From NCBI GenBank assembly GCA_001791645.1, contig MGFA01000006.1, forward strand, positions 1-40,207: a stretch of DNA of 40,207 nucleotides, in the 5' to 3' direction. Positions within the stretch are counted from its first letter, which is position 1, and each line of letters starts with the position of its first letter. Both the position numbers and the translations under genes were made by a program. The notes under the pieces are model-generated. The model ran no database searches. It saw only the letters and a program-made list of their open reading frames with translations, and was not told the DNA's origin. Below, in pieces: positions 1 through 40,207 of the stretch. The stretch comes from Candidatus Uhrbacteria bacterium RIFOXYB12_FULL_58_10. Its GTDB lineage: Bacteria > Patescibacteriota > Patescibacteriia > UBA9934 > GWF2-40-263.

Positions 1-1036
1 CGCCATCGAGGAATTCGAGGCGGGTCGACCGGACCTGACCGGTAATTTCAACGGCATCAACACCATGGAGGACGTCGAGAAACTCGACCCGACCGCGCTT
101 GCCAAGCTTCGTTCGCTTGCCGACGACCCGAGCAGCGAGCTTGGGCAGAAGTTCGCGGCACGCATGAAGGCGGTAAAGTCGAATACCAAGAAGAAGTTCA
201 GCGTAGGACAAACGATGCCGGATGGAACGGTGGTCACGAGAGGCATGGGCGATCAGGTCGTTACCGTGAGTGCTTGGGATCACTTCGAGGGCGGCATGGG
301 CAGCGTGAAGAAGCAGAAGGCGTGGAAGGAAGGCATGAGCGGGGTTTATGAGGGAATGGGCAAGTCCGCGCTCGATCTTGTGCCGGTAGAAGAGCTGGCC
401 AGAAACGCGTCGCCGGAACTTTTGAACCGTCGTTCCGATTTGGCATCCGCGATCACAAATAGCAAGGACTCCTCGGCTATTGCCAGCATGAGTAAGAAGC
501 CGAATGCCGCCGACGTGTTGCGACAGGCGTTTGCCCAACAAACTCAGGGTGGAAAGAAGCTTGATTTGAGCATGCCAACGTTGATTGGATTGGATCAGAC
601 TCTCCTTGAGGACAACGATGATATTGCTGAGTCGATTGCCCTGTCATTTGATGCGGAAAAACTTTCCAGGATCGCCGACGTGTATGAGTCGGCGAGCGAA
701 GCTGAGCGCAGCGAAATGGAAGATTCGATCATTTCGAACGTTGAACAGGCCTTGGACGCCGCTAGGTCATCCTCTGATGCGGTTACGGCGGATAAAGGAA
801 ATACGTTCCGAACGTACTTTGATGCCAAAATGGATGCGGCGACCGGTAATTTGGACGCGAACATCACTAGATATCAGACGCGGGTGAGCAACATGACCAC
901 GGCGCTTGCCGACGCGCAGGCCCGCGCGGATGCTGCCGCCGTGACGAAGCTGCAGGCTTGGATAAACGTGGAAACGACAAAGTTAAACAATTTGCGCGCG
1001 GCGAAGGCGACTCCGCGCGCCTCGCGCCGGAGTTAG
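1..1036 (+). CDS. Conserved protein of secretion locus, 5'-truncated by window edge
   Basis: The reading frame is open from base 2, so this is the C-terminal part (about 345 codons) of a longer gene. An ATG at 65 lies in frame, but nothing marks it as the true start. The visible part is hydrophilic, rich in Ala, Asp and Ser, without transmembrane segments, and its last ~90 residues look like coiled-coil helices. It stops 3 nt before the next gene and heads the PrgI/VirB4 operon. In such loci a large VirB6/TrbL-like membrane protein often precedes PrgI, so this could be the soluble tail of one; that is inference from position only. I do not recognise a domain. Confidence 0.75.
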   Translation, partial: AIEEFEAGRPDLTGNFNGINTMEDVEKLDPTALAKLRSLADDPSSELGQKFAARMKAVKSNTKKKFSVGQTMPDGTVVTRGMGDQVVTVSAWDHFEGGMGSVKKQKAWKEGMSGVYEGMGKSALDLVPVEELARNASPELLNRRSDLASAITNSKDSSAIASMSKKPNAADVLRQAFAQQTQGGKKLDLSMPTLIGLDQTLLEDNDDIAESIALSFDAEKLSRIADVYESASEAERSEMEDSIISNVEQALDAARSSSDAVTADKGNTFRTYFDAKMDAATGNLDANITRYQTRVSNMTTALADAQARADAAAVTKLQAWINVETTKLNNLRAAKATPRASRRS

Positions 1037-1039
1037 CGT

Positions 1040-2743
1040 ATGGGAATGACGGGAGGACAATTGCCGGTAGATCTGCCGGAGAACGTGAGAGATTTTCTGT
1101 CTGGCATGGACGGCTTTGCTTTCGCGAGCGCATTCGTCGAGTCGTTCGATATCAATCCCGTGCTCGTTTCCTCCGTCTTTCGGATTCAGAATCAGGTTGC
1201 AAAAGGGGACATCTCATTGCTTGAGCTACCCTCGATGCTTGAGACGGAATTCGCCCTGGAATCCGACGAGGCGATCAAGGCCGCAATTGAGATCGCCGGG
1301 AAGCGACTGTTGCCAGTCGCGGACCTTGTTGGGTTGGACGTTCTCGGTGCCCTCAGGTCTTGGGGCGCGAACCCGGAGGATTTTAAGGACGTGAAGAAGA
1401 TCGAGGCCGAGGCGAAGCCGGTGGCGCCGGAAGAAATGCCGGTGCAGCGAGCGCTGACGGATACAGGGGCCGTGTTCTTGGACCCCGTGCTGCAGCATCG
1501 GCTGGAGCTTATTGTCGTTTCGTTTCGCGATGGGGTGCGGACGCGCGAGCAGGCCGTTGCGGTGCTGATGCGTCCCATGAAAACCGGGGGGTTGGAAATG
1601 AATGAAAAGGCGGCCGGGGAAGTGTTGGATCTGGTTACGGTGGAACCTGGAGAAGTCAGCGCCATTGCGGAGAGCGAAGCAACGAAGCAACCCCAAGAAG
1701 AGATTATCGCGCCTCAGGCTGGCGGGGCGAAGGCCGATACGTTCACAGAGGAAGACGAGGAAGAAATCAAGATGGTCGCCGTTGAAAAAAAGGACGCCAT
1801 CGAGCACCCGCGGCTCATTACGGACACCAAGGCCGCGGCGGAAACGATCGCTTCGAATGCGAAACTTACGTTCGCGACCGGCGAACTGAAGACGCGATTC
1901 GAGCACATCATCGACGCAAGATTGCGCGACGTGCGGGACGGATTCGAAACGCGCGCGAAGCTTGAGGCATCAGTCGACCAGGGCGGCGTTGGGCTTTCGG
2001 GCGCGCAGTTGGTCGCGGTAATGGAGGCCGTGGAAAAGATGGACACGTTGCACCATGAGGCGCTCGCCGAAGAAATGGCGAAGAAAAAGGAGGAGAAAAT
2101 GGCAAAGGGTGCGGAAATGGCAAAGGGTGCGGAAAATTTGGCGCACAAGGAGGAACAGGTGATGGCGAAGCGATATGCGGAGATCACGGGAAAGGCTCCA
2201 ACCGAATTGGTTCGACCAATTCCGTCGCGGACATCATCCATTTTGCCGGCCGATGCGTTGAAGCAACGCGAACAGCAAATTGACACCGCGAAGGTAAGGG
2301 CCGCCATTGACGCGGCCAAGGTTGCGGCCGCGCAGGTCAGGCCGGTGCTCTCCGAGGCATCCATGCCCCCGGCGACAGCCGGACGACCAAGGGTGGAGGA
2401 CATTCGTTTCGAACGAAAGCTCGTTGATCCCATCGAAGAGCTTCGTTTGCTCACCCTGGTTGATTTTCGGAGGCTTTCGAAGGATCCTGAGCAGGCCGGG
2501 CAGAAGATTCAGGGCAAGGTGGAGCTTGTTTCGCAGGAGGGCTATGACCGTCGCATTGCGGCGGTTCGGGCATGGCGGGAATCCCCGCTTAGCCGACAGT
2601 ATGTCGCCATTTCGCGGGAGGCGCTTATTTCCGGCAAGGGGATCTCCCAGATTTTGGACGAAAAGCGTAAGTCTGGAGAATCCGTTCCAACTGACGAAGA
2701 ACTCAAGGTTATCGTAGACCTGAACGGAATGCTTAGATTTTGA
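1040..2743 (+). CDS. Large helical protein of unknown function in the VirB4 operon
   Basis: This 567-residue protein is predicted mostly helical. An ordered N-terminal ~100 residues is followed by an acidic, Glu/Ala/Lys-rich middle (about residues 200-400) that includes a short duplicated 'KGAEMAKGAE' stretch, and a compact C-terminal domain (about 460-560). There is no signal peptide or membrane segment. It starts 3 nt after the upstream stop, so the two are translationally linked, and it ends 14 nt before prgI. I do not recognise the family. Its fixed place before PrgI and VirB4 suggests a cytoplasmic accessory of the secretion-like machine, which is inference. Confidence 0.8.
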   Translation: MGMTGGQLPVDLPENVRDFLSGMDGFAFASAFVESFDINPVLVSSVFRIQNQVAKGDISLLELPSMLETEFALESDEAIKAAIEIAGKRLLPVADLVGLDVLGALRSWGANPEDFKDVKKIEAEAKPVAPEEMPVQRALTDTGAVFLDPVLQHRLELIVVSFRDGVRTREQAVAVLMRPMKTGGLEMNEKAAGEVLDLVTVEPGEVSAIAESEATKQPQEEIIAPQAGGAKADTFTEEDEEEIKMVAVEKKDAIEHPRLITDTKAAAETIASNAKLTFATGELKTRFEHIIDARLRDVRDGFETRAKLEASVDQGGVGLSGAQLVAVMEAVEKMDTLHHEALAEEMAKKKEEKMAKGAEMAKGAENLAHKEEQVMAKRYAEITGKAPTELVRPIPSRTSSILPADALKQREQQIDTAKVRAAIDAAKVAAAQVRPVLSEASMPPATAGRPRVEDIRFERKLVDPIEELRLLTLVDFRRLSKDPEQAGQKIQGKVELVSQEGYDRRIAAVRAWRESPLSRQYVAISREALISGKGISQILDEKRKSGESVPTDEELKVIVDLNGMLRF

Positions 2744-2749
2744 TACAAT
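2744..2749 (+). promoter_or_regulatory. Possible extended -10 before prgI
   Basis: TGATACAAT forms an extended -10 (TGn plus TACAAT) that overlaps the TGA stop of the preceding gene. Transcription from it would begin about at the ATG at 2758, giving a leaderless or nearly leaderless message. The -35 region (TGAACG at 17-nt spacing) is poor, so this is tentative. Confidence 0.3.
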
Positions 2750-2757
2750 GGGTTCGC

Positions 2758-3186
2758 ATGGAACAATTCGTCGTCCCACAGTTCATTGACGCGGAAGACA
2801 AGATTCTCGGCCCGCTTACGGGCCGTCAGTTTGTGATCATGCTTCTCGTGTTCATGACCGAGGCGATCATGTGGCGCGTGCTGCCGTTCGTGTGGTTTCT
2901 CGTCGTTGGCCTCCCGTTTTTTTCCTTCGGGGTGATCCTTTCCTTCGTGCGCGTAAACGGACAGGCATTTCATTTGTTCCTGTTGAACCTCACGCAAAGC
3001 CTTCGGAAGCCGCGCTTGCGCGTTTGGGACAAGGCGCTTACCGAGGCCGAGGTACGCATTCACCTTACCAAGGTGACGTCGCCCCCGCCCCCGCCCCCGC
3101 CGCGAAAGGCTCCTGTTTCGGCAAGTCGGCTTCAGGAACTTTCTCTGGTGGTCAATACCGGCGGCGTGTATAAGCCGGAAGAGTAG
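2758..3186 (+). CDS. PrgI family protein (VirB3-like small membrane protein)
   Basis: This 142-residue protein opens with 'MEQFVVPQFIDAEDKI', typical of PrgI proteins encoded next to VirB4 in Gram-positive and CPR secretion loci. Two hydrophobic helices span about residues 23-45 and 47-68, followed by a cytoplasmic tail. The tail contains a run of seven prolines near residue 110. PrgI resembles VirB3, an inner-membrane partner of the VirB4 ATPase. The ATG at 2758 is preferred to the TTG at 2740 because the family begins here. It ends 3 nt before the next gene. Family assignment is confident; the role of the proline run is unknown. Confidence 0.85.
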   Translation: MEQFVVPQFIDAEDKILGPLTGRQFVIMLLVFMTEAIMWRVLPFVWFLVVGLPFFSFGVILSFVRVNGQAFHLFLLNLTQSLRKPRLRVWDKALTEAEVRIHLTKVTSPPPPPPPRKAPVSASRLQELSLVVNTGGVYKPEE

Positions 3187-3189
3187 GGT

Positions 3190-3873
3190 ATGCCAGAAAA
3201 AAATAAGCTTGCAAAACCGAAACCCGGCCCGGCAACGCAGCGGTTTTTGGATATCGCCGAAATCCGAGATGACATGGTCATCTTGAATGACGGCACGGTT
3301 CGTTCCGTCATGCTCGTTTCGAGCATTAACTTCGCGTTGAAATCCGAGGAAGAACAAGAGGCTATCATCCAGTCGTACATTACGTTTTTGAACGGGCTCG
3401 ACTATCCGATTGAAATTGTGATCCAGTCGCGTCGCATGAACATCGACGCGTATGTCGCCTCGCTTTCCGAACAGGAAAAGAAAACGGAAAACGACCTTCT
3501 TCGCGCCCAGATTTCGGACTATCGGACGTTCGTCGGAGAACTTGTGGAACTTGGGCAAATCATGCAGAAGCGATTTTATATTGTCGTGCCCTATGATCCG
3601 CTGACTAACAAGAAGCGCGGCTTCTGGCAGCGATTGTCCCTTGTGCTTTCTCCCGTGGCCGCGGCCAAACTTAGCGAAAAGCAGCTTTCCGACCGCCGGG
3701 AGCAGATCTCTCGCCGTTCCGATCTCGTCATTGGCAACCTTTCGTCCATGGGATTGCAGTCCGCGCGCCTTGATACGCAGGGACTGATCGAGCTGTATTA
3801 CAATGCCTATAATCCCGACGTATTCGAGGAAGAACGTTTGGGAGAGCTGGGAAAGATAAGAATAGAAGATTAG
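3190..3873 (+). CDS. TraC/VirB4 N-terminal-domain-like protein
   Basis: This 227-residue soluble protein looks like the N-terminal, non-ATPase part of VirB4/TraC proteins: 'DIAEIRDDMVILNDGTVRSVMLV' is a typical opening beta-rich segment, and 'FYIVVPYDP' follows near residue 127. (Segments quoted are broken here: DIAEIRDDMVIL, then NDGTVRSVMLV.) It has no Walker motifs. It precedes the full VirB4 with a 1-nt gap, so the two probably act together. In CPR genomes this two-gene arrangement recurs, which suggests a dedicated adaptor subunit rather than a truncated pseudogene. The assignment rests on motif resemblance and context. Confidence 0.7.
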   Translation: MPEKNKLAKPKPGPATQRFLDIAEIRDDMVILNDGTVRSVMLVSSINFALKSEEEQEAIIQSYITFLNGLDYPIEIVIQSRRMNIDAYVASLSEQEKKTENDLLRAQISDYRTFVGELVELGQIMQKRFYIVVPYDPLTNKKRGFWQRLSLVLSPVAAAKLSEKQLSDRREQISRRSDLVIGNLSSMGLQSARLDTQGLIELYYNAYNPDVFEEERLGELGKIRIED

Positions 3874-3874
3874 T

Positions 3875-5968
3875 GTGGCAATTGAAATAAGACAATTGGG
3901 CAAGGCCGTGCCGGCACCGCCGCCGCAGGTAGAAAAGCCAAAAAAGCCGGAAGAAGCTCGCGTGGCCGCGGAGCGTCTTGCACTTGAGGAAGAACGGATT
4001 TATCGCAAGGGTGTCGTTACGGTGCGGGATGTCATTTCGCCGGCGTCGTTTGAGGTAAATCCGACGTTTCTTCGGCTTTCCGGCGTGTATGCGCGCACCT
4101 TGTTTGTCATCACCTATCCGCGCCACATCGGCCTTGGGTGGTCCTCCCCGATTATCAACCTCAACAAAACGCTTGACGTGGCAATGTACTTTTATCCGCT
4201 CCCGTCGCACCTGATCCTGAAGCAGCTCCAGAAGCGCGTGGGTATCATGAGCGCCGGCATCCTCGCCGATGCCGATAAGGGCGCCCCGCGCGACCCGATC
4301 AAGGAAACCGCGCTGCGTGACATCGAGTCGTTGCGGGACGCGTTGACCCAGGGAATCGAGCATTTTTTCCAGTTCGCGTTTTACGTCACCATCTATTGCA
4401 AGAGCGAGGACGAGCTTGACAAGACGTCGCAAGAAATTGAGGCGATCTTCGGGTCGAAACTCATTTATACGAAGTCCGGGTTCTATCAAACGGAGCAGGG
4501 ATTCAATTCCACGCTTCCGCTCGGGAACGACGAGCTGCAAATTACCTATAACTTGAATACGTCGCCGATCGCGGCGTCGTTTCCATTCATTTCTTCCGAC
4601 CTGACGAGCGACAACGGCATTCTGTACGGCATTAACCGTCATAATAACTCGCTCATTCTTTTCGATCGCTTCTCGTTGCAAAACGCCAACTCGGTGGTGT
4701 TTGCGACCTCTGGCGCCGGAAAGTCGTATGCCATCAAGCTTGAGATCCTTCGCTCGCTCATGATGGGCGTGGACGTGATCGTCATCGACCCGGAAATGGA
4801 ATATAAGCATCTTTCCGACGCGGTCGGCGGCACGTACGTTAACGTGTCGCTCGCATCGCAGGCAAAGGTGAACCCGTTCGACTTGCCGCGCGCCGTGGGC
4901 GAGGGAACCAAGGTTGAGGATATCATTCGTTCCGCGGTCATTACGCTCAAGGGGTTGCTTCGCATCATGATTGGCGCTCCGGTTCTCGCGGGAGGCGCGG
5001 CCGGATTTACGCCGGAAGAGGATTCCGTGCTCGACCGAGCGCTCATTGAGGCGTACGCAAAAAAGGACATCACTCCGGAAACGGTCGATCTTTCCGTTGT
5101 CGAACCGCCGGTACTTACGGACTTTCAGGATGTTCTCGAGGGGATGGAAGGGGCGGAGAATCTCGTTGCCCGACTGCGAAAGTATACGGAAGGAACGTTC
5201 GCGGGCCTCTTGAATCAGCCGACCAACGTGGAGATGGACAACCAACTCGTGATTTTTTCCGTGCGCGACCTTGAGGACGAGCTTCGTCCGGTCGCGATTT
5301 ATACCATCATCAACTACATCTGGAACGTGGTGCGCTCGGTGCGCAAGAAGCGCATCATGGTCATAGACGAGGCCTGGTGGCTCATGCAATATGAGGATTC
5401 CGCGCGATTCATGTTCGCGCTTGTCAAGCGCTGTCGCAAATATTATCTCGGCATTACCACCATTACGCAGGACGTCAACGACTTTTTGCGCTCCCCGTAC
5501 GGTCAGGCGATCGTCAACAACTCGTCATTGCAGCTTCTCATGAAACAGTCGCCTTCCGCGGTGGATCTCATTCAAAAGACGTTTAACCTGACCGACGGCG
5601 AGAAATTCCTATTGCTCGAATCCGGCGTGGGAGAGGGAATTTTCTTCGCGGGACAAAAGCATGCGGCCATTAAGGTCGTGGCATCGTATACCGAGGACCA
5701 GATCGTTACCACGAACCCACAGCAGCTTTTGGACATCGAGCAGGCAAAGAAGGATTTTGAGGTACAGTTATCCAAGGAACGCGGCGAGGATAGTCGCACA
5801 AGGCCCGTTGCCCCCGGCGCAAAGACTTCGGAACCGGAAGCGTCTCCGCTTGAAGAAGAGCCGTCGTTATCCGAGAAGGCAGCAGCGGATGCGGCCGCCG
5901 CGTTGTTGTCGCGGGAAGATTCCGGAAAGGCCGAGGCTGATCGGATTAAGTCGTCGTTGCAAAGCTAA
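3875..5968 (+). CDS. virB4: VirB4/TraC-like secretion ATPase
   Basis: This 697-residue protein is the energy-providing ATPase of the type IV secretion-like system and acts at the cytoplasmic face of the membrane with PrgI. Walker A (SGAGKSY) lies near residues 278-284 and Walker B (RIMVIDEAWWL) near 491-500; the 'QDVNDFL' and 'NNSSLQLLMKQ' segments downstream are typical of VirB4. Residues 1-45 are Pro/Lys/Glu-rich and residues ~640-697 form an acidic disordered tail. The start is GTG, one base after the previous stop. The length is usual for CPR VirB4. No relaxase or VirD4 is in view, so DNA transfer cannot be inferred. Confidence 0.93.
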   Translation: MAIEIRQLGKAVPAPPPQVEKPKKPEEARVAAERLALEEERIYRKGVVTVRDVISPASFEVNPTFLRLSGVYARTLFVITYPRHIGLGWSSPIINLNKTLDVAMYFYPLPSHLILKQLQKRVGIMSAGILADADKGAPRDPIKETALRDIESLRDALTQGIEHFFQFAFYVTIYCKSEDELDKTSQEIEAIFGSKLIYTKSGFYQTEQGFNSTLPLGNDELQITYNLNTSPIAASFPFISSDLTSDNGILYGINRHNNSLILFDRFSLQNANSVVFATSGAGKSYAIKLEILRSLMMGVDVIVIDPEMEYKHLSDAVGGTYVNVSLASQAKVNPFDLPRAVGEGTKVEDIIRSAVITLKGLLRIMIGAPVLAGGAAGFTPEEDSVLDRALIEAYAKKDITPETVDLSVVEPPVLTDFQDVLEGMEGAENLVARLRKYTEGTFAGLLNQPTNVEMDNQLVIFSVRDLEDELRPVAIYTIINYIWNVVRSVRKKRIMVIDEAWWLMQYEDSARFMFALVKRCRKYYLGITTITQDVNDFLRSPYGQAIVNNSSLQLLMKQSPSAVDLIQKTFNLTDGEKFLLLESGVGEGIFFAGQKHAAIKVVASYTEDQIVTTNPQQLLDIEQAKKDFEVQLSKERGEDSRTRPVAPGAKTSEPEASPLEEEPSLSEKAAADAAAALLSREDSGKAEADRIKSSLQS

Positions 5969-5971
5969 CGT

Positions 5972-6547
5972 ATGATTTCTCAGAAGACAAGACGAAATAT
6001 TTTTCTCACGATCCTGATTCTGTTGGTTTTGCTTCTCATGTTCTTGCTTTGGTGGTTTTTGCGCCCGGAACCAGCGGCGCCGATCGTGATCACGCCCACG
6101 CCGATTGTGACAATACCCGCATCCGATACGGGATCGATTTCCGAAACGCGACAACAGGAGGAACAGGTATCCCGCAACCAAACTGCTTCCATTCAATCGG
6201 CGTCCAAGACGTTCGCGGAACGGTATGGCAGTTATTCCAACGAGGCTAATTTTGCCAATTTGCGCGACGTAATTCCTCTCATGAACGCTTCGTTTGCCCG
6301 TGAAACGCTGGCGTTTGTCGACGCCGCGACCGCGCCAGTGGATTATTATGCTGTCACGACGCGCGTAATTTCCGTATCGGTCGATGCCGTGGATGAAGCG
6401 ACCGGAACGGCAACGGTTACCGTCACGACGCAGCGCGAGGAAGCGAAGGGATCCGTCCAAAATGTTTCGGTCAGGTACGCGGACCTGCGGCTCACCTTCG
6501 TTACGGAAAACGGATCATGGAAAGTTTCGTCGGTCAGCTGGCTCTAG
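5972..6547 (+). CDS. Membrane-anchored protein of the VirB4 operon, NTF2/VirB8-like in outline
   Basis: This 191-residue protein has a short basic N-terminus, one strong transmembrane helix (about residues 11-31) and an extracytoplasmic Pro/Thr-rich linker. A domain of ~120 residues follows, with the order helix then beta strands ending in 'WKVSSVSWL'. This plan (N-in anchor plus cone-like alpha/beta domain) resembles VirB8 and other NTF2-fold proteins, but there is no decisive motif. It is 3 nt after virB4 and overlaps comF by 31 nt, so it belongs to the same operon. A VirB8-like scaffold is an inference. Confidence 0.7.
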   Translation: MISQKTRRNIFLTILILLVLLLMFLLWWFLRPEPAAPIVITPTPIVTIPASDTGSISETRQQEEQVSRNQTASIQSASKTFAERYGSYSNEANFANLRDVIPLMNASFARETLAFVDAATAPVDYYAVTTRVISVSVDAVDEATGTATVTVTTQREEAKGSVQNVSVRYADLRLTFVTENGSWKVSSVSWL

Positions 6548-7227
6548 ACGCTTTGGATCTCGTGTTTCCACGATTTTGTTTGCGTTGTGGCGTTGAAGGG
6601 ACGGCATGGTGCGAAGGATGCGCGGCCTCGTTCGCTCCGTTTCCTCCGGTCGCGCGCTGTCCGTTTTGCGAAACGACCGGATCGTGGCGCACATGCGCCG
6701 ATTGCCGCGACGAGACGTACCTCGACGGCTTGACCGCGATCGCGCCGTACGGGAACGCGATCGTGCGCGAAGCGTTGACCACGTGGAAGTATCACGGGGA
6801 TCCCGAGATGGGCAGGGTGGTGGACCTGTGGATTCGGCAGGTCGTTGGGTCGCGCGACGCGTTCGTTTTTCCGTCGGGCGCGACGGTGACTCACTTGCCG
6901 CTTCATGCGTCGCGCAGACGGCATCGCGGTTTCGACCAGGCAGAGGAAGTGGCCCGCTCGCTCGCGTCAACGCTCGACGTGGCGAGCCGTGCGCTGCTCG
7001 TTCGAACGCATGCGACTTCGAGCCAGGCCAAACGTGCGTCGGCCGAACGCATGGTCGGCGACCTTGACGATCTTTTTCGTGCCACGGGGGAGGTTCCCCG
7101 CAAGGTGATTTTGTGCGATGATGTGTGTACGAGCGGCGCGACCATGGACGCGGCGGCCAAGGCGTTTAAAGAGGCCGGGGCCGAGATCGTTTGGGGGTTC
7201 AGCGTTGCCCGCGGTTCGCATCCTTGA
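6517..7227 (+). CDS. comF: ComF family phosphoribosyltransferase-like protein
   Basis: This 236-residue protein has the ComF plan: an N-terminal cysteine cluster with two zinc-ribbon-like pairs (CLRC and CEGC, then CPFC and CADC, about residues 21-63) followed by a type I phosphoribosyltransferase domain. The PRPP-binding motif VILCDDVCTSGAT sits near residues 197-209. ComF proteins assist inward movement of transforming DNA, with DprA and PriA as known partners. It overlaps the upstream gene by 31 nt, linking a uptake-type protein with the secretion-like locus. The family call is confident; the biochemical substrate is unknown. Confidence 0.9.
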   Translation: MESFVGQLALDALDLVFPRFCLRCGVEGTAWCEGCAASFAPFPPVARCPFCETTGSWRTCADCRDETYLDGLTAIAPYGNAIVREALTTWKYHGDPEMGRVVDLWIRQVVGSRDAFVFPSGATVTHLPLHASRRRHRGFDQAEEVARSLASTLDVASRALLVRTHATSSQAKRASAERMVGDLDDLFRATGEVPRKVILCDDVCTSGATMDAAAKAFKEAGAEIVWGFSVARGSHP

Positions 7228-7264
7228 TTTTATCCAACCGATCACGTACTCTGTCCGCACCCGT

Positions 7265-7358
7265 GGAGAGGTACCCAAGAGGCTGAAGGGGCGGGATTGC
7301 TAATCCTGTAGGTCGGGTTTTTCCCGGCGCGGAGGTTCGAATCCTCTCCTCTCCGCCA
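7265..7358 (+). tRNA. tRNA-Ser(GCT)
   Basis: The acceptor stem GGAGAGG/CCTCTCC is followed by G73 and an encoded CCA. The anticodon arm CGGGA-TTGCTAA-TCCTG gives GCT, and a long variable arm (GGTCGGG...CCCGGCG) is typical of serine tRNA. The T loop is TTCGAAT. The gene is 94 nt long and reads AGC/AGU codons. Confidence 0.95.
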
Positions 7359-7365
7359 GGCCGGA

Positions 7366-7385
7366 CGCATGGATCGTTCCATGCG
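7366..7385 (+). other. Hairpin between the two tRNA-Ser genes
   Basis: CGCATGGA and TCCATGCG form a perfect 8-bp stem with a TCGT tetraloop between the two tRNAs. There is no T run, so it is more likely a processing or spacer hairpin of a two-tRNA transcript than a terminator. Confidence 0.5.
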
Positions 7386-7422
7386 CGCGGCGTGGCAACC
7401 GGGACTTGAGACTACTGCGTTG

Positions 7423-7510
7423 GGAGACGTGGCCGAGCGGTTGAAGGCACTGGTCTTGAAAACCAGCAGACCGAAAGGTCTCGAAGGTTCGAATCCTTCC
7501 GTCTCCGCCA
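7423..7510 (+). tRNA. tRNA-Ser(TGA), insertion target of the island
   Basis: The acceptor GGAGACG/CGTCTCC is followed by G73 and an encoded CCA. The anticodon arm CTGGT-CTTGAAA-ACCAG gives TGA, with a long serine variable arm and T loop TTCGAAT. The gene is 88 nt. Its last six bases, CCGCCA (7505-7510), are the core shared by all junctions of the adjoining island, so the tRNA stays intact while the element is attached directly to its CCA end. Confidence 0.95.
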
Positions 7511-7576
7511 GGACAATTTTGTATCGTAGAACCCGTATTGCCATGAGCATCGGGTGACTCAGATACATGATTATCC
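7505..7576 (+). repeat. Junction A (attL): core CCGCCA plus 66-nt palindromic left end
   Basis: After the tRNA CCA, GGACAATTTTGTATC pairs with GATACATGATTATCC (7562-7576), with an inner CCCG/CGGG stem. The same element starts with GGACAA at every junction (7511, 9563, 12201, 15133 and inverted at 15294) and is 64-66 nt long each time. Because the opposite island end joins CCGCCA to different sequence, the palindrome belongs to the element, not to the original chromosome. Confidence 0.85.
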
Positions 7577-7577
7577 C

Positions 7578-7611
7578 AAGATAAAAACGGCTTAACGGCC
7601 GTTTTTATCTT
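7578..7611. terminator. Bidirectional intrinsic terminator after left end A
   Basis: AAGATAAAAACGGC and GCCGTTTTTATCTT form a perfect 14-bp stem around TTAACG, with T runs on both strands. It can end the tRNA-Ser transcript on + and the SWIM gene on -. The SWIM stop codon (7592-7594) lies in the loop. Confidence 0.85.
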
Positions 7612-8356
7612 TGCTGTGTGGGCGACGATCTTTTTCGACTATTTTGACCAATGACTCTTCCCATCCGAAGCAGGTTTGAATCCCAATAAGGGGCAAGAAG
7701 GTCGAGATACAATTCACGTCGGCTTTTGCGTATTCTTGCAAGATAAGGACGACTGACTCCATAAAACCGCCGACCGTACCATTTGAGTCATCGATGCCAC
7801 TATTGCAAAGTTTCTTATCTAGCCGCAAAAGAAGGTTCACTAGCAGATCAGCTGTCTGTTCGCTCGCTAGAAGAGACGAGATGATCGCCGACAGTCGCCG
7901 ACATCCTTCGTCAAGCGAATCTTGATACGCAAACCAGGTACGCGACGGCCCATCATACGCTTTGATATAACGGAGCGCATGAGTGATCTCGCGTTTCTTC
8001 CCAGCGAGCGCATCGGCACTCAGCTTTCCCAACTTTCCATTCCACGTCGGCCTAGCTGCATATTTTCTTTCTTGGTCTGTCAGAGGTTTCCCCTGTTTTA
8101 CCGCATACATAGCAACAGCAATCTGGTGTTTGCATAATGTGTCGTTCTGGCCGAGATAGCAGGTGCAGTGGCCATAATCAAACCGTCGGTCCTCCACAAA
8201 TACCTTGTAAGGTTTCGTTCCGATCACCGTGGCAGCATACGATTTAATACCTTCACAAAAATCTTTAATCTTGCCGGATTCATACAAGTCAACAGCCTTC
8301 TGAAAAGTGCCTTCGTTGGTACCAAATTTGATTTTATCGAGGTCGTACTTGGGCAT
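7592..8356 (-). CDS. SWIM zinc-finger protein (island cargo)
   Basis: This 254-residue protein contains a SWIM finger of the form CxCx8CxH at C64, C66, C75 and H77 ('[14 protein letters not shown]'). SWIM domains bind DNA or protein in many contexts, including genes next to helicases and mobile elements. The helical C-terminal ~150 residues have no motif I recognise. The gene starts 4 nt after the Fic stop, so the two form one - strand operon, and ends inside the loop of the element terminator. No helicase partner is present. The SWIM call is confident; the function is unknown. Confidence 0.8.
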
Positions 8357-8360
8357 ACGG

Positions 8361-9413
8361 CTATATCTTTCGATACCTTGTCGTTCGTCCTTGACCGAGG
8401 CGCTCGATTTTTTTCAGACGAAGCAAAGCGTCGAGTGCCTGCGAGACGGTCGGGCGCGCCACTTCTGCCGCCTTGGCAATTTCTCCCGGTGTTGCCTCGT
8501 CGACTGTTTCAATGTACCGCCACACGGCAAGCTGCTTCGGCGAAAGGATCTTCTCGATATTCTCATGCGACAGCAATTCAATTGCCTGGCGCGCCTGTTC
8601 AAGCAAAACGTTTAAGAAAAACTCTAACCAAGGAACGATGTTTCCTCGCTCTGTTCCGAGCATTGCCTGGGCTTTTCGAAGAGCAATGTAGTAATCCGCC
8701 TTATTGTCCTCAACCAACTTCTCGTGCGAGACGTACGGCACGTATTCATATCCTGCCTTGAGCAATAGAAGATTCGTGAGGATACGCGAAAGACGCCCGT
8801 TACCATCTTGAAATGGATGGATCGCGAGGAATTCTACGAGGAAACTACCTATAATGAGAAGCGGGTGGTGTCCTTCATGTTTCAGCGCATACGCCGCCCA
8901 TTCCACGAGTTCCGCCATCCGCTTAGGCGTAAGATACGCCGGGGTAGTTTTAAAAATAATGCCAACAGATTTGCCAGATTCGTCGAATGCTTCGACGGAG
9001 TTCTCCATTTTTTTGTATTCACCACGATGTCGCTCGTCCTTGTCGGCGTACTTCAATAGCTCTCGGTGCAGTTGTTTGATGACGCCCTCGGTAAACGGAA
9101 TGTGCTTCCAGGAGGTGAAAATGTTTTCAAGCAGCTCGAAGTATCCCTGCACTTCCTGCTTATCACGATCGGTAAATTTTTGTAACGACAACCCACGCAC
9201 GAATTTCTCAACGTCTTCGTCTGACAACTTCGATCCTTCAATACGCGTCGATGCTCCGGTCGAGGTCACCAAAACAGATCGCTTCAAGCGACCAAGTGCC
9301 TGTGGGTTGAGTTTCGCTCCACCAATCCATTGACCCTTCAGATGGTCGATTTGGTTAATCAGAGACCATACAGATTCGGGGATATTTACGATTCTATTGC
9401 TTCGTGGATCCAT
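8361..9413 (-). CDS. Fic family protein with C-terminal winged helix
   Basis: This 350-residue protein carries the Fic catalytic motif HPFQDGNGR near residues 198-206. It also has an N-terminal inhibitory helix motif of the (S/T)xxxE(G/N) type (STRIEG, about residue 55). A C-terminal winged helix-turn-helix (about 285-350, 'TPGEIAKAAEVARPTVSQAL') follows. Such Fic proteins transfer AMP to target proteins, are self-inhibited by the N-terminal Glu, and the winged helix suggests autoregulation. The start at 9413 is chosen because a good promoter (-35 at 9465-9470) lies just upstream and covers the alternative ATG at 9467. It could be a toxin-like or defence module; target unknown. Confidence 0.9.
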   Translation of the reverse strand: MDPRSNRIVNIPESVWSLINQIDHLKGQWIGGAKLNPQALGRLKRSVLVTSTGASTRIEGSKLSDEDVEKFVRGLSLQKFTDRDKQEVQGYFELLENIFTSWKHIPFTEGVIKQLHRELLKYADKDERHRGEYKKMENSVEAFDESGKSVGIIFKTTPAYLTPKRMAELVEWAAYALKHEGHHPLLIIGSFLVEFLAIHPFQDGNGRLSRILTNLLLLKAGYEYVPYVSHEKLVEDNKADYYIALRKAQAMLGTERGNIVPWLEFFLNVLLEQARQAIELLSHENIEKILSPKQLAVWRYIETVDEATPGEIAKAAEVARPTVSQALDALLRLKKIERLGQGRTTRYRKI

Positions 9414-9441
9414 AGGTAATCTTATACTGTGACTATAGGAG

Positions 9442-9470
9442 ATTATATACGATTGAGATTTGGCCATCAA
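9442..9470 (-). promoter_or_regulatory. Promoter of the fic-SWIM operon
   Basis: On the - strand TTGATG (9470-9465), a 17-nt spacer and a perfect TATAAT (9447-9442) precede the ATG at 9413 by about 30 nt. This is one of the best promoter matches in the window. Confidence 0.7.
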
Positions 9471-9535
9471 GTCATACCAGAAGAGTCCAAAATAACTTGG
9501 CTAACATTAGACAATATGCATGCGGAGCGACCCAC

Positions 9536-9562
9536 GTGGTGAGAATCTCACTTTCCCCGCCA
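9536..9562 (+). pseudogene. Possible decayed 3' end of a foreign tRNA
   Basis: GTGAG-AAT-CTCAC followed by TTTCCCC, G and CCA has the layout of a tRNA T arm, 3' acceptor strand, discriminator and CCA. If TTCG is restored in the loop the T arm becomes canonical (GTGAG, TTCGAAT, CTCAC). No matching 5' half is present. It is joined at CCGCCA to left end B. This suggests that part of the island once sat at a different tRNA gene; it is an inference from a short sequence. Confidence 0.4.
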
Positions 9563-9627
9563 GGACAATTTCTTATCGTGCAACGCGCTTGCTTCAGGTA
9601 GACGCGGCTACCGATAAGGCCTTGTCC
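9557..9627 (+). repeat. Junction B: core CCGCCA plus 65-nt palindromic left end
   Basis: GGACAA/TTGTCC (9563-9568 with 9622-9627) and TTATCG/CGATAA form a two-step stem separated by an internal loop (TTTC opposite GGCC), with an inner CGCG/CGCG pairing. It is 65 nt long, the same as copies C and D. The sequence before the core is not an element right end, unlike C, D and E. Confidence 0.8.
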
Positions 9628-9632
9628 AGATC

Positions 9633-9665
9633 AAAACGACCTCCTTATCGGAGGCCGTTTTGTTT
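9633..9665. terminator. Intrinsic terminator after left end B
   Basis: AAAACGACCTCC pairs with GGAGGCCGTTTT (one mismatch) around TTATC, followed by GTTT. The small - strand gene ends 6 nt beyond it, so it may serve both strands. Confidence 0.75.
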
Positions 9666-9670
9666 AAGGA

Positions 9671-9970
9671 TTATGACGCTTCTTTTTCGGAAAAGAACGA
9701 TTCTGCCTCTGTAAGTTTTTTTATTAACCACCATCGGTTGTCGTCATTTTCCGGAATAGTCGCAAGACGATTCCTCAATGGAGTCAAATCACCGCCGTTC
9801 ATTGCGACCACTTCCTCGTCAGTAAATGTCGCTGAGTTATACATCCCTTCATCCGGATAAGGACCTTCGTGGGGAGGCAGTCGGTATTTCCAAGGCACTT
9901 GTATCCGATCGCCAGCTTCTTCATCGGAAGGATGTGGTCGAAACATTTCAGGGGGCGCTGGTGGAGCCAA
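9671..9970 (-). CDS. Small proline-rich protein, start uncertain
   Basis: This is a 99-residue frame from a TTG at 9970, acidic and Pro-rich at the N-terminus, ending '...AESFFSEKEAS'. I do not recognise it. The same frame stays open upstream to 10051 and there encodes 'KCPVCRKIENREQF', a zinc-knuckle-like CxxC, but no standard start codon is present in that extension. Either translation starts at TTG, or the gene has lost its start or carries a frameshift. A perfect -10 TATAAT on the - strand lies at 10082-10077, in keeping with a transcript that covers the extension. Confidence 0.5.
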   Translation of the reverse strand: MAPPAPPEMFRPHPSDEEAGDRIQVPWKYRLPPHEGPYPDEGMYNSATFTDEEVVAMNGGDLTPLRNRLATIPENDDNRWWLIKKLTEAESFFSEKEAS

Positions 9971-10076
9971 AGGAGGCCCAGAAGCATCGTCGAACTGTTC
10001 TCTATTCTCTATTTTTCGGCATACGGGACATTTATTATTAGTAGAGCAATTTTAACCCATTATCCCCAGAAAGCAA

Positions 10077-10082
10077 ATTATA
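10077..10082 (-). promoter_or_regulatory. Possible -10 box for the small - strand gene
   Basis: TATAAT on the - strand lies about 26 nt upstream of the open extension of the 9671-9970 gene. No convincing -35 box is seen at 16-18 nt. The rest of the 9971-10154 gap shows nothing else recognisable. Confidence 0.35.
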
Positions 10083-10154
10083 GTGGGCGAGTTCAAAAGC
10101 TTTTGTGGATTATTTTGTCATGGTACTCTATCTTCATCGAAATAATGTATTTAT

Positions 10155-10481
10155 ATGCGCGAAGGTGAGCCGACGAGAGATCGTAAGAATATTGATGAAT
10201 ACGAGCGCGAGAAGCTTGAGCGCACCCTCAAAGATATCGAGTTGACCCTGGCACTTGGCAAGAACTATCTCGCAATGGTCGAGAGCGCGGATCGACAAGG
10301 GATTCAGCTCGAGCGCAAAACACGTTTCGATCGGTTGCGTATGCCGAATGAACTCATGGGTCCAGGAGGTAAGCTGTACGAGGGAATTATGGAGTTGCAG
10401 GGTATGTTCATGGGCGGTCAAACAGAAATAGCTCATCAGATGACCCAGGAACAAGCTAGGGATATTAAGTTCACTGAATAG
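10155..10481 (+). CDS. Small helical protein of unknown function
   Basis: This 108-residue charged protein is predicted almost wholly helical ('EYEREKLERTLKDIELTLAL' suggests a coiled coil near residues 15-35), with several methionines in its C-terminal half. It has no membrane segment and I do not recognise it. It stands alone in the accessory island between junction B and recombinase 1, converging on the latter, and has no clear Shine-Dalgarno site. It could be an accessory protein of the element or unrelated cargo. Confidence 0.6.
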   Translation: MREGEPTRDRKNIDEYEREKLERTLKDIELTLALGKNYLAMVESADRQGIQLERKTRFDRLRMPNELMGPGGKLYEGIMELQGMFMGGQTEIAHQMTQEQARDIKFTE

Positions 10482-10506
10482 TCCGGAACAATTGGTGACT
10501 AGAAAG

Positions 10507-10537
10507 ATAACCTTTTTAACTGAGGGTTATTTTTTTG
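10507..10537. terminator. Bidirectional terminator between small gene and recombinase 1
   Basis: ATAACC (10507-10512) pairs with GGTTAT (10525-10530), followed by seven T on the + strand. The stop codon of recombinase 1 (10516-10518 on -) lies in the loop. Confidence 0.65.
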
Positions 10538-11856
10538 TTTTTATACACCAATCTACTCCTTAAATTCCCCAATAACTCACGCTTTTCAGAAATACTCCCT
10601 TGTCGCAATAAATATTTTGCGTACGCCCGAATATTCACCTCAGCTTCATCTGCCTCCTGCTTGCCGTCCGAGCCGAACACCGTTTGTTGAAAGTGACTAA
10701 ATCGTTTGATTTCGTCTTCGAGTTTGGTTTTCATGCCCAACTCGTTGATATTGATCTGATCGAAGATTTTGAGTAATTCGGCAATCAGCTCCTCCTCGCG
10801 GATGTATTGGTTTTTGCAATCGCGATCTCTTGCTCGAGTGCAGCCGTAGTAGATGTAATGAGCAGTGGTGCCATCACGGAGTTTCTTATACTTGTCCTCG
10901 ACCGATATACCGGATTGGCACAGACCGCAGGTAAATAGTTTCGTGAAGGCGAATTCTTTGTTCTCCCGCACGATTTGATCGCGTTTGAGTTGGGTTTGGC
11001 CGAGGTCGAAGAGTTCTTTGGTGACAAGGGGTTTATGTTTGCCGCCGTACCAGTTACCGCTCTCACGTGGACGCTCGAACTTCCCGTAATAGAATGGGTT
11101 GTCGAGCACGCGGTAGATACCGCCGAGCGTTAGGGTTTTGTTACCGCGGGTTTTGAAGTTGAGATCATGTTTGAGCCAGTTGTAGATTTTACGCCCGCTC
11201 CATTTCTCGTAGGCGAGTTTTTCAAACATCTGTTTGATTATTGGCGACCGTACCGGATCGACGATGACTTGGCATTTCTTGTCCATTAACCCCTGATTGA
11301 GATAACCGAGTGGTGCCACTCCTGGCCACAAGCCCATCTCGACGCGCGTTCGTAATCCGCGCTTCACGTTCTCTCCACGATGGTCGTTTTCAAGCTTGGC
11401 GGTTGAGCCAAGAATCATGAGCATGAACTTCTCGTTAGGTGAATTGGTGAATCGCTGACCGTAGGTGCGGATTTCATGGAGTAGCCCTTGGTCCATCAAG
11501 TCGACGATCGCTCCAAGGTCACCTGCATTTCGGCTCAACCTGTCCGGTGCCCACGTGAGGATGCCACCAAACTTGCGCTGACGAATGTCGGCGAGGATTT
11601 CGTTGTACACGGGCCGTTGCCCTGTCGACTTGGCCGAATGGCTTTCGCGTCGAATCTCGGAAACATCAAGCCCTTCGCGCTCAGCGAGCTGAAGCATTTC
11701 CTTAATCTGCGAGTCGATGGAGAGCACTTGTCGTTCCTCGGACTCGCTCGACTTACGAGCGTAGAGGCAGTAGCGGATTTTCTCCTCAATCACAGCTTCT
11801 TTCTGTTCGTGATCTGTGCGTGTCGGCGTTGCTGTAATTGATCTCGTATTTTCCAT
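10516..11856 (-). CDS. Serine site-specific recombinase, copy 1
   Basis: This 446-residue recombinase has the serine catalytic domain first: Y32, R34 and nucleophile S36 in 'YARKSSESEERQ', then 'DRLSRNAGDLGAIVD'. A recombinase DNA-binding domain ('GVAPLGYLNQG...ILDNPFYYGKFERP' type, about 180-290) follows. A zinc ribbon (CGLC, then GCTRARDRDC, about 305-345) and a helical C-terminus complete it. It cuts and rejoins att DNA through a phosphoserine link. At 446 residues it is at the short end for large serine integrases. ATG 11856 is chosen because both copies conserve it; a TTG lies 21 nt upstream. It is very similar to copy 2 and lies ~300 nt from junction C, reading away from it. Confidence 0.93.
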   Translation of the reverse strand: MENTRSITATPTRTDHEQKEAVIEEKIRYCLYARKSSESEERQVLSIDSQIKEMLQLAEREGLDVSEIRRESHSAKSTGQRPVYNEILADIRQRKFGGILTWAPDRLSRNAGDLGAIVDLMDQGLLHEIRTYGQRFTNSPNEKFMLMILGSTAKLENDHRGENVKRGLRTRVEMGLWPGVAPLGYLNQGLMDKKCQVIVDPVRSPIIKQMFEKLAYEKWSGRKIYNWLKHDLNFKTRGNKTLTLGGIYRVLDNPFYYGKFERPRESGNWYGGKHKPLVTKELFDLGQTQLKRDQIVRENKEFAFTKLFTCGLCQSGISVEDKYKKLRDGTTAHYIYYGCTRARDRDCKNQYIREEELIAELLKIFDQININELGMKTKLEDEIKRFSHFQQTVFGSDGKQEADEAEVNIRAYAKYLLRQGSISEKRELLGNLRSRLVYKNKKITLS

Positions 11857-11993
11857 ACAACACAAGGAATGCCGCAACGGTTGTGGGGCGTCCAGGCTGG
11901 TCGGAGTTGGTAACTTTTGACGTCAAAACGCCCCGAGAAAGTGAGACAGTGGCTTTTTCGCCATTTCTACTCAAAAAGACCAACAAAACTGTC

Positions 11994-12022
11994 GATATAT
12001 GTAAAATGAGACACTGTCTCGA
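11994..12022 (-). promoter_or_regulatory. Promoter of recombinase 1
   Basis: On the - strand TCGAGA (12022-12017), a 17-nt spacer and TATATC (11999-11994). The equivalent segment before copy 2 is TTGAGA-17-TATTTC, so the layout is conserved. The implied leader is ~130 nt and contains an inverted repeat, CCACAAC/GTTGCGG, and a ~45-nt block identical in both copies next to the start codon. Confidence 0.55.
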
Positions 12023-12053
12023 TACCCCGTACGTACTGTCTCATTTGTCTCAT
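12007..12053. promoter_or_regulatory. TGTCTCAT operator-like cluster, copy 1
   Basis: TGAGACA (12007-12013), TGTCTC (12015-12020) and TGTCTCAT at 12037-12044 and 12046-12053 form inverted and direct repeats. One inverted pair lies in the promoter spacer and the direct pair lies just upstream of the -35. The arrangement suits autoregulation by the recombinase or another element protein; it is preserved before copy 2. Confidence 0.5.
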
Positions 12054-12143
12054 TTTACCCTCCAAGCCGTGTCCCACTTTGTACCAGTTTGGACGTCGAA
12101 AACGCCCGACCCACATGCCTCAAAATCGCACAAACAGAAATCA

Positions 12144-12265
12144 TCGAAAAGTCCTTGAAACACCCCTACAAATTTGGCACTGAACGCGTGTACACCGCCA
12201 GGACAATTTCTTATCGGCAGACCCGAGTGCCTATGGCACGAGGGGTGACCTATAGGGTCTTGTCC
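12144..12265 (+). repeat. Junction C: 57-nt right end, core CCGCCA, 65-nt palindromic left end
   Basis: The right end runs from 12144 to the core at 12195-12200 and aligns without gaps in length with D, E and attR. The left end (12201-12265) has GGACAA/TTGTCC outside and GTGCC-TAT-GGCAC inside. Both halves belong to elements, so this is an attP-like junction of neighbouring elements. Confidence 0.85.
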
Positions 12266-12267
12266 CT

Positions 12268-12299
12268 TAAACAGAACCGCCTTCACGGGCGGTTTTGTT
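12268..12299. terminator. Intrinsic terminator after left end C
   Basis: AACAGAACCGCC pairs with GGCGGTTTTGTT (one G-T wobble) around TTCACG. It insulates the HNH-like gene that begins 25 nt further on. Confidence 0.8.
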
Positions 12300-12323
12300 G
12301 CATGTAGGATTAAACTACTCCAT

Positions 12324-13436
12324 ATGGTCGAAAAAGAACTCTGCGTCTATTGCGGGCGGGATAATACTCAAGTGACGTTTAAGGGATCCGAACACGTCAT
12401 GCCGAGATTAATGGGCACATTCAAAGATAGCCCTACTTTGATTCACTGTGTTTGCGATCACTGTAATTCGGCTGTATTCAATCCACTCGAAACCCGATTC
12501 AAGGAAGGAACCATGGAAGGGCTTTTCTACCAAATGCATAACTTTGAAAACAAATATCAAATTAGAGTTGGCGGAAAAAATCTAAAAGTCAACTTCTCCA
12601 TAGGCCTTGGTGACTTCTTCAATCAAATTTTCCCGTTTCTTACATATCAAAGCGGAGATTGGAAAATGACCCTCATCCCTCAAATTAAGGTTCTACGTCC
12701 AGAAAACAATAGTTTTACAGTCTTATTGGTAACTGAGATTCAGAAACTGAATAGGGATGGTCGAGATTTCAAAGAACTGAGCGCATGGGTTAAGAAAGTT
12801 GACCCCAAGAATGTTAGAATCTTTGCGTTTGCAGATAGTCCAGACGATGTTGGTGAGATCAACGAAGCCATCGCGCTGATTAGGGAGCTCGGGGTTGATT
12901 ACAAAGAGAAGAAAAGCCATCATGCTGGGCACGAAGACATTGTTCAAAAACAAATCGATGTTCAATTGGAGGATACGGTCGGGGAAGATGCTGCACGAAT
13001 TCTGACAAAAATTGCGTTTAACTATTTCGCCAAATGTGCAATTGAATCCGAACGCCGAGATCTTCTAAGTCATCCAAATTTTCAGCAGATAAAGGACTAC
13101 GTTCTCGGGCGGATTACCCTACCCACGAAAAAAGTAATAGTCGATATCGCCCACGAGACGGATATTTATGATGAAGTTGTTGCTGGTGGGAGAATTCCGG
13201 GACACAGGATTTCATTTGTCGAACAGGATGGAAAGCTGGTATCGCGGATCAGCCTAATTGGAAAACGTACTTATATTATTCATCTCGGCGAACTGCCAGA
13301 AGAATATCGATGTGAAAATTTTGGGTCTGCACACTTTTTTGACCCTATCAGGCATAATGTTCTTGGAATGACGCAGAATCCAGCGAAATGGAATTCAGGT
13401 ATCAAGATTGGTTTCAGCATATTCAATCGCATCTAG
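12324..13436 (+). CDS. HNH-like zinc-finger protein (cargo of the C-D unit)
   Basis: This 370-residue protein begins with an HNH-type signature: C7xxC10, SEHVMPR at 22-28 (E23, H24), and C44xxC47-N48 ('CDHCNSAVF'). This matches the treble-clef HNH family found in nucleases of restriction and other defence systems. The remaining ~300 residues are unlike anything I can name. Base composition is visibly AT-richer than the chromosomal flanks, a sign of transfer. It is the sole cargo between junction C and recombinase 2 and converges on the latter with a 4-nt gap. Nuclease activity is inferred; it could be a DNA-binding protein. Confidence 0.75.
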   Translation: MVEKELCVYCGRDNTQVTFKGSEHVMPRLMGTFKDSPTLIHCVCDHCNSAVFNPLETRFKEGTMEGLFYQMHNFENKYQIRVGGKNLKVNFSIGLGDFFNQIFPFLTYQSGDWKMTLIPQIKVLRPENNSFTVLLVTEIQKLNRDGRDFKELSAWVKKVDPKNVRIFAFADSPDDVGEINEAIALIRELGVDYKEKKSHHAGHEDIVQKQIDVQLEDTVGEDAARILTKIAFNYFAKCAIESERRDLLSHPNFQQIKDYVLGRITLPTKKVIVDIAHETDIYDEVVAGGRIPGHRISFVEQDGKLVSRISLIGKRTYIIHLGELPEEYRCENFGSAHFFDPIRHNVLGMTQNPAKWNSGIKIGFSIFNRI

Positions 13437-13440
13437 CCAC

Positions 13441-14790
13441 TTATGATTCTACAAGAAGTGAGATTGTTTTATCGCGATAGATAAGTCTACTCCTCAGATT
13501 CCCCAGCAGCTCCCGCTTCTCAGATACGCTCCCTTCGCGCAGAAGATATTTTGCATAAGTCCGAATGTTCACTTCGGCCTCCACAGCTTCCTGCTTGCCG
13601 TCGGATCCCATCACCACTTTTTGAAAGTGGTTGAATCGCTTGATCTCGTCCTCGAGCTTATGGCGCATGCCAAGTTCGTTGATGTTGATCTGGTCGAGAA
13701 TCTTAACGAGTTCTGCGATCAGCTCCTCCTCGCGGATGTATTGGTTTTTGCAGTCCCGATCTCTCGCTCGGGTACAACCGTAGTAAACATAGTGCGCGGT
13801 GGTTCCATCACGGAGTTTTTTGTATTTGTCCTCGGCCGAGATGCCGGATTGGCATAAGCCACACGTGAAGAGTTTCGTGAAGGCGAACTCTTTGTTCTCC
13901 CGCACGATCTGGTCGCGTTTGAGTTGGGTTTGGCCGAGGTCGAAAAGCTCTTTCGTGATAATCGGTTTGTGTTTGCCGTCGTACCAGTTGCCGCTGTCGC
14001 GCGGTCGTTCGAATTTGCCGTAGTAGAACGGATTATCGAGGACGCGATAGACGCCGCCGAGCGTCAGAGTCTTATTCCCACGCGTTTTAAGGTTCAGGTC
14101 GTGTTTCAGCCAGTTATAGATCTTTCGACCGCTCCATTTTTCGTAGGCAAGCTTCTCGAACATCTGTTTAATGATCGGCGCGCGGACAAGATCGACGATA
14201 ACTTGGCATTTCTTATCCATGAGTCCTTGATTCAAGTAGCCGAGCGGTGCCACGCCTGGCCACAAACCCATCTCAACCCGAGTTCGCAATCCACGCTTCA
14301 CATTCTCGCCACGATGATCATTTTCAAGCTTCGCAGTCGAGCCAAGAATCATCAGCATGAACTTTTCGTTCGGCGAATTGGTGAATCGTTGGCCGTACGT
14401 GCGGATTTCGTGGAGAAGTCCCTGATCCATGAGATCGACGATCGCTCCAAGGTCACCTGCATTTCGGCTCAACCTGTCCGGTGCCCACGTGAGGATGCCA
14501 CCAAACTTGCGCTGACGAATGTCGGCGAGGATTTCGTTGTACACGGGCCGTTGCCCGGTCGACTTTGCCGAATGGCTCTCGCGTCGGATTTCCGCCACGT
14601 GGAGACCTTCACGTTCTGCTAGTTGGAGCATCTCCTTGATCTGGGAGTCGATTGAGAGCACTTGGCGTTCCTCAGATTCGCTCGACTTCCGGGCGTAGAG
14701 GCAATAGCGGATTTTCTCCTCAGTCACAGTCTCTTTTTGTTCGTGGTTTGTGCGTGTCGGCGCTGCTGTTATTGATCTCGTGTTTTCCAT
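13441..14790 (-). CDS. Serine site-specific recombinase, copy 2
   Basis: This 449-residue paralog of copy 1 aligns without gaps except at the last few residues. It has the same catalytic 'YARKSSESEERQ' (S36), recombinase domain and zinc ribbon (CGLC...GCTRARDRDC). Most nucleotide differences are at third positions, so the two diverged under selection for protein function, yet 122 nt (14434-14555) match copy 1 exactly (11499-11620). It lies ~300 nt from junction D, as copy 1 does from junction C. Start ATG 14790 is chosen as for copy 1. Both copies look intact and probably active. Confidence 0.93.
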   Translation of the reverse strand: MENTRSITAAPTRTNHEQKETVTEEKIRYCLYARKSSESEERQVLSIDSQIKEMLQLAEREGLHVAEIRRESHSAKSTGQRPVYNEILADIRQRKFGGILTWAPDRLSRNAGDLGAIVDLMDQGLLHEIRTYGQRFTNSPNEKFMLMILGSTAKLENDHRGENVKRGLRTRVEMGLWPGVAPLGYLNQGLMDKKCQVIVDLVRAPIIKQMFEKLAYEKWSGRKIYNWLKHDLNLKTRGNKTLTLGGVYRVLDNPFYYGKFERPRDSGNWYDGKHKPIITKELFDLGQTQLKRDQIVRENKEFAFTKLFTCGLCQSGISAEDKYKKLRDGTTAHYVYYGCTRARDRDCKNQYIREEELIAELVKILDQININELGMRHKLEDEIKRFNHFQKVVMGSDGKQEAVEAEVNIRTYAKYLLREGSVSEKRELLGNLRSRLIYRDKTISLLVES

Positions 14791-14926
14791 ACAACACAAG
14801 GAATGCCGCAACGGTTGTGGGGCGTCCAGGCTGGTTGGAGTTGGTAACTTTTATCGTCGAAACGCTCCGAAAAAGTGAGGCAGTGACTTTTTGTCACCTT
14901 TGCATGAGAAGTCCAACAAAACCGTC

Positions 14927-14955
14927 GAAATATGCAAAATGAGACACTATCTCAA
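14927..14955 (-). promoter_or_regulatory. Promoter of recombinase 2
   Basis: On the - strand TTGAGA (14955-14950), a 17-nt spacer and TATTTC (14932-14927), in the same place relative to the gene as the copy 1 promoter. Confidence 0.55.
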
Positions 14956-14986
14956 TACCCCGTAAGTAGTGTCTCATTTGTCTCAT
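14940..14986. promoter_or_regulatory. TGTCTCAT operator-like cluster, copy 2
   Basis: TGAGACA (14940-14946) and TGTCTCAT at 14970-14977 and 14979-14986 keep the 9-nt step between direct repeats seen before copy 1. The surrounding sequence has drifted more than the repeats. Confidence 0.5.
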
Positions 14987-15075
14987 TTTGCCGCCGAGTC
15001 GCGTTCCATTCCGTGCCAGTTTGCCCGTCGAGAACACCCGACCCACATGCCTCAAAATTCCCAAAATGAAAGTCG

Positions 15076-15197
15076 TTGAAAAGCCCTTACAACACCCCTA
15101 CACATTTGACACTGAACGCGTGTACACCGCCAGGACAATGTTGTATCGGGCGACTCGTGTGCTTCATGTACGCTAGACGTCTCATAGAGCCATGTCC
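15076..15197 (+). repeat. Junction D: right end, core CCGCCA, 65-nt left end
   Basis: The right end (15076-15132) begins TTGAAAAGCCCTTACAA and has the same 57-nt length as C, E and attR. The left end (15133-15197) begins GGACAATGTTGTATCG and closes with TGTCC; its outer pairing is weaker than in A-C. Confidence 0.85.
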
Positions 15198-15202
15198 CAA
15201 TC

Positions 15203-15225
15203 AAAACAACCCTTCGCGTTGTTTT
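15203..15225. terminator. Terminator shared by back-to-back left ends D and E
   Basis: AAAACAAC and GTTGTTTT form an 8-bp stem around CCTTCGC with T runs both ways. Left end D approaches from one side and inverted left end E from the other, so one terminator serves two element ends. Confidence 0.75.
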
Positions 15226-15229
15226 GTAA

Positions 15230-15351
15230 TCGACAAAGCCCTATGGGTCGCCCTGCTGCCATAGGCAGGAAGGACGCACGATAAGAAGTTGTCCTGGCGG
15301 TGTACGTGAGTTCAGTACCAGCGTTTCAGGGATATTGTAAGGGGTTTTCAA
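15230..15351 (-). repeat. Junction E: inverted right end, core and left end
   Basis: On the - strand the right end (15351-15295, starting TTGAAAACCCCTTACAAT) reaches CCGCCA and continues into GGACAACTTCTTATCG and a palindrome with inner CTGCC-TAT-GGCAG. Similarity to the sequence outside right ends C and D continues to about 15397 and then stops. No recombinase follows, so E is the remnant of an inverted element whose gene has been lost. Confidence 0.8.
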
Positions 15352-15525
15352 GTAATTTAGTTTGAGCGATTTTGAGGCAAGTGAGTCGGGGTCTATGAAT
15401 AAAAAATACGCTCATCTTTGAGTTATAAGATTGACTTTTACCGTTTTTCTGTAAAGTTCAGTCGATGTCTGTATTAAGCATCTTCCATGCATCGGCACCA
15501 AACCTTCGCACATTGGAGATGGATC
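15352..15525. other. Gap: remnant of inverted element, then unassigned sequence
   Basis: Up to about 15397 the sequence matches, on the - strand, the region outside right ends C and D ('TGCCTCAAAATCGC' is shared). From 15398 to 15525 it is AT-rich with no gene or clear repeat that I can see; the recombinase promoter and TGTCTCAT operators are absent. Confidence 0.5.
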
Positions 15526-16440
15526 ATGCAGGTCAATTTCGAGATCGTCATCTTCCCGCGACACGACATGCCCTGGGAGGAGTTCGTCCGGACCACGCCG
15601 CCACGCTCGATCGCCTTAGATGGCGTCGTAAAGGGTGGTCCGAGGTTCGATCCGGCAACGCTACATCAAAACTTCGATCATCACGACGGCGTGGTCAGAG
15701 AAGCGACGATGTGCACAGCGATGCAGGTGTTCTACGCCATCAAGGGCGGACTCATGCGGTCGTTCGGTGGCGATACCTGCTACATCTACATCAACGATAC
15801 GGATCAAGATACGTCCCTGGCAGTCTGGATCCTGCTCAACTACAAGTTGTTCGAGGGCACGCAGAGCATCCCCCACATCAATCGGCTACTTGAACTGGAC
15901 AACCGCTGGGATGTTACCGGCGGGGCATTCCCCATGAACCTGAACGATGCGCTACTGCGTCAGCACAGCTGGGTGTTCCAACCCTACACCGATCTGAGAA
16001 AGTCTGGGGGCCTGGCCAGTGCCACCGAGGTCGAGTTGCGCAACAACTTAGAGGCCGTCCTAGCTCGATTGACGCAGTACCTCATGGGCCAAGGAGGAGA
16101 GGTCGAGATGGATACTCGGCACGAGATCCTCTTCGATCATCCGCGCTTCAAGATCGTCAATGAGATCGGCGGCAATGATGCGAGGTATCACCTCTACGCC
16201 AATGGCATGGACGCCTTCATCAGCCTCGTAGCGACGCGTCCCGATGGCCGCTTCATCTACTCGGTTGGACGGCGATCCTGCTACATCCCGTTCCCCGTCA
16301 CCAGGCTCTTCCAAGTCTTCAATGCCGCCGAAGGACAGAATCGCTGGGGTGGCTCGGACCTCATCGGCGGCTGCGCGCGAGGCGATGGCAGCAAGCTGGA
16401 ATGGGGACAGTTGCGAGATCTCACGCTCGCAGAACTCTGA
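15526..16440 (+). CDS. DHH-motif protein of unknown function (cargo)
   Basis: This 304-residue soluble protein contains 'QNFDHHDG' (near residue 50), 'DTDQDTSLAVWIL' (near 90-102) and a C-terminal 'GGSDLIGG' (near 280). These recall the DHH and glycine motifs of DHH/DHHA1 phosphoesterases. The order differs from RecJ/NrnA, where the D-rich motif precedes DHH, so a true DHH enzyme is not proven. ATG 15526 has a GGAG site 8 nt upstream, which is unusual here; an in-frame ATG at 15487 has none. GC content and codon use are higher than in neighbouring cargo, suggesting a different source. A strong terminator follows. Confidence 0.7.
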   Translation: MQVNFEIVIFPRHDMPWEEFVRTTPPRSIALDGVVKGGPRFDPATLHQNFDHHDGVVREATMCTAMQVFYAIKGGLMRSFGGDTCYIYINDTDQDTSLAVWILLNYKLFEGTQSIPHINRLLELDNRWDVTGGAFPMNLNDALLRQHSWVFQPYTDLRKSGGLASATEVELRNNLEAVLARLTQYLMGQGGEVEMDTRHEILFDHPRFKIVNEIGGNDARYHLYANGMDAFISLVATRPDGRFIYSVGRRSCYIPFPVTRLFQVFNAAEGQNRWGGSDLIGGCARGDGSKLEWGQLRDLTLAEL

Positions 16441-16441
16441 T

Positions 16442-16460
16442 CGCGACGCGGCACGTCGCG
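16442..16460. other. Hairpin just after the DHH-motif gene
   Basis: CGCGACG and CGTCGCG form a perfect 7-bp stem around CGGCA directly after the stop codon. No T run follows; it may protect the transcript end. Confidence 0.45.
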
Positions 16461-16462
16461 TG

Positions 16463-16503
16463 AGGTCCTCCGGAAGATAATTCCGGGGGACCTAATTGTT
16501 TTT
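16463..16503 (+). terminator. Terminator of the DHH-motif gene
   Basis: AGGTCC-T-CCGGAA pairs with TTCCGG-G-GGACCT around GATAA, followed by AATTGTTTTT. Confidence 0.8.
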
Positions 16504-16512
16504 GGGTGAATC

Positions 16513-16541
16513 AAAACAGATCACTTCGCGGGGTTGTTTTG
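16513..16541. repeat. Relic of an element left-end terminator
   Basis: ATCAAAACA...TGTTTTGTTTAGG resembles the terminators after left ends B and D (flanks ATCAAAAC and GTTTTGTTTA are shared), but the stem is degraded and no GGACAA palindrome precedes it. It probably marks the former left end of the last element, whose cargo is the next gene. Confidence 0.45.
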
Positions 16542-16586
16542 TTTAGGTAGAATAGACTGGTCTGAGATCATATTTATGCTGGAATT

Positions 16587-17072
16587 ATGCCAAACGAAAA
16601 TCAAAAAATATATGACTGGTTGGACTTCGCCCAATCTTATTTACACAGTGCGGATCTCCTATTCGATACAATGATTGTCAACAACAGAGAAATCATGGTG
16701 ACTTATATTCCTGCAATGTATTTACTTAAACACGGCGCGGAAGTCTTCATAAAAATGACCTTTGTAATCCTTAATGACGAACTCGGAGGAGACGGAAAAA
16801 TTCATGATGCGCGAAAACTGATCGAAAAAATGTGTGAGCTAATATCATCAAATTCTGAAAAAGTAAAAAATGGGCTAGTTAAAAATTTAGCTGACGAAAA
16901 GAAATCTGCTAGTCCTGACAAGGGAAGGATTTCAGATTTAAAAACCGCAATCGCGGATTTACCGAAACTTCAAGTCAATCTTATGGAATTGAAGCAATTA
17001 GTTCTGAAATACTACTACTGGAGTGGACACCGTATGCTAGACACACTTCCCATGGAGGGGGAAAATATCTAG
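16587..17072 (+). CDS. Possible HEPN-domain protein (cargo of the last unit)
   Basis: This 161-residue, AT-rich, all-helical protein has the outline of a HEPN domain: 'WLDFAQSYLHSADLLF' (helix 1), 'MYLLKHGAEVFIKM' (the usual long second helix) and 'KIHDARKLIEKM' (compare the common HDL segment). The RxxxxH ribonuclease motif of active HEPN toxins is not clear. HEPN proteins pair with nucleotidyltransferases or act alone in defence, but no partner is present. The gene lies between a relic left end and attR. It could also be another helical family; the call is moderate. Confidence 0.55.
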   Translation: MPNENQKIYDWLDFAQSYLHSADLLFDTMIVNNREIMVTYIPAMYLLKHGAEVFIKMTFVILNDELGGDGKIHDARKLIEKMCELISSNSEKVKNGLVKNLADEKKSASPDKGRISDLKTAIADLPKLQVNLMELKQLVLKYYYWSGHRMLDTLPMEGENI

Positions 17073-17137
17073 CGTATGTGGTCCACTCCAGGGTGGTAAG
17101 GACCCCATTTATTTTCGAATCGGTACTGGACGAATCC

Positions 17138-17194
17138 TTGGAAATCCCTTATAGTAACCATACGTGATGAGTTTAGAATCCGCGTACACCGCCA
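17138..17194 (+). repeat. attR: 57-nt right end joined to chromosome
   Basis: TTGGAAATCCCTTATAGTAA begins a segment of exactly the same length (57 nt to the end of CCGCCA) as right ends C, D and E, and it ends GCGTACACCGCCA. After the core comes ATTGCACAATC-free chromosomal sequence (TTGCACAATC) rather than GGACAA. The inferred empty site is the tRNA-Ser(TGA) CCA end followed directly by the membrane-protein gene at 17207. Confidence 0.8.
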
Positions 17195-17206
17195 TTGCAC
17201 AATCAT

Positions 17207-17710
17207 ATGGAGGACACAACGCAAACGACATCGTTCGAAACCGGCCGCGCCAACGTGGCCTGGGAAATCGACGAGTATACGCGCCAGACGCGTTCGCGCA
17301 ACTGGTATCTTGTCGCCGGAATCATCGGCGTGGCGTTGATTGTCTATTCAATCGCGAGCGCGAATTTTTTGTTCGCGGTGATCATCCTGATGATCGGAAT
17401 CATTACGCTTATCACGGATTTCAAGCAGCCGGATCGCGTCACGGTCGCGATTACTCCTACTGGCCTCGTGGTAGGGGACATTGCCTATGATTTCCGCGCG
17501 GTGCGTGATTTCTCCCTCGCGTACGAGCCGCCGGAGGTCAAAATTCTATACCTGACGTTCCGTCAGTTTTGGCAGCCCATGCTTGCCATTCCGCTCGAGG
17601 ACACGGACCCAAACGTGGTGCGTGCCGAGCTGTTGCCCTACTGCTTGGAGAATTTGGACCGTACGAGCGAAACCTTGACGGAAACCATCAAGCGGGTGTA
17701 TAAACTGTGA
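17207..17710 (+). CDS. Conserved two-helix membrane protein
   Basis: This 167-residue protein has a soluble N-terminus ('WEIDEYTRQTRSRNWY'), two closely spaced transmembrane helices (about residues 34-51 and 54-72) and a C-terminal ~95-residue beta-rich domain resembling the PH-like fold of small bacterial membrane proteins. I do not know its function. The ATG at 17207 is 12 nt inside the chromosome side of attR; a TTG at 17195 is possible. The island inserted immediately upstream, so its original promoter or the tRNA transcript may have been separated from it. Confidence 0.8.
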   Translation: MEDTTQTTSFETGRANVAWEIDEYTRQTRSRNWYLVAGIIGVALIVYSIASANFLFAVIILMIGIITLITDFKQPDRVTVAITPTGLVVGDIAYDFRAVRDFSLAYEPPEVKILYLTFRQFWQPMLAIPLEDTDPNVVRAELLPYCLENLDRTSETLTETIKRVYKL

Positions 17711-17731
17711 ACTTCACATCGTTTCGCCGCT

Positions 17732-17861
17732 GTGAGGGTCCATAAAATTGATGAGATGTTCTTGAACGGCGAGAACCGGACCGAGGCGTATACAGATATA
17801 CGTCGAGGGAGGATCGGAGCCGTAAAAGAACAGATCGCGATTTTATGGAGCCGTAACTCAC
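17732..17861 (+). ncRNA. Candidate structured RNA of about 130 nt
   Basis: Nested complementary segments occur in order: GTGAG/CTCAC (17732-17736 with 17857-17861), CCATAAAAT/ATTTTATGG (17740-17748 with 17840-17848), GTTCTT/AAGAAC, ACGGC/GCCGT, and GCGTATA/TATACGT near the apex. Together they make a long, regularly interrupted rod. There is no T run after it and tRNA-Arg starts at the next base, so tRNA 5' processing would also release this RNA. The outline recalls 6S RNA but I see no diagnostic motif, and the small SRP RNA tip motif is absent. Confidence 0.5.
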
Positions 17862-17938
17862 GCGCTCGTAGCTCAGTTGGATAGAGCATCAGCTTGCGGA
17901 GCTGAGGGTCGCACGTTCGAGTCGTGCCGAGCGCACCA
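17862..17938 (+). tRNA. tRNA-Arg(GCG)
   Basis: The acceptor GCGCTCG/CGAGCGC is followed by A73 and an encoded CCA. The anticodon arm TCAGC-TTGCGGA-GCTGA gives GCG. The T arm is GCACG-TTCGAGT-CGTGC. A in the D loop and A73 fit arginine identity. Most bacteria read CGC with an ACG (inosine) tRNA, so GCG is unusual. Confidence 0.85.
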
Positions 17939-17973
17939 CAAATGCTTCGCCTTTGGGCGGAGTATTTGTTTTT
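17938..17973 (+). terminator. Terminator after tRNA-Arg
   Basis: ACAAATGCTTCGCC pairs with GGCGGAGTATTTGT (two G-T wobbles) around TTTG, ending in a T run. Confidence 0.85.
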
Positions 17974-18055
17974 CGGAATGATCGGCCGTTTCCCCTTGCG
18001 GATTGACAGGATTTAGATTTTCCGGCAAGCTCGTAGCCCATGCAGGAGGTTGCGC

Positions 18056-19330
18056 ATGTCAAGACCAGATACCATAGAGGGTATGCAGGAGGAGCTTGAG
18101 GACCTATTGGTCCAATTGGCTCGTCTCATCTCGCTCGCGGCAGACAAGGGTTTCGAGCTTCGGTTCGTTCCAGTCGTCAGCAAGACGGGCACCATTCTTT
18201 CAAAGGCTGAGCCGCCAATTGAATCTCCGATGGAGCCGGAATCCCAGGTGGCAATGTTGCCTACGGAACCACCCTCGGAACCGTTGCGGCTCCATGTCTG
18301 TGTGCTTCCAGAGATCCGTCCAAGTCATCCATCTTCCGAACAGGCTGGTTGGCTGGAGGCATTGTGGGCATTTCTGCCACGTATGTACCAGCCGTTCTCG
18401 TCGATGGCCGACGAGGTCAATGACCTATCGAAACTCATTCTCGGCGAGGAGTTTCTCCGGTCATTTCCGAACCACGCGCAAGTTCTCCTCCTGCAGTACG
18501 CCGTCGCACGCGTGCGACATGGACAGAGCCTTGGTCTGTCCGACGCGGACGCGTTGCCGATCATCTCCGCCGTGGGCAAGTACGCGCAGCGGACGCGAAT
18601 CGGATTCGTGTACGGCCCGATGCGGTCGCACGGTCCGCGCCACGGCAGTTGGAAGGAGGACGCGCAAGCGTATCTCGATGAGCTCACGGATATCGCGTCC
18701 GCGTGGCCAGACGGTAGTGTCATGCCCGGTCGGCTCATGCGTTTGCTCGAGACGGCTGTTCTGGACGCAGATCCCCTGGGGGATGTGCTTGCCGCGCTCG
18801 GCGCTGCCATTCGTGGCGGCGTTTCGCAGAGCGATCCGCGTATCGTACGGCTGCTCGATCCGTTCGTTGAGGACCTGGACGCCACCGCTCAATACAAGAC
18901 GTTGCGCGCTGCCATTCGCGCCGCGCGCAAGGAGTCGCTAGTCGTTCCAGTGAATCCAATCGACGAATCTGCCCTCATTCCCGAGGATTGGCCCTGGCTC
19001 GCCTTTACGCGCGGCAAGCGGGCAGTGATGGTAGGGGGTGATCCGCGCGAGCCGAACCGGATTCGCATCCAGCGTGCGTTCGGGTTTGCCGAGCTCCTGT
19101 GGGAGCCGTCAGGCGGACGTCGGAACTCGCTCCAACAGGTACGGGATCGCGTTACCGGAGGCGGGGTGGACTTCGTCATCCTTCTTCGCAGGTTCATCGG
19201 GCATGATGTGGACAAGGTGGTTTTGCCAGCATGTCGTGAAGCCGGGGTCTCATGGATTTCAGTATCGGCCGGATATGGAATCGTGCGAATTCGGCAGGAA
19301 ATCGAGCGCATGATCGCAAAACCGCTGTAG
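18056..19330 (+). CDS. Unknown protein with a DUF2325-like C-terminal domain
   Basis: This 424-residue protein starts with a coiled-coil-like helix, a Pro/Glu-rich linker (about 50-85) and a helical central region (about 105-300). The last ~105 residues ('VMVGGDPREPNRIRIQRAFG', then a 'FVILLRRFIGHD' segment, then 'CREAGVSW') resemble DUF2325. That domain shares the VGGD start, a VSHD-like middle and a final Cys-containing strand. DUF2325 proteins often sit near defence or mobile genes. ATG 18056 is fixed by a perfect AGGAGG 6 nt upstream, which is exceptional in this window and may mark acquired DNA or high expression. A TTGACA lies at 18003-18008 but its -10 is poor. Confidence 0.7.
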   Translation: MSRPDTIEGMQEELEDLLVQLARLISLAADKGFELRFVPVVSKTGTILSKAEPPIESPMEPESQVAMLPTEPPSEPLRLHVCVLPEIRPSHPSSEQAGWLEALWAFLPRMYQPFSSMADEVNDLSKLILGEEFLRSFPNHAQVLLLQYAVARVRHGQSLGLSDADALPIISAVGKYAQRTRIGFVYGPMRSHGPRHGSWKEDAQAYLDELTDIASAWPDGSVMPGRLMRLLETAVLDADPLGDVLAALGAAIRGGVSQSDPRIVRLLDPFVEDLDATAQYKTLRAAIRAARKESLVVPVNPIDESALIPEDWPWLAFTRGKRAVMVGGDPREPNRIRIQRAFGFAELLWEPSGGRRNSLQQVRDRVTGGGVDFVILLRRFIGHDVDKVVLPACREAGVSWISVSAGYGIVRIRQEIERMIAKPL

Positions 19331-19335
19331 GCACG

Positions 19336-19364
19336 GCTCGTCGGGGACACCGCCGGGCTTTTTT
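19336..19364 (+). terminator. Terminator after the DUF2325-like gene
   Basis: GCTCGTCGG pairs with CCGCCGGGC (one mismatch) around GGACA, followed by TTTTTT. Confidence 0.75.
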
Positions 19365-19411
19365 GTTACAGTGTGACCGAAATGTAAAATGTCGATTTTT
19401 AAATTTCATGC

Positions 19412-21484
19412 ATGGCCATGCACCTGTCCACACCCGTTGGCGCGCTTTCCGGCATCGGCGGGAACGCGGAAAAAGACCTGCGTTTGCTCGGAATCGTAAG
19501 TATTCGGGATCTTTTGTCGTATTGGCCATTCCGGTATGAGGATTATTCCGTGGAAAAGCCGATTGTGTCCCTGCGTCATGACGACACGGTGACGGTAACG
19601 GTACGCATTCGTTCCATCGAGTCGAGGCCGAGCAAGAATAGGCACGTGACGCTGACCGAGGCGATCGTCGAGGATGAGACAGGGGAGCTGAAGGTGACCT
19701 GGTTCAACCAACCTTATCTCACCAAAACCTTGCGCCCAGGTTCGCGGCTTTCGCTCGCCGGTCGGGTGGACAACCGGTTTTCAGGATTTGCCGGAGCATG
19801 CACGCTTGTGAGTCCCGTGTGGGAGCCGGCCGGCGCGCGCGTGCACACCGGGCGCATCATTCCTGTGTACGGGCTTTCCGGGTCGCTTACCATGCGCCGG
19901 CTGCGCGGGGCAATTGAGCGCGCGCTACCCGCGGCCGAGGAGTTGCCGGAGTTCTTGCCAGAGGATATCGTCGCGAACGAGTCGTTTCCGTCGCTCGCAC
20001 AGGCCGTTCGCGCGGTACATTTTCCCGAGTCGCGCGCGGCCCTTGACGCGGCGATAGCACGATTAAAATTCGACGAGCTTTTTTTGCACCAGCTTATGTT
20101 CGCGCGGGTGAGGAGCGAGCGTGCGGTGCGCCTTGCGCGTCCTGTTCCAACGGATGTTACGTTTTTGAAATCATTCGTAGCGTCACTTCCATTTACGCTC
20201 ACCGAAGCCCAGCGTCGCGCGGCCTGGAGGATCGTCCAGGACTGCTCGAAGGACCGTCCCATGAACCGGCTGCTCGAAGGCGACGTCGGGAGCGGAAAAA
20301 CGGCCGTGGCTATGATTGCCATCGCGGGCGTGATCCACGTTGGTATGACTGCGGCCTACCTGGCGCCGACCGAGATCCTCGCCTCGCAGCAACAAGCGGT
20401 AATAATTCGTTTTTTCGTTGACGTACCAATGCCCGGTATCGGTATCGGGTTGTTGACCGCGTCGCGGGCAAGGATTGGCGACGAGGAAGTGTCGCGCAAG
20501 GAACTGTTCGCCGCGCTCGCGGACGGCCGCGTGCGGTGCCTGGTTGGCACGCACGCGCTCCTGCAGGGGATCGATATCCCGGACCTTTCGCTCGTGGTCG
20601 TCGACGAGCAGCATCGCTTCGGGGTCGAGCAACGCAAGGCGCTCCTGGAACGCGCTCCCGCGCCGCACCTGCTGTCCATGACCGCGACCCCAATTCCACG
20701 CTCGCTCGCGCTCACCATTTACGGCGACCTTGACCTATCCGTTTTGAATCAGATGCCAGGCGGTCGCAAACCCGTTGTCACGCGCCTCGTGTTCGAGAAG
20801 GACAAGCGGGACATGTGGGACCACGTGGCAGCCGAGGTTCGCGAAGGGCGCCAGGCATTCGTGGTGTGTCCGCTCATCGACCAGTCCGACGCGCTCGGCG
20901 CAAAGTCCGTGGCCGAGGTCGCGAAAACGGTGACGGGCGTGCTTCCGAAGTCGGTTCGCGTGGGAATTCTTCACGGAAAATTGCCGTCCGACGAAAAGGC
21001 CGCGTCCATCGACGCGTTTCGGTTGGGCCAAATCGACGTGCTGGTTTCAACCACCGTGGTGGAGGTCGGCGTGGACGTCCCGAACGCGAGCGTCATGCTG
21101 ATCGTCGGGGCCGATCGGTTCGGGCTTTCCCAGCTGCACCAGCTGCGCGGCCGCGTCGGTCGCTCGGACATCCAGTCGCACTGCTACCTGGTACCGGACG
21201 GATGGACGCCGAACGCGAAGGAGCGGCTCACGGCCATGACGCGTACCACCGACGGGTTTGAGCTCGCGGAAATTGATCTTAGGCTCCGCGGGGCAGGAAA
21301 CGTGTTCGGCACCGCGCAATCCGGCTTTCCGGACTTCAAACTCGCCACGGAAGCCGATGTTCCGCTCATGAAAAAAACGCGCGACATGGCCGCGCGTCTC
21401 CTTGGGGACGATCCAAACCTGGATGCCTACCCGTTGCTCAGGGAGCAGGTTCGGATCGCATTCGATCAGGTGCATTTGGAGTAG
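19412..21484 (+). CDS. recG: ATP-dependent DNA helicase RecG
   Basis: This 690-residue protein is full length for RecG. It has the N-terminal wedge/OB domain ('LLGIVSIRDLLSYWPFRYED' opening), Walker A GDVGSGKT near residue 290, the DEQHRFGVEQR motif near 398, 'MTATPIPRSLALT' (motif III) and the C-terminal 'GRVGRS' (motif VI) and 'DLRLRGAGNVFGTAQSG'. RecG reverses stalled replication forks and migrates Holliday junctions. Start ATG 19412 is chosen; an ATG two codons later is also possible. It converges on radA, and both stop codons are part of a shared palindrome. Confidence 0.97.
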   Translation: MAMHLSTPVGALSGIGGNAEKDLRLLGIVSIRDLLSYWPFRYEDYSVEKPIVSLRHDDTVTVTVRIRSIESRPSKNRHVTLTEAIVEDETGELKVTWFNQPYLTKTLRPGSRLSLAGRVDNRFSGFAGACTLVSPVWEPAGARVHTGRIIPVYGLSGSLTMRRLRGAIERALPAAEELPEFLPEDIVANESFPSLAQAVRAVHFPESRAALDAAIARLKFDELFLHQLMFARVRSERAVRLARPVPTDVTFLKSFVASLPFTLTEAQRRAAWRIVQDCSKDRPMNRLLEGDVGSGKTAVAMIAIAGVIHVGMTAAYLAPTEILASQQQAVIIRFFVDVPMPGIGIGLLTASRARIGDEEVSRKELFAALADGRVRCLVGTHALLQGIDIPDLSLVVVDEQHRFGVEQRKALLERAPAPHLLSMTATPIPRSLALTIYGDLDLSVLNQMPGGRKPVVTRLVFEKDKRDMWDHVAAEVREGRQAFVVCPLIDQSDALGAKSVAEVAKTVTGVLPKSVRVGILHGKLPSDEKAASIDAFRLGQIDVLVSTTVVEVGVDVPNASVMLIVGADRFGLSQLHQLRGRVGRSDIQSHCYLVPDGWTPNAKERLTAMTRTTDGFELAEIDLRLRGAGNVFGTAQSGFPDFKLATEADVPLMKKTRDMAARLLGDDPNLDAYPLLREQVRIAFDQVHLE

Positions 21485-21545
21485 AAAATTAAAAGATACA
21501 AGAAACAAAAACGAGAATTTGTATCTTGTATCTTTTAATTTTCTA
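21482..21545. terminator. 22-bp perfect palindromic terminator shared by recG and radA
   Basis: Two perfect complementary 22-nt arms (21482-21503 and 21524-21545) flank a 20-nt loop. Each arm begins, on its own coding strand, with the TAG stop codon of the converging gene. The stem is AT-rich (AGAAAATTAAAAGATACAAG) and so gives T-rich 3' sides on both strands. Confidence 0.8.
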
Positions 21546-22814
21546 TAACTCTCGCACGGTCTTGATCGACTTCGGGGTCAGAACGGTATCGATGCCCATG
21601 CGTTTTGCCTCGGATGTGCGGCGTTCGACGTTTGGGACGGAGCGCGTTTCGCCGCCGAGCCCAACTTCGCCCACGTAGACCGCGGGCTTCTCGGCCGCGA
21701 CGTTTCCCGCCGCGCTCACGATGGCCGCGCACACGGCCAGGTCCGCGGCCGGCTCGCGCAACTCGAGTCCGCCGATCACGTTCACGTACACGTCTGCCTC
21801 GCCAAGTTTGAGCCCCGCGTGCTTCGACAGAATCGCGCAGAGCATCTGGAGCCGGTTCTGGTCGAATCCGCTCGCGCGACGCACGGGCGTCCCGTAGCTC
21901 GATTTTTCCACGAGCGCCTGCACTTCCACGAGGAACACGCGGGAACCTTCCATGGTCGCGGCGATCACGGAGCCGGGGACATTCCGACGTTCTTCCAAAA
22001 ATCGCCCGGACGGATTTTCCACGGTCGCGAGGCCCGTGGCGGTCATCTCGAACACGCCGACCTCGTCGGTCGCCCCGAAGCGATTTTTTGTCGCGCGCAA
22101 AATGCGGTAGGCATGCACGGGGTCGCCCTCGAGCGACACCACCACGTCCACCAGGTGCTCGAGCGTCTTTGGCCCGGCAATGGCGCCGTCCTTGGTAACC
22201 TGGCCGATGAGCAGCACGGGGATGTTGGTGCGCTTGGCAAGGTCGAGAAGCAGGGAGGTGGCGTAGCGCACCATGGCCGGCGTTCCGGCGCCCGAGTCGA
22301 GCTCCGAGGAAACGAGCGTTTGCACGGAGTCCACGATCGCGAGCGAGGGGCGTTCATTCTCAATGGTGGCCACGATCGTTTCGATGGGCAGCGCCTCAAG
22401 GAAGTTGACCGCATCGGGCCTCAGGCCGAGACGCGCAAACCGGCCCGCGAGCTGCGGCGCGGATTCCTCGCCCGATACGTAGAGGGAAGGGTGGCTTCCC
22501 GCGACCTGCGCCACGAGCGTCGATTTGCCGATGCCCGGTTCGCCGGACAACAAAACAAGCGCCCCACGCATCATGCCTCCGCCGAGTACGCGGTCTATTT
22601 CCGGGATTCCCGTTTCGATCCGTCCCGGGTCTGCCGCGCCGGCGGCCTCCGAGATCGGCTTCGAAACCGCGGCCTTTGTCTTCACGCCCGTCTCCTTGCC
22701 TCTCGGTCTCTCAGCCTGGCCGCCTTCTTCCCCGACCGTTCCCCATTTTCCGCATTCCGTGCACCTCCCGCTCCACTTCGGAAACTGCGCGTCACAATTT
22801 GAGCAGGAGAACAT
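21543..22814 (-). CDS. radA: DNA repair protein RadA (Sms)
   Basis: This 423-residue protein has an N-terminal zinc finger (CSNC...CTEC, residues 4-21), a RecA-like ATPase with Walker A SGEPGIGKST near residue 90, the RadA signature KNRFG near 243, and a Lon-like C-terminal domain. RadA is a branch-migration helicase in recombination and natural transformation. It is the last gene of the eight-gene - strand operon, 2 nt after the pilin-M15 gene. Convergence with recG places two branch-migration enzymes side by side. Confidence 0.97.
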   Translation of the reverse strand: MFSCSNCDAQFPKWSGRCTECGKWGTVGEEGGQAERPRGKETGVKTKAAVSKPISEAAGAADPGRIETGIPEIDRVLGGGMMRGALVLLSGEPGIGKSTLVAQVAGSHPSLYVSGEESAPQLAGRFARLGLRPDAVNFLEALPIETIVATIENERPSLAIVDSVQTLVSSELDSGAGTPAMVRYATSLLLDLAKRTNIPVLLIGQVTKDGAIAGPKTLEHLVDVVVSLEGDPVHAYRILRATKNRFGATDEVGVFEMTATGLATVENPSGRFLEERRNVPGSVIAATMEGSRVFLVEVQALVEKSSYGTPVRRASGFDQNRLQMLCAILSKHAGLKLGEADVYVNVIGGLELREPAADLAVCAAIVSAAGNVAAEKPAVYVGEVGLGGETRSVPNVERRTSEAKRMGIDTVLTPKSIKTVREL

Positions 22815-22816
22815 AG

Positions 22817-24055
22817 TTAGTTGCAGGTCGATGACATCTTTGGTTTTTCAAAATGCCACGGCTCGCTTTTTAGGTTGCAGAATCCGGCGGTTTTCATGGC
22901 GGAAATGACTGCAGCCTGGCAGGTATTCGCGCGGCACGCGGCAGGATCCGAGAGACAGGCGTCCTGGCTGATACATTGCGACCCGCCCGTTGTTCCCCAG
23001 ATGTCGAGGGCGCGTCCGGTCGTGTGCGGGCAGTTGGCGGCGTTGTTGTCTTTCAGAATACAGGTCGTCGGTTTGTCTGGCTTTCGGTTGCACGTGCTGG
23101 AACCGGGCGGGTTCTGGCAGTTCCTATAGATCAGTTCGCGTTGTTTTTCCACGCTTCGGAAACTCGAGGCAATGGACATACCGTATCCCCATGACGCGAG
23201 CGTTTGTGCCGCGGACTCGATGTCCGCCGTGAGCTCGCTCGGGATTTTCGTTTTTCCCGCTCCACTGATGTTCGTTCCGTCAGGCGTCGAGAAATTCGTC
23301 GCGACCGATCCGTTCGTGATGAAGTCGTCTTCGTATTCTTCCGGGGAAGGGGGAATCACGGTAATTTCCAGATTTTTAAAAACGGTCAGTTCCGGATTGA
23401 CCAGGTAGAGAATCACATATACGAACAGCAAGAGGACGAATCCGGTGATCGCGTTCACAATACGGTTCTTTGCCTTTCCGATTTCCCCGGAAGATGCCCC
23501 GATGACGTACTGCAGTCCGCCGACCATTACCATGACGATGGCAATTGAGATCGCGAATCCGATGAGAAACTTGTACACGCCGGAGATGTACGCCCCAAGA
23601 AAGTTCGATTCGAGCTTTCCGTCGCGATACAAGGTCTTCACGAAGTCGACGCCCGGAATGTCGACGCTCAGCTGCGGGGTCGCGTACGAGGGGGTGTTCG
23701 CCCCGGCCTCGAGGGCTGCTGCCACGGCCTGGTCGGTTTCCGCGAGGCGAGCGGTCGCGTTCGACGCGCTGCATTTGGTCGCGACGCCCTTTCCTTCGCA
23801 CGTATCCTTTCCATCGTGATAGGAGGAGCTGGCATACGCATCTCCATAGGCCAGTTTGCAGTCGGTCGTACAACTGGCCTCGCTATAGCCGGACGAAGTC
23901 GGATAAAATACGTCGCAGTAGCTGCCGTTAAAGTAACAGGCACAAACCGGCGCCTCGTCGTAAAGGTACACGGAACTGTCGCAGGAATCCGCTGCAAAAA
24001 CAATCGAGGGAGCGAGCAGGCAGGCGGAAATGAGCGTGAGAATCCAACGTTTCAT
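22817..24055 (-). CDS. Pilin/VirB2-like membrane protein fused to an M15 D,D-peptidase domain
   Basis: This 412-residue protein has a signal peptide (about 1-22), a cysteine-rich extracytoplasmic segment (about 23-90, nine or more Cys), two transmembrane helices in TrbC/VirB2-like spacing (about 158-183 and 200-220) and a C-terminal M15 peptidase. The peptidase shows 'SSFRSVEKQRE', the zinc motif HTTGRALD and the second zinc/catalytic motif EPWHFE. M15 enzymes (VanY/DacB type) cut D-Ala-D-Ala peptide stems. The fusion would anchor a wall-cutting enzyme to a secretion or pilus subunit. It lies 1 nt from a DsbA-like gene, which fits its many cysteines. Active-site residues are all present. Confidence 0.85.
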   Translation of the reverse strand: MKRWILTLISACLLAPSIVFAADSCDSSVYLYDEAPVCACYFNGSYCDVFYPTSSGYSEASCTTDCKLAYGDAYASSSYHDGKDTCEGKGVATKCSASNATARLAETDQAVAAALEAGANTPSYATPQLSVDIPGVDFVKTLYRDGKLESNFLGAYISGVYKFLIGFAISIAIVMVMVGGLQYVIGASSGEIGKAKNRIVNAITGFVLLLFVYVILYLVNPELTVFKNLEITVIPPSPEEYEDDFITNGSVATNFSTPDGTNISGAGKTKIPSELTADIESAAQTLASWGYGMSIASSFRSVEKQRELIYRNCQNPPGSSTCNRKPDKPTTCILKDNNAANCPHTTGRALDIWGTTGGSQCISQDACLSDPAACRANTCQAAVISAMKTAGFCNLKSEPWHFEKPKMSSTCN

Positions 24056-24056
24056 A

Positions 24057-24707
24057 TCATTTGACCAGTTCCTGTCGAATCAGCCCAGTGAGTTCCTCGA
24101 CCGTGAGCTCGCCGGCATAGGACTCGGAGCCGATGAAAATGGTCGGCGTGGCAAGGATGTTGAGCGCCCGGCCCTCCTCGAAATCCTTGCGGACAATGGC
24201 GAGCGTGTCGTTGGATTCCGCGCAGCGCGAAAAAGCCTGGACATCGAGGTCGACGTCCGAAGCGATCGCGACGATTTCGTCCTCGGTAAGATAGGCTTGT
24301 CTCTCGAACAGCGCGTCGTGGAACTCCCAGAACTTGCCCTGCCTGTCCGCGCAATGCGCCGCAATGGCCGCCTTGGTCGCAAGCGGGTGCGCGTCTTCGT
24401 TTGGCATGTCCTTCCAGACGATCCGAAGGCCGGTCGGGAAGCTTCGCATGACGGTTCGAAGGTTGACGGCCAGGGTTTTGCACGGGTCGCACTGGAAGTC
24501 GCCGAACGTCACGATCTCGACGGCCGCGTCCGAGGGCCCCATCGACGGGTTCACGAACGTCACGGTAGGCACGTCGATGCTCGTTGGCGTTTCGTCCGTC
24601 ATGGCGTCCTGTGGCGGACGAATCGGCTGCAAACGCAGAAAAAAGAAAACCAGGACGATCGCGCTGACCGTTCCGATGGCAAGGAATGTGGTCCAGGGTC
24701 GCGGCAT
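24057..24707 (-). CDS. Membrane-anchored DsbA-like thiol oxidoreductase
   Basis: This 216-residue protein has an N-terminal transmembrane anchor (about residues 7-24) and a DsbA-type thioredoxin fold: 'VTFGDFQCDPCKTL' with active-site C73-D-P-C76, a helical insertion, and the cis-proline loop 'ATPTIFIG' near residue 190. It belongs to the BdbD/DsbA group, which introduces disulfide bonds in exported proteins. No DsbB partner is in view. It is 1 nt upstream of the cysteine-rich pilin-M15 gene, its most likely client. Confidence 0.92.
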   Translation of the reverse strand: MPRPWTTFLAIGTVSAIVLVFFFLRLQPIRPPQDAMTDETPTSIDVPTVTFVNPSMGPSDAAVEIVTFGDFQCDPCKTLAVNLRTVMRSFPTGLRIVWKDMPNEDAHPLATKAAIAAHCADRQGKFWEFHDALFERQAYLTEDEIVAIASDVDLDVQAFSRCAESNDTLAIVRKDFEEGRALNILATPTIFIGSESYAGELTVEELTGLIRQELVK

Positions 24708-24710
24708 AGG

Positions 24711-25928
24711 TTATTTTAATCGCATCATCTGGAGAGTGCCGTCGTTTCCGCTGACAAAGTACAGGGTCGCGCCGTCGTCGCCGATCTGAAGGCTCGACAT
24801 TGAGACGTCTTCCTCCGGAACGGCGACGAGCGTTACCTTGCTGAGGAGAATGTCGACCTTGTAGACCGAGTCAGGGTAGTTCGCAAAAAGGGCACGTTGA
24901 AGGCCCGCGTTATCCGGAAGATTTCTCGGAACCGCGCAATAGGCCACGCTCGCGCTTGTGAACGTGCATTTGTCGGCCCAGGTGTTCAATCCCAATGAAT
25001 GTCGGTTTTCACCCATGGTCGCGGGCGTCGCGTCCACGGCCCAGAGGAGCGGCTTGTTGCTGGAATAGTCGCCGGCCACGGAGTAGAGCAGCCGTTTGCC
25101 GTCCGGCGCCCAGTTGGGGAGGAACCCGAGGCCTTCCACGGTGAGGCCGCGATAGTTTTCGCCATTGAGTCCGATGGGAAGAATCATCTTCCGGTCCAGG
25201 CCTCCGGAAAGCGAGGAAGCGGTGTCGGAGAAGGCGATGATCTGGTCGTTTGGCGACCAGGACACAGTGACTTTGTCGCCGTTTTCGCCGAGCGCCTGGA
25301 ACGCGTCCACGTTGCTTCCGTCGGCGTTGGCCGTGACAAGCCACCGGTTGTTCGGATCCACGGCATTTGACTTTGCCTCAAGCTCGTCCGACACCGGGGA
25401 GAAAAAGAAATCTTCCCAATGCGAAGGAAGCGTGACCTGACGTTCGAGGTTGAAGTCGTAGACGATGTTGGTTCCGTCCGGGAACTCAATGACGGCCTTG
25501 TTCGCATCCTTGTTCCATTCCACGTTTTCCGCGCCCGGGAACGACTCGCTTGAGAGAAGAACGATGTTTCCGTTCGCGTCCACCGTATAAAATTTGCCGT
25601 CGTTCGGATTATAGAAATTTACCGAGGATCCGTTTCCGGAAAGCTCGACGTTCGCGACGTCGCTTTGCGTGATCGCCGTCGTGACCGTGCGTCCCCCCGC
25701 GGCAATGGCGGACGCAGGCGGAAGCTCGCCGGTCGTTGTTTCCGTTGCCGGGCGTTCGCCCGCGATCCCCGATGAGGGGAGTCCGGTTTCCGATCCTTCT
25801 TCTCCGGGGAGGACCGTCGGTTCTGGCGAGGGCGGTTTGAAGAAGGCGTAATAAAGGCCGGCGGCGATACCGAACACCGAGGCAATGAAGCCGACGATGA
25901 TCAGGATGCGTTTTAAGCGTTCGGACAT
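24711..25928 (-). CDS. Membrane-anchored beta-propeller protein
   Basis: This 405-residue protein has a transmembrane anchor (about residues 8-28), a Pro/Gly/Ser/Thr linker (30-75) and repeated beta-strand blades of TolB/WD40-like type ('SWSPNDQIIAFSDT', 'LPNWAPDGKRLLYSV', 'DDGATLYFVSGNDG'). Such propellers bind proteins or sugars outside the membrane. The cysteines near residues 337-347 could form a disulfide. It is 3 nt from the DsbA-like gene and 15 nt from the upstream membrane protein. The specific role is unknown. Confidence 0.8.
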   Translation of the reverse strand: MSERLKRILIIVGFIASVFGIAAGLYYAFFKPPSPEPTVLPGEEGSETGLPSSGIAGERPATETTTGELPPASAIAAGGRTVTTAITQSDVANVELSGNGSSVNFYNPNDGKFYTVDANGNIVLLSSESFPGAENVEWNKDANKAVIEFPDGTNIVYDFNLERQVTLPSHWEDFFFSPVSDELEAKSNAVDPNNRWLVTANADGSNVDAFQALGENGDKVTVSWSPNDQIIAFSDTASSLSGGLDRKMILPIGLNGENYRGLTVEGLGFLPNWAPDGKRLLYSVAGDYSSNKPLLWAVDATPATMGENRHSLGLNTWADKCTFTSASVAYCAVPRNLPDNAGLQRALFANYPDSVYKVDILLSKVTLVAVPEEDVSMSSLQIGDDGATLYFVSGNDGTLQMMRLK

Positions 25929-25943
25929 AGGATGGATAAGGAT

Positions 25944-26675
25944 CTAAATGCCGATGATGGATGTCATGAACGGGAAGATCTCGCCGAGACCGCTCAGCGC
26001 GGCCGCCGGGTCGCTAATTGTGTACACGAGCAGGAAAATCATCGTTCCCCAGATGACGGTGGCGAATACGAGCAGAATGACGTACATGATCCAGGCGATC
26101 CAAAGCGGCGGGTTCGGGAGCGGGATATCCATTTCCGTGCCGGGGGGGAAAAATGATTTCCAGCTCAGCTTCGGGGTGAGCGGGGTAGAATTTCCCGTGT
26201 AGTCGTTGTATACCTCGAGTCCCCAAATGGCGGCGATCGGCCAGTAAACCAATGGGAGCGTGAGACAGGTCGTGAGGCCGAAGCATCCGATGTCGAAGGA
26301 GATGACCTCCGGAAGGATTTCGACGAGCATGTAATGATTCGCCTTGTCGAGCTGCTTTTGCAGCTGCGCTCGAGGGTCCATCTGCTCCTCCGCGGATCCG
26401 CCCGCGCCTTGTGCAAGCGACGAAGAAGCCTGGTTGCGCGCGAGCATTTCCCGCATCCTGTCCGTGCTTGGAATTTCGCCGCCTTCGTCGACGTAGCCCA
26501 TCCCCTGCGCGTCTTCTTTTTTCGCGTAGCTCATTGGCTTTGTCGAAATTCCAGCATTCGCCATCCGATTTTGAACATAGGCTTCTGTATGAGCCTTGTT
26601 CAATTCTCTTCGTCGCTCTTTCTCCTCATGGCTTAGGTCGGCGCCACGATTACTTTGTGTTCCTTCGTCTGGCAT
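25944..26675 (-). CDS. Membrane protein with long soluble N-terminus
   Basis: This 243-residue protein has a charged, probably disordered N-terminal half (1-105) and hydrophobic segments at about residues 120-150 and 190-225, the second perhaps a long hairpin. The motif 'VEILPEVISFDIGCFGLTTC' precedes the first. I do not recognise the family. It overlaps the clpC-like gene by 26 nt and is followed after 15 nt by the propeller gene, so it is translationally linked to the operon and is perhaps a platform for the envelope complex. Confidence 0.75.
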   Translation of the reverse strand: MPDEGTQSNRGADLSHEEKERRRELNKAHTEAYVQNRMANAGISTKPMSYAKKEDAQGMGYVDEGGEIPSTDRMREMLARNQASSSLAQGAGGSAEEQMDPRAQLQKQLDKANHYMLVEILPEVISFDIGCFGLTTCLTLPLVYWPIAAIWGLEVYNDYTGNSTPLTPKLSWKSFFPPGTEMDIPLPNPPLWIAWIMYVILLVFATVIWGTMIFLLVYTISDPAAALSGLGEIFPFMTSIIGI

Positions 26676-29139
26676 ATTTTACATCAAGACCGTCTTTTGT
26701 GACACAGATTTGAAGGGCCAGGGATGGGTCCTCGGCAATGAGGTCCGCGATCTTGTCCTCGACGCGCGTCTGGATGTGGCGCCGGATGTCGCGCGCGCCG
26801 AGCTTGGTTTCCACGGCGTCCGCAATAGCCTTTGCCGTGGCGGCATGCGCGGAAAGCCGGATGCCGCGTTCGCGAAGGCGCTCGATGAGCTCCGTGAGCT
26901 GTTTTTCGGCGATGGCGGCGAGCGATGCGCGGTCGAGCGGGCGGAACAGGCTCGTGAGATCCACGCGGTTCAGGAGTTCCGGGCGGAAGCGCGCTTCAAG
27001 TTCCTTGCGGACGTCCGCGGAAAGCGCGCCCGCGCGTTCCTCGTCGCCGCTCATGAACCCGATGCCCCCGGACTCGAAGCGTTCGAGCCCGACGTTCGAG
27101 GTCAGCACCACGATGGTATTGCGGAAGCTGACCTTGCGGCCGGTCGCGTCCGTGAGCTCTCCTTCCTCCATGATTTGGAGCAGAAGATTTTGGACGTCCT
27201 TGTGCGCCTTTTCGAGCTCGTCGAACAGGACGACGCTGTAAGGCCTCGCCTTCACGCGGTCGGAGAGGGTCGATCCTTCGCGGTAGCCCACGTAGCCGGC
27301 CGGAGCGCCGATGAGCTTCGAGGAGGTGAAGCCTTCCGCGTACTCCGACATGTCGAGACGGATGAGCGCGTTCGCGTCATGAAAAAACGTTTCCGCGATG
27401 CCGCGGGCAAGCTCGGTCTTTCCAACGCCCGACGGGCCGAGGAACAACATGGACGCGAGCGGCCGGTGGGGAAGCGACAGGCCGGTTTTGGCGCGACGCA
27501 GCGCTGCCGCGACCGAAGTGACCGCCTCATGCTGGCCGATGACTCGGCTCGACAGGCGCTCGTGGATCGTGGCGAGATCGCGCTGACCCTCGGCAAGCAG
27601 GTCCTCGAGCGGAATGCGCATGGTGCGCGAAACCACTCGCGCCACGTCGCGGTCGCTGATGATGGTGGGGGCCACGACCGGTTCGGTTTCCGCGAGGCCT
27701 TGCAGCGCTTCCCGAAGTTTTGCCTCTTCTTTTTTCAATTCGACGGCCCTTTGGAACTGTTCTTCCGCGACGGCCAGCCGTTTTTCGGCCTGTACCTCGG
27801 CAAGTCGGCGCGCGAGCAATCGGCGCTGTTCGGCCGGCTCGGATTCGCGGCGATGTACGCGCGCGGCCGCTGCCGCCTCGTCCACGAGATCAAGCGCCTT
27901 GTCCGGCAGGCGCTTGTCCGTGAGATAGCGTACGGACAGCTTCACGGCCGCGTCCATGGCCGCCGGAGAGAAACGTACGTTGTGGAACGCCTCGTATTGG
28001 CTCGCGACGCCGCGCAAAATCTCCATGGCTCGCTCGGGCGTTGGTTCCTCGACCGTGACCGTTTGGAAACGCCGCTCGAGCGCGGAATCGGTCTCAATGT
28101 GTTTTTTGTACTCCGTTGGCGTGGTGGCGCCGATGCATCGGATGTCGCCTCTGGCGAGCGCCGGCTTCAGCATGTTGGCCGCGTCCATGGATCCTCCGGC
28201 CGAACCGGCTCCGACGATTTGGTGCACTTCGTCGATGAACAGCACGATGTTGCCGCACTTCTTCACTTCTTCGACGATCTGCTTGAGGCGCGCCTCGAAT
28301 TCGCCGCGATACATGGTGCCCGCGACCACGAGTCCTAGATCGATGGCGATCACGCGCTTGTCCGCGAGCGCGGCCGGAACGCGTCCCTCGAGCATGTGCT
28401 TGGCAAGGCCCTCGACGATCGCGGTCTTGCCCACGCCTGGTTCGCCGAGGAGCAGGGGATTGTTTTTCGTGCGCCGGGCAAGAATTTGCATGACGCGGTC
28501 GATTTCTTCCTCGCGCCCGATGACCGGATCCACGTTTGCCTGCACGGCCTTGCTGGTCAGGTCGCGGCCAAAATAGTCGAGCGCGGGCGTTTTGACCTCG
28601 TCGTCTTCCGGTTCCTTTGCCGCCGGTTCCTTTGTGACCGCCTCCGTAGACGACGCGGGGATGCTCTCCGCGAGTTCCGGGAACTTGGCGGCTGATTTGA
28701 GAACCATTGTGATTTCATTGCGCATGCGTGCCAGGTCGACCTGTTCGCGCATGAAGAACGATTCGATTTTCGGATCCGAGATTTGAAGCAGTCCCGAGAG
28801 AAGGTGCTCGGTGCCGACGTAGCGGTGCTCATGGACGTTCGCGGTGAGCACGGCCTTTTCTACGGCGCGCTTTGCTTCTTCGGAAAGAAATGGCGATCCG
28901 GACATCTTCGCGCTTTTTCCGCGTCCCCGTGCGTTCGTCACGAGCGTGCGCAGCCGTTCCGTCTTCAGGTCGGCCTTTTGAATGATCTCCGCGCCGACAG
29001 ATCCCTTTTCCGTGCCAAGCGCCCAGAGCAGATGCTCCGGTTCGACCAACTCGCGGCCATTTTCAACGACAAATACAAGCGCGCGCGTCAGCACGTTTTT
29101 CAAATGCGCGGAAAATTTTTCAATGATGTCCTGGCTCAT
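26650..29139 (-). CDS. clpC: ClpC/ClpA-type AAA+ unfoldase
   Basis: This 829-residue protein has the Clp N-domain repeats (about 1-145), AAA domain 1 with Walker A GEPGVGKT near residue 230 and 'VLFIDEVHQIVGAG', a short coiled middle segment (about 410-470), and AAA domain 2 with Walker A GPSGVGKT near 569. The short middle region excludes ClpB. Such unfoldases feed substrates to ClpP, but no clpP is in view and an IGF/IGL-type ClpP loop is not obvious to me. It overlaps htpX by 4 nt. Linkage with secretion-type genes suggests envelope quality control. Confidence 0.92.
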   Translation of the reverse strand: MSQDIIEKFSAHLKNVLTRALVFVVENGRELVEPEHLLWALGTEKGSVGAEIIQKADLKTERLRTLVTNARGRGKSAKMSGSPFLSEEAKRAVEKAVLTANVHEHRYVGTEHLLSGLLQISDPKIESFFMREQVDLARMRNEITMVLKSAAKFPELAESIPASSTEAVTKEPAAKEPEDDEVKTPALDYFGRDLTSKAVQANVDPVIGREEEIDRVMQILARRTKNNPLLLGEPGVGKTAIVEGLAKHMLEGRVPAALADKRVIAIDLGLVVAGTMYRGEFEARLKQIVEEVKKCGNIVLFIDEVHQIVGAGSAGGSMDAANMLKPALARGDIRCIGATTPTEYKKHIETDSALERRFQTVTVEEPTPERAMEILRGVASQYEAFHNVRFSPAAMDAAVKLSVRYLTDKRLPDKALDLVDEAAAAARVHRRESEPAEQRRLLARRLAEVQAEKRLAVAEEQFQRAVELKKEEAKLREALQGLAETEPVVAPTIISDRDVARVVSRTMRIPLEDLLAEGQRDLATIHERLSSRVIGQHEAVTSVAAALRRAKTGLSLPHRPLASMLFLGPSGVGKTELARGIAETFFHDANALIRLDMSEYAEGFTSSKLIGAPAGYVGYREGSTLSDRVKARPYSVVLFDELEKAHKDVQNLLLQIMEEGELTDATGRKVSFRNTIVVLTSNVGLERFESGGIGFMSGDEERAGALSADVRKELEARFRPELLNRVDLTSLFRPLDRASLAAIAEKQLTELIERLRERGIRLSAHAATAKAIADAVETKLGARDIRRHIQTRVEDKIADLIAEDPSLALQICVTKDGLDVKYARRRNTK

Positions 29140-30020
29140 ACGCCCATCGTTCTTAATCGCTTGATGCGTTCTTCGATCGGCGGGTGCGTCGAGAATAACC
29201 GTTCGAATTTTTTCGTGACGTGCGGGTCAAAGGGATTCGCGAGGAACAGGTGCGCGGTCGCGTGGTTGGGCCGTTGGAGCGGTCGGTCCTCGCGCGCGAT
29301 TTTTTCAAGCGCCGCGGCGAGGCCGTTGGGAAAGCGCGTCATGAGCGCGCCGGAGGCGTCCGCGAGATATTCGCGTTGCCGTGACACGGCGAGCTTGATC
29401 AGTTCCGCGAGAAACGGGGAAAGAATGGCAAGGACGATGCCCACGAGGAGCAGGATGAGCCCGGCCTGTCCGTTGTCGCGTCCGTTGCGTCGGAACATGC
29501 CGCGCAAGAGGAAGTCCGAAAGCAGCATGACCGTGCCTACCAGTACCACGACGATGGTCATGATGCGAATGTCATAATTCTTGATGTGGGAAAGCTCGTG
29601 CGCGATGACGCCCTCGAGTTCCGGTTTCGTGAGGCGTTCGGCCAATCCCGTGGTGACGGCGACGGACGCGTGTTCCGGGTCGCGTCCGGTCGCGAACGCG
29701 TTGAGCGACGGGTCGTTGATCACGTAGAGCGCGGGCATGGGGAGCCCCGAGGAGATCACGAGGTTCTCGACGAGATTCCAAAGCTCGGGCGCGTCGCGCT
29801 TTTCGACGCGTTTCGCCCCCGAGGCCGCGAGAGAGACGGCGTCTCCCTTGTAGTAGCCGACCAGGTTCATGGCCGTGGCGACGACGACCGCCAGGATGAT
29901 GCCGGCCGATCCGCTGCCCGCCTGCTCGCCGAACGCCCATCCGAGCACAACGATGAGCGCCGTGAAGACCGCGATGAGCAGGACGGTCCTCCGTTTGTTT
30001 GCCGCGATCTGGTCGTACAT
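29136..30020 (-). CDS. htpX: HtpX-like M48 membrane metalloprotease
   Basis: This 294-residue protein has two N-terminal transmembrane helices (about 14-30 and 35-54), the zinc-binding HELSH motif near residue 141 ('GVIAHELSHIKNYD'), two more helices (about 157-172 and 188-210) and the downstream zinc ligand segment 'EYLADASGALMT'. HtpX cleaves misfolded membrane proteins on the cytoplasmic side. It follows lemA by 13 nt and overlaps the clpC-like gene by ATGA. The lemA-htpX pair is common in bacteria. Confidence 0.95.
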   Translation of the reverse strand: MYDQIAANKRRTVLLIAVFTALIVVLGWAFGEQAGSGSAGIILAVVVATAMNLVGYYKGDAVSLAASGAKRVEKRDAPELWNLVENLVISSGLPMPALYVINDPSLNAFATGRDPEHASVAVTTGLAERLTKPELEGVIAHELSHIKNYDIRIMTIVVVLVGTVMLLSDFLLRGMFRRNGRDNGQAGLILLLVGIVLAILSPFLAELIKLAVSRQREYLADASGALMTRFPNGLAAALEKIAREDRPLQRPNHATAHLFLANPFDPHVTKKFERLFSTHPPIEERIKRLRTMGV

Positions 30021-30033
30021 GTAGTTGGGTCTC

Positions 30034-30588
30034 TTAGAACTTCACGGCGACCGGCTCGGCGACGATGTCCGGAGCGTCGAAGAAGTCGCGCTTCGTAAAG
30101 CCGAGCATGCCCGCGACCACGTTGTTCGGGAAGGTTTGCACGCTGGTGTTGAGGTCACGCACGTTGCCGTTGTAGAAGCGGCGCGCGGCCTGGATCTTGT
30201 CTTCGGCGTCGGAGAGTTCGGTTTGCAGGTGCATGAAGTTGCCAGCGGCCTGGAGCGACGGGTATGCTTCCGCTACCGCGAACAACGACTTGAGGGACTG
30301 CGACAGCATGTTCTCGGCCTCCGCATGCTCGGCCGGCGATTTCGCGCCCATGGCCGCGGAACGGGCCTCCGTCACTTTCGTGAACACGTTTTCCTCATGC
30401 TTGGCGTATGCCTTTACCGTTTCGACGATGTTCGGGATGAGGTCGTAGCGGCGCTTCATCTGAACCTCGATGTCGGACCATGCCTCGTCAACGCGGTTGC
30501 GCGCATGGACCAGGGAGTTAAACGTAAGTGCCAGCCACCCGCCCAGCGCGACGACGGCTCCGAGAATGATCCAGATGATCGGTTCCAT
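30034..30588 (-). CDS. lemA: LemA family protein
   Basis: This 184-residue protein has an N-terminal transmembrane helix (about 4-24) and the LemA signatures 'LVHARNRVDEAWSDIEVQMK' and 'RYDLIPNIVETVKAYAKHE', followed by 'FYNGNVRDLNT' and 'FPNNVVAGMLGF'. LemA proteins are membrane-associated helical bundles whose function is not settled. ATG 30588 is the family start and puts an overlapping divergent promoter 22 nt upstream. It is the first gene of the eight-gene operon ending with radA. Confidence 0.95.
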   Translation of the reverse strand: MEPIIWIILGAVVALGGWLALTFNSLVHARNRVDEAWSDIEVQMKRRYDLIPNIVETVKAYAKHEENVFTKVTEARSAAMGAKSPAEHAEAENMLSQSLKSLFAVAEAYPSLQAAGNFMHLQTELSDAEDKIQAARRFYNGNVRDLNTSVQTFPNNVVAGMLGFTKRDFFDAPDIVAEPVAVKF

Positions 30589-30590
30589 AT

Positions 30591-30638
30591 GTGACGTTTT
30601 AAGCCAAGTTATATACAATGGACAGTACGCGAAATCAA
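30591..30638. promoter_or_regulatory. Overlapping divergent promoters for lemA operon and phosphomannomutase
   Basis: Plus strand: GTGACG (30591-30596), 17 nt, TACAAT (30614-30619). Minus strand: TTGATT (30638-30633), 17 nt, TATATA (30615-30610). The two -10 boxes overlap, so the promoters should compete. Confidence 0.55.
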
Positions 30639-30658
30639 GGCGAAGGTCAAGCAAAAAT

Positions 30659-32029
30659 ATGAATATTCCAAGGCACATTTTTAAGACATATGACATCCGC
30701 GGGCTGATCGGCGAGGAGGTAACCGTACCGCTTGCCGCGCGTGTCGGACGCGGGTTCGTGACTCTGATTCAAAACGAGCATCCCGGAATCGCCCTGAAGA
30801 TCGCGGTGGGACGCGACATGCGCGAAAGCTCGGCGGAGCTTCAAGAGGCGCTCATGTCGGCCATGATCGAGGCCGGCGCGGACGTGCTCGACGTCGGGCT
30901 CGTGTCCACGCCCGCTTTTTATTTTTCCGTGGGCCACACGCGCGCCCATGCCGGCGTGATGATTTCCGCGTCTCACAATCCGGCCGCGTACAACGGATTC
31001 AAGCTCACGCGCGCGAACGCGGTTCCGGTGTCCGGGTATTCGGGCATTCAGGAGGTCGCGGACATCATCGAGTCGGAATCCTTCGCGGTTCCGTCGCGCG
31101 TCGGAACACGCACGGTCGTGTCAAACGTTCCGTCGCTCGCGGCGGAGCATGAGCTCGCGTTCGTCGGGAACGACCCGGTGCGGAAGATGCGGGTGGTCGC
31201 GGACCCGGGCAACGGCATGGGCGCGCAGTATCTCGACGAGTTGTTTAAGCGCGTTCCGCTCGACGTGACGCGGATGTATTGGGAGTTCGACGGAAATTTT
31301 CCGAATCATGAGGCCGATCCTCTCAAGGAGGAGAATACGCGCGATTTGAGACGCCAGGTGCTCGCGCACGGCGCGGACATCGGCATCGCCACCGACGGCG
31401 ACGGCGACCGTATCTTCTTCGTGGACGACAAGGGCGACGTTGTCGAGCCGTCCATTGTGCGCGGACTCATCGCGCAGGTCATGCTGCGGAGACATCCGGG
31501 CGCGCGGGTGTGCTATGACATCCGGCCCGGGAAGATCACGGAGGACATGATTCGCGAGGCTGGCGGCGAGCCGTGCATCACGCGCGTGGGCCACTCGCTT
31601 ATCAAGGAGCAGATGATCAGGGAGGAAGCGATTTTCGCCGGGGAGTCGTCCGGGCACTTTTTCTATGCGTTTCCGAACGGGTGCTACGAGGGGCCCGTCG
31701 CGGTCGCGTCGATGATGCTGCAGGAGATGACGCGCCTTGGCAAATCCCTTTCCGACATCGTTGCCCCGTTGCGCCGGTATGCGCATTCGGGCGAGATTAA
31801 CTTCCAGGTGAGCGACAAAGCCGGGGTTCTCGCGGCGATCAAGCAGGCATTTTCGGAAGGAACGCTGCTTGAAATCGACGGCGTGACGATCACGTATCCC
31901 GACTTCTGGTTTAACGTCCGGGCGTCGAACACCGAGTCGCTGATTCGCCTGACCGTCGAGGCGATCGACCGCGCGGCCATGGAATCGCGCCGCGACGAGA
32001 TCACGGCGATTATCAAACAATTCGTATGA
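30659..32029 (+). CDS. manB: Phosphomannomutase/phosphoglucomutase
   Basis: This 456-residue alpha-D-phosphohexomutase has all four active-site loops: the phosphoserine loop 'ISASHNP' (near residue 103), the metal loop 'TDGDGDR' (near 246), the sugar-binding loop 'GESSGH' (near 327) and the C-terminal phosphate loop 'VRASNTE' (near 420). It interconverts hexose 1- and 6-phosphates for surface polysaccharide or nucleotide-sugar synthesis. ATG 30659 opens with the family's 'FKTYDIRG'. The stop overlaps tyrS by ATGA. Whether mannose or glucose is preferred cannot be read from the sequence. Confidence 0.95.
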   Translation: MNIPRHIFKTYDIRGLIGEEVTVPLAARVGRGFVTLIQNEHPGIALKIAVGRDMRESSAELQEALMSAMIEAGADVLDVGLVSTPAFYFSVGHTRAHAGVMISASHNPAAYNGFKLTRANAVPVSGYSGIQEVADIIESESFAVPSRVGTRTVVSNVPSLAAEHELAFVGNDPVRKMRVVADPGNGMGAQYLDELFKRVPLDVTRMYWEFDGNFPNHEADPLKEENTRDLRRQVLAHGADIGIATDGDGDRIFFVDDKGDVVEPSIVRGLIAQVMLRRHPGARVCYDIRPGKITEDMIREAGGEPCITRVGHSLIKEQMIREEAIFAGESSGHFFYAFPNGCYEGPVAVASMMLQEMTRLGKSLSDIVAPLRRYAHSGEINFQVSDKAGVLAAIKQAFSEGTLLEIDGVTITYPDFWFNVRASNTESLIRLTVEAIDRAAMESRRDEITAIIKQFV

Positions 32030-33231
32030 ACGTGAACGTAAACGAGGAAACTGTCGCAGAGCTGCTCGATCGCGGCGTGGAGGAGGCGATCGTGCGCGAG
32101 CATCTGGAGAAATGTCTGAAGGAAGGTCGGGTTCTGCGCGTTAAGTTTGGCATCGACCCGACGTCGCCGAACATGCATCTTGGCCACACCGTGCCGCTGC
32201 GGAAACTCCGACAGTTTCAGGATGCGGGACACCAGGCCGTACTTATTATCGGAGACGCGACCGCGATGATCGGCGATCCGACGGGACGCACGGAGGCGCG
32301 GCAGAAGTTGTCGCGCGCGGACATCGACGTAAACAAGCAGACCTACTTGGAACAAGCGGGAAAGATTTTGGATCTTGAGAAGCTTGAGGTGCATCACAAC
32401 GGAGAGTGGTTCGACTCGATGTCGGCGGCCGGATTTTTGGAATTGACGTCCCTCGTCACGGTCCAGCAGGTTTTGCAGCGCGAGGATTTTCAGAAGCGCG
32501 TGGACGATCCCGATCACCCGCTCTCCGCACTCGAATTGGCATATCCGGTGATGCAGGGTTACGATTCCGTGATGGTCACGTCTGACGTCGAGCTTGGCGG
32601 GGCGGACCAGAAGCTCAACTTGCTGATGGGGCGCCGCATGCAGCGAAAGTTTGATCAGGAAGAACAAGACGTGATGACGGTTCCTCTGCTTGTCGGCACG
32701 GACGGAGAGCGCAAGATGTCCAAGAGTTTCGGGAACGCGATCTTGCTTGCGGACTCGCCGGAGGATAAGTTCGCGAAGACGATGTCGATTCCCGACGGAT
32801 TGATCGTCAATTGGTTCACGTTGCTGACCGATCTTCCAATGAGCGAGGTGTCGGCGATTTCGAAGTCGCTTATTCGTGACGAGGTAAATCCGCGCGACGT
32901 GAAGGCGCGGCTCGGGTTCGAGATCGTCAAGGGCTTTCATGGCTATGCGGCCGCGCAGGCGGCACAGGACGCGTTCAACGCGTTGTTCCGCGACAAGAAG
33001 GGCCCGGACGCGGAACAGGTTATCGAGGTAAGGGTAGACGCGGCGCCGGCGCGGTTGCTTGAGGTGCTGGTGGCGGCCGGGTTCGTGCAGTCGAAGGGCG
33101 ACGCGCGCCGGCAAATCGAGCAGGGCGGGGTGAAGGTGGACGGCGAGGTGGTGCGCGACCTGAACGCGACCGTGCCGCCCGGGGCCATCATCCAAAAAGG
33201 CCCGCGCCATTTCGCACGCGTCACCAAGTAA
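32026..33231 (+). CDS. tyrS: Tyrosyl-tRNA synthetase
   Basis: This 401-residue class I synthetase has the HIGH-like 'HLGH' near residue 49, 'KMSKS' near 229 and a C-terminal S4 RNA-binding domain (about 340-401, 'SKGDARRQIEQGGVKVDGEV'). The opening 'LRVKFGIDPTSPNMHLGHT' fits the TyrZ branch. It charges tRNA-Tyr. It is linked by ATGA overlap to the mutase and is followed after 1 nt by the HIT gene, so the three are cotranscribed. Confidence 0.96.
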   Translation: MNVNVNEETVAELLDRGVEEAIVREHLEKCLKEGRVLRVKFGIDPTSPNMHLGHTVPLRKLRQFQDAGHQAVLIIGDATAMIGDPTGRTEARQKLSRADIDVNKQTYLEQAGKILDLEKLEVHHNGEWFDSMSAAGFLELTSLVTVQQVLQREDFQKRVDDPDHPLSALELAYPVMQGYDSVMVTSDVELGGADQKLNLLMGRRMQRKFDQEEQDVMTVPLLVGTDGERKMSKSFGNAILLADSPEDKFAKTMSIPDGLIVNWFTLLTDLPMSEVSAISKSLIRDEVNPRDVKARLGFEIVKGFHGYAAAQAAQDAFNALFRDKKGPDAEQVIEVRVDAAPARLLEVLVAAGFVQSKGDARRQIEQGGVKVDGEVVRDLNATVPPGAIIQKGPRHFARVTK

Positions 33232-33232
33232 T

Positions 33233-33628
33233 ATGGACACCTGCATCTTCTGCAAAATCGTCGCGGGCGAACTTCCGTGCCACCGGGTGTGGGAGGACGA
33301 GAACCATCTCGCGTTTCTTGACATCCATCCCATGCGCGAGGGACACACGCTCGTGGTTCCGAAGGCGCATGCGTCGGAATTGTTCGAGATGGACGCCGCG
33401 GCGTATGAGGCGCTGATGCGCGCGTCGCGGACCGTTGCATCCAGGCTCAAGCCCGCGATGGGTGTGCCGCGCGTGGGCGTCGCGGTCGAAGGGTTCGAGG
33501 CGGACCACGTGCACGTGCATCTCGTCCCCATGGACCACGGATTCACAAAAGACGACTTCGGCCGCCCGCGCGTCGATCCGGACCACGCGAAGCTTGCCAC
33601 AACCGTTGACAAAATCGTCCGGTTGTGA
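33233..33628 (+). CDS. HIT family nucleotide hydrolase
   Basis: This 131-residue protein has the N-terminal CxxC of many bacterial HIT proteins ('CIFCKIVAGELPCHRV') and the histidine triad HVHVHLVP near residues 92-99. HIT enzymes hydrolyse adenylated nucleotides such as AMP-lysine or Ap4A-type by-products of aminoacyl-tRNA synthetases, a plausible link to the tyrS gene 1 nt upstream. The exact substrate cannot be told. Confidence 0.95.
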   Translation: MDTCIFCKIVAGELPCHRVWEDENHLAFLDIHPMREGHTLVVPKAHASELFEMDAAAYEALMRASRTVASRLKPAMGVPRVGVAVEGFEADHVHVHLVPMDHGFTKDDFGRPRVDPDHAKLATTVDKIVRL

Positions 33629-33643
33629 TTTGCTAGAACCAGT

Positions 33644-33739
33644 ATGAACAACGTCTGCCACAAGCTTACGCAGGATTCGATCGGCCTCGATATGCCGTGG
33701 GGATTTGCGTTCTCGTGCCAGACAGCGCTGATTTCGTGA
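33644..33739 (+). CDS. Possible 31-residue leader peptide upstream of the transporter
   Basis: An ATG at 33644 opens a 31-codon frame (MNNVCHKLTQ...CQTALIS) that stops 25 nt before a GC-rich terminator hairpin, itself 15 nt before the transporter start. A TTGACA lies at 33606-33611. Leader peptide, terminator and efflux gene is the layout of attenuation control. The frame has no run of one amino acid, and coding potential for so short a frame is not established. Confidence 0.35.
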   Translation: MNNVCHKLTQDSIGLDMPWGFAFSCQTALIS

Positions 33740-33763
33740 GCCACTCACGGAAAAAAGCGTTTG

Positions 33764-33793
33764 AACGGCCCGGGAATCCACCTGGGCCGTTTT
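33764..33793 (+). terminator. Terminator or attenuator before the MFS gene
   Basis: AACGGCCC (33764-33771) pairs perfectly with GGGCCGTT (33784-33791), followed by TTTT. It lies just upstream of the MFS start. Confidence 0.7.
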
Positions 33794-33807
33794 CGTTCGG
33801 AGACCCT

Positions 33808-34992
33808 ATGCGCGTTGAGAAAACGTACTATCTGTTTACCATCCTTCTAGCGCTCGGGATGGGAATGACCGTGTCCTCATACGGTCCGTTCCTTCGGGAA
33901 ATCGGCCTGTCGCTTGGGCAGATCGCCCTTGTGAACGCCGTGTTCTGGCTGGTTCTCAGCGTGTCGGAGATCCCGACCGGGCTGGTCGCGGACGGCCGCG
34001 GGCGCGCCTGGTCGCTTCGGCTTGGTACGTTATTCGAAGTAGCCGGCGCGTTCACGTACTTTTTCGCGAGTGGCGTCTGGAGCGCAATGCTCGCGGAAGT
34101 GCTCTTTGGAATCGGCATGGCGTTCCTGTCGGGCGCGCAGCAGGCGTGGCTCGTGGATGCGCTGCGCGCTGAGAAGCGCGGCGAGCAGGTTCGTCACGCG
34201 TTCGCGACAGCCGGAATTCTGTCCGGCGTCGGGATGCTCGTCGGCGGCGGGCTCGGGGCGCTCGTGTCCATGTGGCGGCCTCACTTCATCTGGCTGCCGA
34301 TGGTCGCGTGCGGGCTTGCCGCCTCGTGGCTTGCCGCGCGCCACATGGAAGGGTGGGGGAATCCGGAGACGGCGATGACGGAACGCGAGGCGTTCCGCCA
34401 GGCCGTGCGCACGCTCCGGTCCAACTCCTCGCTCTGGTGGCTGACCGGAACCATGCTCGTCTTCGGGCTCGTGATCCCGTTCAACAACTACTGGAGCGTG
34501 TACTTCGAGGAGGACGCGGGACGACTCGGCCTCGCGGGCGTGTGGACGGTCATTTATCTGTCCGTGATGGCGGGAAGCTGGCTCGTGCGCCGCGTGCGGT
34601 TCGCCGATCATCACGAGGGAACGGGCGCGCTCGTCGCACTCGGAACCACGGCCGTCGGGCTGTTGGTCCTGCCCGCCGTCGGGTTCCCGTTGTCATTTGC
34701 GCCGCTCGTCCTGCACGAGCTCGGTCGCGGTGCGCTCCAGCCGCTTTCGGACAGCTTTGTCCAGCGCCGCGTAGAAAGCGGATGCCGTGCAACGTTCGGT
34801 TCGCTGCTCTCGCTCATCGCGAAGGCGGGCAACGTCTCGGCTCCGCTCGCGGCGTGGTGGTTCACACGCGGGATGGGGAACTCCCAGTCGACGATCGCTG
34901 GAGTGTGGATCACGGCCGGCGCCATCATGCTGGCATTCGTGTTTCTGCTCTGGGTGTTTCGGCCCAGGGAAGCTTATCCCATCTCCAGCTAG
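33808..34992 (+). CDS. MFS transporter
   Basis: This 394-residue protein has about 12 hydrophobic helices in two halves. The first helix is 'YYLFTILLALGMGMTVSSYG' and the loop between helices 2 and 3 has 'GLVADGRGRAWSLRLG', close to the MFS motif GxxaDrxGRr. These features point to a drug or metabolite exporter of the major facilitator family. ATG 33808 is chosen because it starts the first helix cleanly and follows the hairpin. Substrate unknown; the upstream attenuator-like region suggests inducible expression. Confidence 0.88.
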   Translation: MRVEKTYYLFTILLALGMGMTVSSYGPFLREIGLSLGQIALVNAVFWLVLSVSEIPTGLVADGRGRAWSLRLGTLFEVAGAFTYFFASGVWSAMLAEVLFGIGMAFLSGAQQAWLVDALRAEKRGEQVRHAFATAGILSGVGMLVGGGLGALVSMWRPHFIWLPMVACGLAASWLAARHMEGWGNPETAMTEREAFRQAVRTLRSNSSLWWLTGTMLVFGLVIPFNNYWSVYFEEDAGRLGLAGVWTVIYLSVMAGSWLVRRVRFADHHEGTGALVALGTTAVGLLVLPAVGFPLSFAPLVLHELGRGALQPLSDSFVQRRVESGCRATFGSLLSLIAKAGNVSAPLAAWWFTRGMGNSQSTIAGVWITAGAIMLAFVFLLWVFRPREAYPISS

Positions 34993-35059
34993 CCATCCGG
35001 CGCCATCCCGTCCAACACCGGGCCATGTCGGAGCGTTAGCGGTTGATGGTATTCGTCAG

Positions 35060-35085
35060 CACGTCGCTTCTGCGGCGTGTTTTTT
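35060..35085 (+). terminator. Terminator of the MFS gene
   Basis: CACGTCGC pairs with GCGGCGTG (one wobble) around TTCT, followed by TTTTTT. The rest of the 34993-35110 gap shows nothing else. Confidence 0.8.
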
Positions 35086-35110
35086 CGTTGGGATAAGAAA
35101 AACCGTCCGC

Positions 35111-35707
35111 TCACTCGGACGGGAAGAAGAGGCGGCTCCGTGTTTCCTTGATCCACTGGGAGCGTTCATCGTCACCGCATTCGTCGAGCCGTCTGAGGGT
35201 CTCGGCGACGATTTCGAATTTGATTTCTCGTTCGCGTTCGAGGAGCGACTCGGGCGTGGCGCATCCTGGGTACAGGAGCAGCCGCATCCCGGATACCCAC
35301 AGGAGCTCGGCGTCCATCTCCTCGCGCGTACGGCACATTTCCGTCATGAAGCGGACGAAGGCCTCCTGGTACTGCGTTCTCGTCTTGCAGTTCAGAAATC
35401 GTTGCGTATCCGATCCGAGCAGTGCGCGGTGGCGTTCCTGCGCCTCGCAGAGGGTGGTCGCGAATGTCGCTTCCGGCGCGCCGGGCGCGTCCGTTCCGAC
35501 GCGGCGGTACAGCGGGCAGGAATCACACCGCGAACCGCAGTCCGATGTGTACGGGCCGGCGTAGATGATTCGCACGGTCTTGGATTCTGGGAGACCGTTC
35601 CATTCGTCGAGAAACGCGGTCTCAAGCGGGATGTCCTGGTGCGCCAGGACGAAGTCCGCGGCCGCTTGGAAGAACGGATTGACGTCTCTTGGCATGTCAG
35701 CAGGCAT
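35111..35707 (-). CDS. Cysteine-cluster protein of unknown function
   Basis: This 198-residue soluble protein has a compact cluster 'DCGSRCDSCPLYRR' near residues 56-69 and further Cys at about 87, 107, 125 and 150, which could bind zinc or an iron-sulfur cluster. I do not recognise it. ATG 35707 is well supported by GGAGG 6 nt upstream, one of the few Shine-Dalgarno sites here. An 8-bp inverted repeat lies 22 nt upstream of the start, so the gene is probably controlled by a repressor. It is transcribed alone. Confidence 0.7.
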   Translation of the reverse strand: MPADMPRDVNPFFQAAADFVLAHQDIPLETAFLDEWNGLPESKTVRIIYAGPYTSDCGSRCDSCPLYRRVGTDAPGAPEATFATTLCEAQERHRALLGSDTQRFLNCKTRTQYQEAFVRFMTEMCRTREEMDAELLWVSGMRLLLYPGCATPESLLEREREIKFEIVAETLRRLDECGDDERSQWIKETRSRLFFPSE

Positions 35708-35728
35708 GGGAACCTCCGTTGGAATCCG

Positions 35729-35751
35729 AATGACATGTTCAGTATGTCATT
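35729..35751. promoter_or_regulatory. Inverted-repeat operator upstream of the Cys-cluster gene
   Basis: AATGACAT and ATGTCATT are perfect 8-bp inverted repeats separated by GTTCAGT, a dimer-binding-site layout, 22 nt before the start codon and overlapping the likely promoter (TGACAA lies beside it on the - strand). Confidence 0.5.
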
Positions 35752-35762
35752 GTTTGTCAGGG

Positions 35763-35791
35763 AAAAGAAAAACCGGCTCGTGGGAAGCCGG
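35763..35791 (-). terminator. Terminator of the hisS-tRNA-His transcript
   Basis: On the - strand CCGGCT-TCCCACG-AGCCGG is followed by TTTTTCTTTT. Confidence 0.8.
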
Positions 35792-35849
35792 CGGCGAGCG
35801 TGAGCGTTTCACGTCCGTTTTGCGCTTTTTGCGCTCTGTGAAGGGACGA

Positions 35850-35926
35850 TGGTGGGAGGGACGGGATTCGAACCCGCGACATCCAGGGCCACAACCTGGC
35901 GCTCTGACCAACTGAGCTACCCACCC
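35850..35926 (-). tRNA. tRNA-His(GTG) lacking G-1:C73
   Basis: The anticodon arm CCAGG-TTGTGGC-CCTGG gives GTG. The T arm is GCGGG-TTCGAAT-CCCGT. Using T8 A9 to set the register, the acceptor is GGGTGGG against CCCTCCC, A73 and an encoded CCA, and the base before G1 is C. The usual extra G-1 paired with C73 is absent. A U4-U69 mismatch is present in the acceptor stem. It lies 22 nt downstream of hisS on the same strand. Confidence 0.88.
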
Positions 35927-35948
35927 GAACCATCGTTGCCTCACGATC

Positions 35949-37349
35949 CTACGCCGAACGGCCGAGAACCGTCAAGACCTTGGCCACCAGCTCGGAACGG
36001 GGTACCGATTCCTGGGCCTTGGTCGCCGTGTTTTTCACGCCGACCGTGCCCTTGGCCGCGTCACCGGTGCCGTAGAACAGGAGGATCGGCGCGCGCCGGG
36101 ACAGGCCGAAGCCCATTTGTGCCCGGTTGGACGAATCCTGGTAGTTCATGTTGATCTCGACTGACACGCCGGCCGCGCGGAGTTCCGCGGCCATGGCGAA
36201 GTAGTCGGCCATGAGCGACCGGTCCATGGTGATGATGAACACGTCGACGTCAGGCTCGGTGTCGTCCACCGCGCCGAGCGATTCGAGGGCGGCAAAAAGG
36301 CGATCCACGCCCACGGACGCTCCCACGGAGGGGAGCGATTCGCCGGTGAAGCGTGCCACCAGGTCGTCGAACCTGCCGCCGGAATACACGCTGCCGAATT
36401 CTGGCTTCTCGAGCAGCACGGTTTCGAACACCGGCCCCGTGTAGTACCCGAGCCCACGAGCGACCATCGCGTCGATCACCCATGCATCCTCCGGCACACC
36501 GGAAGCAGTGACGAGCATGGCGATGAGCTCGAGCTCGGCCACGCCTTCCGCGCCGACGCCTTCGCCGCCGAAGTACTCTTTGAGCGCAGAGAGGCGGTCG
36601 GCGTTGGTTGCGAGTCCTTCGGTGAGCGCCATGAATCGCGACACCATGTCGAGCTTGGCCGCGTCGAAGCTGAACACTTCTTCCTCGCCCTCTGGCGCCT
36701 CCTTCGCAGAAAGCTCGGCGAGTACGCCATCGAGTCCAATCTTGTCCGCTTTGTCCATGACGCGCAGGAGTGCGGCCGCGGACTTGGAGCCGGACTGGAA
36801 CCCGACACGCTCCGCAAAGCCGTTCAGCACCTTGCGGTCGTTCACCTTGATCAGGAATCGTTCGATCCCGAGCGCGCGCATCACGGCGTACATACACGCG
36901 ATGATCTCCGCGTCGGCCGGGCCGAGTGCGGCACCCACGATGTCCGCGTCGAACTGCATGAACTCGCAGTAGCGGCCGGCCTGTGGGGTTTCGCCCCGGA
37001 ACACGTCGCCGAACTCGTAGCGCCGGAACGGGAACACGATGGTCCCGATGTTCGCGGCCACGTACCGCGCGAGCGGCACGGTGAGGTCGAAGCGCGCGGT
37101 GACCGTGAGGTCCGGGTCCGTGGTGATGGCCGACTTGTCGACGCGCATGTCCCACAGGCGGTTCTCGATCGACTTTCCTCCGGTCAGAACCGGTCGGCGC
37201 TGGGCGATGGACGTCTGCAGCGGCACGAAGCCGAAGCGCCGGTACACCGTTTCGATTGAGCGCATCATGCGCTGGCGTGCCAGGACCTGTCGCGACGAAT
37301 AGTCCTTGAATCCGCCGGGAAGTTCCGGCTTGACGAGTGGTTCGGTCAT
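35949..37349 (-). CDS. hisS: Histidyl-tRNA synthetase
   Basis: This 466-residue class II synthetase has motif 1 ('GGFKDYSSRQVLARQRMM'), motif 2 around 'RYEFGDVFRGETPQAGRYCEF', the HisRS-specific 'YYTGPVFETVL' and motif 3 'GGRFDDLVARF...GVDRL', then a C-terminal anticodon-binding domain. The motif 2 loop continues 'EFMQFDADIVG', as in the HisRS branch of alphaproteobacteria that works with a tRNA-His lacking G-1, rather than the 'RQFHQ' of the common type. It sits directly upstream of such a tRNA. A divergent hutH starts 128 nt away. Confidence 0.95.
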   Translation of the reverse strand: MTEPLVKPELPGGFKDYSSRQVLARQRMMRSIETVYRRFGFVPLQTSIAQRRPVLTGGKSIENRLWDMRVDKSAITTDPDLTVTARFDLTVPLARYVAANIGTIVFPFRRYEFGDVFRGETPQAGRYCEFMQFDADIVGAALGPADAEIIACMYAVMRALGIERFLIKVNDRKVLNGFAERVGFQSGSKSAAALLRVMDKADKIGLDGVLAELSAKEAPEGEEEVFSFDAAKLDMVSRFMALTEGLATNADRLSALKEYFGGEGVGAEGVAELELIAMLVTASGVPEDAWVIDAMVARGLGYYTGPVFETVLLEKPEFGSVYSGGRFDDLVARFTGESLPSVGASVGVDRLFAALESLGAVDDTEPDVDVFIITMDRSLMADYFAMAAELRAAGVSVEINMNYQDSSNRAQMGFGLSRRAPILLFYGTGDAAKGTVGVKNTATKAQESVPRSELVAKVLTVLGRSA

Positions 37350-37388
37350 AGGAGTGTCCTCGTGAGGTCCGTGAAAGGAGCCGAGAGC

Positions 37389-37417
37389 ATCATTCCCCGT
37401 ATGACACTCGATGTCAA
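37389..37417 (-). promoter_or_regulatory. Promoter of hisS
   Basis: On the - strand TTGACA (37417-37412), a 17-nt spacer and AATGAT (37394-37389). The -35 box is part of a small inverted repeat, TGACA-CTCGA-TGTCA (37402-37416). No clear promoter for hutH is visible in the same gap. Confidence 0.5.
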
Positions 37418-37477
37418 GCAGCTATTGACGGAGGGGAGTGAAGGGGGAAAGATGCCAGTAACCTAACATCTCTTCGT

Positions 37478-39010
37478 ATGAGCATCATCCTTTCCGGAGA
37501 AACGCTGAGCATTGAGGAGGTCGTTCGCATTGCCCGCCATCGCGAACGCGTTCAAATTACGGAAACGGCACGCGCCAATCTTCAGAAATCGCGCGACTTC
37601 GTGGATAAGTTGGTCGCGGATGGCAAGGTCGTGTATGGCGTGTCTACCGGATTCGGACAATTTAAGAACGTGGTCATCTCGCCGGATCAAACTGCCACCT
37701 TGCAAGCCAACCTGATTCGTTCCCATGCCACGGGCGTTGGGGCGCCGCTTTCCGAGGAAGCCGTTCGAGCGTCCGTCGTGGTGCGCATAAACTCGCTTTT
37801 GCGCGGACATTCGGGCGTGCGCCAAACCGTAATTGACCGATTGGTTGATCTGTTAAACCACGACGTATACCCGTTCGTTCCGAGCAAGGGTTCGGTCGGA
37901 TCTTCCGGCGATCTTGCTCCGCTTTCCCACATCATGCTTGTGATCATGGGAGAAGGGGAGGTCATCGACGGCGGGCGACGTCGGCCGACCGCCGAGGTCC
38001 TGCGGGAGAAGGGGCTCGGATCCGTGGCACTTATGTCGAAGGAGGGATTGGCACTCAACAACGGAACGTCCGTCCAGACCGGTGTCGGGACGCTCGCGGT
38101 TTACGACGCGATGCGATTGGCAAAAACGTTCGACGTCGCGTACGCGATGTCGCTTGAGACGCTGATGGGGACCCTCGCGGCGAGCGACCCGCGCGTGCAT
38201 GCATTGCGTCCGCACCCGGGTCAGATCATGGTTGCCTCAAATGCGCGGCGCCTATGCGAGGGTTCGCAAATCATGGAATCTCATAAGGATTGCGGGCGTG
38301 TGCAGGACGCATATTCGCTGCGTTGCGCGCCGCAGATTCACGGGGCGAGCCGCGATACCATCTCGTATGTGGCGAGCGTTGTGTCGCGCGAGTTGAACTC
38401 GGTGACGGACAACCCGCTTTTGTTTCCGGACGACGGCGTGGCGATCAGCGCGGGCCATTTTCACGGCGAGCCCATCGCACAGGTGATGGACTTTCTGAAG
38501 ATTGGCGTATGCGAGCTCGCGAACGTGTCCGAACGGCGCGTGGCGCGTCTCACTGACTCCGCGTTGTCCGAAGGGCTGCCGGCGTTCCTGATTCCGAAGG
38601 AGCAGGGCGGTCTTTCCTCTGGCTTCATGATTCCTCAGTACGTGGCGGCCGCGCTCGTTTCCGAAAACAAGGTGCTCGCGCATCCGGCCAGCGTGGATTC
38701 GATTCCGACGAGTGCCAACCAGGAAGACCACGTGAGCATGGGGACCATAGCCGCGCGTCAGGCCGCAGAGATCGTGGGGAATGCCCATCAGGTCGCGGCC
38801 ATCGAGCTTCTCTGTGCCGCCCAGGCCGCGGATTTCCGCGCGCCATTGCGCCTCGGTCGCGGCACGGACGCCGCCTATCGTCTGATTCGTTCCCGCGTCC
38901 AGTTCATGGCCCAGGACCGCATCTTGTATACGGACATCGAAGCCGTTGCCGCGCTCTTCCCGAACGAGCTGCTCTCCGCGGTGGAGGGGGCGGTGGGCGT
39001 GTTGGATTAG
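37478..39010 (+). CDS. hutH: Histidine ammonia-lyase family protein with SSG cofactor tripeptide
   Basis: This 510-residue protein is full length for HutH. It has the catalytic Tyr in 'VVYGVSTGFG' (residue 53), 'IRSHATGVG', the cofactor loop 'GSVGSSGDLAPLSH', 'RCAPQIHGAS' and 'SANQEDHVSMG'. The family forms an MIO electrophile by cyclising Ala-Ser-Gly; here residues 142-144 are Ser-Ser-Gly, with the same numbering as the well-studied pseudomonad enzyme. The family releases ammonia from histidine or, in relatives, acts on aromatic amino acids or as an aminomutase. No hutU, hutI or hutG gene is nearby, so a complete Hut pathway is not indicated. It is divergent from hisS. Confidence 0.9.
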   Translation: MSIILSGETLSIEEVVRIARHRERVQITETARANLQKSRDFVDKLVADGKVVYGVSTGFGQFKNVVISPDQTATLQANLIRSHATGVGAPLSEEAVRASVVVRINSLLRGHSGVRQTVIDRLVDLLNHDVYPFVPSKGSVGSSGDLAPLSHIMLVIMGEGEVIDGGRRRPTAEVLREKGLGSVALMSKEGLALNNGTSVQTGVGTLAVYDAMRLAKTFDVAYAMSLETLMGTLAASDPRVHALRPHPGQIMVASNARRLCEGSQIMESHKDCGRVQDAYSLRCAPQIHGASRDTISYVASVVSRELNSVTDNPLLFPDDGVAISAGHFHGEPIAQVMDFLKIGVCELANVSERRVARLTDSALSEGLPAFLIPKEQGGLSSGFMIPQYVAAALVSENKVLAHPASVDSIPTSANQEDHVSMGTIAARQAAEIVGNAHQVAAIELLCAAQAADFRAPLRLGRGTDAAYRLIRSRVQFMAQDRILYTDIEAVAALFPNELLSAVEGAVGVLD

Positions 39011-39039
39011 CTTGATTCTTTTGTTAGAGTAGAACGATT

Positions 39040-39576
39040 ATGAATCGAAAACTTCAAATTGGGGTCATGGGATCCGCCGCGGATCTGAACTACGGAGATG
39101 AAGTGTCGAAACTCGCAGAACGCGTCGGAGAACTGTTGGCCGAACGTGGCGCGATCGTCGTGTACGGCGCGGAGAAGGATTACGATTCGCTTTCGACGGC
39201 GGCCGCGCGGGGCGCGAAGCGCAAGGGAGGCATGACCGTCGGCGTGACGTATGGCAAGGGCAAGGACATTTGGGACAAGGAGGGAAACACGGACATGATC
39301 GTCGTCACGGGCCTTGAGCGCGGAGGGGGACGCGAGTTCGTGCTTGTGAATTCGTGCGACGCTATCATCGCCATTTCTGGCGGATCGGGAACGCTTACCG
39401 AAATCGCCATCGCCTACCAGTCAAATCTTCCGATGGTGGCTCTCACTGGCGTCGGCGGATGGTCGGAGAAGCTTGCGGGCCAGTTCGTGGACGCCCGCGA
39501 GCGCCGTCGCGTGATCGCGGCCGCGACGCCAGAGGAGGCGGTCGAGATTGCGATTCGCGAGGCGAGTCAGCACTAA
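39040..39576 (+). CDS. LOG/TIGR00725-like nucleotide-binding protein
   Basis: This 178-residue Rossmann-type protein has 'IGVMGSA' at the N-terminus, 'RGGGREFVLVNSCDAIIAISG' in the middle (positions ~90-111) and the phosphate-binding 'GGSGTLTEIAIAY' near residues 112-124, matching the LOG-related TIGR00725 group rather than true cytokinin-activating LOG (PGGxGTxxE). Such proteins bind nucleotides or nucleotide-derived ligands. It starts 29 nt after hutH and could be cotranscribed. Function unknown. Confidence 0.85.
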   Translation: MNRKLQIGVMGSAADLNYGDEVSKLAERVGELLAERGAIVVYGAEKDYDSLSTAAARGAKRKGGMTVGVTYGKGKDIWDKEGNTDMIVVTGLERGGGREFVLVNSCDAIIAISGGSGTLTEIAIAYQSNLPMVALTGVGGWSEKLAGQFVDARERRRVIAAATPEEAVEIAIREASQH

Positions 39577-39581
39577 ATTGG

Positions 39582-39610
39582 TTGACAATGAGCCGGAAAC
39601 CCATTAGGTT
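39582..39610 (+). promoter_or_regulatory. Promoter of the final gene
   Basis: TTGACA (39582-39587), a 17-nt spacer and TAGGTT (39605-39610), about 36 nt before the ATG at 39646. An AGGGGA site lies about 9 nt before that ATG. Confidence 0.6.
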
Positions 39611-39645
39611 GGGATCTGGCTCTTTTCGATAGGGGAACCATCGTT

Positions 39646-40207
39646 ATGCCTTACGAAATCTCATTAGACGGGGCTCGCGCGGCTGCCGGTCTCGCGCTTG
39701 CGCGGGCGGAGCGGTTGAGCGGGACCGGTGCCTCGGCGACGGTTCGGATCACCGGCATCCTGAAGTTCGCTCCCGATCGTTCTGAGGTTGAGCTGCTACG
39801 CTGGCTCGAGGAGCGGCTTGGTTCCGATTACGCCGCGTGCCTTCCGCGATTTCGCGATATCGGCGAGGTCGAGGGTTCCTTCGCGATTGAGCTCGAGTAC
39901 GTCGGCGACGCCACGCTCGAGACCACGCTCGCGAGTCGCGAACGTCGTGACGCCATCGACCCGACGGTGGTTGTCGACCGCGTGGCGGAAATGATCGCGC
40001 GGTTCGCGACGGTATCCGTTCCGTCCGACGCGTGTTCGGCATCCGCGAATCCGATGGTCGACGAGGTCGTCGGCGCGCTCTCGTGCAACGCGATGGCCGC
40101 CGGCTCATTGTTTCGCCCGGACCCTGGAACGTGCCGCGACCATGCGGTGTTCGTCCCGGGGATCTGTCACCGCGACCTGTCTGCCGTGAACGTGATGTGC
40201 GCGTCCG
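39646..40207 (+). CDS. Phosphotransferase-like protein, 3'-truncated by window edge
   Basis: The frame is open from ATG 39646 to the last base (187 codons seen). Near its visible end 'GICHRDLSAVNVM' matches the catalytic loop of aminoglycoside phosphotransferase/choline kinase-type enzymes (H-x-D-L-x4-N), and 'FAIELEYVGDATLETTL' resembles the hinge that precedes it. The missing part should carry the metal-binding Asp. The N-terminal lobe lacks a glycine-rich loop that I can see. A TTGACA-17-TAGGTT promoter lies upstream. The substrate (small molecule or protein) cannot be told. Confidence 0.7.
   Translation, partial: MPYEISLDGARAAAGLALARAERLSGTGASATVRITGILKFAPDRSEVELLRWLEERLGSDYAACLPRFRDIGEVEGSFAIELEYVGDATLETTLASRERRDAIDPTVVVDRVAEMIARFATVSVPSDACSASANPMVDEVVGALSCNAMAAGSLFRPDPGTCRDHAVFVPGICHRDLSAVNVMCAS

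Follow-up and report, generated by a model that had tools for sequence, protein, structure and literature searches.

In Gram-positive bacteria, the catalytic domains of VirB1 homologues vary and may be of the CHAP, SLT, MUR, or LytM type (PMC12857230). For the Patescibacteria, the accessible text of a 2025 survey of type IV secretion systems (T4SS) describes VirB2 arrays and reports that most genomes with VirB2-like pilins are without VirB1; its authors inferred that pilus biogenesis seems independent of VirB1, and pilin-enzyme fusions are not mentioned in that text (PMC12102498). In Saccharibacteria, a T4SS cluster that includes pilins is essential (PMC10633639), and so, according to the same survey, are peptidase and lysozyme homologues downstream of virB4 (PMC12102498).

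We analysed in silico a stretch of 40,207 nucleotides (hereafter the window) from a genome of 1.12 Mb, whose named relatives are mostly Candidatus Uhrbacteria metagenome-assembled genomes (MAGs). We take Uhrbacteria to belong to the class ABY1 of the Patescibacteria/CPR, bacteria that are tiny and probably host-dependent. ORF calling and translation revealed a single uninterrupted frame of 412 amino acids on the minus strand. Its product begins with a signal peptide and a Cys-rich segment, continues with a pair of hydrophobic helices on either side of a basic loop, and ends in an M15 peptidase domain. The gene and its parts are:

22817..24055, minus strand: whole fusion gene, 412 aa, the M15-peptidase member of the conserved slot described below (ORF and translation; same-order homologues in ten aligned genomes)
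23993..24055, minus strand: signal peptide, residues 1-21, predicted cleavage between VFA and AD (hydropathy and motif)
23771..23983, minus strand: Cys-rich N-terminal segment, residues 25-95, with 8 Cys, predicted to lie outside (sequence)
23399..23602, minus strand: two-helix pilin-type anchor, residues 152-219, with the basic loop KAKNR (PF18895; AF2 helices; homology to the genome's own short pilins)
22820..23290, minus strand: M15 metallopeptidase domain, residues 256-412 (PF02557; fold search; alignments)
23003..23032, minus strand: zinc-ligand motif CPHTTGRALD, residues 342-351 (H344, D351), invariant, role taken from the known M15 family
22847..22864, minus strand: catalytic motif EPWHFE, residues 398-403 (E398, H401), invariant, role taken from the known M15 family

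The hydrophobic stretch of the signal peptide spans residues 3-25, and the protein would be exported by Sec. AF2 confidence was low in the Cys-rich segment, below 50 for most positions. The whole protein contains 19 Cys.

An initial annotation of this DNA had placed the signal peptide, Cys-rich segment, two-helix anchor, and M15 peptidase in one 412-residue chain, and Pfam, AF2, hydropathy, and alignment all bear this out. It had pointed to CPR genomes as the place to look for the same domain order, which was found there: the pilin plus M15 order was aligned from ten genomes, and the fusion also occurs in MAGs named Uhrbacteria, Magasanikbacteria, and Moranbacteria. The recurring order also disposes of the two objections that the annotation had raised against itself, an artificial join and homologues that are always separate. 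For a frameshift or assembly join of a pilin gene and a peptidase gene we found no supporting point, and its probability is negligible: the order is identical in ten aligned independent genomes, and the best matches are all open frames except one, in which two tandem copies are separated by one internal stop. In 43 of 43 family genomes the fusion protein had a match or several, in some of them only an anchor paralogue or pilin. Five family genomes were without a listed full fusion match (G011, G021, G023, G028, and G033); an assembly gap is likely in these, because the TolB-like neighbour is missing from three of the assemblies and, in the other two, is itself a partial match or lies near a contig end. 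Moranbacteria UBA1362 (L088) and Patescibacteria RA.bin9 (L090) carry a pilin plus M15 fusion between a giant protein and a TolB-like gene. The gene directly before the fusion in RA.bin9 encodes a short pilin that has most of the anchor in common with it, which suggests birth by duplication.

The C-terminal domain matched VanY (PF02557; residues 273-402, E 2.6e-4, 21 bits against a cut-off of 25) and Peptidase_M15 (E 0.011) in Pfam. In the AF2 model this domain is confident (pLDDT about 93) and the N-terminal half of the protein is of low confidence. The five best PDB matches of the model are all M15 enzymes (Ply500, VanX, LdcB), with VanY and LysB4 next. By sequence, the single M15 domain found no match in the PDB, and an M15 profile found weak LysB4/Ply500 matches only. 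The H(x6)D and ExxH motifs typical of M15 enzymes are present on an M15 fold, and an alignment of 15 homologues shows no variation at H344, D351, E398, H401, or R300. The initial annotation had spoken of a pilin-like protein fused to a peptidoglycan D,D-peptidase. The pilin-type anchor and the M15 fusion stand; the "D,D-" is unsupported, as the fold resembles L-Ala-D-Glu endopeptidase, D,D-dipeptidase, and L,D-carboxypeptidase to the same degree. All of the first ten fusions aligned share the same ten Cys in their M15 domain, and we predict from this conservation that they form extra disulfides. The M15-like domain could instead be catalytically dead and serve as a peptidoglycan-binding adhesin, a role proposed for some inactive VirB1 homologues elsewhere (PMC12857230). 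Related proteins at the same locus retain the catalytic motifs in most cases, and some M15B-type members depart from the exact motif, as a dead enzyme might; the zinc ligands and the catalytic Glu are nevertheless invariant in the 15 close homologues, and we regard this explanation as very improbable.

The anchor matched T4SS_pilin (PF18895; residues 157-218, E 2.8e-5) just below the gathering score when the single protein was searched, and just above it in the genome-wide scan (28.7 vs. 26.6 bits). Many slot fusions of relatives pass the PF18895 cut-off, with E-values down to 1e-10; the PF18895 and VanY matches are individually borderline and firm as a family. A profile built from 22 fusion anchors matched each of the five short T4SS pilins that the source genome encodes (contig C22; E 3e-6 to 4e-13). 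In hhalign, anchor and own pilins scored 96%, against less than 1% for three other membrane-protein control families of the same region, and a chance likeness between two-helix proteins was rejected on this comparison. The AF2 model places the helix hairpin at residues 152-189 and 193-219. By the positive-inside rule, the basic loop predicts an anchor with both ends outside the cell.

Several other proteins carry related hairpins. The five tandem pilin-like genes of the same genome lie near a contig end (L042:529-2909), with VirB4 on another contig. Contig C14 encodes a second anchor paralogue (L041:9095-10534; about 480-490 aa) with a very Cys-rich C-terminus in which no enzyme was matched; it adjoins a DsbA-like gene and has counterparts in relatives (L071, L072, L074, L075, L137, and L138). 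On contig C1, a pilin-type hairpin near the N-terminus occurs both in a giant frame (L043:1-9829; about 3,300 aa) and in the 633-aa protein next to it (L043:9830-11731), and relatives have frames comparable to the giant, of 2,400-3,900 aa. Outside ABY1, one CPR genome (G062; L139:5284-13397) encodes three tandem proteins of 770-1,010 aa, each with a pilin-type hairpin at the N-terminus followed by a long C-terminal region.

The fusion gene occupies a fixed position. The order is RecG, then on the opposite strand RadA, the fusion gene or genes, DsbA, a TolB-like gene, ClpC, HtpX, and LemA, and the slot RadA-[one or two fusion genes]-DsbA-TolB-like-ClpC is kept in nearly all inspected relatives, both in the family and across class ABY1. 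Its conserved neighbours are:

21543..22814, minus strand: RadA/Sms, the other border of the slot
24057..24707, minus strand: DsbA/Thioredoxin_4 oxidoreductase, neighbour in nearly every inspected relative
24711..25928, minus strand: TolB-like propeller protein with an N-terminal membrane helix (PD40)

The DsbA-like enzyme that had been noticed next to the fusion gene was confirmed by Pfam (E 1.3e-22), and its gene lies 1 bp upstream. This DsbA would help disulfide bonding outside the cell; VKOR, encoded elsewhere in the source genome, is a possible electron acceptor.

The M15 domain is one of at least seven interchangeable enzyme types on the same anchor, a point that the initial annotation had missed. 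Across ABY1, Pfam identified slot enzymes of the types VanY-like M15 (M15B), M15_4, M23, C39_2, Amidase_2, SLT, NlpC/P60, and GH18. Clustering of the C-termini plus assignment by hand gave 19 M15B, 14 M23, 7 C39-like, 6 CHAP-like, 6 Amidase_2, 5 SLT, 4 NlpC, 4 M15_4, and 1 GH18. Pfam returned no enzyme match for the CHAP-like cluster or for the C-termini of L063 and L125_8392, for which a hydrolase role is putative. Five genomes of the window's own genus hold four different sets (M15B; M23; M23; M15B and M15_4; SLT and M23). A tree built only from the anchors of 68 slot proteins requires 35 or more changes of enzyme type; with 111 columns behind the tree and weak support at many forks, the figure serves as a guide. 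The well-supported sister pairs with unlike enzymes (L044, L050, L125) are tandem copies inside one genome, and anchor gene conversion between such copies could imitate part of the pattern. Anchor and locus are fixed, and the catalytic domain is exchanged between lineages. One slot protein (L129:6582-8351) has two enzyme domains, SLT and GDSL-like (PF13472). A phage origin of the M15 domain was considered and rejected, with no tblastn match in a phage collection and no PHROG match for the domain of the window; Amidase_2 and NlpC slot members match phage lysins.

The exchange of enzymes suggests that the target wall varies, leaning towards the wall of a host. One explanation is accordingly a host-directed effector or weapon, in which the enzyme breaches the host wall, either after release or from a pilus-like structure that displays it at the surface, and is swapped as hosts change. 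The exchange of catalytic families on one anchor is as this explanation expects, and the heavy disulfide content fits a life outside the cell. Cultivated Patescibacteria are episymbionts (PMC12206443), and Vampirococcus is thought to turn secreted peptidoglycan hydrolases on the walls of its prey (PMC8080830). Gram-positive VirB1 homologues, however, vary their catalytic domains and yet serve T4SS assembly (PMC12857230), and the explanation overlaps with that of a T4SS-tethered hydrolase. We consider such an effector or weapon possible but doubtful.

A T4SS gene cluster is present in the same window, on the plus strand:

2740..3186, plus strand: PrgI (VirB3-like) T4SS protein (PF12666, E 2.3e-8)
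3190..3873, plus strand: 227-aa VirB4-associated protein, probably a separate VirB4 N-terminal part, placed between PrgI and VirB4 as in other CPR operons
3875..5968, plus strand: VirB4-like ATPase (PF19044, E 2.4e-28)
5972..6547, plus strand: membrane-anchored SnoaL/NTF2-like protein, a candidate for a VirB8-like role (PF13577, E 5.4e-4)

A ComF-like phosphoribosyltransferase also lies behind VirB4. The genes comF, recG, and radA stand between VirB4 and the fusion, and the survey lists these same three as common neighbours of ABY1 T4SS genes (PMC12102498). VirB4 was found in 37 of 43 family genomes. Wherever VirB4 and the fusion share a contig in the family (17 of 17 genomes), they are 5.9-18.9 kb apart, values that short contigs bias downwards and that partly reflect common descent; the gap in the window is 17 kb. 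It is 9.9-14.5 kb in three genomes from two other ABY1 families (G080, G127, and G114) and at least 69 kb in three others of the class (G203, G098, and G170). Between recG and the VirB4 cluster, two very similar serine recombinase genes (10516-11877 and 13441-14811) surround a short cargo region; this is probably a mobile insertion, which would have lengthened the distance in the source genome.

The fusion could instead be a general membrane-anchored hydrolase for growth of the cell's own wall or for division, with a borrowed pilin-type hairpin and no connection to a T4SS. The fusion gene does lie outside the VirB4 operon, on the opposite strand and in an operon of its own with RadA, DsbA, ClpC, and HtpX; VirB4 was not found in two fusion-bearing genomes, G036 (98% complete, 4 contigs) and G225 (100%); similar hairpins occur in other proteins of the same genome, including the frame of more than 3,000 aa; and a housekeeping role would leave an identical sequence. 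Against this, VirB4 is close by in most ABY1 genomes that have both genes on one contig, and sister species differ in enzyme type, which is unexpected if the own wall is fixed. In another CPR class, moreover, pilin fusions stand inside VirB4 operons with the same TolB-like partner. Four genomes of that class (G174, G205, G333, and G281) have the order PrgI-VirB4N-VirB4-...-pilin with C-terminal extension-TolB-like, and their TolB-like protein is homologous to the ABY1 neighbour (hhalign 99.3%). The extension is weakly SLT-like in G174 (E 0.009) and NlpC/P60 in G205 (E 9e-8); those of G333 and G281 had no enzyme match in Pfam. These operons are the strongest independent support for a T4SS link, and a wall hydrolase independent of the T4SS appears unlikely to us. 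Together with PrgI and VirB4 in the window and the synteny in relatives, they strengthen the secretion-system reading of the initial annotation.

We favour, with somewhat better than even confidence, a cell-wall hydrolase of class ABY1 that is tethered to the membrane, is associated with the T4SS, and does the work of a VirB1 on an anchor of the VirB2 type. The hairpin would hold the protein in the membrane with both ends facing out, and the C-terminal M15 domain would cut peptidoglycan stem peptides beside the secretion channel, so that the wall opens where the machine stands. A search of the source genome for an SLT-type VirB1 was negative, and the fusion may fill that role. More tentatively, and with rather less than even confidence, we propose a modular wall-breaching device, in which a pilin-type chassis at a T4SS-linked locus has its enzyme swapped among at least seven peptidoglycan-hydrolase families to suit the wall of the host at hand. 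The chemistry of the host wall could then be read from the enzyme type in the genome, and the VirB1 "missing" from the Patescibacteria T4SS would be supplied: a hydrolase is present, but it is fused to a pilin-type protein and usually belongs to families outside VirB1 profiles. If the T4SS link is true, it offers an answer to how ABY1 cells pass the wall and names an ABY1-wide locus for it, and the variable enzyme could give a clue to the walls of the hosts on which uncultured episymbionts live.

Our literature searches, which mostly covered papers outside subscription, found no description of the exact architecture, the enzyme exchange, or the fixed ABY1 slot. Pfam does hold a lysozyme-like domain, SLT_3 (PF18896), which we found fused to T4SS_pilin in one CPR protein (L121); the consecutive numbers PF18895 and PF18896 suggest that curators had met this pair earlier. 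SLT_3 covers a single enzyme type and does not describe an ABY1 slot with type exchange. With VirB2-like pilins (PF18895, TrbC) and the Patescibacteria pilin arrays, the fusions share a homologous two-helix hairpin and a signal peptide. Such pilins are mostly 110-250 aa without an enzyme; the fusions add the Cys-rich segment and a catalytic domain of 150-300 aa. The protein of the window matches the pilin hairpin, but a pilin has little beyond it, and because of its size (412 aa) and added enzyme we do not class it as a simple pilin. From the M15 peptidases LdcB, VanY, VanX, and Ply500/LysB4, which have the same fold and the same zinc and catalytic motifs, it differs in sequence (identity at most 22%), in its ten conserved Cys, and in its predicted tether to the membrane. 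The nearest functional likeness is to the Gram-positive VirB1-type hydrolases PrgK, TraG of pIP501, and Orf14 of Tn916; these are anchored in the membrane, turn a peptidoglycan-cutting domain outwards, and belong with a T4SS of the VirB4/PrgI type, all of which is predicted for the fusion. Like a VirB1, the protein joins a peptidoglycan hydrolase domain (M15 fold and motifs) to a signal peptide and a hairpin anchor. We do not class it as VirB1, because the catalytic family differs (M15 in the window and SLT or M23 in sister genes, against SLT, CHAP, MUR, or LytM) and virB4 lies 17 kb off, near in most relatives and far or not found in some. In contrast to PrgK, TraG, and Orf14, the ABY1 fusions are anchored by a two-helix VirB2-type pilin hairpin, their enzymes include M15, Amidase_2, GH18, and C39-like types, and their gene stands in a DsbA-TolB-like operon of its own.
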